A stretch of DNA of 38,268 nucleotides, taken from assembly GCA_016870055.1 (NCBI GenBank), contig VGCQ01000004.1, forward strand, positions 1 through 38,268, written 5' to 3'. The position numbers and the translations under genes were made by a program. The notes under the pieces were generated by a model that saw nothing but the letters and a program-made list of their open reading frames with translations, was not told the origin of the DNA and searched no databases. Source of the stretch: Alphaproteobacteria bacterium (GTDB lineage Bacteria; Pseudomonadota; Alphaproteobacteria; Reyranellales; Reyranellaceae). Positions 1-38,268 of the stretch are shown piece by piece (position 1 is the stretch's first letter; every line of letters begins with the position of its first letter).

Positions 1-419
1 ACCGCCGCCAAGCCGCGCCGCGCCGGCGCGCGCAGCCGGTCCTCGCGCCGCGCATCGCCTAGGAAGCGGAAGGAGTGACCGTCATGCGCCTGGATGGCGA
101 GCGCCACATTGTCGAGCGCGGTGAAGTCGCGCAGCACCGAGGTGATCTGGAAGGAGCGCGCCAGGCCCAACCGCACGCGGGCATGGGTCGGCAGGTGCGT
201 GACATCGCGGCCGGCGAAGCGGATGGTGCCGGAATCGGGCTTGAGATTGCCGGTGAGCTGGCCGACCAGGGTCGTCTTGCCGGCGCCGTTGGGACCGATC
301 AGGGCGTGGATTTCGCCGGCGCGCACCTCGATCGAGACGGTGTCGCTCGCGACCAGGCCGCCGAAGCGCTTGATCAGACGGTCGGTCGAAAGCAGCGCCT
401 CAGCCATGGCCGCGCTCAT
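1..419 (-). CDS. livG: ABC transporter ATP-binding protein, LivG type (partial, runs off the window start)
   Basis: This is the N-terminal part of a cytoplasmic ATPase of a branched-chain amino acid-type importer. About 139 codons are present and the C-terminus lies outside the window. The translation starts MSAAMAEALLSTDRLIKRFG and contains a Walker A loop (GPNGAGKTT) and the Q-loop region (LARSFQIT), typical of LivG. The signature and Walker B motifs would be beyond the edge. The ATG at 419 overlaps the end of livM by 20 bp; an in-frame ATG at 407 would shorten the overlap to 8 bp and is equally possible. It is the last visible gene of the livK-livH-livM-livG run that follows the benzoate-CoA ligase, so the cargo is probably an aromatic acid rather than an amino acid (inference). 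Family assignment is secure; cargo is not. Confidence 0.93.
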   Translation of the reverse strand, partial: MSAAMAEALLSTDRLIKRFGGLVASDTVSIEVRAGEIHALIGPNGAGKTTLVGQLTGNLKPDSGTIRFAGRDVTHLPTHARVRLGLARSFQITSVLRDFTALDNVALAIQAHDGHSFRFLGDARREDRLRAPARRGLAA

Positions 420-1392
420 CCGATGATCGGCCGAACAGCGAATCGATGCCGCCCTTGGCGTAGAGCGCGATCAGCACCAGCAGCGGGCCGAACACGATCT
501 GCCAGTATTCGCCCCAACCCTTGCGCGCGAGGTCGAGCAGGGGCGGCAGCGACTCCTCGAGCGCGAAGAAGGCGATGGTGCCGAAGAGCGGGCCGAACAG
601 CGTGCCCATGCCGCCCAGCACGACGATGACGATGAGGTCGCCCGACTTCACCCACGACATCATGGCAGGCGAGATGTAGGCGCCTTCGTTGGCGAGCAGG
701 ATGCCGGAGAGGCCGCCGAACGCGCCGGCAATGGTGAAGGCGGCGAGGCGATAGCGGAACACCGGGAAGCCCAACGCCATCATGCGCAGCTCGTTGGACT
801 TGGCGCCGCGGACGACCAGGCCGAAGCGCGAGTTTGCAAAGCGGCCGGAAAACCACAGCGTGGCGCAGAGCAGCGCGAGGCACAGCCAGTAGAACGAGGC
901 CTTGTCGCGGAGGTTGATCAGGCCGGAAAAGCGGCTGCGGCTGATATTGAGGCCGTCGTCGGCGCCGTAGGCCTCCAGGCCGACGCCGACATAGTAGACG
1001 AGCTGAGCGAAGGCCAGCGTGATCATGATGAAGTAGAGGCCGCGCGTGCGCAGCGACAGCGCGCCGACCAGGGCCGCCCAGGTAGCCGCCGCGACGATGC
1101 CGACCGGCCATTGGATCCAGCCGTTGGTGATGCCGTGATGAGCGAGAATGCCCACGGCATAGCCGCCGATGCCGAAGAACACGGCGTGGCCGAAGCTCAC
1201 CATGCCGCCATAGCCCAGAATCATGTTGAGGCTCACCGCGGCGATCGCCCAGATCACGATGCGTGTGCCGATCGACAGCAGGTAGCGCTGATCGAAGGCC
1301 TGGGTTAACAGCGGCAGGGCGGCCAGAGCCAGCAGCAGCAGAGCGGTGGCGAGGCCACGCGGGGTGCGCAGGAAAGCAAGCCAGCCGGTCAC
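400..1392 (-). CDS. livM: branched-chain-type ABC transporter permease LivM
   Basis: Inner-membrane permease of about 330 residues, the usual LivM size. It has many hydrophobic segments and the family stretch GYGGMVSFGHAVFFGIGGYA near residue 60, plus the cytoplasmic-loop motif GGMGTLFGP near the C-terminus. I chose the GTG at 1392 because it overlaps the livH stop in a GTGA arrangement and gives the normal length; the open frame continues upstream to 1968, but that part is the shadow of livH. It would form the channel with LivH and be powered by LivG. The partner LivF is not visible and may lie beyond position 1. Confidence 0.93.
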   Translation of the reverse strand: MTGWLAFLRTPRGLATALLLLALAALPLLTQAFDQRYLLSIGTRIVIWAIAAVSLNMILGYGGMVSFGHAVFFGIGGYAVGILAHHGITNGWIQWPVGIVAAATWAALVGALSLRTRGLYFIMITLAFAQLVYYVGVGLEAYGADDGLNISRSRFSGLINLRDKASFYWLCLALLCATLWFSGRFANSRFGLVVRGAKSNELRMMALGFPVFRYRLAAFTIAGAFGGLSGILLANEGAYISPAMMSWVKSGDLIVIVVLGGMGTLFGPLFGTIAFFALEESLPPLLDLARKGWGEYWQIVFGPLLVLIALYAKGGIDSLFGRSSDERGHG

Positions 1393-2303
1393 GCGCGCTG
1401 ACCGAACAGGCCGGTCGGGCGCCACACCAGCACCGCCGCCATGACGATGTAGACCAGGATCTGCGAGATCGCGGGCGCCGCGCTCGAGGCGGCCGAGGTG
1501 CTGAGGAAGGTCTTGAGCAGGTCGGGCAGGAAGGCACGGCCGACAATGTCGATCTGGCCCACCACCATGGCGGCGACGAAGGCGCCTTTGATCGAGCCGA
1601 TGCCGCCGATGACGATGATGACGAAGGCCAAGATGAGAATGTCGTCGCCCATGCCGATCTTGACCGAGGTGATGGGGGCGGCCATCAGGCCGGCCAGGCC
1701 GGCGAACACGGCGCCGAGACCGAACACCAGGGTGAACAGGAGCTCGATATTGACGCCCAGCGCGCCGATCATGCGCCGGTTGGAGGCGCCGGCGCGGATC
1801 AGCATGCCGATCCGCGTGCGCGCCACCAGCCAGGCGAGCAGGAGCGCGACCGCGCCGCCGACAACGATGATGGCGAAGCGATAGGCGGGATAGGGCACGC
1901 CGGGCAGGATCTCGACCGTGCGGTTCAGGAAAGCCGGTACCGCGATGCTCTTGCCGGCGGCGCCCCACAGCACGCGCACCAGCTCGTTGAAGAACAGGAT
2001 CAGGCCGAAGGTCGCCAGCACCTGGTCGAGATGGTCGCGGGCGTAGAGCCGCCGCGCCACCACCGCCTCGACGACGATGCCCAGCAGGAAGGTGGCGGGC
2101 AGCGCCAGCAGCGCGCCGAGCACGAAGGAATCGGTCCAGCCGATCAGCGTCCAGGCGAAGTAGGCGCCCATCATGTAGAGCGAGCCGTGCGCCAGGTTGA
2201 CCAGATCCATGATGCCGAACGTGAGCGTCAGCCCGGCGGCGAGCAGGAACATCAGCAGCCCGAGCTGCACGCCGTTCAGCATCTGAAGCAGCAGATAGTC
2301 CAT
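1389..2303 (-). CDS. livH: branched-chain-type ABC transporter permease LivH
   Basis: Inner-membrane permease of about 304 residues. It begins MDYLLLQMLNGVQLGLLMFL and shows the conserved LivH stretch TFGIMDLVNLAHGSLYMMGA near residues 30-50 and IVIGGIGSIKGAF near the C-terminal third. The ATG at 2303 is preferred over an in-frame TTG at 2321 because it starts directly at the conserved N-terminus. It lies downstream of the receptor gene, separated by a strong hairpin (2327-2352), and overlaps livM by 4 bp, so livHMG are probably translated as a coupled set. Confidence 0.93.
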   Translation of the reverse strand: MDYLLLQMLNGVQLGLLMFLLAAGLTLTFGIMDLVNLAHGSLYMMGAYFAWTLIGWTDSFVLGALLALPATFLLGIVVEAVVARRLYARDHLDQVLATFGLILFFNELVRVLWGAAGKSIAVPAFLNRTVEILPGVPYPAYRFAIIVVGGAVALLLAWLVARTRIGMLIRAGASNRRMIGALGVNIELLFTLVFGLGAVFAGLAGLMAAPITSVKIGMGDDILILAFVIIVIGGIGSIKGAFVAAMVVGQIDIVGRAFLPDLLKTFLSTSAASSAAPAISQILVYIVMAAVLVWRPTGLFGQRA

Positions 2304-2326
2304 TGCCCCGTCTATCCCCAAAGGAA

Positions 2327-2352
2327 ACGGGAGCGCTTTGCTGCGCTCCCGT
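2327..2352 (-). terminator. intercistronic hairpin between livK and livH
   Basis: A perfect 10-bp stem (ACGGGAGCGC at 2327-2336 pairing with GCGCTCCCGT at 2343-2352) closes a 6-base loop. On the transcribed strand it is followed by TTTCCTTT. It sits just after the receptor stop codon and before livH. Such hairpins often attenuate transcription or protect the receptor mRNA, giving more receptor than permease. Which role applies here is inference. Confidence 0.65.
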
Positions 2353-2370
2353 CGCCCAAAGCCGTAAGGC

Positions 2371-3546
2371 TTACTTCATCGGGCACTTTTCGTAGTAGGG
2401 ATCCTTGCCGTCCTTCACGGCGGTGGCGATCGTCTTGACCGTCATCATGCCGTCGGCGTCCTTGACCGCTTCCTGGATGTAGAAATTCTGGATCGGGAAC
2501 TGGTTGGTGTTGTACTTGAAGTCGCCGCGCAGCGACTTGAAGTTGGCTTTCTTCATCTCGGCGCGGACCTTGTCCTTGTTGGAGAGATCGCCCTTCAGCG
2601 CCTCGGCGGCCGAGGCGATCAGCATGATCGAATCGTAGCTCTGCGCGCCGTAGTAGGACGGGTAGACGCCGTGCTTCTTCTTGAAGTCGGCGACGTAGCG
2701 CTTGTTCTGCTCGTTGGGCAGGTCGTTGACCCACTCCTGGGCGCCCAGCGTGCCGAGCGCCAGCTCCTTCTGCTGCGGCAGCGTGATGGCGTCGATCGAG
2801 AACACCTGGTAGAACGGAATCTGGCTCTTGAGGCCGGCCTGCACGTACTGCGTCAGGAACTGAACGCCGTGCGCGCCGGGATAGAAGATGAAGATGCCGT
2901 CGGGCTTGGCGGCGCGGATCTTGGCGAGCTCGGCCGAGAAGTCGAGCTGGTCGGGCCACTTGGTCAGGTCCTCGCCCTTGATCTCGCCCTTGAAGGTACG
3001 CTTGACGCCGGCCAGCATGTCCTTGCCGGCGGCGTAGTTGCCGGCCATCAGGTACAGGCTCTTGACGCCCTTCTCCTGCAGGTACTGACCCATCGCCATC
3101 GGCGTCTGGTCGTTCTGCCACGACGTCGAGAAGAAGTTCTTGTTGCACAGCTCGCCCGCGATCTGCGAGGGGCCGGCATTGGCCGAGATCAGGATGGTGT
3201 CGCCTTCCTCGGTCACGGTCTTGAGCGAGGCGAGCAACACGTTCGACCAGATATAGCCGGTGACGACGTTCACCTTGTCCTGCTGGACGAGCTTCTCGGA
3301 CTTCTGCTTGCCGACGTCGGGCTTGAACTGGTCGTCCTCGTAGATGATCTCGAACGGCCGGCCGCCCATCTTGCCGCCGAGATGCTCCTTGGCCAGCTCG
3401 ACCGAGCGGCGCATGTCCTCGCCGATCGCCGCCTGCGGGCCGGAGAAGGTGCTGATGAAGCCGATCTTGATCGGCGTCTGCGCCATGGCGGGCATGGCCA
3501 AGCCGATGGCCGCAATTGTTGCGGTACCAAACAATCCGAATTTCAT
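2371..3546 (-). CDS. ABC transporter periplasmic substrate-binding protein (LivK/aromatic-acid type)
   Basis: A 391-residue periplasmic receptor with a signal peptide (MKFGLFGTATIAAIGLAMPA, cleavage probably after AMAQ) followed by the type I periplasmic-binding fold start TPIKIGFISTFSGPQAAIGE. The length and the IKIGFISTFSGP opening are typical of the Peripla_BP_6/LivK family. A Shine-Dalgarno AGGGAG lies about 9 bases before the ATG. It heads a livK-H-M-G set directly downstream of the benzoate-CoA ligase and the box genes. ABC transporters of this class are linked to aromatic-acid uptake in several box and bad clusters, so benzoate or a substituted benzoate is the likely ligand (inference from context). 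Confidence 0.92.
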   Translation of the reverse strand: MKFGLFGTATIAAIGLAMPAMAQTPIKIGFISTFSGPQAAIGEDMRRSVELAKEHLGGKMGGRPFEIIYEDDQFKPDVGKQKSEKLVQQDKVNVVTGYIWSNVLLASLKTVTEEGDTILISANAGPSQIAGELCNKNFFSTSWQNDQTPMAMGQYLQEKGVKSLYLMAGNYAAGKDMLAGVKRTFKGEIKGEDLTKWPDQLDFSAELAKIRAAKPDGIFIFYPGAHGVQFLTQYVQAGLKSQIPFYQVFSIDAITLPQQKELALGTLGAQEWVNDLPNEQNKRYVADFKKKHGVYPSYYGAQSYDSIMLIASAAEALKGDLSNKDKVRAEMKKANFKSLRGDFKYNTNQFPIQNFYIQEAVKDADGMMTVKTIATAVKDGKDPYYEKCPMK

Positions 3547-3632
3547 GATTGGGCTCCCTGTCGTGATCCCCGTTTTCCCTGATAGGCGCCATAAAAGCCG
3601 AAAATCAGCCTCTCAACAAGCGCGCGCCCGTC

Positions 3633-3654
3633 CGGTCGGGCCGAATTCCGACCG
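3633..3654 (-). terminator. weak hairpin between the ligase and livK genes
   Basis: A 7-bp stem (CGGTCGG at 3633-3639 with CCGACCG at 3648-3654) and 8-base loop lie just after the ligase stop codon. No T tract follows on the transcribed strand, so this may be a pause or processing site, or chance. The 120-base gap (3547-3666) would also have to hold any separate promoter for livK; I could not identify one with confidence. Confidence 0.3.
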
Positions 3655-3666
3655 CTGCCTGCCGCT

Positions 3667-5217
3667 TCACGCGCGCAGCTTGAAGCGCTGAATCTTGCCG
3701 GTTGCGGTCTTGGGCAGCTCGGCCACGTACTCGACCCAGCGCGGGTACTTGTAGGGGGCGAGGGTCTTCTTGCAGAGTGCCATCAGCTCCTCGGTGAGGG
3801 CGGGGCCGCCGCTGCCGGCCTGCTTCAGGACGATGAAGGCCTTGGGCTTGATCAACTCGTTCTCGTCGGCCTGGCCGACGACGGCGGCTTCCAGCACGGC
3901 ATTATGGCCGATCAGGCAGCTTTCGATCTCGACAGGGGAGCACCAGATGCCGCCCACTTTCAGCATGTCGTCGCTGCGGCCGTCATAGATGAAGTAGCCG
4001 TCGGCATCCTGGCGGTAGGTGTCGCCAGTGTTGAGCCAGCCTCCGACCATGGTCTCGGCGGTTTTCTCCGGCTTGTTCCAGTAGTATTTGGCGGCCGAAT
4101 CGGCGCGGATCCACAGCCGTCCGCTGGTGCCCTGTGCCACCGGCTTGCCGTCCTCGTCCAGGATCTTTGCTTGATAGCCCGGCACCGGCTTGCCGCTGGT
4201 GCCCGATCGATGGTCGGCCAGCCGGTTGCCGATGAAGATGTGCAGCGCCTCCGTCGAGCCGATGCCGTCGAGGATCACGGAGCCGGTCTTGTCCTGCCAG
4301 CGGCGGAAGATCTCGGCCGGCAGCGCCTCGCCCGCCGAGACGCAGGCGCGTAGCGAGGAAAGGTCGCGGCGAGCTTTGTCCAAGGCCACGAGCTGGGCGG
4401 CGTAGAGCGCCGGCACGCCGTAGTAGAGCGTGGGCTTGAACCGCTCGATGATCTCGAAGGTCGTGTCGGGCGTCGGCCGCCGCTCGTCGAGCACAGCTGT
4501 GCTGCCGGTCCATAGCGGGAAGGTCATGCCGTTGCCCAGCCCGTAGGCGAAGAAAAGCTTGGCAGCGGAGAAGGAGACGTCGCTTTCGCCGACGCCCAGC
4601 GCCCGCACGCCGTAGAGCTCGCTGGTCACCACCATGTCGCGCTGCAGGTGCACCGCGCCCTTGGGCCGGCCGGTCGAGCCCGACGAATAGAGCCAGAAGC
4701 AGTCGGCGTCGGGTGCGGCGAGCCGTGCGTCGAGCCGATCGGACGCCTTGGTCATCTCGGCAAGGAAAGCATCGACGGTGAGTGCCGCGACCGGCGCTTC
4801 CTTCAGGGCGGGCTCGATCTCGGCCGCGAATTCGCCGGAGTAGACCACGAGCCTGCAGGCCGAATCCTCGAACATGTAGGCGTAGTCGGCGGCGCGCAGC
4901 AGGGTGTTGGGCGGCACCGGCACGATGCCGGCTTTGATCGCCCCCCAGAAGAGATAGAAGAAGGCGGGGCAGTCTTTCACCACCATCATCAGCCGATCGC
5001 CCGGCCGAAGGCCGCGGGCCAGCAGGGCATTGCCGGTCCGGTTCACCCGTTCGGCGAGTTGGCCGTAGGTCACGGTCTCGGCGAGCGTGCGGATCGCGGG
5101 CTTGGCGCCGCGGCCCTCGCTCGAGTGCCGGTCGATGAAAGGGACTGCGACGTTGAAGCGGTCGGGAAGCTGCACCCGAAGATCGGCGTCGAAGGCAATG
5201 CCCGGCGGGAGAGTCAT
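3667..5217 (-). CDS. benzoate-CoA ligase family protein
   Basis: Cytoplasmic AMP-forming acyl-CoA synthetase, 516 residues from the ATG at 5217, matching the usual 500-530 residues of benzoate-CoA ligases. It would activate benzoate (or a close analogue) to the CoA thioester with ATP. Motifs in order: adenylation loop LYSSGSTGRPKG at about 177-188; GIGSTEALHIFIGN, resembling the benzoate-ligase acid pocket; TGDTYRQDADGYFIYDGRSDD; and PKTATGKIQRFK with the adenylating Lys at about 508. A weak ribosome site (AGGT) precedes the ATG. The same frame continues upstream without a stop through a ParE-like toxin sequence to a GTG at 5553, giving a possible 628-residue fusion. The position between boxBC and an ABC importer supports benzoate as substrate; hydroxy- or aminobenzoates are alternatives. 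Confidence 0.93.
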   Translation of the reverse strand: MTLPPGIAFDADLRVQLPDRFNVAVPFIDRHSSEGRGAKPAIRTLAETVTYGQLAERVNRTGNALLARGLRPGDRLMMVVKDCPAFFYLFWGAIKAGIVPVPPNTLLRAADYAYMFEDSACRLVVYSGEFAAEIEPALKEAPVAALTVDAFLAEMTKASDRLDARLAAPDADCFWLYSSGSTGRPKGAVHLQRDMVVTSELYGVRALGVGESDVSFSAAKLFFAYGLGNGMTFPLWTGSTAVLDERRPTPDTTFEIIERFKPTLYYGVPALYAAQLVALDKARRDLSSLRACVSAGEALPAEIFRRWQDKTGSVILDGIGSTEALHIFIGNRLADHRSGTSGKPVPGYQAKILDEDGKPVAQGTSGRLWIRADSAAKYYWNKPEKTAETMVGGWLNTGDTYRQDADGYFIYDGRSDDMLKVGGIWCSPVEIESCLIGHNAVLEAAVVGQADENELIKPKAFIVLKQAGSGGPALTEELMALCKKTLAPYKYPRWVEYVAELPKTATGKIQRFKLRA

Positions 5218-5553
5218 CGCGGTACCTGCGAGAAATTCTGTTGCGCCTTCATGTAGCCCAAGCCGCCGCCGGATGGCAGCGGGATCGCGTCGAAGATCGA
5301 TGATCGCGGCCACGAAGATCGCGGCGGGCAACGCGGCATAGAAGACTCCGATCGACCACCGTGGCAGCACGGCGCGCCGCAAATCGCCATCAAAGCGTTC
5401 GTATAGCTCCGGAAACTCGCCGATCAGGTCGAGGACAGCGGAAATGTCTTCATTCAAGCGACGGGCGGTCTGCGGATTGGCCCTGGCGATGCGCGCCAGG
5501 GTGTCGCGTAAGTCATCGCTTGCCGCGGTGCTGATGATGATCGGAAGTTTCAC
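5218..5553 (-). CDS. RelE/ParE-family toxin frame, open into the ligase
   Basis: These 112 codons start with a GTG overlapping the antitoxin stop (GTGA), the usual coupling in such modules. The sequence KLPIIISTAASDDLRDTL and, at the end, RRAVLPRWSIGVFYAA and IDLRRDPAAIRRRLGL match the ParE toxin plan: N-terminal strand, two helices, then strands ending in the xRxP-type tail. The normal family length is 90-105 residues, so the domain looks complete. What is missing is a stop codon: the frame continues through HEGATEFLAGTA directly into the ligase ATG at 5217. Either the toxin is made as a toxin-ligase fusion or its stop was lost and the ligase uses an internal start. Toxin activity is unproven. 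Confidence 0.72.
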
Positions 5554-5807
5554 CGGTATTTTTGCTTCAACTCCGCCTTCAGCTGCTCCCAAGGAATCCC
5601 ATTGGATGGATCGAGCTTGAAAGCTTCGACGCGTCGGTGAAGCTCCACGATCAATTCGGATTCCAAAGGCCGATTGACGTCGAGAGCGGCCGACGCATCG
5701 GAATCTCCATGCCGCGCATCTTCGGCGATGCTGAGCCAGAGCTGGTCGATCAGCGCCAAGCGCTCGTCGACGCTCAACGTGGATGGATCGAAATCGGGCA
5801 CGGGCAT
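5550..5807 (-). CDS. addiction-module antitoxin (TIGR02574-like)
   Basis: A small acidic protein of 85 residues with the hallmarks of the 'putative addiction module component' family: STLSVDERLALIDQLWLSIA near the start and RRVEAFKLDPSNGIPWEQLK near the end. It would bind and neutralise the ParE-like product encoded immediately downstream. A ribosome site AGGA lies about 8 bases before the ATG. Its stop overlaps the GTG of the toxin by 4 bp. The module sits between a TctC receptor gene and the ligase inside an aromatic-degradation unit, which suggests insertion into an existing operon (inference). Confidence 0.85.
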   Translation of the reverse strand: MPVPDFDPSTLSVDERLALIDQLWLSIAEDARHGDSDASAALDVNRPLESELIVELHRRVEAFKLDPSNGIPWEQLKAELKQKYR

Positions 5808-5849
5808 GATGTCATCCTAGCGGCGGGCTGCCGAGGCGGCCAGCTACCC

Positions 5850-6821
5850 TCAGTTGAGCTTTGCTCCCGACGCCTTCACCGGGGCCTGGAAAGTCTGCAC
5901 CTGGTTGGCGACGAAGGCGGTGAACTCGGCCGAGGTCATGGGCTTGGTGACGAAGCCCAGCTCACCCAGCCGCTCGACGATCTTGGGGTCGGCCAGAACC
6001 TCGGAAGCCGCCTTGTGCAGCCTGGCCTGGGCGGGCGCCGGCATGCCGGCGGGGGCCGAGATGCCGACGAAATTCTCGGCCACCAACTTCGGATACCCGA
6101 GCTCGGTGACCAGCGGCACATCGGGCGCCGACGGCGCCTTCTGCGTCGAGGTGAGCGCGATCATGCGCAGCTTGCCGTCCTTGGCGAGCGGCAGCACCTC
6201 GGTCAACGTCACCACCGCGAAGTCGAGCTGGCCCGCCATCATGTCCTGGAACATCGGTGCCGCGCCGCGGTAGCCGATATGCTCCATGTTCAGCCCGAGC
6301 TCGGCCTTGAACATCTCGCCGATGATGTGGCCGATCGAACCCTGGCCGCCCGAGCCGAACGGCACCGACTTGCCTTGGCCTTTGATCCAGGCGATCAGCT
6401 CCGGCATGGTCTTGGCCGGCACCGCCGGCCGCACCACGAAGGCGTTGGCGACCGAGCCGATATAGACGACGTGGGCAAAGTCCTTGATCGGATCGTAAGG
6501 CGGCTTGTCGAACAGGTAGGGCGCGATCGAGATCGGCGCGGAGTTCGACAGCATCAGGGTGTGATAGTCGTCCTTGGCCGCCAGCACGAAGTTGGCGCCG
6601 ATGGTCGTGCCGCCGCCCGGCTTGTTGTCGACGACCACGGTCTGTCCGAGCTTCTCCGACAACGGGCCGGCGATGACGCGCGCCGCCGCATCCGACGCGC
6701 CGCCGGGCGGGAAGGTGACGATCAGCTTGACCGGTCGGTTGGGCCACGGCGCTTGCGCCCACGCCGTGCCGGCAAAAGCCAAGCCGGCGCCCAATTGCCA
6801 TAGATGCCTGCGTGCGATCAT
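5850..6821 (-). CDS. TctC/Bug-type tripartite tricarboxylate transporter receptor
   Basis: Periplasmic receptor of 323 residues with a signal peptide (MIARRHLWQLGAGLAFAGTA, then WAQAPWPNRPVK). It shows the family motifs WPNRPVKLIVTFPPGGASD, VVDNKPGGGTTIGA and, in the middle, YRGAAPMFQDMMAGQLDF. The ATG at 6821 follows GGGGG at good distance; the frame is open further upstream but that part lacks a signal peptide. No tctA or tctB membrane genes are present in the window, so it must work with membrane partners encoded elsewhere or act as a sensor or carrier receptor. Its position between the box genes and the ligase suggests an aromatic acid ligand (inference). Confidence 0.93.
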   Translation of the reverse strand: MIARRHLWQLGAGLAFAGTAWAQAPWPNRPVKLIVTFPPGGASDAAARVIAGPLSEKLGQTVVVDNKPGGGTTIGANFVLAAKDDYHTLMLSNSAPISIAPYLFDKPPYDPIKDFAHVVYIGSVANAFVVRPAVPAKTMPELIAWIKGQGKSVPFGSGGQGSIGHIIGEMFKAELGLNMEHIGYRGAAPMFQDMMAGQLDFAVVTLTEVLPLAKDGKLRMIALTSTQKAPSAPDVPLVTELGYPKLVAENFVGISAPAGMPAPAQARLHKAASEVLADPKIVERLGELGFVTKPMTSAEFTAFVANQVQTFQAPVKASGAKLN

Positions 6822-6874
6822 CGCATCCCCCAGAGTCGATCCGATGCGAGGCATAGCAATCGACGGGCCGAGCG

Positions 6875-7207
6875 TCATGCCCCGCCACGGAAAAGTGAGA
6901 AACCCCACGGTGTCATCTTGAGCGGCAGGTGATAGTGCTGGCCGAGATCGGCGACGCCGAAACGATAGGGCACCGTTTCGAGAAAAGCCGGCGACGGCAC
7001 GGCCACGCCTTGGCCGCGATACCAGGCGCCGATGAGGAAGACCGCCTCGTAGGTGCCAGTGGCGGGGGTCGGCGCGTCGAGTGTGCCGGGCGCCGCCGTC
7101 CGGCCGTCGATCAGCAGCGCGCCGTCCGGTCCCCGGACCTCGACGCGCAAGCCGGCGGCCGGCACGCCGCGCGAGACGTCGTAGACGTGGATCGAGATGC
7201 CGGCCAT
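6875..7207 (-). CDS. divergent transthyretin-like / HIU hydrolase-fold protein in the box operon
   Basis: A 110-residue protein with the plan of 5-hydroxyisourate hydrolase: N-terminal ISIHVYDVSRGVPAAGLRVE, middle TGTYEAVFLIGAWY, and C-terminal LGQHYHLPLKMTPWGFSLFRGG. Of the four family catalytic residues, the two His are kept (H7 and H93), but the Arg of the TNxDGR motif aligns with Thr (PGT, residue 42) and the C-terminal YRGS reads FRGGA, so the Ser is lost. The ATG at 7207 overlaps the boxB stop as ATGA, so it is probably translationally coupled to boxB. A second, canonical HIU hydrolase domain is encoded at 20664-21545. The role is unknown; a function tied to the box pathway rather than urate is suggested by context and by the changed active site. 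Confidence 0.85.
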   Translation of the reverse strand: MAGISIHVYDVSRGVPAAGLRVEVRGPDGALLIDGRTAAPGTLDAPTPATGTYEAVFLIGAWYRGQGVAVPSPAFLETVPYRFGVADLGQHYHLPLKMTPWGFSLFRGGA

Positions 7208-8625
7208 CAGTTGAACCGGACGTATTCGAAATTTGCCGCCTGGTTGTTGATGCCGCGCTGCGGCGGAGCGATCCAGTTGGCGAACTTGCCGGGCTCGATC
7301 ACCGCCGGGCCCATCAGCGACGTCACGAAAGCGCGGTCCTCGCCGGTCGGCAACCACTTTTGCTCGTTGGCCTTCCAATCGGCCTCGCTCATGACCTTGC
7401 CGTCGGGCGAGACGTGCAACTCGGCGAAGGTGCCGATGCGGCGGTTGAAGGCACGGTGCGGCAGCTTGAGCTCGAAGTCGATGCCCGCCTGCTCGATGGC
7501 GCGGTTCCAGCGTAGCAGGCCCTTGGCGCAATCCTCGACATAGTCGTTGCGCAGGCGCTCGTTCAACGCCGACAGCGCCGGCACGGTCTTGCGCACGATG
7601 CGGCCGTTCTCGGCGGTGTCCATTTCGAAAGTCGAGTCGGCGAGCACGTGGTCATCGGCGATGCGCGTCTCGAGGTATCGGCCCTTGACGCCCATCGTGT
7701 AGTAGTTGGCGGCGTTGGTCGAGGCCTCCTGGCCGAACAGGTCGAGCGACACCGAGAAGTGGAAGTTGAGGTACTTCTGGATCGTCGGCAGATCGATCGC
7801 GCCGAGACCGCGCACATCGTCGGTCTTGTGCTCCCTCATGAGGTCGCAGGTGCGCTGGACGATGCGCTGCACGCCCGACTCGCCCACGAACATGTGGTGG
7901 GCTTCCTCGATCAGCATGAAGCGGCAGGAGCGCGACAGCGGGTCGAAGCCGGATTCGGCGAGCGAGGCGAGCTGGTACTTGCCATCGCGGTCGGTGAAGT
8001 AGGTGAACATGAAGAACGACAGCCAGTCCGGCGTCTTCTCGTTGAAGGCGCCCAGGATGCGCGGCTTGTCGGGATCGCCGGAGTGCCGCTCCAGCAGCAT
8101 CTCCGCCTCCTCACGTCCGTCGCGGCCGAAATAGGCGTGCAGCAGGTAGACCATCGCCCACAAATGCCGGCCTTCCTCGACATTGACCTGGAAGACGTTG
8201 CGCAGGTCGTAGAGCGACGGCGCGGTCTTGCCGAGCTGACGCTGCTGCTCGACCGATGCCGGCTCGGTGTCGCCTTGCGTCACGATCAGGCGCCGCAAGG
8301 TCGAGCGCAGCTCGCCCGGAACCTCCTGCCAGGCGGGCTTGCCCTTGTTGTCGCCGTAGGCGATCAGGCGGTTGGGGTCCTGGCCTGCGAGAAAAATTCC
8401 CCAGCGGTACTCCGGCATCTTGACGTAGCCGAAGTGGGCCCAGCCATTGGCCTCGGCGGAGATGGCGGTGCGCAAATAGACGTCGAAATTCGTCGTGCCG
8501 TCCGGCCCCATGTCCTTCCACCAGTCGAGGAAGCGCGGCTGCCAGTTCTCGAGGGCGCGCTGCAGGCGCCGGTCGCTCGACAGGTCGACGTTGTTGGGGA
8601 TGCGCTGGGTGTAGTCGATGGCCAT
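7207..8625 (-). CDS. boxB: benzoyl-CoA 2,3-epoxidase oxygenase subunit BoxB
   Basis: Cytoplasmic diiron oxygenase component that converts benzoyl-CoA to its 2,3-epoxide with O2 and electrons from the reductase BoxA. It has 472 residues, the normal BoxB length. The two ExxH iron-binding motifs are visible as E151-H154 (VEEGRHLW) and E241-H244 (IEEAHHMF); E121 and D212 sit where the other ligands are expected from the published BoxB structure (from memory). The ATG at 8625 follows a strong AAGGAG site and lies 11 bp after the boxC stop. It is followed by the HIUase-fold gene with a 4-bp overlap. No boxA is present nearby, so the electron donor must be encoded elsewhere. Confidence 0.96.
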   Translation of the reverse strand: MAIDYTQRIPNNVDLSSDRRLQRALENWQPRFLDWWKDMGPDGTTNFDVYLRTAISAEANGWAHFGYVKMPEYRWGIFLAGQDPNRLIAYGDNKGKPAWQEVPGELRSTLRRLIVTQGDTEPASVEQQRQLGKTAPSLYDLRNVFQVNVEEGRHLWAMVYLLHAYFGRDGREEAEMLLERHSGDPDKPRILGAFNEKTPDWLSFFMFTYFTDRDGKYQLASLAESGFDPLSRSCRFMLIEEAHHMFVGESGVQRIVQRTCDLMREHKTDDVRGLGAIDLPTIQKYLNFHFSVSLDLFGQEASTNAANYYTMGVKGRYLETRIADDHVLADSTFEMDTAENGRIVRKTVPALSALNERLRNDYVEDCAKGLLRWNRAIEQAGIDFELKLPHRAFNRRIGTFAELHVSPDGKVMSEADWKANEQKWLPTGEDRAFVTSLMGPAVIEPGKFANWIAPPQRGINNQAANFEYVRFN

Positions 8626-8636
8626 GTCCTGCTCCT

Positions 8637-10298
8637 TCACGCGCGCTTGCGGTCGTACTTGGCTTGCTTGCCGCTGCCGTAGAGTTTCAGTGCGCCCTCG
8701 GCTCCGGTGGCGTTGGGTCGCTGGAAGATCCAGTTCTGCCAGGCCGAGAGTCGGGCGAAAATCTTGGTTTCCAGGGTCTCGGGCCCGGCGAAGCGCAGAT
8801 TGGCTTCCATGCCGGTGAGGCCGTCGGGCGAGAAGCCGGCGCGCTCCTCGACGGCGAGCCGCACCTCGTCCTCCCAATCGATGTCGTCGGGCGTGAAGGT
8901 GACCAGGCCAAGCTCGTCGGCCGCCTCGGCATCGATCGCCTGGCCGATCTCGCTTTTCAGTTCATCGACGCGGTCGGGGGCGGCGAGGAAGCGGCTGGCC
9001 AGCCGCGTCAGGCCATTGCCCATGGGGCATGGGCCGAAATTCATCGCCGTCAGCCTGATCGAGGCGGCGGGCAGGTTGGAGCCGTCGACCGTGCCGTCCA
9101 GCATGTAGGAACGGTCCGCCGCCAGCACCAGCTCGAACAGCGTGCCGGCAAAGCACGAGCCCGGCTCGACCAGCGCGATCAGGCTGCGCGCGCTCACGTC
9201 GAGGCGCTTCAGCGTACGCTTCCAGTAGAGCACGATCTCGCGCACCAGCCAGTCCGACGATTGTCTTGCCAGCAGCGCGTCATAGGCTTCGACCAGCGCG
9301 CCGTCGCCCTGGCTCTGCAGCACCCAGGTGCCGATCTCGGTCTCGTTCAGGCGCAGATGCATCATCGCATCGTCGAGTTGACGCGCGAGCGCGAGCGGCC
9401 AGAACGCCGCGCCTTGACCGTGAATCGCCGCAGCATCGGCCGGTGGCGCGGCGTCGGGGCCGTTGAGACGAAGCTTGGCGGCGCGCCGTTCGCGATCGAT
9501 CTCGACCGTGAGATGGCCATAGCGGATCGTGTCGCCCTCGATCGCACGCTCGATCGTCGGCAGGGAGATGCCCTTGGCGTCCCTCGGCCGATCGGACCGT
9601 GCCGCCACGCTCTCGGCGATCTTGTGGGTTTCGTCGGCGAGCCTGCTCGGCGGGATCAGCGTGTCGACCAGCCGCCAATCTCGTGCCCGCTTGCCGCGCA
9701 CGCCCTCGGCGGTGGTGCAGAAGAAGTCGGCGTGATCGCGCCGCACCAGGCGCTTGTCGACCAGGCGCGTCAATCCGCCGGTGCCGGGCAGCACGGCAAG
9801 CAACGGCAGCTCGGGCAGCGACACCGCGCTCGAGCCGTCGTCGGCCAGCAGGATCTGCTCGCAGGCGAGCGCCAGCTCGTAGCCACCACCGGCGGCGATG
9901 CCGTTGATCGAGCAGATATAGGTCTGGCGCGAATGGGCGCTGGCGTCCTCGATGGCAAGCCGCGTCTCGTTGGTGAACTTGCAGAAGTTGACCTTGTGAT
10001 GGTGGCTCGACAGTCCGAGCATGTTGATGTTGGCGCCCGAGCAGAAGATGCGGTCGCGCTGTGAGCGGATCACTACCGCGCCCACTTCGGGATGCTCGAA
10101 GCGCAGGCGCTGCACGGCATCGGCGAGCTCGATGTCGACGCCGAGATCGTAGGAATTGAGCTTGAGCTTGTAGCCCGGCCGCAAGCCGCCATCCTCGTTC
10201 ACGTCGAGCGTCAGGTAGGCGACACCGCCTTCGAGCGCGAGCTTCCAGTGCCGGTAGCGGCTGGGCTCGGTGCGACAATCGATCGGCAGTTCGGCCAT
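8637..10298 (-). CDS. boxC: 2,3-epoxybenzoyl-CoA dihydrolase BoxC
   Basis: A 553-residue crotonase-superfamily enzyme that opens the ring of 2,3-epoxybenzoyl-CoA by adding two waters and releases formate, giving 3,4-dehydroadipyl-CoA semialdehyde. Length and N-terminus (YRHWKLALEGGVAYLTLDVNE) match BoxC. The crotonase core includes RDRIFCSGANINML at about 83-96 (oxyanion region) and INGIAAGGGYELALACE, then a second half with SCFAGTLFELVLAADR, typical of the double-length BoxC architecture. The ATG at 10298 has AGGGA about 9 bases upstream. It is the first gene of the long minus-strand unit and faces a divergent regulator operon across 75 bp that contains a palindromic operator candidate. Confidence 0.96.
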   Translation of the reverse strand: MAELPIDCRTEPSRYRHWKLALEGGVAYLTLDVNEDGGLRPGYKLKLNSYDLGVDIELADAVQRLRFEHPEVGAVVIRSQRDRIFCSGANINMLGLSSHHHKVNFCKFTNETRLAIEDASAHSRQTYICSINGIAAGGGYELALACEQILLADDGSSAVSLPELPLLAVLPGTGGLTRLVDKRLVRRDHADFFCTTAEGVRGKRARDWRLVDTLIPPSRLADETHKIAESVAARSDRPRDAKGISLPTIERAIEGDTIRYGHLTVEIDRERRAAKLRLNGPDAAPPADAAAIHGQGAAFWPLALARQLDDAMMHLRLNETEIGTWVLQSQGDGALVEAYDALLARQSSDWLVREIVLYWKRTLKRLDVSARSLIALVEPGSCFAGTLFELVLAADRSYMLDGTVDGSNLPAASIRLTAMNFGPCPMGNGLTRLASRFLAAPDRVDELKSEIGQAIDAEAADELGLVTFTPDDIDWEDEVRLAVEERAGFSPDGLTGMEANLRFAGPETLETKIFARLSAWQNWIFQRPNATGAEGALKLYGSGKQAKYDRKRA

Positions 10299-10314
10299 GG
10301 CAGTCCCTATTTCT

Positions 10315-10334
10315 GTAATTCGGTACCGAAATAC
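10315..10334. promoter_or_regulatory. palindromic operator candidate between boxC and the GNAT/Rrf2 operon
   Basis: In the 75-bp divergent intergenic region there is a perfect 12-bp palindrome, TTCGGTACCGAA (10319-10330), extended to a 20-bp imperfect palindrome (GTAA...ATAC arms, 10315-10334) with a single mismatched pair. It lies in AT-richer DNA 17 bp upstream of the boxC ATG and about 40 bp upstream of the GNAT start. This is the expected place for an operator controlling both directions. The nearest regulator candidate is the Rrf2-family protein encoded at 10808-11203 (inference). I saw no other copy of the 12-mer in the window. Confidence 0.6.
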
Positions 10335-10373
10335 CTATTTACTTTCCCCACCGCAAGGGCATTCTTTCGGCCA

Positions 10374-10811
10374 ATGGCAACCATCCGCTCCGCCGAGCCA
10401 GCCGACTTGCCGGCCATAACCAACCTCGATCACCGCCTGACCGGCGCGGCCAAAGCGGCCTATTGGCAGGGCATGTTGGAGCGCTATGCCGGCGGGCCGG
10501 CGGACCGGCTTTTCCTGGTGGCCGAGACGCCGCGCGGGGTGCTGGCCGGCTTCATCGTAGGCGAGGTCCGCGCCTGGGAGTTCGGCCAGCCGGCGGCGGG
10601 CTGGGTATTCGCCATCCAGGTCGATCCCAAGCTGCGCTTGAAGGGCGCCGGCAGCGCCTTGTTCTCGGCGTTGTGCGCGCGCTTCAAGGAGCGGGGTGTG
10701 AGCCGCGTACGAACCCTGGTCGACCGCAAGGACCATCTGATCCTGTCGTTCTTCCGCGCCCAAGGCATGGTGGCGGGCCCCTCGCTGCAGCTCGACATGG
10801 ACCTCCCATGA
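10374..10811 (+). CDS. GNAT-family N-acetyltransferase
   Basis: A 145-residue cytoplasmic protein with the GNAT fold: N-terminal MATIRSAEPADLPAITNLD, the central strand RLFLVAETPRGVLAGFIVGE, and the acetyl-CoA-binding loop VFAIQVDPKLRLKGAGSALF (a Q/RxxGxG/A-type motif, here RLKGAG) at about 80-100. The substrate cannot be read from sequence. It is the first gene of a tight three-gene plus-strand operon; its TGA overlaps the ATG of the Rrf2 regulator (ATGA). Its start is set by the ATG at 10374, since upstream in-frame sequence is the shadow of boxC. There is no obvious strong ribosome site. Confidence 0.88.
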   Translation: MATIRSAEPADLPAITNLDHRLTGAAKAAYWQGMLERYAGGPADRLFLVAETPRGVLAGFIVGEVRAWEFGQPAAGWVFAIQVDPKLRLKGAGSALFSALCARFKERGVSRVRTLVDRKDHLILSFFRAQGMVAGPSLQLDMDLP

Positions 10812-11203
10812 AGCTGCAGACGGCGACGCGGCTTGGTCTCTATGCCGTGCTCGAGCTGGCGCGCGATCCCGAGCGCACGCTGTCGGCCGCCGACCTGGCC
10901 GGGCGGTTCGGCGTGTCGAGCCACCACCTCGCCAAGGTGTTGCGGACGCTGGCCACGGCCGGCCTGGTGCGCGGTGGCCGCGGCGCCGCCGGTGGCTACC
11001 GTTTCACCGGCAACCGTCGCCGCGTCACCCTGATGGACATCGTCGCCCTGTTCGAGCCGGCGCCGGGACAGCGCGCCGAGGAACCGGGCGAGGACACCGC
11101 GGTCGGTACGGCCCTGCAACGGGTGCTGGCGGAGATCGACGAGATCGCCGAGGCGACCTTGCGGTCGATCAGCCTGGAGACCATGCTCAGGCCTCGACGC
11201 TGA
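10808..11203 (+). CDS. Rrf2-family transcriptional regulator (no cysteines)
   Basis: A 131-residue winged-helix DNA-binding protein. The N-terminus MKLQTATRLGLYAVLELA, the recognition region FGVSSHHLAKVLRTLATAGLV and the wing GGRGAAGGYRF are Rrf2 hallmarks. Many Rrf2 proteins (IscR, NsrR, RirA) bind an Fe-S cluster through three cysteines; this protein has no cysteine at all, so it must sense something else or act without a cluster. It overlaps the GNAT gene and the next gene by 4 and 1 bp. Because it is divergent from boxC and a palindrome lies between them, it may control the box unit and itself (inference). Confidence 0.9.
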   Translation: MKLQTATRLGLYAVLELARDPERTLSAADLAGRFGVSSHHLAKVLRTLATAGLVRGGRGAAGGYRFTGNRRRVTLMDIVALFEPAPGQRAEEPGEDTAVGTALQRVLAEIDEIAEATLRSISLETMLRPRR

Positions 11204-11865
11204 TGCGCATCCGTGCCGTTCTCGCCGCGATCGTCTGGGGCCTGCTGATGGCGACAGCCGGGCAGGCGCAGGATTGCGCGCCGGCCGGCCGGCCGATCAA
11301 TCCCGACTATCAGCGCGACAGTGCCGACGACTGGCGCGAGGAGGCGCAGCGCATCAAGAGCCACGAGCTGCTGGCGTCGCGCCGGCACGACCGCCTGCAA
11401 CTGGTGCTCGACGGCGGCAAGACGCTGGAGCTGGTCGATTGCCCGTTCGGCGAGGGTGCACGCTGGTATCTCTACGAACGATACGACCGGCCGGGCGGCT
11501 TTCATGTCGTGCGTACCGTGACGCCCGACGACTTCTCCTACACGCTGGTGATATTGAAGAGCGGCCGGCAGTTCACCGTGCACAGCTCGCCGGTCTGGCC
11601 GCCCGACCGCTCGCGCTTCGTCACCGTGGCCTGCTCGATCGAGCCGGCGCGCGGCACCCTCTCGATCCAGGCGCCGGCCGGCGGCAGCCTCGCGACCGAA
11701 GCCGAGTTCCCGCTGCCCTGTGAGCGCGAGAGCTGCTCGGCACGCTGGGATCACGAATCGTGGATCTCCGTCACCTGCGCGCCGCGCGAAGCCTCGGCCA
11801 AGAAGGGCACCGAGTTCGTCTTGATGCGCGGCAAGGACGGCGCTTGGAACAAGTTCGGGCGATAG
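11203..11865 (+). CDS. exported protein of unknown function
   Basis: A 220-residue protein with a clear signal peptide (MRIRAVLAAIVWGLLMATAG, cleavage near GQAQD) and several cysteines (in DCAP, VDCPFG, VACSIE, LPCERESCSA, VTCAPRE), which suggests disulfides in the periplasm. I recognise no domain. Its ATG shares a base with the Rrf2 stop (TGATG), so it belongs to the GNAT-Rrf2 operon. A strong terminator hairpin follows 6 bases after its stop codon. Confidence 0.8.
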   Translation: MRIRAVLAAIVWGLLMATAGQAQDCAPAGRPINPDYQRDSADDWREEAQRIKSHELLASRRHDRLQLVLDGGKTLELVDCPFGEGARWYLYERYDRPGGFHVVRTVTPDDFSYTLVILKSGRQFTVHSSPVWPPDRSRFVTVACSIEPARGTLSIQAPAGGSLATEAEFPLPCERESCSARWDHESWISVTCAPREASAKKGTEFVLMRGKDGAWNKFGR

Positions 11866-11870
11866 GGTCA

Positions 11871-11910
11871 TTGCTGGGAGCGCGCCACTGGAATGGCGCG
11901 CTCCCAGCAA
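11871..11910. terminator. bidirectional terminator hairpin between convergent genes
   Basis: A perfect 17-bp stem (11871-11887 pairing with 11894-11910, core GGGAGCGCGCCA) closes a 6-base loop. It fills the 47-bp gap between the plus-strand exported protein and the minus-strand acyl-CoA dehydrogenase, so it can terminate both transcripts. No long T tract is present. Confidence 0.75.
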
Positions 11911-11912
11911 GG

Positions 11913-13109
11913 CTACGCCTTGCCCCACCCATCCCGTGTCTGCGGCAGCTTTTTCTTCAGGATCGCACCTGCCACCACGTTGCGCAGCACCTCGGCGGTG
12001 CCACCGCCGATGGTGAACATGCGGACGTCGCGCGCCATGCGCTCGAGCGGCAGCTCGCGCGAGTAGCCGCGGGCGCCGAAGAATTGCAGGGCGTCGTTCA
12101 CCACCTGAATGGCGCTCTCCGAGGTGAAGATCTTGGCTTGGGCGGCGAGCAGCATGTCGGGAAAGCCGCCTTCGCCCGAACGCGCAGCGTCGTAGACCAG
12201 CGCCTGCGCGGCCCGGAGCTTGATCGACATGTCGGCGAGCTTCCACTGCAGGCCCTGGAACTCGTTGATCGGCCGGCCGAACTGATGGCGCTCCTCGGAC
12301 CAGTCGAGGGCGAGTTGGTAGGCACCCTGGGCGATCCCCAGCGCCACCGTGGCGGCGCCGACGCGCTGGCTGTTGTAGGCGTTCATCAAGTCGGCGAAAC
12401 CCTTCTTCAAGCCACGCGGCGGGATGACCAGCGCCGAGGGCGGCAGCTCCATCTCCTCGAAATCGATCACCGCTTCGGGAATGCCGCGCAGGCCCATGGT
12501 CGGCTCGCGTCTGGTGATCTTGAGGCCGGCGGTCTCGTCGCGGATCGCGAGGAAGCCGCCGATGCCTTCCTCGTTGCCCTTCTCGTCGTAGACCTTGGCG
12601 AAGATCAGGTGCAGCCGCGACACGCCGCCGCCGGTGATCCAGTGCTTGCGGCCGTTCACGACGTAGCGATTGCCCTTCTTGTCGGCGCGCGTCGTCATGC
12701 CGCCGGCATCCGAGCCGGCTTCCGGCTCGGTGATGCAGATCGCGGGCTTGTCGCCCGACAGCACCATGTCGGCCGCGAGCTTCTTCTGCTCGTCCGAACC
12801 GTAGGCCATGACGGCGCTGATCGCGCCCATGTTGGTCTCGACGGCGATGCGGCCGGTCACCGAGCACGCCGCCGACAACGCCTCGATGACGAGCACGGCA
12901 TCGAGCCAGCTCTTGCCCTGGCCGCCGTACTGCTGTGGGATGGTCATGCCGAGCATCCGGGCGTCCTTCAGGAGCTCGACATTGTCCCACGGATACTGCT
13001 CCGTGCGGTCGACCTCGGCGGCGCGGCGCGCCACCGGCCCACCGGCCAGCTCGCGGGCCCGCGCCCGCAGGGCGACTTGTTCGGGCGACAGTCGGGACGC
13101 GTTCATCAT
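11913..13109 (-). CDS. acyl-CoA dehydrogenase-fold flavoprotein, Gln-type (3-sulfinopropionyl-CoA desulfinase-like?)
   Basis: A 398-residue FAD protein with the acyl-CoA dehydrogenase plan: CITEPEAGSDAGGMTTRA (FAD/substrate loop, about 125-142), KHWITGGG, ERHQFGRPI and ARDVRMFTIGGGTAEVLRN. The catalytic base is unusual. The MCAD-type Glu position (YEGT) reads GGGT, and the isovaleryl-type position (LxxER) reads NSQR with Gln248. From memory, 3-sulfinopropionyl-CoA desulfinase has Gln246 in place of Glu plus a conserved Arg84; this protein has Arg87 in TGRIAVETN, so the match is suggestive. The ATG at 13109 overlaps the cyclase stop (ATGA), implying coupled translation. An ordinary dehydrogenase with a displaced base remains possible. 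Confidence 0.88.
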   Translation of the reverse strand: MMNASRLSPEQVALRARARELAGGPVARRAAEVDRTEQYPWDNVELLKDARMLGMTIPQQYGGQGKSWLDAVLVIEALSAACSVTGRIAVETNMGAISAVMAYGSDEQKKLAADMVLSGDKPAICITEPEAGSDAGGMTTRADKKGNRYVVNGRKHWITGGGVSRLHLIFAKVYDEKGNEEGIGGFLAIRDETAGLKITRREPTMGLRGIPEAVIDFEEMELPPSALVIPPRGLKKGFADLMNAYNSQRVGAATVALGIAQGAYQLALDWSEERHQFGRPINEFQGLQWKLADMSIKLRAAQALVYDAARSGEGGFPDMLLAAQAKIFTSESAIQVVNDALQFFGARGYSRELPLERMARDVRMFTIGGGTAEVLRNVVAGAILKKKLPQTRDGWGKA

Positions 13110-14617
13110 GGCTTTTCCTGGCTGTTGGGGTCGACGCTGAAGAGGGTGGCCGCATCGCTGCGGCCGCGCACGACGACACTGCCATGGGCGGTGAAGGCAA
13201 ACGCCTCGCCGCACACCCGGCGGGTGCTGTCGGAGACGAGAATGCGGGTGCCGTACTCCTTGTTCAACTGTTCGAGTCGCGCCGCGAGATTGACGGTGTC
13301 GCCCAGCAGCGTGAAGGAAACGCGCTGGCCGGCCCCGACCGAGCCGCCGATCACCTGACCGGTGCTGATGCCGATGCGTGTGGCGAACGCCACGCCGAGG
13401 TCGCCGAAGGTGCGATCGCCGACGGCGCGCTGGATGTCGATGGCGGCGCGGACGGCGGCGCGGGCATGGTCGGCGCAGGCCAGCGGCATGTTGAACGAAG
13501 CGAACAGCCCATCGCCGATGAAGGTGTTGACCACGCCGCCATGCACGCGGATCGGCTCGATCACCGTCTCGAGATACTCGTTGAGCGCCGCCACGAGTTC
13601 CTCCGGCGTGAGATACTCGGCGATGGTGGTGAAGCCCGCGATGTCGGTGAACAGGATGGTGGCCTCGCGCGTCTCGCCGGCCAGGACGCCGGCGCCCTCG
13701 CGCTGCAGGATGGTGGCGGCCACGCTCTCGTCGACATAGCGACCGAAGGTCTCGCGGATACGCTCGCGCTCGCGCAGGCCCTCGACCATGGTGTTGAACT
13801 GGCCGGTCAGGGAACCCACCTCGTCGTTGGAGGTGACCGGCACTCTGACGCCGAGATCGCCTTTTGCGACTTCGCCCATGGCCTGCGACAGGATGCGAAT
13901 CGGGCCGAGCAGCGAGCGCGTGATGAAGTAGGCCGACATGGTTATGCCGATCGCTACTGCCAGGATGTCGTTGCTGAGCTCGAGTTGCAGGCGCTCGCCA
14001 TCATAGGACAGGAAGTCGACGACGATGGCAGCCAATGGCGCGACCGAGATGACGAGCAGCGCCACGATCAGCTTGACGGTGTAGCGACCGTAGAACAGCG
14101 TCAAGTTGCGGCCGTAGCGCTGGAAGACGAACCGGCAGAGATGCGCCAGGTAGTCGCAGACGACGAAGTAGGTGTAGGTGAAATAGAAGATGGGCAGGAT
14201 CACGCAAATGGCGATCATGTCGGCCGGCGTCGACCGCGGCGGCCCGCCCGCCGCTGGATCGGTGAGGTACGTGGTGGTGAAGCGAAACACCGCGAGCGCG
14301 AAGGCCAGAATGGCGACATGGCGTGCCGTCAACAGCGGAAGCTGGGTGATGCGCCGCTCGGTGGAGTCGAAATCCGCCTTGCCCTCGAGGTGATCCTGGA
14401 TCGGCTGGAACAACCATCGCGACAGCAGGAAATTGACGCCGAGCATCAACAGCAGGCCCATGCTCAGCGAGACCGGCGCAGCGCTCCACGCCGCGCTGGT
14501 AGCCATGAAAACCAAGGTGATTGCCGCGTCGATCGGCGCAACCGACGTCGCCATCAGGAGATAGCGACGGCGCAGTGCCGTGACCTCCGCTGGAGTTGCG
14601 GCCGATGGCGTGCTCAT
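13106..14617 (-). CDS. membrane class III adenylate/guanylate cyclase with HAMP domain
   Basis: A 503-residue inner-membrane protein. About six hydrophobic segments lie in residues 20-235, then a HAMP linker (LLGPIRILSQAMGEVAKGDL, about 237-288) and a class III cyclase domain (about 316-500). Metal-binding aspartates are visible in ILFTDIAGF (D325) and FIGDGLFASF (D369), with the transition-state Asn/Arg in TVNLAARLE. The adenine-selecting Lys position is Thr365 (VVNTFIGD) and the Asp position is Thr436 (FTLLGD), so nucleotide choice is uncertain although cAMP is the usual product. I chose the ATG at 14617; a TTG at 14644 is in frame. It is upstream of and overlaps the acyl-CoA dehydrogenase gene, an odd pairing. 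Confidence 0.92.
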   Translation of the reverse strand: MSTPSAATPAEVTALRRRYLLMATSVAPIDAAITLVFMATSAAWSAAPVSLSMGLLLMLGVNFLLSRWLFQPIQDHLEGKADFDSTERRITQLPLLTARHVAILAFALAVFRFTTTYLTDPAAGGPPRSTPADMIAICVILPIFYFTYTYFVVCDYLAHLCRFVFQRYGRNLTLFYGRYTVKLIVALLVISVAPLAAIVVDFLSYDGERLQLELSNDILAVAIGITMSAYFITRSLLGPIRILSQAMGEVAKGDLGVRVPVTSNDEVGSLTGQFNTMVEGLRERERIRETFGRYVDESVAATILQREGAGVLAGETREATILFTDIAGFTTIAEYLTPEELVAALNEYLETVIEPIRVHGGVVNTFIGDGLFASFNMPLACADHARAAVRAAIDIQRAVGDRTFGDLGVAFATRIGISTGQVIGGSVGAGQRVSFTLLGDTVNLAARLEQLNKEYGTRILVSDSTRRVCGEAFAFTAHGSVVVRGRSDAATLFSVDPNSQEKP

Positions 14618-14695
14618 AGCGTCGGGTATAGGCCGGATCGACAACTTGCGAAATGCGGCCTGTTCACGCCCGCCCGGGCGTCGAAGGGCGACGGT

Positions 14696-15784
14696 CTAGG
14701 TGCTTTGCTCGCGGACCGTTATTTTGTAGCGAAACTTGTCGGGGTCGAGCGAGTCGAGGAGACCGCTCTTGGCCTCGGCCTGCGGGTACATCAGGAAGGG
14801 AATCGCTGGTTCGGCCGAGCCCGGCAGCGTGACGTCATGGGCGGTGTTGAAGGCGAGCCAGTTGCCCTCCCAGGAACCGAACAGCGCCTTGCGTGCCGCC
14901 ATGACCTTGGCATCGGTCATGTCCAGGTTGCCCGGTGGCTCCTCGAGCACGACCTTGCGCACGTCGGCCGGGTCGACCGGCGTCCAGCCGTTGCCGGCCA
15001 GCCAGACCTCGGCGCGGCAGTGCTGCGCCTTGCTGACGACCTCCGACCCCGTGCCCAGCGCCTTGAAGCCGAACTGCGAAGGCGCCGCACGGATGCCGTA
15101 GATGTCGCGCGCCGGCAGGCCGACCGAACGTGCCAGGCCGACGAACAGCGCATTGAGGTCGGCGCATTTGCCGCTGAGGTTGCCGGTGCGGATCATGGTC
15201 GTGATGTCGCCGACACCGCAGCCCAGGGTCTTGGGGTTGCGGAAGGTGTTCTCGACCACCCAATCGTACAGCGCCCGCGCCTGTGCAAGATCGCCGTTCT
15301 TGCCTTTGATGATGCCGAGCGCGGTCTCGCGCACCAGGCCGTCGGTCGGCAGGAGGTCGGTCGCGGCAAGATTGAGCTTGCGCTCGGCGTCGCTGAGCGG
15401 CGCGGCGTTGCCTCGCCCCGGCGTCACCGACCGATCCTGGGTCTGGACCTGGGCCGTCACCTCGATCACCGGCGACTGCTGGTCGGCCGGCCATTCGACG
15501 CGCAGCATCTCGGCACCGTACTTGGGATCGCGTACCCGCTCGGCCACCTTGGCATTGCCGGTCCAGCTCACATTGCCGGGCTTCTGCCAGTCGGCTGCCT
15601 CGAACGTCGGCATGGGAATCCATGCCTTGGTCGCACCGGCCGTGGGCTCGATGCGCGCGGTGAGGGCATAGGAGCGCCAGCCCTTGGGAACGGGCGCATA
15701 AGTCGTCTGGGCGACGGCCAGTTGTGGCGCCAGTCCCGCGACGCCGACGGCGACGCCGCCCTTCAAGATGTCACGACGGTTCAT
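14696..15784 (-). CDS. Tat-exported transglutaminase-like cysteine protein
   Basis: A 362-residue protein with a twin-arginine signal (MNRRDILKGGVAVGVAGLAP, cleavage near AVAQT). The transglutaminase core carries the catalytic triad: Cys in SGKCADLNALFVGLARSVGLPAR, His in AQHCRAEVWLAGNGWTPVD and Asp in VDPADV. Proteins of this kind act as periplasmic peptidases or crosslinking-type enzymes; the substrate is unknown. The ATG at 15784 has GGAGAGA upstream. It is preceded by 157 bp without genes (15785-15941) and followed by the cyclase after 78 bp, so it could be its own unit or the head of the cyclase-dehydrogenase operon. Confidence 0.88.
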   Translation of the reverse strand: MNRRDILKGGVAVGVAGLAPQLAVAQTTYAPVPKGWRSYALTARIEPTAGATKAWIPMPTFEAADWQKPGNVSWTGNAKVAERVRDPKYGAEMLRVEWPADQQSPVIEVTAQVQTQDRSVTPGRGNAAPLSDAERKLNLAATDLLPTDGLVRETALGIIKGKNGDLAQARALYDWVVENTFRNPKTLGCGVGDITTMIRTGNLSGKCADLNALFVGLARSVGLPARDIYGIRAAPSQFGFKALGTGSEVVSKAQHCRAEVWLAGNGWTPVDPADVRKVVLEEPPGNLDMTDAKVMAARKALFGSWEGNWLAFNTAHDVTLPGSAEPAIPFLMYPQAEAKSGLLDSLDPDKFRYKITVREQST

Positions 15785-15941
15785 TGGGTCTCTCCATGTT
15801 GTGCCTGGACTGCCGGAGAGGGTGGACATCCCGTCGACGGGAGCGTCCAGGCCATCCCGATCCAACCCGCGCCGCACGCGGCAGAGGTCTGTGCCGGATG
15901 GGGCAAGAATTGCAGGCCGACCGCCTCGGCGTCAATCGCCG

Positions 15942-16655
15942 CTACAGGCCGAGATAAGCCTGCCGCACACGGTCGTCGCCCAGAAGCTCGGCGCCGGTGC
16001 CCGAAAGCTCGATCCGGCCGTTCTCCAGCACATAGCCGCGATGGGCGATCTTGAGCGAGGCCATGACGTTCTGCTCGACCAGCAGGATGGTGAGGCCTTC
16101 TTCGTTCAGCTGATGCACGATGCGGAACACCTCCTGCACGATGGTCGGCGCGAGCCCCAACGAGGGCTCGTCGAACATGATGAGTCGCGGTTGGCCCATC
16201 AGGCAGCGGCCGATCGCCAGCATCTGCTGCTCGCCGCCGCTCAACGTGCCGGCCGCCTGCCGCCGGCGCTCGGCCAGCCGCGGGAAAAGGGAGAAGACGC
16301 GGTCGAGTGTCTGCTTCTCGCGGGCGCGCGCGCGACGCGGGACGGCGCCCATCTCGAGGTTCTCCAGCACCGACAGGTTGGGAAAGACCTGTCGGCCTTC
16401 GGCGACGTGGCCGATGCCGGCCTCGCAGACGCGGAACGAGGGCCAGCCCGCGATGTCGACGCCATCGAAGCGGACACGGCCCGAGGCCGGCTTCTCGATG
16501 CCATGGATGACCCGGATCAACGAGCTCTTGCCCGCGCCGTTGGCGCCGACGATGGCCACGATCTCGCCGGCCGCGATGTCGAGTGACACGCCGTCGAGCG
16601 CCTGGGCGTCGCCGTAATAGAGGCCGAGCGCCTCGACCTGCAGCAGAAGGCTCAT
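15942..16655 (-). CDS. livF: ABC transporter ATP-binding protein LivF
   Basis: Cytoplasmic ATPase of 237 residues, standard LivF length. Walker A GANGAGKSS (about 37-45), Q-loop GHVAEGRQVFPNLSV (LivF-specific EGRxxFP), signature TLSGGEQQMLAIGR and Walker B LIMFDEPSLGLAP, then the switch His region VEQN. The ATG at 16655 overlaps the livG stop (ATGA). It is the last gene of the second liv-type importer in this window, whose order is receptor-H-M-G-F. Confidence 0.95.
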   Translation of the reverse strand: MSLLLQVEALGLYYGDAQALDGVSLDIAAGEIVAIVGANGAGKSSLIRVIHGIEKPASGRVRFDGVDIAGWPSFRVCEAGIGHVAEGRQVFPNLSVLENLEMGAVPRRARAREKQTLDRVFSLFPRLAERRRQAAGTLSGGEQQMLAIGRCLMGQPRLIMFDEPSLGLAPTIVQEVFRIVHQLNEEGLTILLVEQNVMASLKIAHRGYVLENGRIELSGTGAELLGDDRVRQAYLGL

Positions 16656-17383
16656 GCCATCTCCTGCTCGCCGAGATAGACGTCGAGAACGGCTTGATGT
16701 CGGGTGACCTCGTGCGGCGTGCCCTGGGCGATCTTCTCGCCGTAGCTCACCACCACGATCTCGGCGGCGAGCGCCATCACCGCGCGCATGACATGTTCGA
16801 TCAGCAGGATGGTGAGGCCGGTGCGCTGGTTGAGCTCGCGCAGGAACTGCACCATGACATCGACCTCGGTCGGACGCAGCCCCGCCATCACCTCGTCGAG
16901 CAGCAGGAGCTTGGGCTCGGTGGCGAGCGCGCGCGCCACCTCCAGGCGCTTGCGGTCGGGCAGGGTCAGGCTCTCGGCCAGTTGATGCCGGCGGTCGTGA
17001 AGACCGAGCCGCGACAAGATCGCCGCCGCGCTGTCGCGCGCTTGGCCAAGATGGCGGTGACGATGAAGGGCGCCCACGGTGACGTTCTCGAGCACGCTCA
17101 GTCCCCTGAACGGCTTGACGAGCTGGAAGGTGCGGCCCACGCCGGCATCGCAGATCCGGTCGGGCCGCAGACCCGAGATCGTCTCGCCGTCGAGGCGCAC
17201 GGCGCCGGCATCGGGAGCGAAAACTCCGGCGATCATGTTGAAGATGGTGGTCTTGCCTGCCCCGTTGGGACCGATCAGTGCGTGGACGGCGCCGGCCGGC
17301 ACGGTGAAGCTGACATCGTGCACCGCTCGCAGGCCGCGGAAGCTCTTGCCGATCCCCTCGAGGTCGAGGCGCGCGCCGCTCAT
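16652..17383 (-). CDS. livG: ABC transporter ATP-binding protein LivG
   Basis: Cytoplasmic ATPase of 243 residues. Walker A GPNGAGKTT, Q-loop VGRTFQLVKPFRGLSV, and Walker B LLLLDEVMAGLRP are present, and the switch His is in LIEHVM. The signature motif is degenerate, reading LTLPDRKRLEVARAL where LSxGxQ is expected; this is common in LivG proteins, whose partner LivF keeps a canonical one. The ATG at 17383 overlaps the livM stop. Confidence 0.95.
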   Translation of the reverse strand: MSGARLDLEGIGKSFRGLRAVHDVSFTVPAGAVHALIGPNGAGKTTIFNMIAGVFAPDAGAVRLDGETISGLRPDRICDAGVGRTFQLVKPFRGLSVLENVTVGALHRHRHLGQARDSAAAILSRLGLHDRRHQLAESLTLPDRKRLEVARALATEPKLLLLDEVMAGLRPTEVDVMVQFLRELNQRTGLTILLIEHVMRAVMALAAEIVVVSYGEKIAQGTPHEVTRHQAVLDVYLGEQEMA

Positions 17384-18378
17384 GGCTGGCGCTCCTTCAA
17401 GCCGAGCTTGTCGGCGAGCCACGGCCATACGCCGGCCGGCCGATAGACCACGATGACCAGCAGGGCAAGACCGTAGAAAATCTGCTTGATGCCGGAGATG
17501 CGCAGCGCGTCGCTCAAGTCGGTGAAGGCCTCGCCCAAGCCGGTCAGCACGACGGCGCCGACCACCGGCCCGAACAGCGTGCCCAGGCCGCCGATGATGG
17601 GAGCGAGCGTGATCTCGATCGAGCGGCCCATGGCGAACGCCGTCTCGGGAAAAAGGTTGTTGTAGTAGAAGGCGTTCCACACGCCGGCCAGTGCCGTCAG
17701 AGCCGCCGAGATGACAATGGCGATCATCTTGCAGCGCAGCACCGGCACACCCACCGCCTGCGCCGCCTCGGCATCCTCGCGGATGGCCAGCCAATAGCGG
17801 CCGAGGCGGCTTTCCAGCAGGGCGCGGCACAGGATGAAGGCGCCGACCGCCAAAGCCAGAATCACGTAGTAGAAGAGCACCGGACCGCCGCGCAGATTGA
17901 CGATGTCGCGAGTGGCATCGACCTTGAGGAACAAACCGCCCGAGCCGCCGGCCCATGCCCAGTGATCGAACGCCACGCGCGTGAACTCGCTGAAGGCGAT
18001 GGTGAGTAGCGCGAAGTAGACGCCGGCGAGCGAGAAGCGAAAGCCGAGATAGCCGACGATCGCGCCGGCGGTCGCCGCCACCGCGACGGCGGCGAACAGG
18101 CCGGCCCACGGGCCGATGCCGTAGTGGAAATAGAGGCCGGCCGCGATGTAGCCACCGAGGCCGGCATAGAGCGCGTGGCCGAGCGAGAGCTGTCCGGCGA
18201 AGCCCATCAGGATGTTCCAGGCCTGGCCGACATAGGCGAAATAGAGGATCAGGATCAGGACGGAGAGCCAGTACTTGCCGAGCAGCGCCGGAGCGATCAG
18301 CAGCAGTGCCAGCAATGCGCCGAGGCTCCACAAGATGCGCGGTGGCGCATTGCCGACGAGGCGGCGGACCAGGTTCAC
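17380..18378 (-). CDS. livM: branched-chain-type ABC transporter permease LivM
   Basis: Inner-membrane permease of 332 residues. The conserved LivM stretch NILMGFAGQLSLGHALYAGL and the loop IIGGLGTLFGPVVGA are present. The GTG at 18378 is preferred because it overlaps the livH stop (GTGA) and gives the usual length. It pairs with LivH to form the second importer's channel. Confidence 0.94.
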   Translation of the reverse strand: MNLVRRLVGNAPPRILWSLGALLALLLIAPALLGKYWLSVLILILYFAYVGQAWNILMGFAGQLSLGHALYAGLGGYIAAGLYFHYGIGPWAGLFAAVAVAATAGAIVGYLGFRFSLAGVYFALLTIAFSEFTRVAFDHWAWAGGSGGLFLKVDATRDIVNLRGGPVLFYYVILALAVGAFILCRALLESRLGRYWLAIREDAEAAQAVGVPVLRCKMIAIVISAALTALAGVWNAFYYNNLFPETAFAMGRSIEITLAPIIGGLGTLFGPVVGAVVLTGLGEAFTDLSDALRISGIKQIFYGLALLVIVVYRPAGVWPWLADKLGLKERQP

Positions 18379-19256
18379 GAGCCGGCCTTGCCGAACAGGC
18401 CTTGCGGTCGCAGCAACAGGACCAGGATGAGGAGCCCGAAGCTGAACATGCTCTTGAGCGACGGCTGCAGCAGCAGGCCGGCCACGGCTTCGCTGACGCC
18501 GATCAGCAGGCCGCCGGCCAGCGCGCCGGTCATGCTGCCGAGCCCGCCCACGATCACGATGACGAAGGCGAGCAATGTGTACTCGACGGCGAGGAAGGGG
18601 CTCACCGGGATGATGGTGATCATGAGCGCGCCGGCGGCGCCGACGCAGGCCGCCCCGACACCGAACGTGAAGGCATAGAGCCGGCGCACGTCGAGGCCGA
18701 CCACGAGGGCGCCGGTATGGTTGTCGGCGGCGGCGCGGATCGACTTGCCGGTCCGCGTGCGGGTGAAGAACAGCCACAGCAGGCCGGCGATGGCGATGGC
18801 GGTGAGCGCGGCGTGCAGGCGGACAGCGTCGAGCACCAGCGGTCCCAATTCGTAGGATTCGAACTGCGCCTCCATCTGGACGCCGCGCAAATCGGGGCCG
18901 GCGATGGCGAGGCAGGCATTGACCAGCAGGATGGCGATGGCGAGCAGCAGCAGGAACTGCTGATGCTCGGGTCGATTGATGAAGGGTGAGATCAGGCCGC
19001 GCTGCAAAGCGTAGCCTGCCGCGAAAAACAGAATGGCGATCAGCGGCAGGCTGAGCATCGGCGACACCTGCAGGTACTCGAACCCCATCCAGGCGAGATA
19101 CATGCCGACCACCATCATCTCGCCGTGCGCGAAGTTGACGATGCGCATGACGCCGAAGACCACCGACAGGCCAAGCGCCATCAGCCCGTAGACCATGCCG
19201 GTCAGCAGTCCCTTGGCGATGGCCTGGGCCAGCGAGAGAAAGAAGTCGGCGGTCAT
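18375..19256 (-). CDS. livH: branched-chain-type ABC transporter permease LivH
   Basis: Inner-membrane permease of 293 residues. It begins MTADFFLSLAQAIAKGLL and contains GLSVVFGVMRIVNFAHGEMM, the LivH signature, and VIVGGLGSMTGALAGG near the end. The ATG at 19256 has only a weak ribosome site. A 91-bp gap with an imperfect inverted repeat separates it from the receptor gene upstream, which may lower its expression relative to the receptor. Confidence 0.94.
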   Translation of the reverse strand: MTADFFLSLAQAIAKGLLTGMVYGLMALGLSVVFGVMRIVNFAHGEMMVVGMYLAWMGFEYLQVSPMLSLPLIAILFFAAGYALQRGLISPFINRPEHQQFLLLLAIAILLVNACLAIAGPDLRGVQMEAQFESYELGPLVLDAVRLHAALTAIAIAGLLWLFFTRTRTGKSIRAAADNHTGALVVGLDVRRLYAFTFGVGAACVGAAGALMITIIPVSPFLAVEYTLLAFVIVIVGGLGSMTGALAGGLLIGVSEAVAGLLLQPSLKSMFSFGLLILVLLLRPQGLFGKAGS

Positions 19257-19263
19257 CGGATCG

Positions 19264-19340
19264 TGTCATCCTGAGCGAGGCCAAGGGCCTCACGCCAGTT
19301 GCACACGGCGATGAGGTCCCTCGCTATGCTCAGGACGACA
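19264..19340. repeat. intergenic imperfect inverted repeat (copy 1)
   Basis: The gap between receptor and livH holds two arms, GTGTCATCCTGAGCGAGG at the left and GCTATGCTCAGGACGACA at the right, which are near reverse complements and flank about 40 bp. A related pair occurs at 23011-23083. Elements with TCATCCTGAGCG arms are common dispersed intergenic palindromes in some alphaproteobacteria (from memory). The RNA would fold into a long hairpin between the two cistrons. Confidence 0.6.
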
Positions 19341-19347
19341 AAGAGGC

Positions 19348-20598
19348 TCAAGTCCGGCGCTTGTCGTTCCAGCCCGGCATCGGGAACACCAGGGGAGCCG
19401 CAGCCGCGTCGAGCGGCATCACCACGGTCGGCTTGCGCTTGAGATTCTCGACCGCGGCGGCCTTGATGTTGACGTTCTGGCCCTTGGCGTCGAACTGGAT
19501 CGCGCCGCCGATCATGACGTGCTGGTCGATCTTGGTCTTGCGCAGCGCCTCCATCAGCGCATCGGCCTTGGTCGACTTGGCGGTGAGCCAAGCTTGGGCG
19601 GCGACCAGCATCGCCTCGAAGGTGAAGCCGCCGTTGAGGTCGAGCTGGTCGTTGGGGAACTTCGCCAGATGGCGTTTCTCCAGCGCCTGGGTCATCGCCG
19701 ACTTGGGGTCGAGCCACGGCACGTTGGAGATCAGGAAGTCGCTGTACTTGCCCATGGTCTTGAGGAAGTCCTGCTCGTAGAGCCCCGGCGCACCGGGATT
19801 CATCACGGCCATCGGCTCCCAGCGCTGCTTGACCATCTCCTGGATCAAGAGCTTGGCGTCGTTCAGCCGGCAGACCGGCATCAGCATCTCGGCCTTGGTC
19901 GCCTTGGCCTTGCCGATCTCGACCGAGAGGTCCTTGGCGGCCGGATCGTAGGTGATGGTGTCGACGATCTCGTAGGGCATCTCGAGCTTGGGGAAGAGCG
20001 CCTTGATGCCGTTCACCATCGCGGTGCCGAACGTGTCGTTGACGCTCATCAGCACGGCGGTCTTCGGCGTCTTGCCCGAGACCTTGAAGATCTCCTTGTG
20101 CAGGGCGAGCGCGCCGGTGATCAGCATCGGCGCCGTCGGGAAGTTGCGCACGACGAACTTGTAGCCTTGCTCGGTGATCTGCGGCGCCGCCGCGATGTTG
20201 ACGACGAGTGGAATGCCGCGCTGCTCGGCGACCTGGGCGATGGCGATGGTCTGGCCCGAGTCGAAGGCGCCGACCAGCATATGGGCGCCGGCATCGATCG
20301 CCTTCTCGGCCTGGGTGCGCGCGACATCGGGCTTGGTCTCGGTGTCGTAGTTCACGATATCGAGCTTCACCGGCAGCTTCATGTCGGCGAACACTTCGTT
20401 GGCGACGTCGGCGCCGCGCCGGCAAGCCTGGCCGATCTGCGCCTGCAGGCCCGAGGTCGGCAGCAGCAGGGCGACCTTGAGGTTGCCCGGCGCTTGCGCC
20501 GCGGCATGGCGCAGCGGCAGTGGCGCACCGACAAGTGCGGCGCCCGCCAGCGCCGCCTTGCCCAAACGGCGACGGGTGTAGGTGAAACGGCCTGTCAT
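19348..20598 (-). CDS. ABC transporter periplasmic substrate-binding protein (Peripla_BP_6 type)
   Basis: A 416-residue receptor with a long, Tat-like signal (MTGRFTYTRRRLGKAALAGA, cleavage near HAAAQ) and a type I binding fold starting NLKVALLLPTSGLQAQIGQA. A perfect AAGGAGG precedes the ATG. It is divergent from the ureide-type OHCU decarboxylase/HIU hydrolase gene across 65 bp and heads the second liv-type operon. The shared regulatory region suggests that the cargo could be a purine or ureide, or short amide or urea-like compound (inference); an amino acid is equally compatible with the family. Confidence 0.92.
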   Translation of the reverse strand: MTGRFTYTRRRLGKAALAGAALVGAPLPLRHAAAQAPGNLKVALLLPTSGLQAQIGQACRRGADVANEVFADMKLPVKLDIVNYDTETKPDVARTQAEKAIDAGAHMLVGAFDSGQTIAIAQVAEQRGIPLVVNIAAAPQITEQGYKFVVRNFPTAPMLITGALALHKEIFKVSGKTPKTAVLMSVNDTFGTAMVNGIKALFPKLEMPYEIVDTITYDPAAKDLSVEIGKAKATKAEMLMPVCRLNDAKLLIQEMVKQRWEPMAVMNPGAPGLYEQDFLKTMGKYSDFLISNVPWLDPKSAMTQALEKRHLAKFPNDQLDLNGGFTFEAMLVAAQAWLTAKSTKADALMEALRKTKIDQHVMIGGAIQFDAKGQNVNIKAAAVENLKRKPTVVMPLDAAAAPLVFPMPGWNDKRRT

Positions 20599-20663
20599 GG
20601 AAGCCTCCTTGAATTTTCGGCCGGACTATAGAGGCGGCCGTTGCGCCGTGCTAGGTGGCCGGC

Positions 20664-21545
20664 ATGCCCCATACGCTCGACGCGCTCAACCGGATGGCTG
20701 CTGGCGATTTCGTGACCGCCATCGGCGACACTTTCGAACTGGCACCCTGGGTGGCCGAAGGTGCGGCGTCTCGTCGGCCGTTCGCCGCGGTCGGCGCGCT
20801 GCATGCGGCGATGATGGGCCTGGTCCGGGCGGCGGGGCGCGAGCAGCAGCTTGCCTTTCTGCGCGGCCATCCCGACCTCGCCGGCAAGGCGGCGCGCGCC
20901 GGAGCGCTGACCGACGATTCACGGCGCGAGCAGGCCAGTGTCGGCCTGGACAGCCTGAACGACGAGGAGTTCGCCCGCTTCCATCGCCTGAACGACGCCT
21001 ACAAAGCCAAGTTCGGCTTTCCCTTCATCGTCTGCGTGCGGCGCCATACCCGCGATTCGATCCTGGCGCAGTTCGAGCAGCGCCTCCGCCACGATGCCGC
21101 GACTGAGTTCGCGGCGGCAATGCAAGAAATCTTCTACATCACGCGTCTCCGGGTGGTGGCCAAGGTCACAGGCGAGGGCATGCCGGCCGTCGACGGTCGC
21201 CTCAGCACGCATGTGTTGGACACCCATGCCGGCCGTCCGGCGCCAGGGATGGCGATCGAGCTCTACGAGTTCGCCGGTGAACGTGCCCATCGCATCGCCA
21301 CCGCGATCACCAATGCCGACGGGCGCACCGACCAGCCATTGATCGGCGGCCGGCCTTTGCCGATCGGGCGCTACGAGCTGCGCTTTGCCGTCGGTGACCA
21401 TTATCGCAGCAGGGGCATCGTCGGCGGCGACCCGCCGTTCCTCGACATCGTGCCTCTACGCTTCTCTATTGCCGAGCCGGAGGGGCACTACCATGTCCCC
21501 TTGCTGTGCACGCCCTGGAGCTATTCGACTTATCGCGGAAGTTAA
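20664..21545 (+). CDS. bifunctional OHCU decarboxylase / 5-hydroxyisourate hydrolase
   Basis: A 293-residue fusion that would carry out the last two steps from 5-hydroxyisourate to (S)-allantoin. Residues 1-165 are a uric-acid-type OHCU decarboxylase, with the catalytic His in [11 protein letters not shown] (H69), E89 in SRREQA and [17 protein letters not shown]. Residues 180-293 are HIU hydrolase with all four catalytic residues: H183 ([12 protein letters not shown]), R221 (TNADGRTD), the HYH His and the C-terminal YRGS Ser. The order (decarboxylase first) resembles plant allantoin synthase (TTL). The ATG at 20664 is chosen because AGGTGG lies 5 bp upstream; a GTG at 20655 is in frame. No urate oxidase is in the window. 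Confidence 0.94.
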
Positions 21546-21555
21546 GGAGGAGTTC

Positions 21556-22992
21556 ATGACCTACAGCGATGTCTCCCTGATGATCGACGGCGCCTGGACC
21601 AAGGGCGCCAGCGGCCGGACGATCCCGGTGATCAATCCGGCGACCGAGGAAGTGATCGGCACGGTCGCTCATGCCGAGAAAGCCGACCTCGATCGCGCGC
21701 TCGCCGCGGCCGACCGGGGATTTCGGCAGTGGCGCAAGGTCTCGGCCTACGAGCGCTACAAGATCATGCGCAAGGCCGCCGACCTGATGCGTCAGCGGCT
21801 CGACGAGATCGCGACCATGATGACGATGGAGCAGGGCAAGCCGCTGTTCGAGGCCAAGGTCGAGACCAACCTCGCCGCCGACATCATCGACTGGATGGCC
21901 GAGGAGGGCCGCCGCACCTACGGCCGCATCGTGCCGGCGCGCGCCGAGAACGTGTATCAGCTCGTGATGAAAGAGCCGGTCGGCCCGGTCGCCGCCTTCA
22001 CGCCGTGGAACTTCCCGATCAACCAGGTGGTGCGCAAGGCGTCGGCGGCGCTCGCCACCGGCTGCTCGATCATCGTCAAGGGACCGGAGGATACGCCAGG
22101 CTCGTGCGCCCAGCTCATCAAGGCCTTCGTCGATGCCGGCGTGCCGGCCGGCGTGATCCAACTGGTCTACGGCGTGCCGTCGGAGATCAGCGAGTATCTG
22201 ATCCCGCACCCGATCATCAAGAAGGTGACCTTCACCGGATCGACGCCGGTCGGCAAGCAGCTCGCGACACTCGCCGGGGCGCACATGAAGCGTGTCACCA
22301 TGGAGCTGGGCGGCCATGCGCCGGCCGTCGTGTTCGAGGACGCCGATCTCGAGCAGGCGGTGAACGTGCTGGGCGCCAACAAGTTCCGTAACGCCGGGCA
22401 GGTCTGCGTCGCGCCGACGCGCTTCCTGGTGCACGAGAAGGTCTATCCCGAGTTCGTCCAGCGCTTCACCGCCTATGCCAAGAACATGAAGGTGGGCAAC
22501 GGCCTGGAGGCCGACGTCAAGATGGGCCCGCTGGTCGCCGAGCGGCGCTTGCATGCCATGGACGGCTTCGTCAGCGACGCCATCGCCAAAGGCGCCAAGA
22601 TCCAGACCGGCGGTCAGCGCAAGGGCAACAAAGGCTACTTCTACGAGCCGACGGTCATGACCGACGTGCCGCTCGACGCCAAGATCATGAACGACGAGCC
22701 GTTCGGCCCGCTGGCGCCGATCACGCCGTTCAAGGATTTCGACGGCCTGGTCAGGGAGGCCAACCGCTTGCCCTGGGGCCTCGCGGCCTACGCCTACACC
22801 AAGAACACCAAGACCGCGGCGGCGATCGGCGCCGCCTTCGAGAGCGGCATGGTGTCGATCAACCACCATGGTCTCGCCCTGCCGGAGGTGCCGTTCGGCG
22901 GTGTCAAGGATTCGGGCTACGGCTCGGAGGGCGGTGTCGAGGCGCTGGAAGGCTACCTCAACACCAAGTTCGTCAGTCAGTTGGGGATGTGA
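21556..22992 (+). CDS. NAD(P)-dependent aldehyde dehydrogenase, succinate-semialdehyde type
   Basis: A 478-residue cytoplasmic ALDH. The fold motifs are present: [12 protein letters not shown] (cofactor), [27 protein letters not shown] with the general-base Glu, and [12 protein letters not shown] with the catalytic Cys. The family is GabD-like or 2-ketoglutarate-semialdehyde-like; substrate cannot be fixed. A canonical AAGGAGG sits 5 bp before the ATG, and the gene starts 10 bp after the OHCU/HIU gene, so they share an operon. The ureide pairing is unusual. It is not the BoxD-type aldehyde dehydrogenase of the box pathway as far as I can tell. Confidence 0.93.
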
Positions 22993-23014
22993 CGGACGGC
23001 GCAGCCGTCCGTCA
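22990..23014 (+). terminator. terminator-like hairpin after the aldehyde dehydrogenase
   Basis: An 11-bp perfect stem (TGACGGACGGC at 22990-23000 with GCCGTCCGTCA at 23004-23014) with a 3-base loop starts at the stop codon itself. No T tract follows, so it may be a processing or weak termination structure. Confidence 0.5.
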
Positions 23015-23083
23015 TCCTGGGCGAAGCGGCGGATCTTTCATCGTTTGAACAGAGGACAGATGCCGCGCTGCGCTCGGGACGAT
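23011..23083. repeat. intergenic imperfect inverted repeat (copy 2)
   Basis: Arms TCATCCTGGGCGAAGCGGCG (23012-23031) and CGCTGCGCTCGGGACGA (about 23066-23082) are near reverse complements flanking a short spacer. It is similar in sequence and layout to the repeat at 19264-19340. It lies between two convergent genes, again in non-coding DNA. Confidence 0.5.
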
Positions 23084-23084
23084 C

Positions 23085-23103
23085 GATCGCGCGAAGCGCG
23101 ATC
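23085..23103 (-). terminator. hairpin overlapping the stop of the TctC-type receptor gene
   Basis: A perfect 8-bp stem (GATCGCGC, 23085-23092, with GCGCGATC, 23096-23103) and 3-base loop coincide with the stop codon region of the minus-strand gene at 23102. It could terminate that transcript; no clear T tract follows. Confidence 0.4.
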
Positions 23104-24097
23104 AATCCACCTTCGCGCCCGATGCCTTGATGATGGGCGCGAGGTCGGCTTCCTGCTTGCGGCGGAAGGCGGCCGTGTCGGCCGGGCTCATCCAATTCGT
23201 CGTCGCGGCTTGCTGGATGAACGCCTTCTTGAGATTCTCGCTGGCCAATACTCGCTTGGTCAGCGCTGCGGCTTTCTCGACCATCGCCGGCGGCAGGCCG
23301 GCCGGTCCACACAGGCCACCCCAGGAGGTGATGTTGAAGCCCGGGTAGAACTCCGACATCGTCGGCAGTTCCGGCGCCGCGGGATGACGTTCGGGCGACG
23401 TGACGGCGAGCGCCTTCACCTTGCCCGCCCTGTACTGGACGAGCGGGGTGGAGATGTTGTCGTACATCATGTCGAGCTGGCCCGCGAGCAGGTCCTGCAT
23501 CGCCGGCGCACCGCCTCGATAGGGCACATGCTGCATGTCGAGTCCGGCGCGCCGCTTCAGCATCTCGCCGCAGAGATGCGGGCTGGTGCCAGCTCCACCG
23601 GAGCCGAAGAAGTATTTGCCGGGATTGGCCTTCACCAGCGCGACCAGCTCGGGCACCGAGGTCGGCGGCAGGGCGAGCTTGGCGATCAGGATGTTGGGCG
23701 CCGACCACAGCATGCTGATCGGGGTGAAGTCCTTGTCGGCATCGAACGGCAGCTTGGCGTAGAGCGTCGGCGAGATGGCGTGGCTGGCGATGCTGTAGAG
23801 ACCGACCGTGTAGCCGTCGGGTGTCGACTTGGCGATGACGTCGGCTCCGACATTGCCGCCCGAGCCGCTGCGATTCTCGACGATGAACTGCTGGCCGGTG
23901 AGCTCGCTCAACTCCTGGCAGACGATGCGCGACAGCACGTCGGTGGTGGCGCCTGCCGGGAACAGGTTGACGTAGCGCACCGACTTGTTGGGCCAGTCGG
24001 CCTGGGCGCGGGCGATGCCCGAGGCGATCATGGGCGAGGCGAGAACGCCGCCGGCAGCGGCGATCACGCGACGACGAGGTAAGAGTACGCGGACCAT
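23102..24097 (-). CDS. TctC/Bug-type tripartite tricarboxylate transporter receptor
   Basis: Periplasmic receptor of 331 residues. A Tat-like signal (MVRVLLPRRRVIAAAGGVLA) precedes WPNKSVRYVNLFPAGATTD, and the family motifs VENRSGSGGNVGADVIA, YRGGAPAMQDLLAGQLDMMYDN and SGAKVD at the end are present. GGGAGG lies before the ATG. It is divergent from the CocE-type hydrolase gene across 117 bp and has no tctA/tctB partner nearby. The ligand is unknown. Confidence 0.93.
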   Translation of the reverse strand: MVRVLLPRRRVIAAAGGVLASPMIASGIARAQADWPNKSVRYVNLFPAGATTDVLSRIVCQELSELTGQQFIVENRSGSGGNVGADVIAKSTPDGYTVGLYSIASHAISPTLYAKLPFDADKDFTPISMLWSAPNILIAKLALPPTSVPELVALVKANPGKYFFGSGGAGTSPHLCGEMLKRRAGLDMQHVPYRGGAPAMQDLLAGQLDMMYDNISTPLVQYRAGKVKALAVTSPERHPAAPELPTMSEFYPGFNITSWGGLCGPAGLPPAMVEKAAALTKRVLASENLKKAFIQQAATTNWMSPADTAAFRRKQEADLAPIIKASGAKVD

Positions 24098-24214
24098 ACC
24101 AACGCCTCCCTGAATATTTTGTTGATTGCGGGCATTCTAAGTCGCGACGTGAGGCATGTACATCGCCCGCTTTGACGTAGACTGGGCGGCTTGACGACGA
24201 TGAAAGGAAGGACG

Positions 24215-26035
24215 ATGCCGGATCGCGACGACCTTGGCCTGGCCTGGAAGGTGCCGCCCAGCCGCTACCTCGCCAGCCGCCCGGCCGAACACCAGGTGGG
24301 AGCGCCGCGGTCGCTCTACGTGGCCATGCCCGACGGCTGCCGGCTCGCCGTCGATGTCATCCTGCCCGACGGCGATGTGGCCAGGCGCTGGCCGGTGGTG
24401 CTGATCCTGACGCCGTATGTCCGTCGCTTTGCCGTGGCGTCCGGCAGCAACGTCGAGGCCTCGCCCAACACCTTCAAGTATCGCGACATGTTCGCGCCAC
24501 GCGGCTATGCCCTGGTCGTGGTCGATGCGCGCGGCACCGGGGCAAGCTTCGGCACGCGCGATTCCTTCCGCAGTCCGCGTGAGCGCGCCGACTATCGCGC
24601 CATCGCCGATTGGATCGTGGCGCAACCGTGGAGTGACGGCCGGATCGGTGCCACCGGCATCTCCTATCTTGGTGCAGCCTGCGACTTCCTTGCCAGCACG
24701 GGCCATCCCGCCGTCAAGGCGATCGCACCCCTGTTCGCGGTGTGGGACACCTGGGCGGACAACTATTACCCCGGTGGCATGCTGATCAAGCGGCTGGCGC
24801 TCACCTACGACGAGCTGATGCTGGCGCTCGATCACGACCGCCGCGACCTGCGCTCCAAATTCGGCTACTTCGCCGATCCCGCACTGCTGGGTCCGATGCC
24901 GGTCGACGACGACAAGGACGGCTTGCTGGCACGGGCGGCGGTGCGCGAGCATCTCGCGAACTTCCGCATGCCCGACTTCATCGGCGAGTTCAAATTCCGC
25001 GACGATACGCTGCCCTACGATCCGTCGTTCTCGAGTGCCGCGTTCGGCCCCTACAACTACCTCGACGAGATGCCTGCGGATGTCGCCGTCTATGCCGTCT
25101 CCGGCTGGATGGACGGTGCGGGTTACGCCAACGGCACGCTGTCGCGCTTTCTCACTCTGCCCAATGCCGAGCGTCGCGTCCTGCTGGGGCCGTGGGATCA
25201 CGGCGCGCGGGTCAATGCCTCGCCGTGGCGAGCCCGTGTCGAGCCCGAATTGCCGGTGCTGGGCGAGGTACTGCGCTTCTTCGATCAGCACCTGGCCGGA
25301 CGGCGGACCGGCCTGCTCGACGAGGAGCCGATCCACTATTTCACGATGCATGCCGAGGAATGGCGATCGGCCACGAGCTGGCCGCCGGTCAAGGCGAGCC
25401 GGCGGCTCTTCGTGGCGTCCGATCGGACATTGAAGGCTGACCGCCCCGAAGCCGCGACGACAGTGCCGTATCAGGCCGACTACACCGTGGGCACCGGCAA
25501 CCAGACGCGCTACGAGCGCATCTCCGGCATCGAAGCCTCGGCCTACTACGCCGACTGGACGGAGCGCGAGCGCAAGCTGTGCTCGTTCACCAGCGATCCG
25601 TTGGCCGCACCGTTGGAGATCGCCGGCCATCCCGTGCTGTCGCTATGGCTGGCGTCGAACGAGCCCGACGCATCGCTGTTCGTCTATCTCGCCGAGGTCG
25701 AGGCCCACGGCACGTCGCGCTACGTCACCGAAGGCGTGTTGCGCGCCATTCATCGCGCCGAAGCCACCGCACCGCGCAACTACCGCACGACCTGGCCGTG
25801 GCGCAGCTTCGCGCGCCGGGACGCGAGGCCGATGCCCAGGAATGAGCCGCAGTTGCTGCGTTTCGCCCTGCTGCCGACGGCTTGGCGTTTCGCCGCCGGC
25901 AGCCGCATCCGGCTGTCGATCGCCGGTGCCGACGCCGATCATTTCGTGCAGACGCCGCACGGCCGACCACCCTTGCTTACCGTGCTCGGCGGCGGCGAGA
26001 GGGCGACGATGTTGGAGTTGCCGACGGCTGCCTAA
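24215..26035 (+). CDS. CocE/NonD-family (X-Pro dipeptidyl-peptidase S15-like) serine hydrolase
   Basis: A 606-residue alpha/beta hydrolase with the CocE plan: catalytic Ser150 in GATGISYLGA, Asp300 in SGWMDGAGY and His329 in GPWDHGARV, the VVDARGTGASFG strand before the Ser, and a C-terminal jelly-roll domain (about 430-600). Members hydrolyse esters or peptides with bulky acyl groups (cocaine esterase, cephalosporin esters, X-Pro peptides); the substrate here is unknown. No signal peptide is seen, so it is probably cytoplasmic. The ATG at 24215 is preferred since AAAGGAAGG sits just upstream; an ATG at 24200 is in frame. TRAP genes follow 84 bp downstream in the same direction. Confidence 0.92.
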   Translation: MPDRDDLGLAWKVPPSRYLASRPAEHQVGAPRSLYVAMPDGCRLAVDVILPDGDVARRWPVVLILTPYVRRFAVASGSNVEASPNTFKYRDMFAPRGYALVVVDARGTGASFGTRDSFRSPRERADYRAIADWIVAQPWSDGRIGATGISYLGAACDFLASTGHPAVKAIAPLFAVWDTWADNYYPGGMLIKRLALTYDELMLALDHDRRDLRSKFGYFADPALLGPMPVDDDKDGLLARAAVREHLANFRMPDFIGEFKFRDDTLPYDPSFSSAAFGPYNYLDEMPADVAVYAVSGWMDGAGYANGTLSRFLTLPNAERRVLLGPWDHGARVNASPWRARVEPELPVLGEVLRFFDQHLAGRRTGLLDEEPIHYFTMHAEEWRSATSWPPVKASRRLFVASDRTLKADRPEAATTVPYQADYTVGTGNQTRYERISGIEASAYYADWTERERKLCSFTSDPLAAPLEIAGHPVLSLWLASNEPDASLFVYLAEVEAHGTSRYVTEGVLRAIHRAEATAPRNYRTTWPWRSFARRDARPMPRNEPQLLRFALLPTAWRFAAGSRIRLSIAGADADHFVQTPHGRPPLLTVLGGGERATMLELPTAA

Positions 26036-26119
26036 CGCCGATTGAACCGCGTGGCCGGGGGGGCTAGCTTGCGGGCAAGTCAGGCGGCAGCGAACGACTG
26101 CCTGGACGAGGGGGATACC

Positions 26120-26743
26120 ATGCCGGCTGACGGTACGACCGCCTTGGCCGCCGCCCATCGCACTTGGGCGCGCCTCGAGGACGGTATGAACTTGATCGCG
26201 GCCGCCGCGATCTTCTTTCTGATGTTCGTCGGCGTGTTCCAGATCATCGGGCGTACCGTCTTCGACACCGCGATCTACGGCTACATCGACTACATGGAGC
26301 AGGCGAGTGCGCTGTTTGCCTTCCTGGGCATCTCCTACGCCCAGCGGGTCGGCGCTCACATCCGCATGGATCTGCTGTTGCGTGGGTTCTCGCTGCGCTT
26401 CATGTGGTCGATGGAGCTGTTCGCAGTGCTGGTGGCATTGGTTGTCATTGCCATTCTGGTCGACTCGACTTGGCAGAACTTCCTGCGTGCCTACCAGCTC
26501 GGCGATTCGACCATCGACATCAAGCTGCCGGTCTGGCCGACCAAGCTTCTGGTTCCGGTGGTGCTTGCCATATTGTGCGTGCGCCTGATCCTGCAATCGT
26601 TCGACTATATCCGTTTGATCCGCTATCCCGACGCCGAGCCTATTGCCGTTCCGAAGATCGAGACCATCGAGGAGCAGGCGCAGAACGAGATCGAGGATGC
26701 GCTGGGCCGCGAGGAACGTGGCAGCAAGGAGAGCCGGCCATGA
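26120..26743 (+). CDS. dctQ: TRAP transporter small permease (DctQ type)
   Basis: A 207-residue inner-membrane protein with four hydrophobic segments (about 25-48, 62-80, 92-115 and 138-160) and the DctQ stretch GYIDYMEQASALFAFLGISY. It would stabilise the large permease and link it to the periplasmic receptor. The ATG at 26120 follows GAGGGGGA. The long charged C-terminal tail (ETIEEQAQNEIEDALG) is unusual but not rare. The stop overlaps the dctM ATG (ATGA). Confidence 0.92.
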   Translation: MPADGTTALAAAHRTWARLEDGMNLIAAAAIFFLMFVGVFQIIGRTVFDTAIYGYIDYMEQASALFAFLGISYAQRVGAHIRMDLLLRGFSLRFMWSMELFAVLVALVVIAILVDSTWQNFLRAYQLGDSTIDIKLPVWPTKLLVPVVLAILCVRLILQSFDYIRLIRYPDAEPIAVPKIETIEEQAQNEIEDALGREERGSKESRP

Positions 26744-28044
26744 GCCTCGACCCGCTGACACTCGGCATCATCGGCTGCGGCCTGCTGATCCTTCTGTGCG
26801 TGCTGGGCGTGCGCATCGCCTATGCCGCGGCGATCGTCGGCGCCTTCGGGCTGGCGGCGCTAACTGGCTTCGGACCCGGCTTGCAGACGGTAGGCGTGGT
26901 GCCGCACGCCTCGGTCGTGAACTACACGCTGAGCGTGCTGCCGATGTTCATCCTGATCGGCTACCTCGCCTACTACGCCGGCATCACCCAGGCCGCCTTC
27001 GAGGCGGCACGGCGCTGGCTGGGCTGGCTGCCCGGAGGGCTCGCCATCGCCACGGTCTATGCCGTCGCGGGTTTCTCGGCGGTGTCGGGCGCCAACACGG
27101 CCGCGGCCGCGGTGTTCGCCAAGGTGGCGATCCCTGAGATGTTGAAAGCCGGCTACAACAAGCGGCTGGCGGCGGGAGTCGTTGCCGCCGGAGCCACGCT
27201 CGACTCGCTGATCCCGCCCAGCGCGCTGCTGGTGGTCTATGGCATCATCACCGAGCAGTCGGTCGGCAAGCTCCTGGTGGCGGGTTTCGCGCCGGGCATT
27301 TTCTCGGCCTTCGTCTACACCGCCATCATCCTGGTGATGTGCTGGCGCAATCCCGAGCTCGGCAAGCCGATCAAGGGCTATACTTGGCCGCAGCGTTTCC
27401 AGGCGCTGCCCGGCACGCTGCCGATCGTGCTGGTGATCGCCATCATCTTCTATTCCATGCTGTTCGGCTGGGCGACGCCCACCGAGGCCGGCGCACTCGG
27501 CGCGCTCTGCGTGTTCGTGATCGCACTCGCCAACAAGATGAAATGGCCCGAGCTGCGCGGCGCGCTGCTCGAGACGGCGCGGCTGACGGCGGTGATCTTC
27601 ACCGTGGTGTGGGGAGTGCTGATCTTCGTGCGTTTCCTGGGATTTGCCGGCCTGCCCGAGGAGCTGGCGCGCTGGGTCACCGACCTCAAGGTGCAACCGA
27701 TCTGGATCCTGCTGGCGATCTACGTCATCTACCTGATCCTCGGCACCATCCTCGAAGGCATCGGCATGTTCCTGCTGACGCTGCCCGTGGTGTTCCCGGT
27801 GGTCGAAGCGCTGGGCTACGATCCGATCTGGTTCGGCATCATCCTGGTCAAGCTGAACGGCATCGCCACGCTGTCGCCGCCGGTCGGGCTGGTGGTGTTC
27901 GTGGTCAACGGCGTGCGGCCCGACATCTCGGTCGCCGACATCTTCCGCGGCATCTGGCCGTTCATCTTCGCCGACATCATCACCATCGCCTGCCTGACAG
28001 CCTGGCCGGAGATCGTGACCTTCATCCTCGATGCGGCGGGATAG
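26740..28044 (+). CDS. dctM: TRAP transporter large permease (DctM type)
   Basis: A 434-residue polytopic membrane protein that carries the Na+-coupled transport path of a TRAP system. The SGANTAAAAVFAKVAIPEM and TLDSLIPPSALLVVYG stretches and ILEGIGMFLLTLPVVFPV / LNGIATLSPPVGL near the end are DctM hallmarks. It overlaps dctQ by 4 bp. The matching receptor gene lies on the other strand just downstream rather than in the same operon. Confidence 0.95.
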   Translation: MSLDPLTLGIIGCGLLILLCVLGVRIAYAAAIVGAFGLAALTGFGPGLQTVGVVPHASVVNYTLSVLPMFILIGYLAYYAGITQAAFEAARRWLGWLPGGLAIATVYAVAGFSAVSGANTAAAAVFAKVAIPEMLKAGYNKRLAAGVVAAGATLDSLIPPSALLVVYGIITEQSVGKLLVAGFAPGIFSAFVYTAIILVMCWRNPELGKPIKGYTWPQRFQALPGTLPIVLVIAIIFYSMLFGWATPTEAGALGALCVFVIALANKMKWPELRGALLETARLTAVIFTVVWGVLIFVRFLGFAGLPEELARWVTDLKVQPIWILLAIYVIYLILGTILEGIGMFLLTLPVVFPVVEALGYDPIWFGIILVKLNGIATLSPPVGLVVFVVNGVRPDISVADIFRGIWPFIFADIITIACLTAWPEIVTFILDAAG

Positions 28045-28048
28045 GGCT

Positions 28049-28080
28049 TGGTGGCGCGCCACCGAAGCGGCGCGCCACCA
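28049..28080. terminator. bidirectional terminator hairpin between dctM and dctP
   Basis: A perfect 12-bp stem (TGGTGGCGCGCC, 28049-28060, with GGCGCGCCACCA, 28069-28080) and 8-base loop occupy the 43-bp gap between convergent genes. It could terminate both transcripts. Confidence 0.7.
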
Positions 28081-28087
28081 GCGATGG

Positions 28088-29134
28088 TCAGGACTTCGGT
28101 CCGGCGCCCGCCTGCGTCAGCAGGAAGTTCAGGAGCTCGCGGCCGGGAATGCCCTGGCTTTCCCGCAGCTTGACCCATTCCTCCCAGACCGGCTCGCCGC
28201 CAGCCTTGCGGAATGCGGCCAAGTCGCTGGCCGAATAGGTGAGGAACTCGAGCTTCTTCTTGAACAGCGGGATGTTCTTGTCGTCCGCCTCGGCATAGGC
28301 TTTTTTGACCGCGGCATGGGCGAGCGGCCGGGCTTCCTCGAACAGCGCCTTGTACTGGGGCGGCAGGCTGTTCCAGCGATCGACGTGAATCAGGGTCGGG
28401 CAGCCGACCGAGCCCAGCGCCATGTTCGCCGTGTACCACTTGCCGACCTCATAGGTCCGGTAGGATTGGTGGGCGTAGGTCGACGGGAAGGCAGCGGCGT
28501 CGACGGTGCCACGTTCCAGTGACGTGTAGACTTCGGTGGCGTCGACCGACGTCGGAACGGCGCCGATCTTTCTCATCGCGGCGCCGATGCCGGCCAGGGC
28601 GCGCACGCGCATGCCCTTGAAGTCGTCGACCGTCTTGGGCGCCTTGCCGCGACCCACGAACTCGTTGTTGGGCAGCAGGGCCGACAGGTAGGGGATGGCG
28701 TTCCAGCTGGCGAACTCCTTCAGCACCAACGGATGATTGTGGAATGCCAGATGCACCTTCTCCTGCACCGACGTGTCCTGGATCGGCAGGAATGGCAGGT
28801 CGAGCGCCGAGTACACCGGCAGCTTCTCCGGATGGTAGGAGGCGCAGATGTTGGTCATCTCGAGGCTGCCGACCTTGAGCAGGTCGAGCAGCTCCTTGGG
28901 CTGGCCGAAGCTCTCGTAGCCGATCTGGATCTTGAACTTGCCGCCGGTGCGCTCGTCCATGAACTTGCGCAAGGTCTCGATGTTCTGGGTGGCGGCGCGC
29001 GGCTTGCCCCAAGCGGCCAGTTTCCATCGTACTTCGGGCCCATCGACCACCTTGGCCTGGGCGAACGCGCTACCCGAGAACGCAACCACACTGGCTGCCA
29101 TGACGGCAGCGAACATGCTTCCTCGACGGCTCAT
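28088..29134 (-). CDS. dctP: TRAP transporter periplasmic receptor (DctP type)
   Basis: A 348-residue receptor with a signal peptide (MSRRGSMFAAVMAASVVAFS, cleavage near AFAQ). DctP-family features include the RKFMDERTGGKFKIQI opening, KGMRVRALAGIGAAMRKIGA and PTSVDATEVYTSLERGTVDA, which includes the carboxylate-binding Arg region. GGGAGG precedes the ATG. It is convergent with dctQ-dctM, so receptor and permease are transcribed from different promoters; the pairing is inferred from adjacency. The ligand is probably an organic acid. Confidence 0.93.
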   Translation of the reverse strand: MSRRGSMFAAVMAASVVAFSGSAFAQAKVVDGPEVRWKLAAWGKPRAATQNIETLRKFMDERTGGKFKIQIGYESFGQPKELLDLLKVGSLEMTNICASYHPEKLPVYSALDLPFLPIQDTSVQEKVHLAFHNHPLVLKEFASWNAIPYLSALLPNNEFVGRGKAPKTVDDFKGMRVRALAGIGAAMRKIGAVPTSVDATEVYTSLERGTVDAAAFPSTYAHQSYRTYEVGKWYTANMALGSVGCPTLIHVDRWNSLPPQYKALFEEARPLAHAAVKKAYAEADDKNIPLFKKKLEFLTYSASDLAAFRKAGGEPVWEEWVKLRESQGIPGRELLNFLLTQAGAGPKS

Positions 29135-29244
29135 GAATGCCTCCCGACTTTCCTCCCGACGGTCCCCGTCCGGCCCGGCTCTGGTTCGGCCGTTGCCGAT
29201 GACTTTACCGCGGCCTGGGGCGGTCGTTAAGCTCCTCCTGAGCC

Positions 29245-30219
29245 ATGATCGACCTTGCGCGACGGACCATTTTGACCGGCCTCCTGGCGGCTGCCACGAG
29301 CGGCGTCGCGCGTGCCGCGGGCTGGCCCGACCGGCCGGTGACCTGGCTGGTGCCCTATCCGGCGGGCGGCGGTTCCGATGCGTTCAGCCGGCCGGTCGCT
29401 GCCGCGGTGGCCGACCGGCTCGGCCAACCGATGGTGATCGACAACAAGAGTGGCGCCGGCGGCACGATCGGGACGGCAGTGGCGGCGCGCGCCGCTCCGG
29501 ACGGCTACACGCTGCTGGTCGGCGATAGCGGGCTCACCTACGCGCCGGCGATCTACCCCAAGGCGGGTTTCGACTTCGTCGGCGATTTTGCGCCGATCAG
29601 CGCGCTCGCCCGCCTGCCCTATGTGCTGGTGGTCAACCCCGCAAAGCTCGACGTCGCCACGCTCGCCGCCTTCATCGCCACCGCGCGCAGGTCGCCCGGC
29701 GGCATCGATGTCGGCTCGGCCGGCATCGGAACTTTGACCCACCTCGCGCTCGGCCTGTTCGAGGCGCGCGCCGGCGTGCAGCTGAACCACGTGCACTATC
29801 GCGGTGGCGCGCCGATGCTGCAGGACCTCGTGGCGGGTCACGTCGCCGCGGCGTTCGTGCTGCTGAGTGCCGCGGCCGATCTCGTCAAGTCCGGCAAGTT
29901 GCGTGCGTTGGCGGTGGCCGGCCGACGCGTCGAGCCTCTGCTGCCCGGCGTGCCGACGATGGAGCAGGCGGGCTTGGGCAACTTCCGCGCCACCATCTGG
30001 TTCGGCCTGTTCGCGCCAAGTGGTACACCGGATGCCATTCTCGACCGGCTGCATGCCGCGGTGCAGGCGGCCCTTGTCGAGGACAGGATCGAGCGTCTAT
30101 GGGCGGAGCAGGGGGCGCGGGTCGAGCTGGAGAGCCGCGCCGACTTCGCACGGTTCGTGGCGGCCGACGCCGAGCGCTGGCTGCGCGTCGCCAGAGCTGC
30201 CAATCTCAAGCTGGAGTAG
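29245..30219 (+). CDS. TctC/Bug-type receptor (first of a tandem pair)
   Basis: Periplasmic receptor of 324 residues. Signal MIDLARRTILTGLLAAATSG, then GWPDRPVTWLVPYPAGGGSD, IDNKSGAGGTIGTAVAARA and YRGGAPMLQDLVAGHVAAAF. It is followed by a second receptor gene after 5 bp and then an enolase-superfamily gene, so the three form one operon. No tctA/tctB partner is present. The ribosome site is weak. Confidence 0.93.
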   Translation: MIDLARRTILTGLLAAATSGVARAAGWPDRPVTWLVPYPAGGGSDAFSRPVAAAVADRLGQPMVIDNKSGAGGTIGTAVAARAAPDGYTLLVGDSGLTYAPAIYPKAGFDFVGDFAPISALARLPYVLVVNPAKLDVATLAAFIATARRSPGGIDVGSAGIGTLTHLALGLFEARAGVQLNHVHYRGGAPMLQDLVAGHVAAAFVLLSAAADLVKSGKLRALAVAGRRVEPLLPGVPTMEQAGLGNFRATIWFGLFAPSGTPDAILDRLHAAVQAALVEDRIERLWAEQGARVELESRADFARFVAADAERWLRVARAANLKLE

Positions 30220-30224
30220 TCGGG

Positions 30225-31190
30225 ATGATTTCACGTCGCGTCGCGGTCGGCGGCTTGCTTCTGGGGGTGATCGGTTCGGCGCGCGCCGCCGACTTCCCGT
30301 CGAGGCCGATGAACTGGATCGTGCCGTTCCCGCCCGGCGGCTCCAACGACATCTTCGCGCGGCCGGTCGCGGGCTTCGTCGGCCGGCAGTTCGGCCAGCC
30401 GGTAGCGGTCGAGAATCGCGGCGGCGCGGGCGGCACGCTGGGCGGCATGGTGGCTGCACGCTCGCGGCCCGACGGCTGCACGCTGCTGGTCGTCAATCCC
30501 AGCCTGACCTTCGCCTCGATCGTCTATGCCGAATCGGGGTTCGACCTGATGCGTGACTTTGCGCCGGTGTCCGGCATGGCGCAGGTGCCGGTGGCGTTGG
30601 TGATCAACCCGGCCAAGATCACGGCGCGCGACCTCGCGGGCTTCCTCACCCTGGCGCGCAGGTCGCCGGGGGCGATCAATATCGGGTCGTCGGGCCTCGG
30701 CACCATCCCGCATCTTGCCGTCGAGCTGCTGCAGCAGCGCACCGGCATCAGCCTCACGCACGTGCCCTATCGCGGCGGCGGCCCGGCCTTGCAAGACATG
30801 CTGGCCGGCCAGATCGACGCGACGTTCGCGCCGCTCAGCACCGTTGCGTCTTATGTGCAGTCGGGCCGCCTGCGGGCACTGGCGGTTGCCGCGCCGCGGC
30901 GCGAAGCGGTCATGGCCGACGTGCCGACCTTCGCCGAAGCCGGCGTGGCCGACTTCAACGTCAGCACCTGGTACGGGTTGTTCGCGCCGAAGGCGACGCC
31001 GACTACGGCACTCGACACGCTGCATGGATCTGTGCAGGCGGCGCTGGCCGATCCCGGCATCAGGGCCATCTGGACGGAGCAGGGCGCCGAGGCCGACCTG
31101 CGGAGTCGTCGGGCGTTCACCGAGTTCGTCCACCACGAAGTCGAACGCTGGAGCCGCATCGCCCGTACCGTCGGGCTGCCCATGGAGTAG
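30225..31190 (+). CDS. TctC/Bug-type receptor (second of a tandem pair)
   Basis: Periplasmic receptor of 321 residues, a paralogue of the preceding one. Signal MISRRVAVGGLLLGVIGSAR, then DFPSRPMNWIVPFPPGGSND, VENRGGAGGTLGGMVAARS and YRGGGPALQDMLAGQIDATF. GGAG at the end of the upstream gene serves as ribosome site. The sequences differ widely outside the family motifs, so the two probably bind different ligands or differ in affinity; tandem duplication followed by divergence is the likely origin (inference). Confidence 0.93.
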   Translation: MISRRVAVGGLLLGVIGSARAADFPSRPMNWIVPFPPGGSNDIFARPVAGFVGRQFGQPVAVENRGGAGGTLGGMVAARSRPDGCTLLVVNPSLTFASIVYAESGFDLMRDFAPVSGMAQVPVALVINPAKITARDLAGFLTLARRSPGAINIGSSGLGTIPHLAVELLQQRTGISLTHVPYRGGGPALQDMLAGQIDATFAPLSTVASYVQSGRLRALAVAAPRREAVMADVPTFAEAGVADFNVSTWYGLFAPKATPTTALDTLHGSVQAALADPGIRAIWTEQGAEADLRSRRAFTEFVHHEVERWSRIARTVGLPME

Positions 31191-31193
31191 CCC

Positions 31194-32366
31194 ATGAAGG
31201 TCGAGGCGTACGCGCTGTTCCGCTGCGACGCTGGTTGGCGGACCTTTTCGTTCCTCAAGCTCACGACCGCCGACGGCATCGTCGGTTGGTCGGAGTTCAA
31301 CGAGAGCTTTGGCAGCCCCGGCCTCTCTCAAGTGATCGACGCGCTGATGGGCCACGTCGTCGGCATGGATCCCAGGGATCTCGAGCTGGTCAACGCCGTG
31401 CTCGGCACCAAGACGACGCAGTCGCGCGGCGGCATCGCGCGGCAGGCCATCGCCGCCATCGAGAACGCGCTGCTCGACATCAAAGGCAAGGCGCTGGGCG
31501 TGCCGGTCTATCGGTTGTTCGGTGGCAAGCTGCGCGATCGCATTCCCGTCTACTGGTCGCATTGCGGTTCCTACCGGCTGCGCAATCCGGAGATCTGCGG
31601 CGTGCCGGCGGTGCGCACTTACGACGATATGGCGAAGCTCGGTGCCGAAGTGAAGGCACGGGGCTTCACCGCGCTCAAGACCAACGTGGCGCTCGACCTC
31701 GAAGGCAAGCTGATCGCCTACCGGCCGGGCTTCATCGTCGGCCGCGGCTTTCCGGAGCGCAACTGGGATGCCTTCATCGCCCGCAGTGCGGCCAAGACCG
31801 TCGATGCCTTCCGTGCCGGCGCCGGCGAGGACATGGGCATCATGCTCGACCTCAACTTCAACTACCGCACCGAGGGCTACCGGCGCATCGCCGAGGCTGT
31901 CGCGCCGGCTCGCCTCACCTGGCTCGAGCTCGACATCCACGATCCGAAGTCGATCGCGCTGCTGCGCCGCGATGCTCCCTGCCCGATCGCGTCGGGTGAG
32001 ACGCTGCTCGAACGCCGCGATTTCCGGCCCTATTTCGAGGCCTATGCGTTCGACACGGCGATCGTCGATGTGATCTGGAACGGCTTCTACGAGTCCTTGA
32101 AGATCGCCGCCCTGGCCGATGTCTATGAGGTCAACGTCGCGCCGCACAATTTCTACGGCCATCTCGCGAGTGCCATCAGCGCTCACTTCTGCGCCGCGGT
32201 GCCGAATTTCCGCATCATGGAGATCGATATCGACGGCGTGCCGTGGCGCGACGATATCGTCACGCTGTCGCCGACCTTCGACAAGGGTGACTATCTGTTG
32301 CCCACCGGGCCAGGCTGGGGCGTCGAGGTGAACGAGGCGGGACTGCGCCGCCATCCTGTCAAGTAG
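31194..32366 (+). CDS. enolase-superfamily (mandelate racemase / sugar-acid dehydratase-like) protein
   Basis: A 390-residue cytoplasmic enzyme that would abstract a proton next to a carboxylate with Mg2+. Likely metal ligands are D219 (MLDLNFNY), E245 (WLELDIHD) and E269 (ASGETL). The opposing bases are H318 (VAPHNFYG) paired with D292 (IVDVIWNG), as in the mandelate racemase subgroup. On the other face K162 is present but the second Lys of KxK is Asn (LKTN), which is typical of dehydratases. A dehydratase of an acid sugar is the most probable role (inference). The ATG at 31194 lies 3 bp after the second receptor stop. Confidence 0.9.
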   Translation: MKVEAYALFRCDAGWRTFSFLKLTTADGIVGWSEFNESFGSPGLSQVIDALMGHVVGMDPRDLELVNAVLGTKTTQSRGGIARQAIAAIENALLDIKGKALGVPVYRLFGGKLRDRIPVYWSHCGSYRLRNPEICGVPAVRTYDDMAKLGAEVKARGFTALKTNVALDLEGKLIAYRPGFIVGRGFPERNWDAFIARSAAKTVDAFRAGAGEDMGIMLDLNFNYRTEGYRRIAEAVAPARLTWLELDIHDPKSIALLRRDAPCPIASGETLLERRDFRPYFEAYAFDTAIVDVIWNGFYESLKIAALADVYEVNVAPHNFYGHLASAISAHFCAAVPNFRIMEIDIDGVPWRDDIVTLSPTFDKGDYLLPTGPGWGVEVNEAGLRRHPVK

Positions 32367-32375
32367 GGTCGGCGG

Positions 32376-33122
32376 TCAGGTCGCGCCACCGCCATTCACC
32401 TGGATCATCTGACCGTTGATGTAGCCGCCGGCGTCGGACACCAGCAGACGGACGGCGGCGGCGATCTCGACCGGCTTGCCCATGCGACCGAGCGGCACGC
32501 GCTGCAGCGCCTCGGCGCGGGCCTGGGTCGAGGCGTTGTTCTCCGCCTTGTCCGGCGCGATCGGGCCGGGCGAGACGATGTTGACCGTGACGCCCTTGGG
32601 CCCGAATTCCATGGCCAGCGACTTGGTGAGGCCCCACACGCCGTGCTTGGCGACCGACACCGGCACGCGGCCGGCATGGCCATGGATGGCATTCATGCCG
32701 GCGAAGTTGACCATGCGGCCCCAGCCCTTCCGCACCATGCCGGGCAAACAGGCACGGGCGAGCCACACCGCGGCATCGAGGTCGACGGCGATGACGCGCC
32801 GCCATTCCGTCTCGCTGGTTTCGAGGAAGGGCTTGCTCGGCCGCAATGCCGCGTTGTTCAGGAGCGCGTCGACGGCACCGAAGCGGGCGATCGCTTCTTC
32901 GGCGATGCGCCGGCAGTCCTCGGGCTTGCCGACGTCGCCCATGACGACCAGGGCTTCGACACCGAGCTTTTTCGCTTCGGCGGCGACCGCATCGCACGAC
33001 GCACGATCATTGGCGCCGTTGATGACGACGTTGAAGCCGTCCTCGGCCAAACCGAGCGCGCAGGCGCGGCCGATATTGCGGCCGCCGCCGGTGATCAACG
33101 CGGTGCGTCCTGCGGCGGCCAT
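32376..33122 (-). CDS. short-chain dehydrogenase/reductase fold with degenerate catalytic tetrad
   Basis: A 248-residue Rossmann-fold protein. The dinucleotide motif TGGGRNIGRA (11-20) and LLNNAALRP are intact, so NAD(P) binding is likely. The classical Asn-Ser-Tyr-Lys tetrad is not: Asn is Asp114 (AVDLDAAV), Ser is Gly142 (NFAGMNA), Tyr is Val155 (PVSVAK), and only Lys159 remains. The spacing of 13 between positions 142 and 155 matches the family exactly, so the alignment is firm. It may be a non-redox enzyme, a pseudo-enzyme or use another mechanism. The ATG at 33122 overlaps the CaiB stop, so it belongs to a three-gene CoA operon. Only 9 bp separate its end from the convergent enolase-type gene. 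Confidence 0.92.
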   Translation of the reverse strand: MAAAGRTALITGGGRNIGRACALGLAEDGFNVVINGANDRASCDAVAAEAKKLGVEALVVMGDVGKPEDCRRIAEEAIARFGAVDALLNNAALRPSKPFLETSETEWRRVIAVDLDAAVWLARACLPGMVRKGWGRMVNFAGMNAIHGHAGRVPVSVAKHGVWGLTKSLAMEFGPKGVTVNIVSPGPIAPDKAENNASTQARAEALQRVPLGRMGKPVEIAAAVRLLVSDAGGYINGQMIQVNGGGAT

Positions 33123-34303
33123 CACACCACTCCCGCCGAACGCAGGGCGGCGATCGCCTTGGCGTCGTAGCCCAAACCCTTCAGAACCTCCTCGGTGTGC
33201 TCGCCGAGCTCGGGCGTCGGCCCGAGCGCCGCGGGTTGTGGGAAGCCGGAGAGGTTGATCGGCTGGCCGACCACTTTGATGTCGCCGAGCTTGGGATGCT
33301 TGACCGATCGGGCGATGCCCAGGTGCTTGACCTGCGGTTCGGAGAAGGTTTGGTCGACGCTGTTGATCGGCCCGCACGGCACGCCGGCCTTGTTCATCGC
33401 CTCCAGCCAGTAGGCCGAGGGCTTGGTCCTGGTGATCGCGGCGATGCGCTCGTTCACCGCCTTGCGGTTCTGCGAGCGCAGGGGCCCCGTCAGGTGCTCG
33501 GGATGCTTGATCAGCTCGGGCGCCCCCAGAGCCTTGGCGCAGCGCTCCCACAAATTCTGGCCGGAGGCGGCGATGTTGATGTGTCCGTCGGCGGTCGGGA
33601 ACACGCCGGTCGGGATGCCGGTGGGATGGTCGTTGCCGGCTTGCTTCGGCACTTCACCCTTGATCAGCCAGCGCGCCGCCTGGAAATCGAGCATGAAGAT
33701 CTGCGCCTCGATCAGCGAGGTATGGACCCATTGGCCCTGGCCGGTGCGCTCGCGATTGTAGAGGGCGAGGATGATGGCTTGGGCGAGCAGCAGTCCCGAT
33801 GTCAGGTCGGCGATCGGGATGCCGACGCGCATCGGCCCGCGCCCGGGCTCGCCGGTGATCGACATCAACCCGCCCATGCCCTGGGCGATCTGGTCGACGC
33901 CCGGTCGGGCGGCGTCGGGGCCGCTCTGGCCGAAGCCGGCGATCGAACCATAGACGATGCGCGGGTTGATCTTGGCCACGCTGTCGTAGTCGACCTTCAG
34001 GCGATGCTTCACGTCGGAGCGGTAGTTCTCGACGATGACGTCGGCTTTGGCGGCGAGCTTCATGAAGATCGCGTGACCTTCCGGGCTCTTGAGGTTGAGC
34101 GTCATTGCCTTCTTGTTGCGATGCAGGTTCTGGAAGTCGAAGCCGTGGCGGCCGCTGCCGGTCGCGTCGGCGCCCTCGTTGGCCGGTGCCTCGATCTTGA
34201 TCACATGGGCGCCCCAGTCGGCGAGCTGGCGCACCGCCGTCGGCCCGGCGCGGTGCGCCGTGAGGTCGAGAACGGAAATATGGGACAGCGGCAGGGTGGT
34301 CAT
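33122..34303 (-). CDS. CaiB/BaiF-family CoA-transferase
   Basis: A 393-residue family III CoA-transferase that moves CoA between carboxylic acids. The N-terminal Rossmann-type start LSHISVLDLTAHRAGPTAVR, the VENYRSDVKHRL stretch and the catalytic Asp137 (PGVDQIAQGMGG) are visible. AGGAGA precedes the ATG. It is flanked in one operon by a crotonase-fold gene and the degenerate SDR, so it likely activates an acid that these then process. Substrate unknown. Confidence 0.94.
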   Translation of the reverse strand: MTTLPLSHISVLDLTAHRAGPTAVRQLADWGAHVIKIEAPANEGADATGSGRHGFDFQNLHRNKKAMTLNLKSPEGHAIFMKLAAKADVIVENYRSDVKHRLKVDYDSVAKINPRIVYGSIAGFGQSGPDAARPGVDQIAQGMGGLMSITGEPGRGPMRVGIPIADLTSGLLLAQAIILALYNRERTGQGQWVHTSLIEAQIFMLDFQAARWLIKGEVPKQAGNDHPTGIPTGVFPTADGHINIAASGQNLWERCAKALGAPELIKHPEHLTGPLRSQNRKAVNERIAAITRTKPSAYWLEAMNKAGVPCGPINSVDQTFSEPQVKHLGIARSVKHPKLGDIKVVGQPINLSGFPQPAALGPTPELGEHTEEVLKGLGYDAKAIAALRSAGVV

Positions 34304-34329
34304 GGGCGTCTCCTCGCGGCGTTCGTCGT

Positions 34330-35118
34330 TCAGCGTCCCTTGAAGGCCGGCTTCCTCTTCTCCATGAACGCGCGCCGGCCTTCCTGATAGTCCTGGCTGT
34401 CGAAGCAGGCCTTGACCATGGCATCGAGCTTGCCGTGGTCCTGCGTCGCCTCCGGCTTGGCGATCTCGCGCGCCGCGGCCTTGGCCAGTGCGATGGTGAG
34501 CGGCGCGTTCTGCGCGATGGCGCCGGTGATGGCGCCGACCATGGCGTCGAGATCGGCGTCCGCCGCCACGCCGTGCACCAGCCCCATGCCATGGGCCTCG
34601 GCGCTGGAATACTGCTTGGCCGTGAACAGGAACTCCATGGCGCGCGGCAGGCCGACGATGCGCGACAGCCGTTCGATGCGCAGGAAGCCGTAGCCCAAGC
34701 CCAGCCTGGCGGCCGGCACGCCAAAGCGCGCGCCTTCGTTGCAGTAGCGCAGGTCGCAGCAGGCCGCGAGATTCATGCCGCCGCCGATGCAGTAGCCAGC
34801 GATCTTGGCGATGGTCGGCTTGGGGAATTCGTAGAGTGCCTCATAGCCCTGCTTGGAGATCGCATCGTAGCGTTCCTGCGCCTCGGCGTTGGCGCGTTCG
34901 CTCTCGAACTTCGAGATGTCGGCGCCGGAGACGAAGGCTTTGCCGCCGGCGCCGCTCACCACGACGCAGCGAATCTCGGGGTCGTTCTCGTAGTCCTTGA
35001 GAATGCCGACGAAGCCGTCCCACATGTCGAGCGACACGGCATTGAGCTTGGCCGGGTTGTTGAACACCAGATGACCGACCGCACCTTCTCGCCGGCCGTA
35101 GATTTTCTGCTCGTGCAT
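34330..35118 (-). CDS. crotonase-fold protein lacking both hydratase glutamates
   Basis: A 262-residue protein of the enoyl-CoA hydratase/isomerase family. The oxyanion loop KAFVSGADISKF (60-71) and GGGMNLAACCDLRYC (112-126) are present. The two catalytic Glu of hydratases (Glu144 and Glu164 in the rat enzyme) align with Asn116 (GGGMN) and Ala136 (FGVPAARLG), with the exact spacing of 20. So simple hydration of an enoyl-CoA is unlikely; isomerase, decarboxylase, hydrolase or ring-opening roles of this superfamily are possible. It is the first gene of the operon ending in the SDR. Confidence 0.92.
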   Translation of the reverse strand: MHEQKIYGRREGAVGHLVFNNPAKLNAVSLDMWDGFVGILKDYENDPEIRCVVVSGAGGKAFVSGADISKFESERANAEAQERYDAISKQGYEALYEFPKPTIAKIAGYCIGGGMNLAACCDLRYCNEGARFGVPAARLGLGYGFLRIERLSRIVGLPRAMEFLFTAKQYSSAEAHGMGLVHGVAADADLDAMVGAITGAIAQNAPLTIALAKAAAREIAKPEATQDHGKLDAMVKACFDSQDYQEGRRAFMEKRKPAFKGR

Positions 35119-35279
35119 GTGTCGTCTCTCCCGCAGTCGTGATCAGTATAGCCCGCCCGGCGGTCGGAATAAGGTGAGTGGACCGGCAGGACCGACGCGT
35201 CAGTCGATCTGCGAGTGCTCCGAAACCCTCCGGCAGGCGAAATCGCTGCCGAGGCGGGCGATCGTGTCGCGGCCAGCGC

Positions 35280-36257
35280 TTAGTTGAAGATCGCCACCTC
35301 GTCCACCGCCACCGGCTTGGCGAGCAGGTTGAGCGCTTCCAGCGTCATGATGGTTGCCGCCCATCCCGCGCGGGTCTGAATACCGGTCGGCGGGCCGGAG
35401 AGCTGCTGCGACACGGTCACCATGCTGCGATCGATGTAGCGCGGGGCGATTCGCGGGAAGAGTTGCGCGAAGTGGTTGGCGGCCTCGATCGGCCGCTCGT
35501 TCACGAGATTGTAGCCCTCCTGCACGGCATCGTCGATCTTCTCCGCGATCGCGCGTCGATCGGGATCGGCCCAGGCGGCGTCGTTGACGATCAAGTTCAG
35601 CGAATAGGCGCGCACGCCGAAGTCGCTCAGACGGATCATGGTGATGCGACGGCCATCGGCGATCAGCTCGGATGGCGCCATCTCGTCGTAGTCCATCAGC
35701 GCGTCGACCTTCTTGTCGATCAGGGCGAACGTGTCCCAGTCGACCGGCACCACCTTTATCCGGCTGGCGTCGAGCTTGTTGGCGGCGACCAGGGCGCGGA
35801 ACTCCTCGGCATTGATGCTGCCGGGCACGATGCCGAGCGTCTTGCCGTAGAGGTCGCGCGGATGGGCGATGCGATCCTCGGAGCGGCTGTAGATCACGGT
35901 CGGCGTCTTGGGATAGTAGACGGCGAGGCTCTTGATCGGCAGGCCGCGCGAGCGGCCGAGCACGGTGGCGATGCCGCTCGACGATCCGATCCAGTAGGGG
36001 CTGCCGTCGGCGATCTTCGCCATCGCAGACAGCGCGCCTTGCGCTTCGGCAAAGCTCACTTCCAGCCCACGGCGCTCGAAGGCGCCGATCTGACGGGCGA
36101 GAAAGAAACCCGCGTAGGTCGGCAGCGGTTTCCAGTCGAGCAGGATCTCGACTTTCTCGAGCTTGGCGCCGGATTGGGCCGCTGCCCGGCCGGTCGCGCC
36201 GATGAGCCCGGACGTCATGAGCATGGCGACGATGGAGCGACGTGAGGCGGTCGACAT
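35280..36257 (-). CDS. ABC transporter substrate-binding protein, NMT1/THI5-like (ThiY/SsuA type)
   Basis: A 325-residue periplasmic receptor. Signal MSTASRRSIVAMLMTSGLIG (cleavage near AAAQS), then KVEILLDWKPLPTYAGFFLARQIGAFERRGL, the NMT1/THI5 opening. Relatives bind thiamine-pyrimidine precursors, sulfonates, nitrate or aromatic compounds. No permease or ATPase follows within the window (161 bp of unassigned sequence, then the crotonase-fold gene), so it is an orphan receptor here. The ATG at 36257 starts directly at the signal; the upstream open frame has no signal. Confidence 0.9.
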   Translation of the reverse strand: MSTASRRSIVAMLMTSGLIGATGRAAAQSGAKLEKVEILLDWKPLPTYAGFFLARQIGAFERRGLEVSFAEAQGALSAMAKIADGSPYWIGSSSGIATVLGRSRGLPIKSLAVYYPKTPTVIYSRSEDRIAHPRDLYGKTLGIVPGSINAEEFRALVAANKLDASRIKVVPVDWDTFALIDKKVDALMDYDEMAPSELIADGRRITMIRLSDFGVRAYSLNLIVNDAAWADPDRRAIAEKIDDAVQEGYNLVNERPIEAANHFAQLFPRIAPRYIDRSMVTVSQQLSGPPTGIQTRAGWAATIMTLEALNLLAKPVAVDEVAIFN

Positions 36258-36379
36258 GCCGACGATTATCGCGCACCGGTATCGGTTGTTAAGGCCTTTC
36301 ACTGGGGGTTGATCGAGTCGAGATTTGTCCGGCATTGTTGGCCGATGTCACGAATGCCCTCGAAATCCGACCTGATGCG

Positions 36380-36883
36380 ATGAAAGCCCTGGTTACGGCC
36401 GTGTTGGCGCTGCTCCTGCTGACCGGCTCGTCTCTTGCGCAGACTCTCGAAGCCGACATGCGCACCGCGGCGGGCGCCTATGAGCGCAAGGACATGGCGA
36501 CCGCGGTGCGGATCTGGACGGAATGGGCGGGCAAAGGCAACGCCGAGGCGCGGACCCTGCTCGGCGCCATGTACTGGAGCGGCGAGGGCGTGCGGCGCGA
36601 CCACCGGGAGGCGGCGCGTCTCTATCTTCTCGCCGCCAACCAGGGCTATGCCCGGGCGCAGAACGACATCGGCTTCATGCTGGGCTTCGGCGAGGGCATT
36701 CCGCCTCAGGACAACATCGAAGCCTACAAATGGCTCAAGCTCGCCATCCAGGGCTACACCGCCAAGAATCAGGCTCGTCTCGATCAGGCGCGCAAGGATC
36801 TCGCCACCCTTTCTAGGCGCATGAGCCCTGCGCAAATCGCCGAGGCAGAGCAGCGCGTGAAAGCCTGGAAGCCGGTACGGTAG
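36380..36883 (+). CDS. exported Sel1-repeat (TPR-like) protein
   Basis: A 167-residue protein with a signal peptide (MKALVTAVLALLLLTGSSLA) and two or three Sel1-like helical repeats, for example NAEARTLLGAMYWSGEGVRR and YARAQNDIGFMLGFGEGIPP. Sel1 proteins act as scaffolds in envelope stress or protein quality control. The ATG at 36380 is preferred because it starts the signal peptide; the ribosome site is weak. Its partner is unknown. Confidence 0.85.
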   Translation: MKALVTAVLALLLLTGSSLAQTLEADMRTAAGAYERKDMATAVRIWTEWAGKGNAEARTLLGAMYWSGEGVRRDHREAARLYLLAANQGYARAQNDIGFMLGFGEGIPPQDNIEAYKWLKLAIQGYTAKNQARLDQARKDLATLSRRMSPAQIAEAEQRVKAWKPVR

Positions 36884-36963
36884 CTGTGGCAAGGTCGGGA
36901 CGACACCGGCTTCTCACCGAAGATCACTGGCGCGCGGCATCATAGCGTCGCACACAAGAGTTC

Positions 36964-38127
36964 ATGAACAGAGCCTCCCTCGTTGCGGCGCTCGCCGTCT
37001 CATTGTCGGTCGCCGGTCTGCCGCTCGCCGCGTCGGCCGACGAGAGGCTGCAGGCCGAGGAACGCCTGCTGGGCATGGCCGACGAGCAAGCCCGCGACGA
37101 GGCCTATCAGCCTTTCACCCGTGAAATCGCCCGAAGCGGCAAGATCGCGCGAACATTCGACGAGGCGTTGGTCGAGGCGGGCGTCGCGGCGGCGACCATG
37201 CTCGACGCGCGGCGCGCCTTGGCGACCGTGCTCGACATCGAACGGGACGTCAGGCCGGGCGATCGCTTCTACGTGCGCTACTAACAGGCCTTCACCGCCG
37301 ACGGCGGGCAGCTCGGCATCGGCCGGGTGTTGTGGGTCGAGCTGCAGACGGCGGCGCGCGGCACCGTCGCGATCCATCGCTTCCGCCTGCGCGACCGGGT
37401 CGAGCGGTTCTGGCTCGCCAACGGTCAGTCGGCGACGCCCATGGCGCTGCGCCTGCCGCTCAACGTCATCTCGGTGTCCTCGGGATTTGGCTTGCGCGCC
37501 GACCCGTTCGACCAGCCGCCGGCCCTTGCCGCCACCGGCAAGCCCGCGCCCATGGGTGGTCCGCGGCGCAACATGCCTCTGCCGCCGGGCCTGCCAACCG
37601 GCGGCCCAAGCAGCAGCGGCGGTTCGATCGGACTCTCGCCGTCGCCGGGCGGTTCGTCGGATTTCTCGCCCTACACGAACTGGCATGCCGCCCCGCGCAC
37701 CGGCGCGCTGTTCATGCATGAGGGCATCGACCTGGTGGCGCCGGCCGGCACGCCGGTCTATGCCGCCGCCGACGGCGTGGTCGTGGGCGCCGCCCCCAAC
37801 GGGCGCTACGGCAACTGGATCCGCATCGAGCACGCCGGCAACCTCGCCACGGTCTACGGCCATCTCATGGCCTTCGCGCCGGGCATCGGGCCCGGCGAAA
37901 GCGTGGTGCGCGGCGAACTGATCGGTTTCGTCGGCAGCACCGGCCGCTCGACCGGCGCGCATCTGCACTTCGAGCTCTTGAGCGACGGCAAGCCGGTCAA
38001 CCCGATCACCCATCCCGAGCTCAGGGCCATGCAATTGCGCGGCCTCGACCTCGACCGTTTCCGCAAGCAGGTGGCGCGCTCGCACGAAGAGCGCGCGCGC
38101 GAGGCCAAGGCGGTCGCCAAGCTCTAG
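36964..38127 (+). pseudogene. M23-family (LytM-type) metallopeptidase interrupted by one in-frame TAA
   Basis: The same frame codes for a signal peptide (MNRASLVAALAVSLSVAGLP), an N-terminal domain to residue 106, a TAA at 37282-37284, and then, uninterrupted, a 280-residue part with a complete LytM/M23 core. The zinc ligands are visible: His in MHEGID (37717-37719), Asp 3 residues later and HLH (37960-37968). The codon before the stop is Tyr and the next is Gln (RY*QAFTADGG), so a single GAA or CAA to TAA change explains it. The rest is undamaged, so the change is recent, a sequencing error or subject to read-through. If intact it would cleave cell-wall peptides in the periplasm. An IS630-type element lies 15 bp after the gene. 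Confidence 0.85.
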
Positions 38128-38141
38128 GAACGGTCGGCCGC

Positions 38142-38268
38142 CTAGTGTCCTGATTCGGAAGTTTTGATGATCTTGGCCTGAGTGTCAGCGGTTCTGAGTG
38201 TTGCAAGGCAGAAGCGCTTGATGGCGGCCAGGATGTCGGAGGCCGACTTGGTCCATCTGAAGGGCTTG
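38142..38268 (-). CDS. IS630-family transposase, C-terminal end (partial)
   Basis: The last 41 codons of a transposase run off the window. The end reads KPFRWTKSASDILAAIKRFC and finishes in KTSESGH followed by TAG, a very characteristic IS630-type C-terminus. The TAG lies at 38142-38144. The catalytic DDE core is beyond the edge, so completeness cannot be judged. Confidence 0.85.
   Translation of the reverse strand, partial: KPFRWTKSASDILAAIKRFCLATLRTADTQAKIIKTSESGH
38143..38268 (-). mobile_element. IS630-type insertion sequence, right part
   Basis: The element's boundary is probably at the TA dinucleotide at 38143-38144, the usual IS630 target, with GTGTCCTGATTCGGAAGTTT as the start of the terminal repeat (inference; the other end is outside the window). 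Insertion lies 15-16 bp after the M23 stop, so it does not break that gene's frame. Confidence 0.6.

Follow-up and report, generated by a model that had tools for sequence, protein, structure and literature searches.

A ParE-type toxin gene runs without a stop codon into a full-length benzoate-CoA ligase gene in the stretch of DNA analyzed here (38,268 nucleotides of contig VGCQ01000004.1, hereafter the window), and comparison with related loci indicates that this is a real, conserved and unusual arrangement. The reading that we favor, with slightly better than even confidence, is that a ParE-type toxin-antitoxin module sits within a box operon, that its toxin gene forms the 5' part of the ligase gene, and that the main product is a ParE-ligase fusion neutralized by the antitoxin.

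Anatomy of the fused locus and its operon

The fused frame is part of the box (benzoyl-CoA epoxidase) operon, and the features of the locus are as follows.

10315..10334, forward strand: near-palindrome GTAATTCGGTACCGAAATAC, directly before boxC; putative box operator
8637-10298, reverse strand: boxC, upstream gene of the same operon (TIGR03222 / TIGR03225 search)
7207-8634, reverse strand: boxB, upstream gene of the same operon (TIGR03222 / TIGR03225 search)
5550..5807, reverse strand: antitoxin gene (open reading frame 5807 to 5550), putative addiction module component, 85 aa (PF09720 / TIGR02574)
5550..5553, reverse strand: 4-nt GTGA overlap of the antitoxin stop TGA with the toxin start GTG at 5553, suggesting translational coupling
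3667..5553, reverse strand: whole fused frame, 628 codons and stop, with no stop before that of the ligase (full-length matches in G006 and G023)
5260..5553, reverse strand: ParE-fold toxin domain, residues 1-98 of the fused frame (PF05016, AlphaFold and PDB matches)
5218..5259, reverse strand: stop-free tail or linker, residues 99-112 (GLHEGATEFLAGTA), from reading of the frame; L-H-E and F are invariant in nine relatives
3667..5217, reverse strand: benzoate-CoA ligase domain, 516 aa, with an internal ATG at 5217 (TIGR02262; PDB 2v7b)

The coordinates, the overlap, the linker and the internal ATG given in the preliminary description of this DNA proved correct to the base. The antitoxin and toxin genes are adjacent, overlapping and co-directional, and the other intact loci examined carry either a GTGA or an ATGA overlap at the same border. 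The antitoxin belongs to a known family, scoring 44 bits against PF09720 (cut-off 23.3) and 54.8 bits against TIGR02574 (cut-off 31.9); a search of its profile against PDB sequences returned unrelated weak matches only. The toxin domain taken alone scores 25.8 bits against the PF05016 ParE_toxin profile (cut-off 23), the match covering residues 5-89 of the long frame. Its AlphaFold model shows a ParE fold, with pLDDT of about 87-97 for residues 1-90 and values under 50 from residue 102, and matches ParE structures in the PDB at Z 12-14, the best being PaaA2-ParE2 (5cw7/5czf) and a Mesorhizobium ParE (5ceg), both at Z 13-14. Distant stand-alone relatives end near residue 98-102, so that residues 99-112 represent an extension, which contains a conserved LHE....F motif.

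Across the junction the residues read RRDPAAIRRRLGLHEGATEFLAGTA followed directly by MTLPPG. The ligase exceeds the curated cut-off of TIGR02262 over its full length (615.7 bits, cut-off 375.25; positions 2-506 of the 508 in the profile, residues 132-627 of the frame) and matches the benzoate-CoA ligase structure 2v7b with E=1e-135; benzoate would be its expected substrate, given the family and the neighboring box genes. The model of the full fusion, built on a shallow alignment, has a mean pLDDT of 63 with low confidence in the ligase part and in the linker (residues 100-137), and the low-confidence junction is consistent with a flexible tether.

Upstream of the fused frame and in the same direction, the operon also includes a hydroxyisourate-hydrolase-like gene (TIGR02962, below the cut-off), and a further gene upstream, also co-directional and with no family match, looks like a tripartite-tricarboxylate-type binding protein; ABC-transporter genes are located downstream. 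The near-palindrome GTAATTCGGTACCGAAATAC is probably the operator of the box regulator; in 12 relatives that lack a fused toxin, close variants precede the ligase by 49-90 nt, and variants also occur in several box loci. The window has this motif before boxC and not before the ligase. The next best match to the ligase in the window's genome is only 38% identical, and since no other close copy is present there, the fused frame must supply the enzyme one way or another.

One relative, G006, carries in addition to its fused locus a second, divergent antitoxin-toxin pair (L096:4149-4813, G006:C49), whose toxin is 41% identical to that of the window. This module, G006b, has boxB on one side and the hydroxyisourate hydrolase gene on the other; the stop of its toxin apparently overlaps the start of the hydrolase gene (TGATG), and boxB of the window overlaps that gene likewise.

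Recurrence and apparent decay of the fusion in Reyranella

We searched 65 genomes of the genus (Reyranella) with the toxin. The complete order of antitoxin, toxin and ligase, with the toxin open into the ligase, was found in five of them (G000, to which the window belongs, G006, G023, G088 and G078). At a sixth locus, in G074, the toxin is frameshifted in its first half, and its second half still shares the reading frame of the ligase; this frameshift, at L102 (G074:C331), about 2822-2946, could be real decay or an assembly error. The fused frame is matched over its full length in G006 (79%) and G023 (74%), and the other four intact loci have toxins 46-57% and antitoxins 45-58% identical to those of the window. 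All six fused loci, and likewise three loci apparently deleted for the ligase, retain the antitoxin ahead of the toxin, and the distance from a conserved toxin leucine to the ligase start, 45 nt (as in G023) or 42 nt, is a multiple of three in every one of the six fused loci. The open junction noted in the preliminary description is thus real, recurring in separate assemblies at complete length in G006, G023, G088 and G078 and for the C-terminal half of the toxin in G074. Between toxin and ligase the window shows neither a stop nor a frameshift, and the same holds for the remaining intact loci.

Among close relatives, a separate toxin stop is present only in G019, G032 and G067, and in all three the toxin has no ligase behind it. 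Their toxins are 67-68% identical to that of the window and end soon after the tail. A 79-nt piece of ligase follows the toxin directly in G019 (E 2e-8) and G067 (E 7e-8), no such scrap was found behind the toxin of G032, and another ligase with its own start lies about 2 kb or more downstream in each. As judged from these sequences, the three loci look like fused copies with the ligase deleted, and because they keep antitoxin and toxin with no ligase behind, the module appears to be maintained there for itself.

Two further observations concern tail and ligase sequences in the genus. In G032 the toxin-tail DNA is present a second time (G032:C185:21818-21843), shortly after the complete toxin and before the ATG of an apparent GNAT acetyltransferase gene. 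In two other genomes the ligase match ends well short of the C-terminus and the frame continues, with 851 and 675 codons open respectively (G004:C1:170929-172236; G030:C12:140359-141816), perhaps reflecting frameshifts. A genome-wide repeat carrying the toxin tail was considered and rejected, as the tail pattern occurs just 0-3 times per genome. Sampling beyond the genus was limited: a contig scan with the toxin profile gave 7 loci, all apparently among those already found, and 289 class-level genomes gave distant matches only, nearly all of them short stand-alone frames. PADLOC returned no match.

About a dozen toxin-less relatives show, in the 20-80 nt before the ligase ATG, a resemblance to the toxin 3' end and tail, mostly out of frame. 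With nhmmer these remnants reached E-values down to 3e-14 for a model that includes the ligase start and of 1e-5 to 5e-3, in six genomes, for a model without it; in G017, AAIGRQLALKEGAAAFRSGQT is still readable in frame before the ligase Met. A junction that has no stop and a length divisible by three is seen in 6/6 toxin-bearing loci vs 3/12 toxin-less remnants, a contrast with a Fisher value of 0.005 that is indicative only, the species being phylogenetically related. In a rough simulation, five unconstrained lineages all stayed open and in frame in at most 5% of cases if indels were at least 2% of substitutions, and in 19-28% without indels. Given the shortness of the remnants and the marginal significance of some of them, insertion of the module before a pre-existing leader retains some probability as an alternative history.

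In the ligase tree the fused loci are scattered as G000 with G006, G074, G023 with G078, and G088. The five intact fused loci form these same groups in the tree of antitoxin plus toxin, in which the module of G074, a deeply different paralogue, pairs with G006b. An outgroup-rooted tree, made quickly and with long outgroup branches, is too weak to fix the direction of change. Within the toxin core, divergence is highest at third codon positions, and each pair compared has a pN far lower than its pS (0.27 vs 0.67 for G000-G006; dN about 0.06-0.07 vs dS 0.29-0.49 in a close trio), and the short tail, as a rule, and the antitoxin share this tendency; by these codon comparisons, toxin and antitoxin are under purifying selection. 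Between the window (3667-5553) and G006 (L002), the toxin dS of about 1.6 greatly exceeds the ligase dS of 0.58 within the same gene, a gap that weighs against the favored reading, as the two halves of the fused gene may have partly different histories. The fusion looks like an old one that several lineages have retained and that has decayed in many others. We infer an origin at, or close to, the base of the genus, followed by repeated decay; an old fusion with many losses is the simplest reading of the trees, and horizontal exchange or repeated fusion is a possible alternative.

Translation start and competing readings

The preliminary description had offered two options, a 628-residue fusion or a toxin that had lost its stop in front of a ligase made from its internal ATG. 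The relatives support the fusion as an old and retained state; as to the main product, the choice between the options is a prediction from sequence. The anti-Shine-Dalgarno energy at the internal start ranges from +1.9 to -4.1 kcal/mol in the six fused loci, where the coding background has a median of -2.8, and in none of the six is there a Shine-Dalgarno sequence clearly above that background. Relatives with a fresh, unrelated leader often have a strong one, at about -10 to -12 kcal/mol. The internal ATG is found in five of the six loci and is replaced by TTG in G078. Toxin-less relatives that bear a remnant share the weak start and evidently use the equivalent ATG, which would fit descent from a fused ancestor and also indicates that such a start can work. 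The absence of a Shine-Dalgarno sequence at 5217 and its counterparts argues against ordinary independent initiation. On account of this weak internal start and the TTG of G078, we favor antitoxin-coupled initiation at the GTG (5553) as the principal route of translation; its chief rival is initiation at the internal start.

In the favored reading, a fusion made from the GTG, transcription of the operon would begin in the region of the boxC operator, and ribosomes finishing the antitoxin would re-start at the overlapping GTG, yielding a single 628-residue product composed of ParE domain, short flexible tail and ligase. Fresh antitoxin would bind the ParE domain and render it harmless, and the ligase domain, which itself has a predicted flexible N-terminus, would act on benzoate, such that pathway enzyme and antitoxin would be mutually dependent in the fused arrangement. 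We infer three elements: the fused protein as the main product, its binding by the antitoxin, and a toxin domain that is toxic now or was so formerly. A role of the antitoxin as a regulator of the ligase is plausible, given the shared operon and the 4-nt coupling. We regard it as rather unlikely that a functional ParE is permanently mounted on a central catabolic enzyme, in which case every enzyme molecule would need an antitoxin bound to it; the antitoxin would then be indispensable to benzoate activation and might regulate it, and loss of either from the operon would do harm.

The chief rival, which we likewise consider unlikely though deserving of weight, is that the working ligase is initiated at the ATG at 5217 as a normal enzyme, with read-through from the toxin tolerated and the fusion minor or quickly degraded, or with both forms coexisting as two products of a single gene. 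Conservation of the ATG in five of the six loci is in its favor, as are the AGG or GGG found several nt before it in some loci and the toxin-less relatives with a remnant leader, in which ligase translation must begin at the equivalent ATG although Shine-Dalgarno pairing is just as weak there. Pairing clearly above background in none of the six fused loci and the TTG of G078 count against it, along with the lack of a nearby upstream stop for re-initiation and of a nearby sigma-70-type promoter, the latter being a weak test. A different proposal concerns the toxic-domain part of the favored reading only and is compatible with the fusion as product: the ParE domain may be a domesticated, non-toxic one, serving as a leader, stabilizer or antitoxin-docking tag and kept as a polarity trap, in which nonsense or frameshift mutations in the domain would shut off the ligase because the latter has no ribosome-binding site of its own. 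This is a serious possibility, somewhat short of even. It would account for toxin loss in lineages with a strong start for the ligase itself, as well as for the half-broken state of the G074 toxin, and the C-terminal extension beyond residue 98-102, where distant solo relatives stop, is unusual; however, the antitoxin is also kept and constrained, amino acids and not the frame alone are conserved, and antitoxin and toxin persist with no ligase behind in G019, G032 and G067.

Repeated insertion of the module before the ligase, and before other operon genes, with fusion each time, is improbable: the position of G006b between boxB and the hydroxyisourate hydrolase gene and the G006b type of the fused module in G074 speak for it, but the grouping of the five intact fused modules mirrors that of their ligases, the junction length is identical, and remnants precede many toxin-less ligases. 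Removal of the toxin stop in the window by an assembly or sequencing error is scarcely credible. The genomes concerned are draft assemblies, some of them metagenome-assembled, but the identical open junction is present in six separately assembled and strongly divergent sequences, and sequencing error or chance read-through was rejected on this recurrence at other loci.

Relation to known systems and significance

The locus resembles ParDE modules with an Unstab_antitox (PF09720) component in having the antitoxin gene first, a 4-nt overlap and a ParE-fold toxin. It differs from them in that the toxin has no stop and makes up the N-terminal part of a metabolic enzyme, and because a separate small toxin protein is missing we do not file it as an ordinary ParDE member despite its ParDE-like anatomy. 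Like the benzoate-CoA ligases of box operons (BclA / TIGR02262; solved relatives 2v7b, 4eat and 4rlf), the ligase is full-length and encoded beside boxB and boxC, but it bears an in-frame, 112-residue ParE-plus-tail extension. Cami1 (CARF-RelE, 8phb/8phj) is comparable in that a toxin domain of the superfamily is joined to another domain, which in that case is a ligand-sensing domain and not a catabolic enzyme. Gerdes (2025, PMC11980606) surveyed multidomain RelE/ParE (BECR-fold) toxins, to which the same likeness applies and for which the partners described are antitoxins and transmembrane or defense-related domains; the CoA ligase falls into none of these classes, and the word ligase is absent from the main text of the survey. 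Searches of the open-access literature on toxin-antitoxin systems with benzoate-CoA ligase, Reyranella or metabolic-enzyme fusion yielded no description of the arrangement.

Toxin-antitoxin genes are commonly regarded as modules that can be separated from their surroundings. In the present case a module has apparently become part of a pathway enzyme, and in several lineages of the genus the union has persisted through long divergence. The intact fusion, the half-broken toxin, the bare remnant and the toxin without ligase form a natural series, with the decay products present in sister species, and this series allows one to ask what keeps chromosomal modules in place, be it addiction, translation coupling or enzyme regulation.
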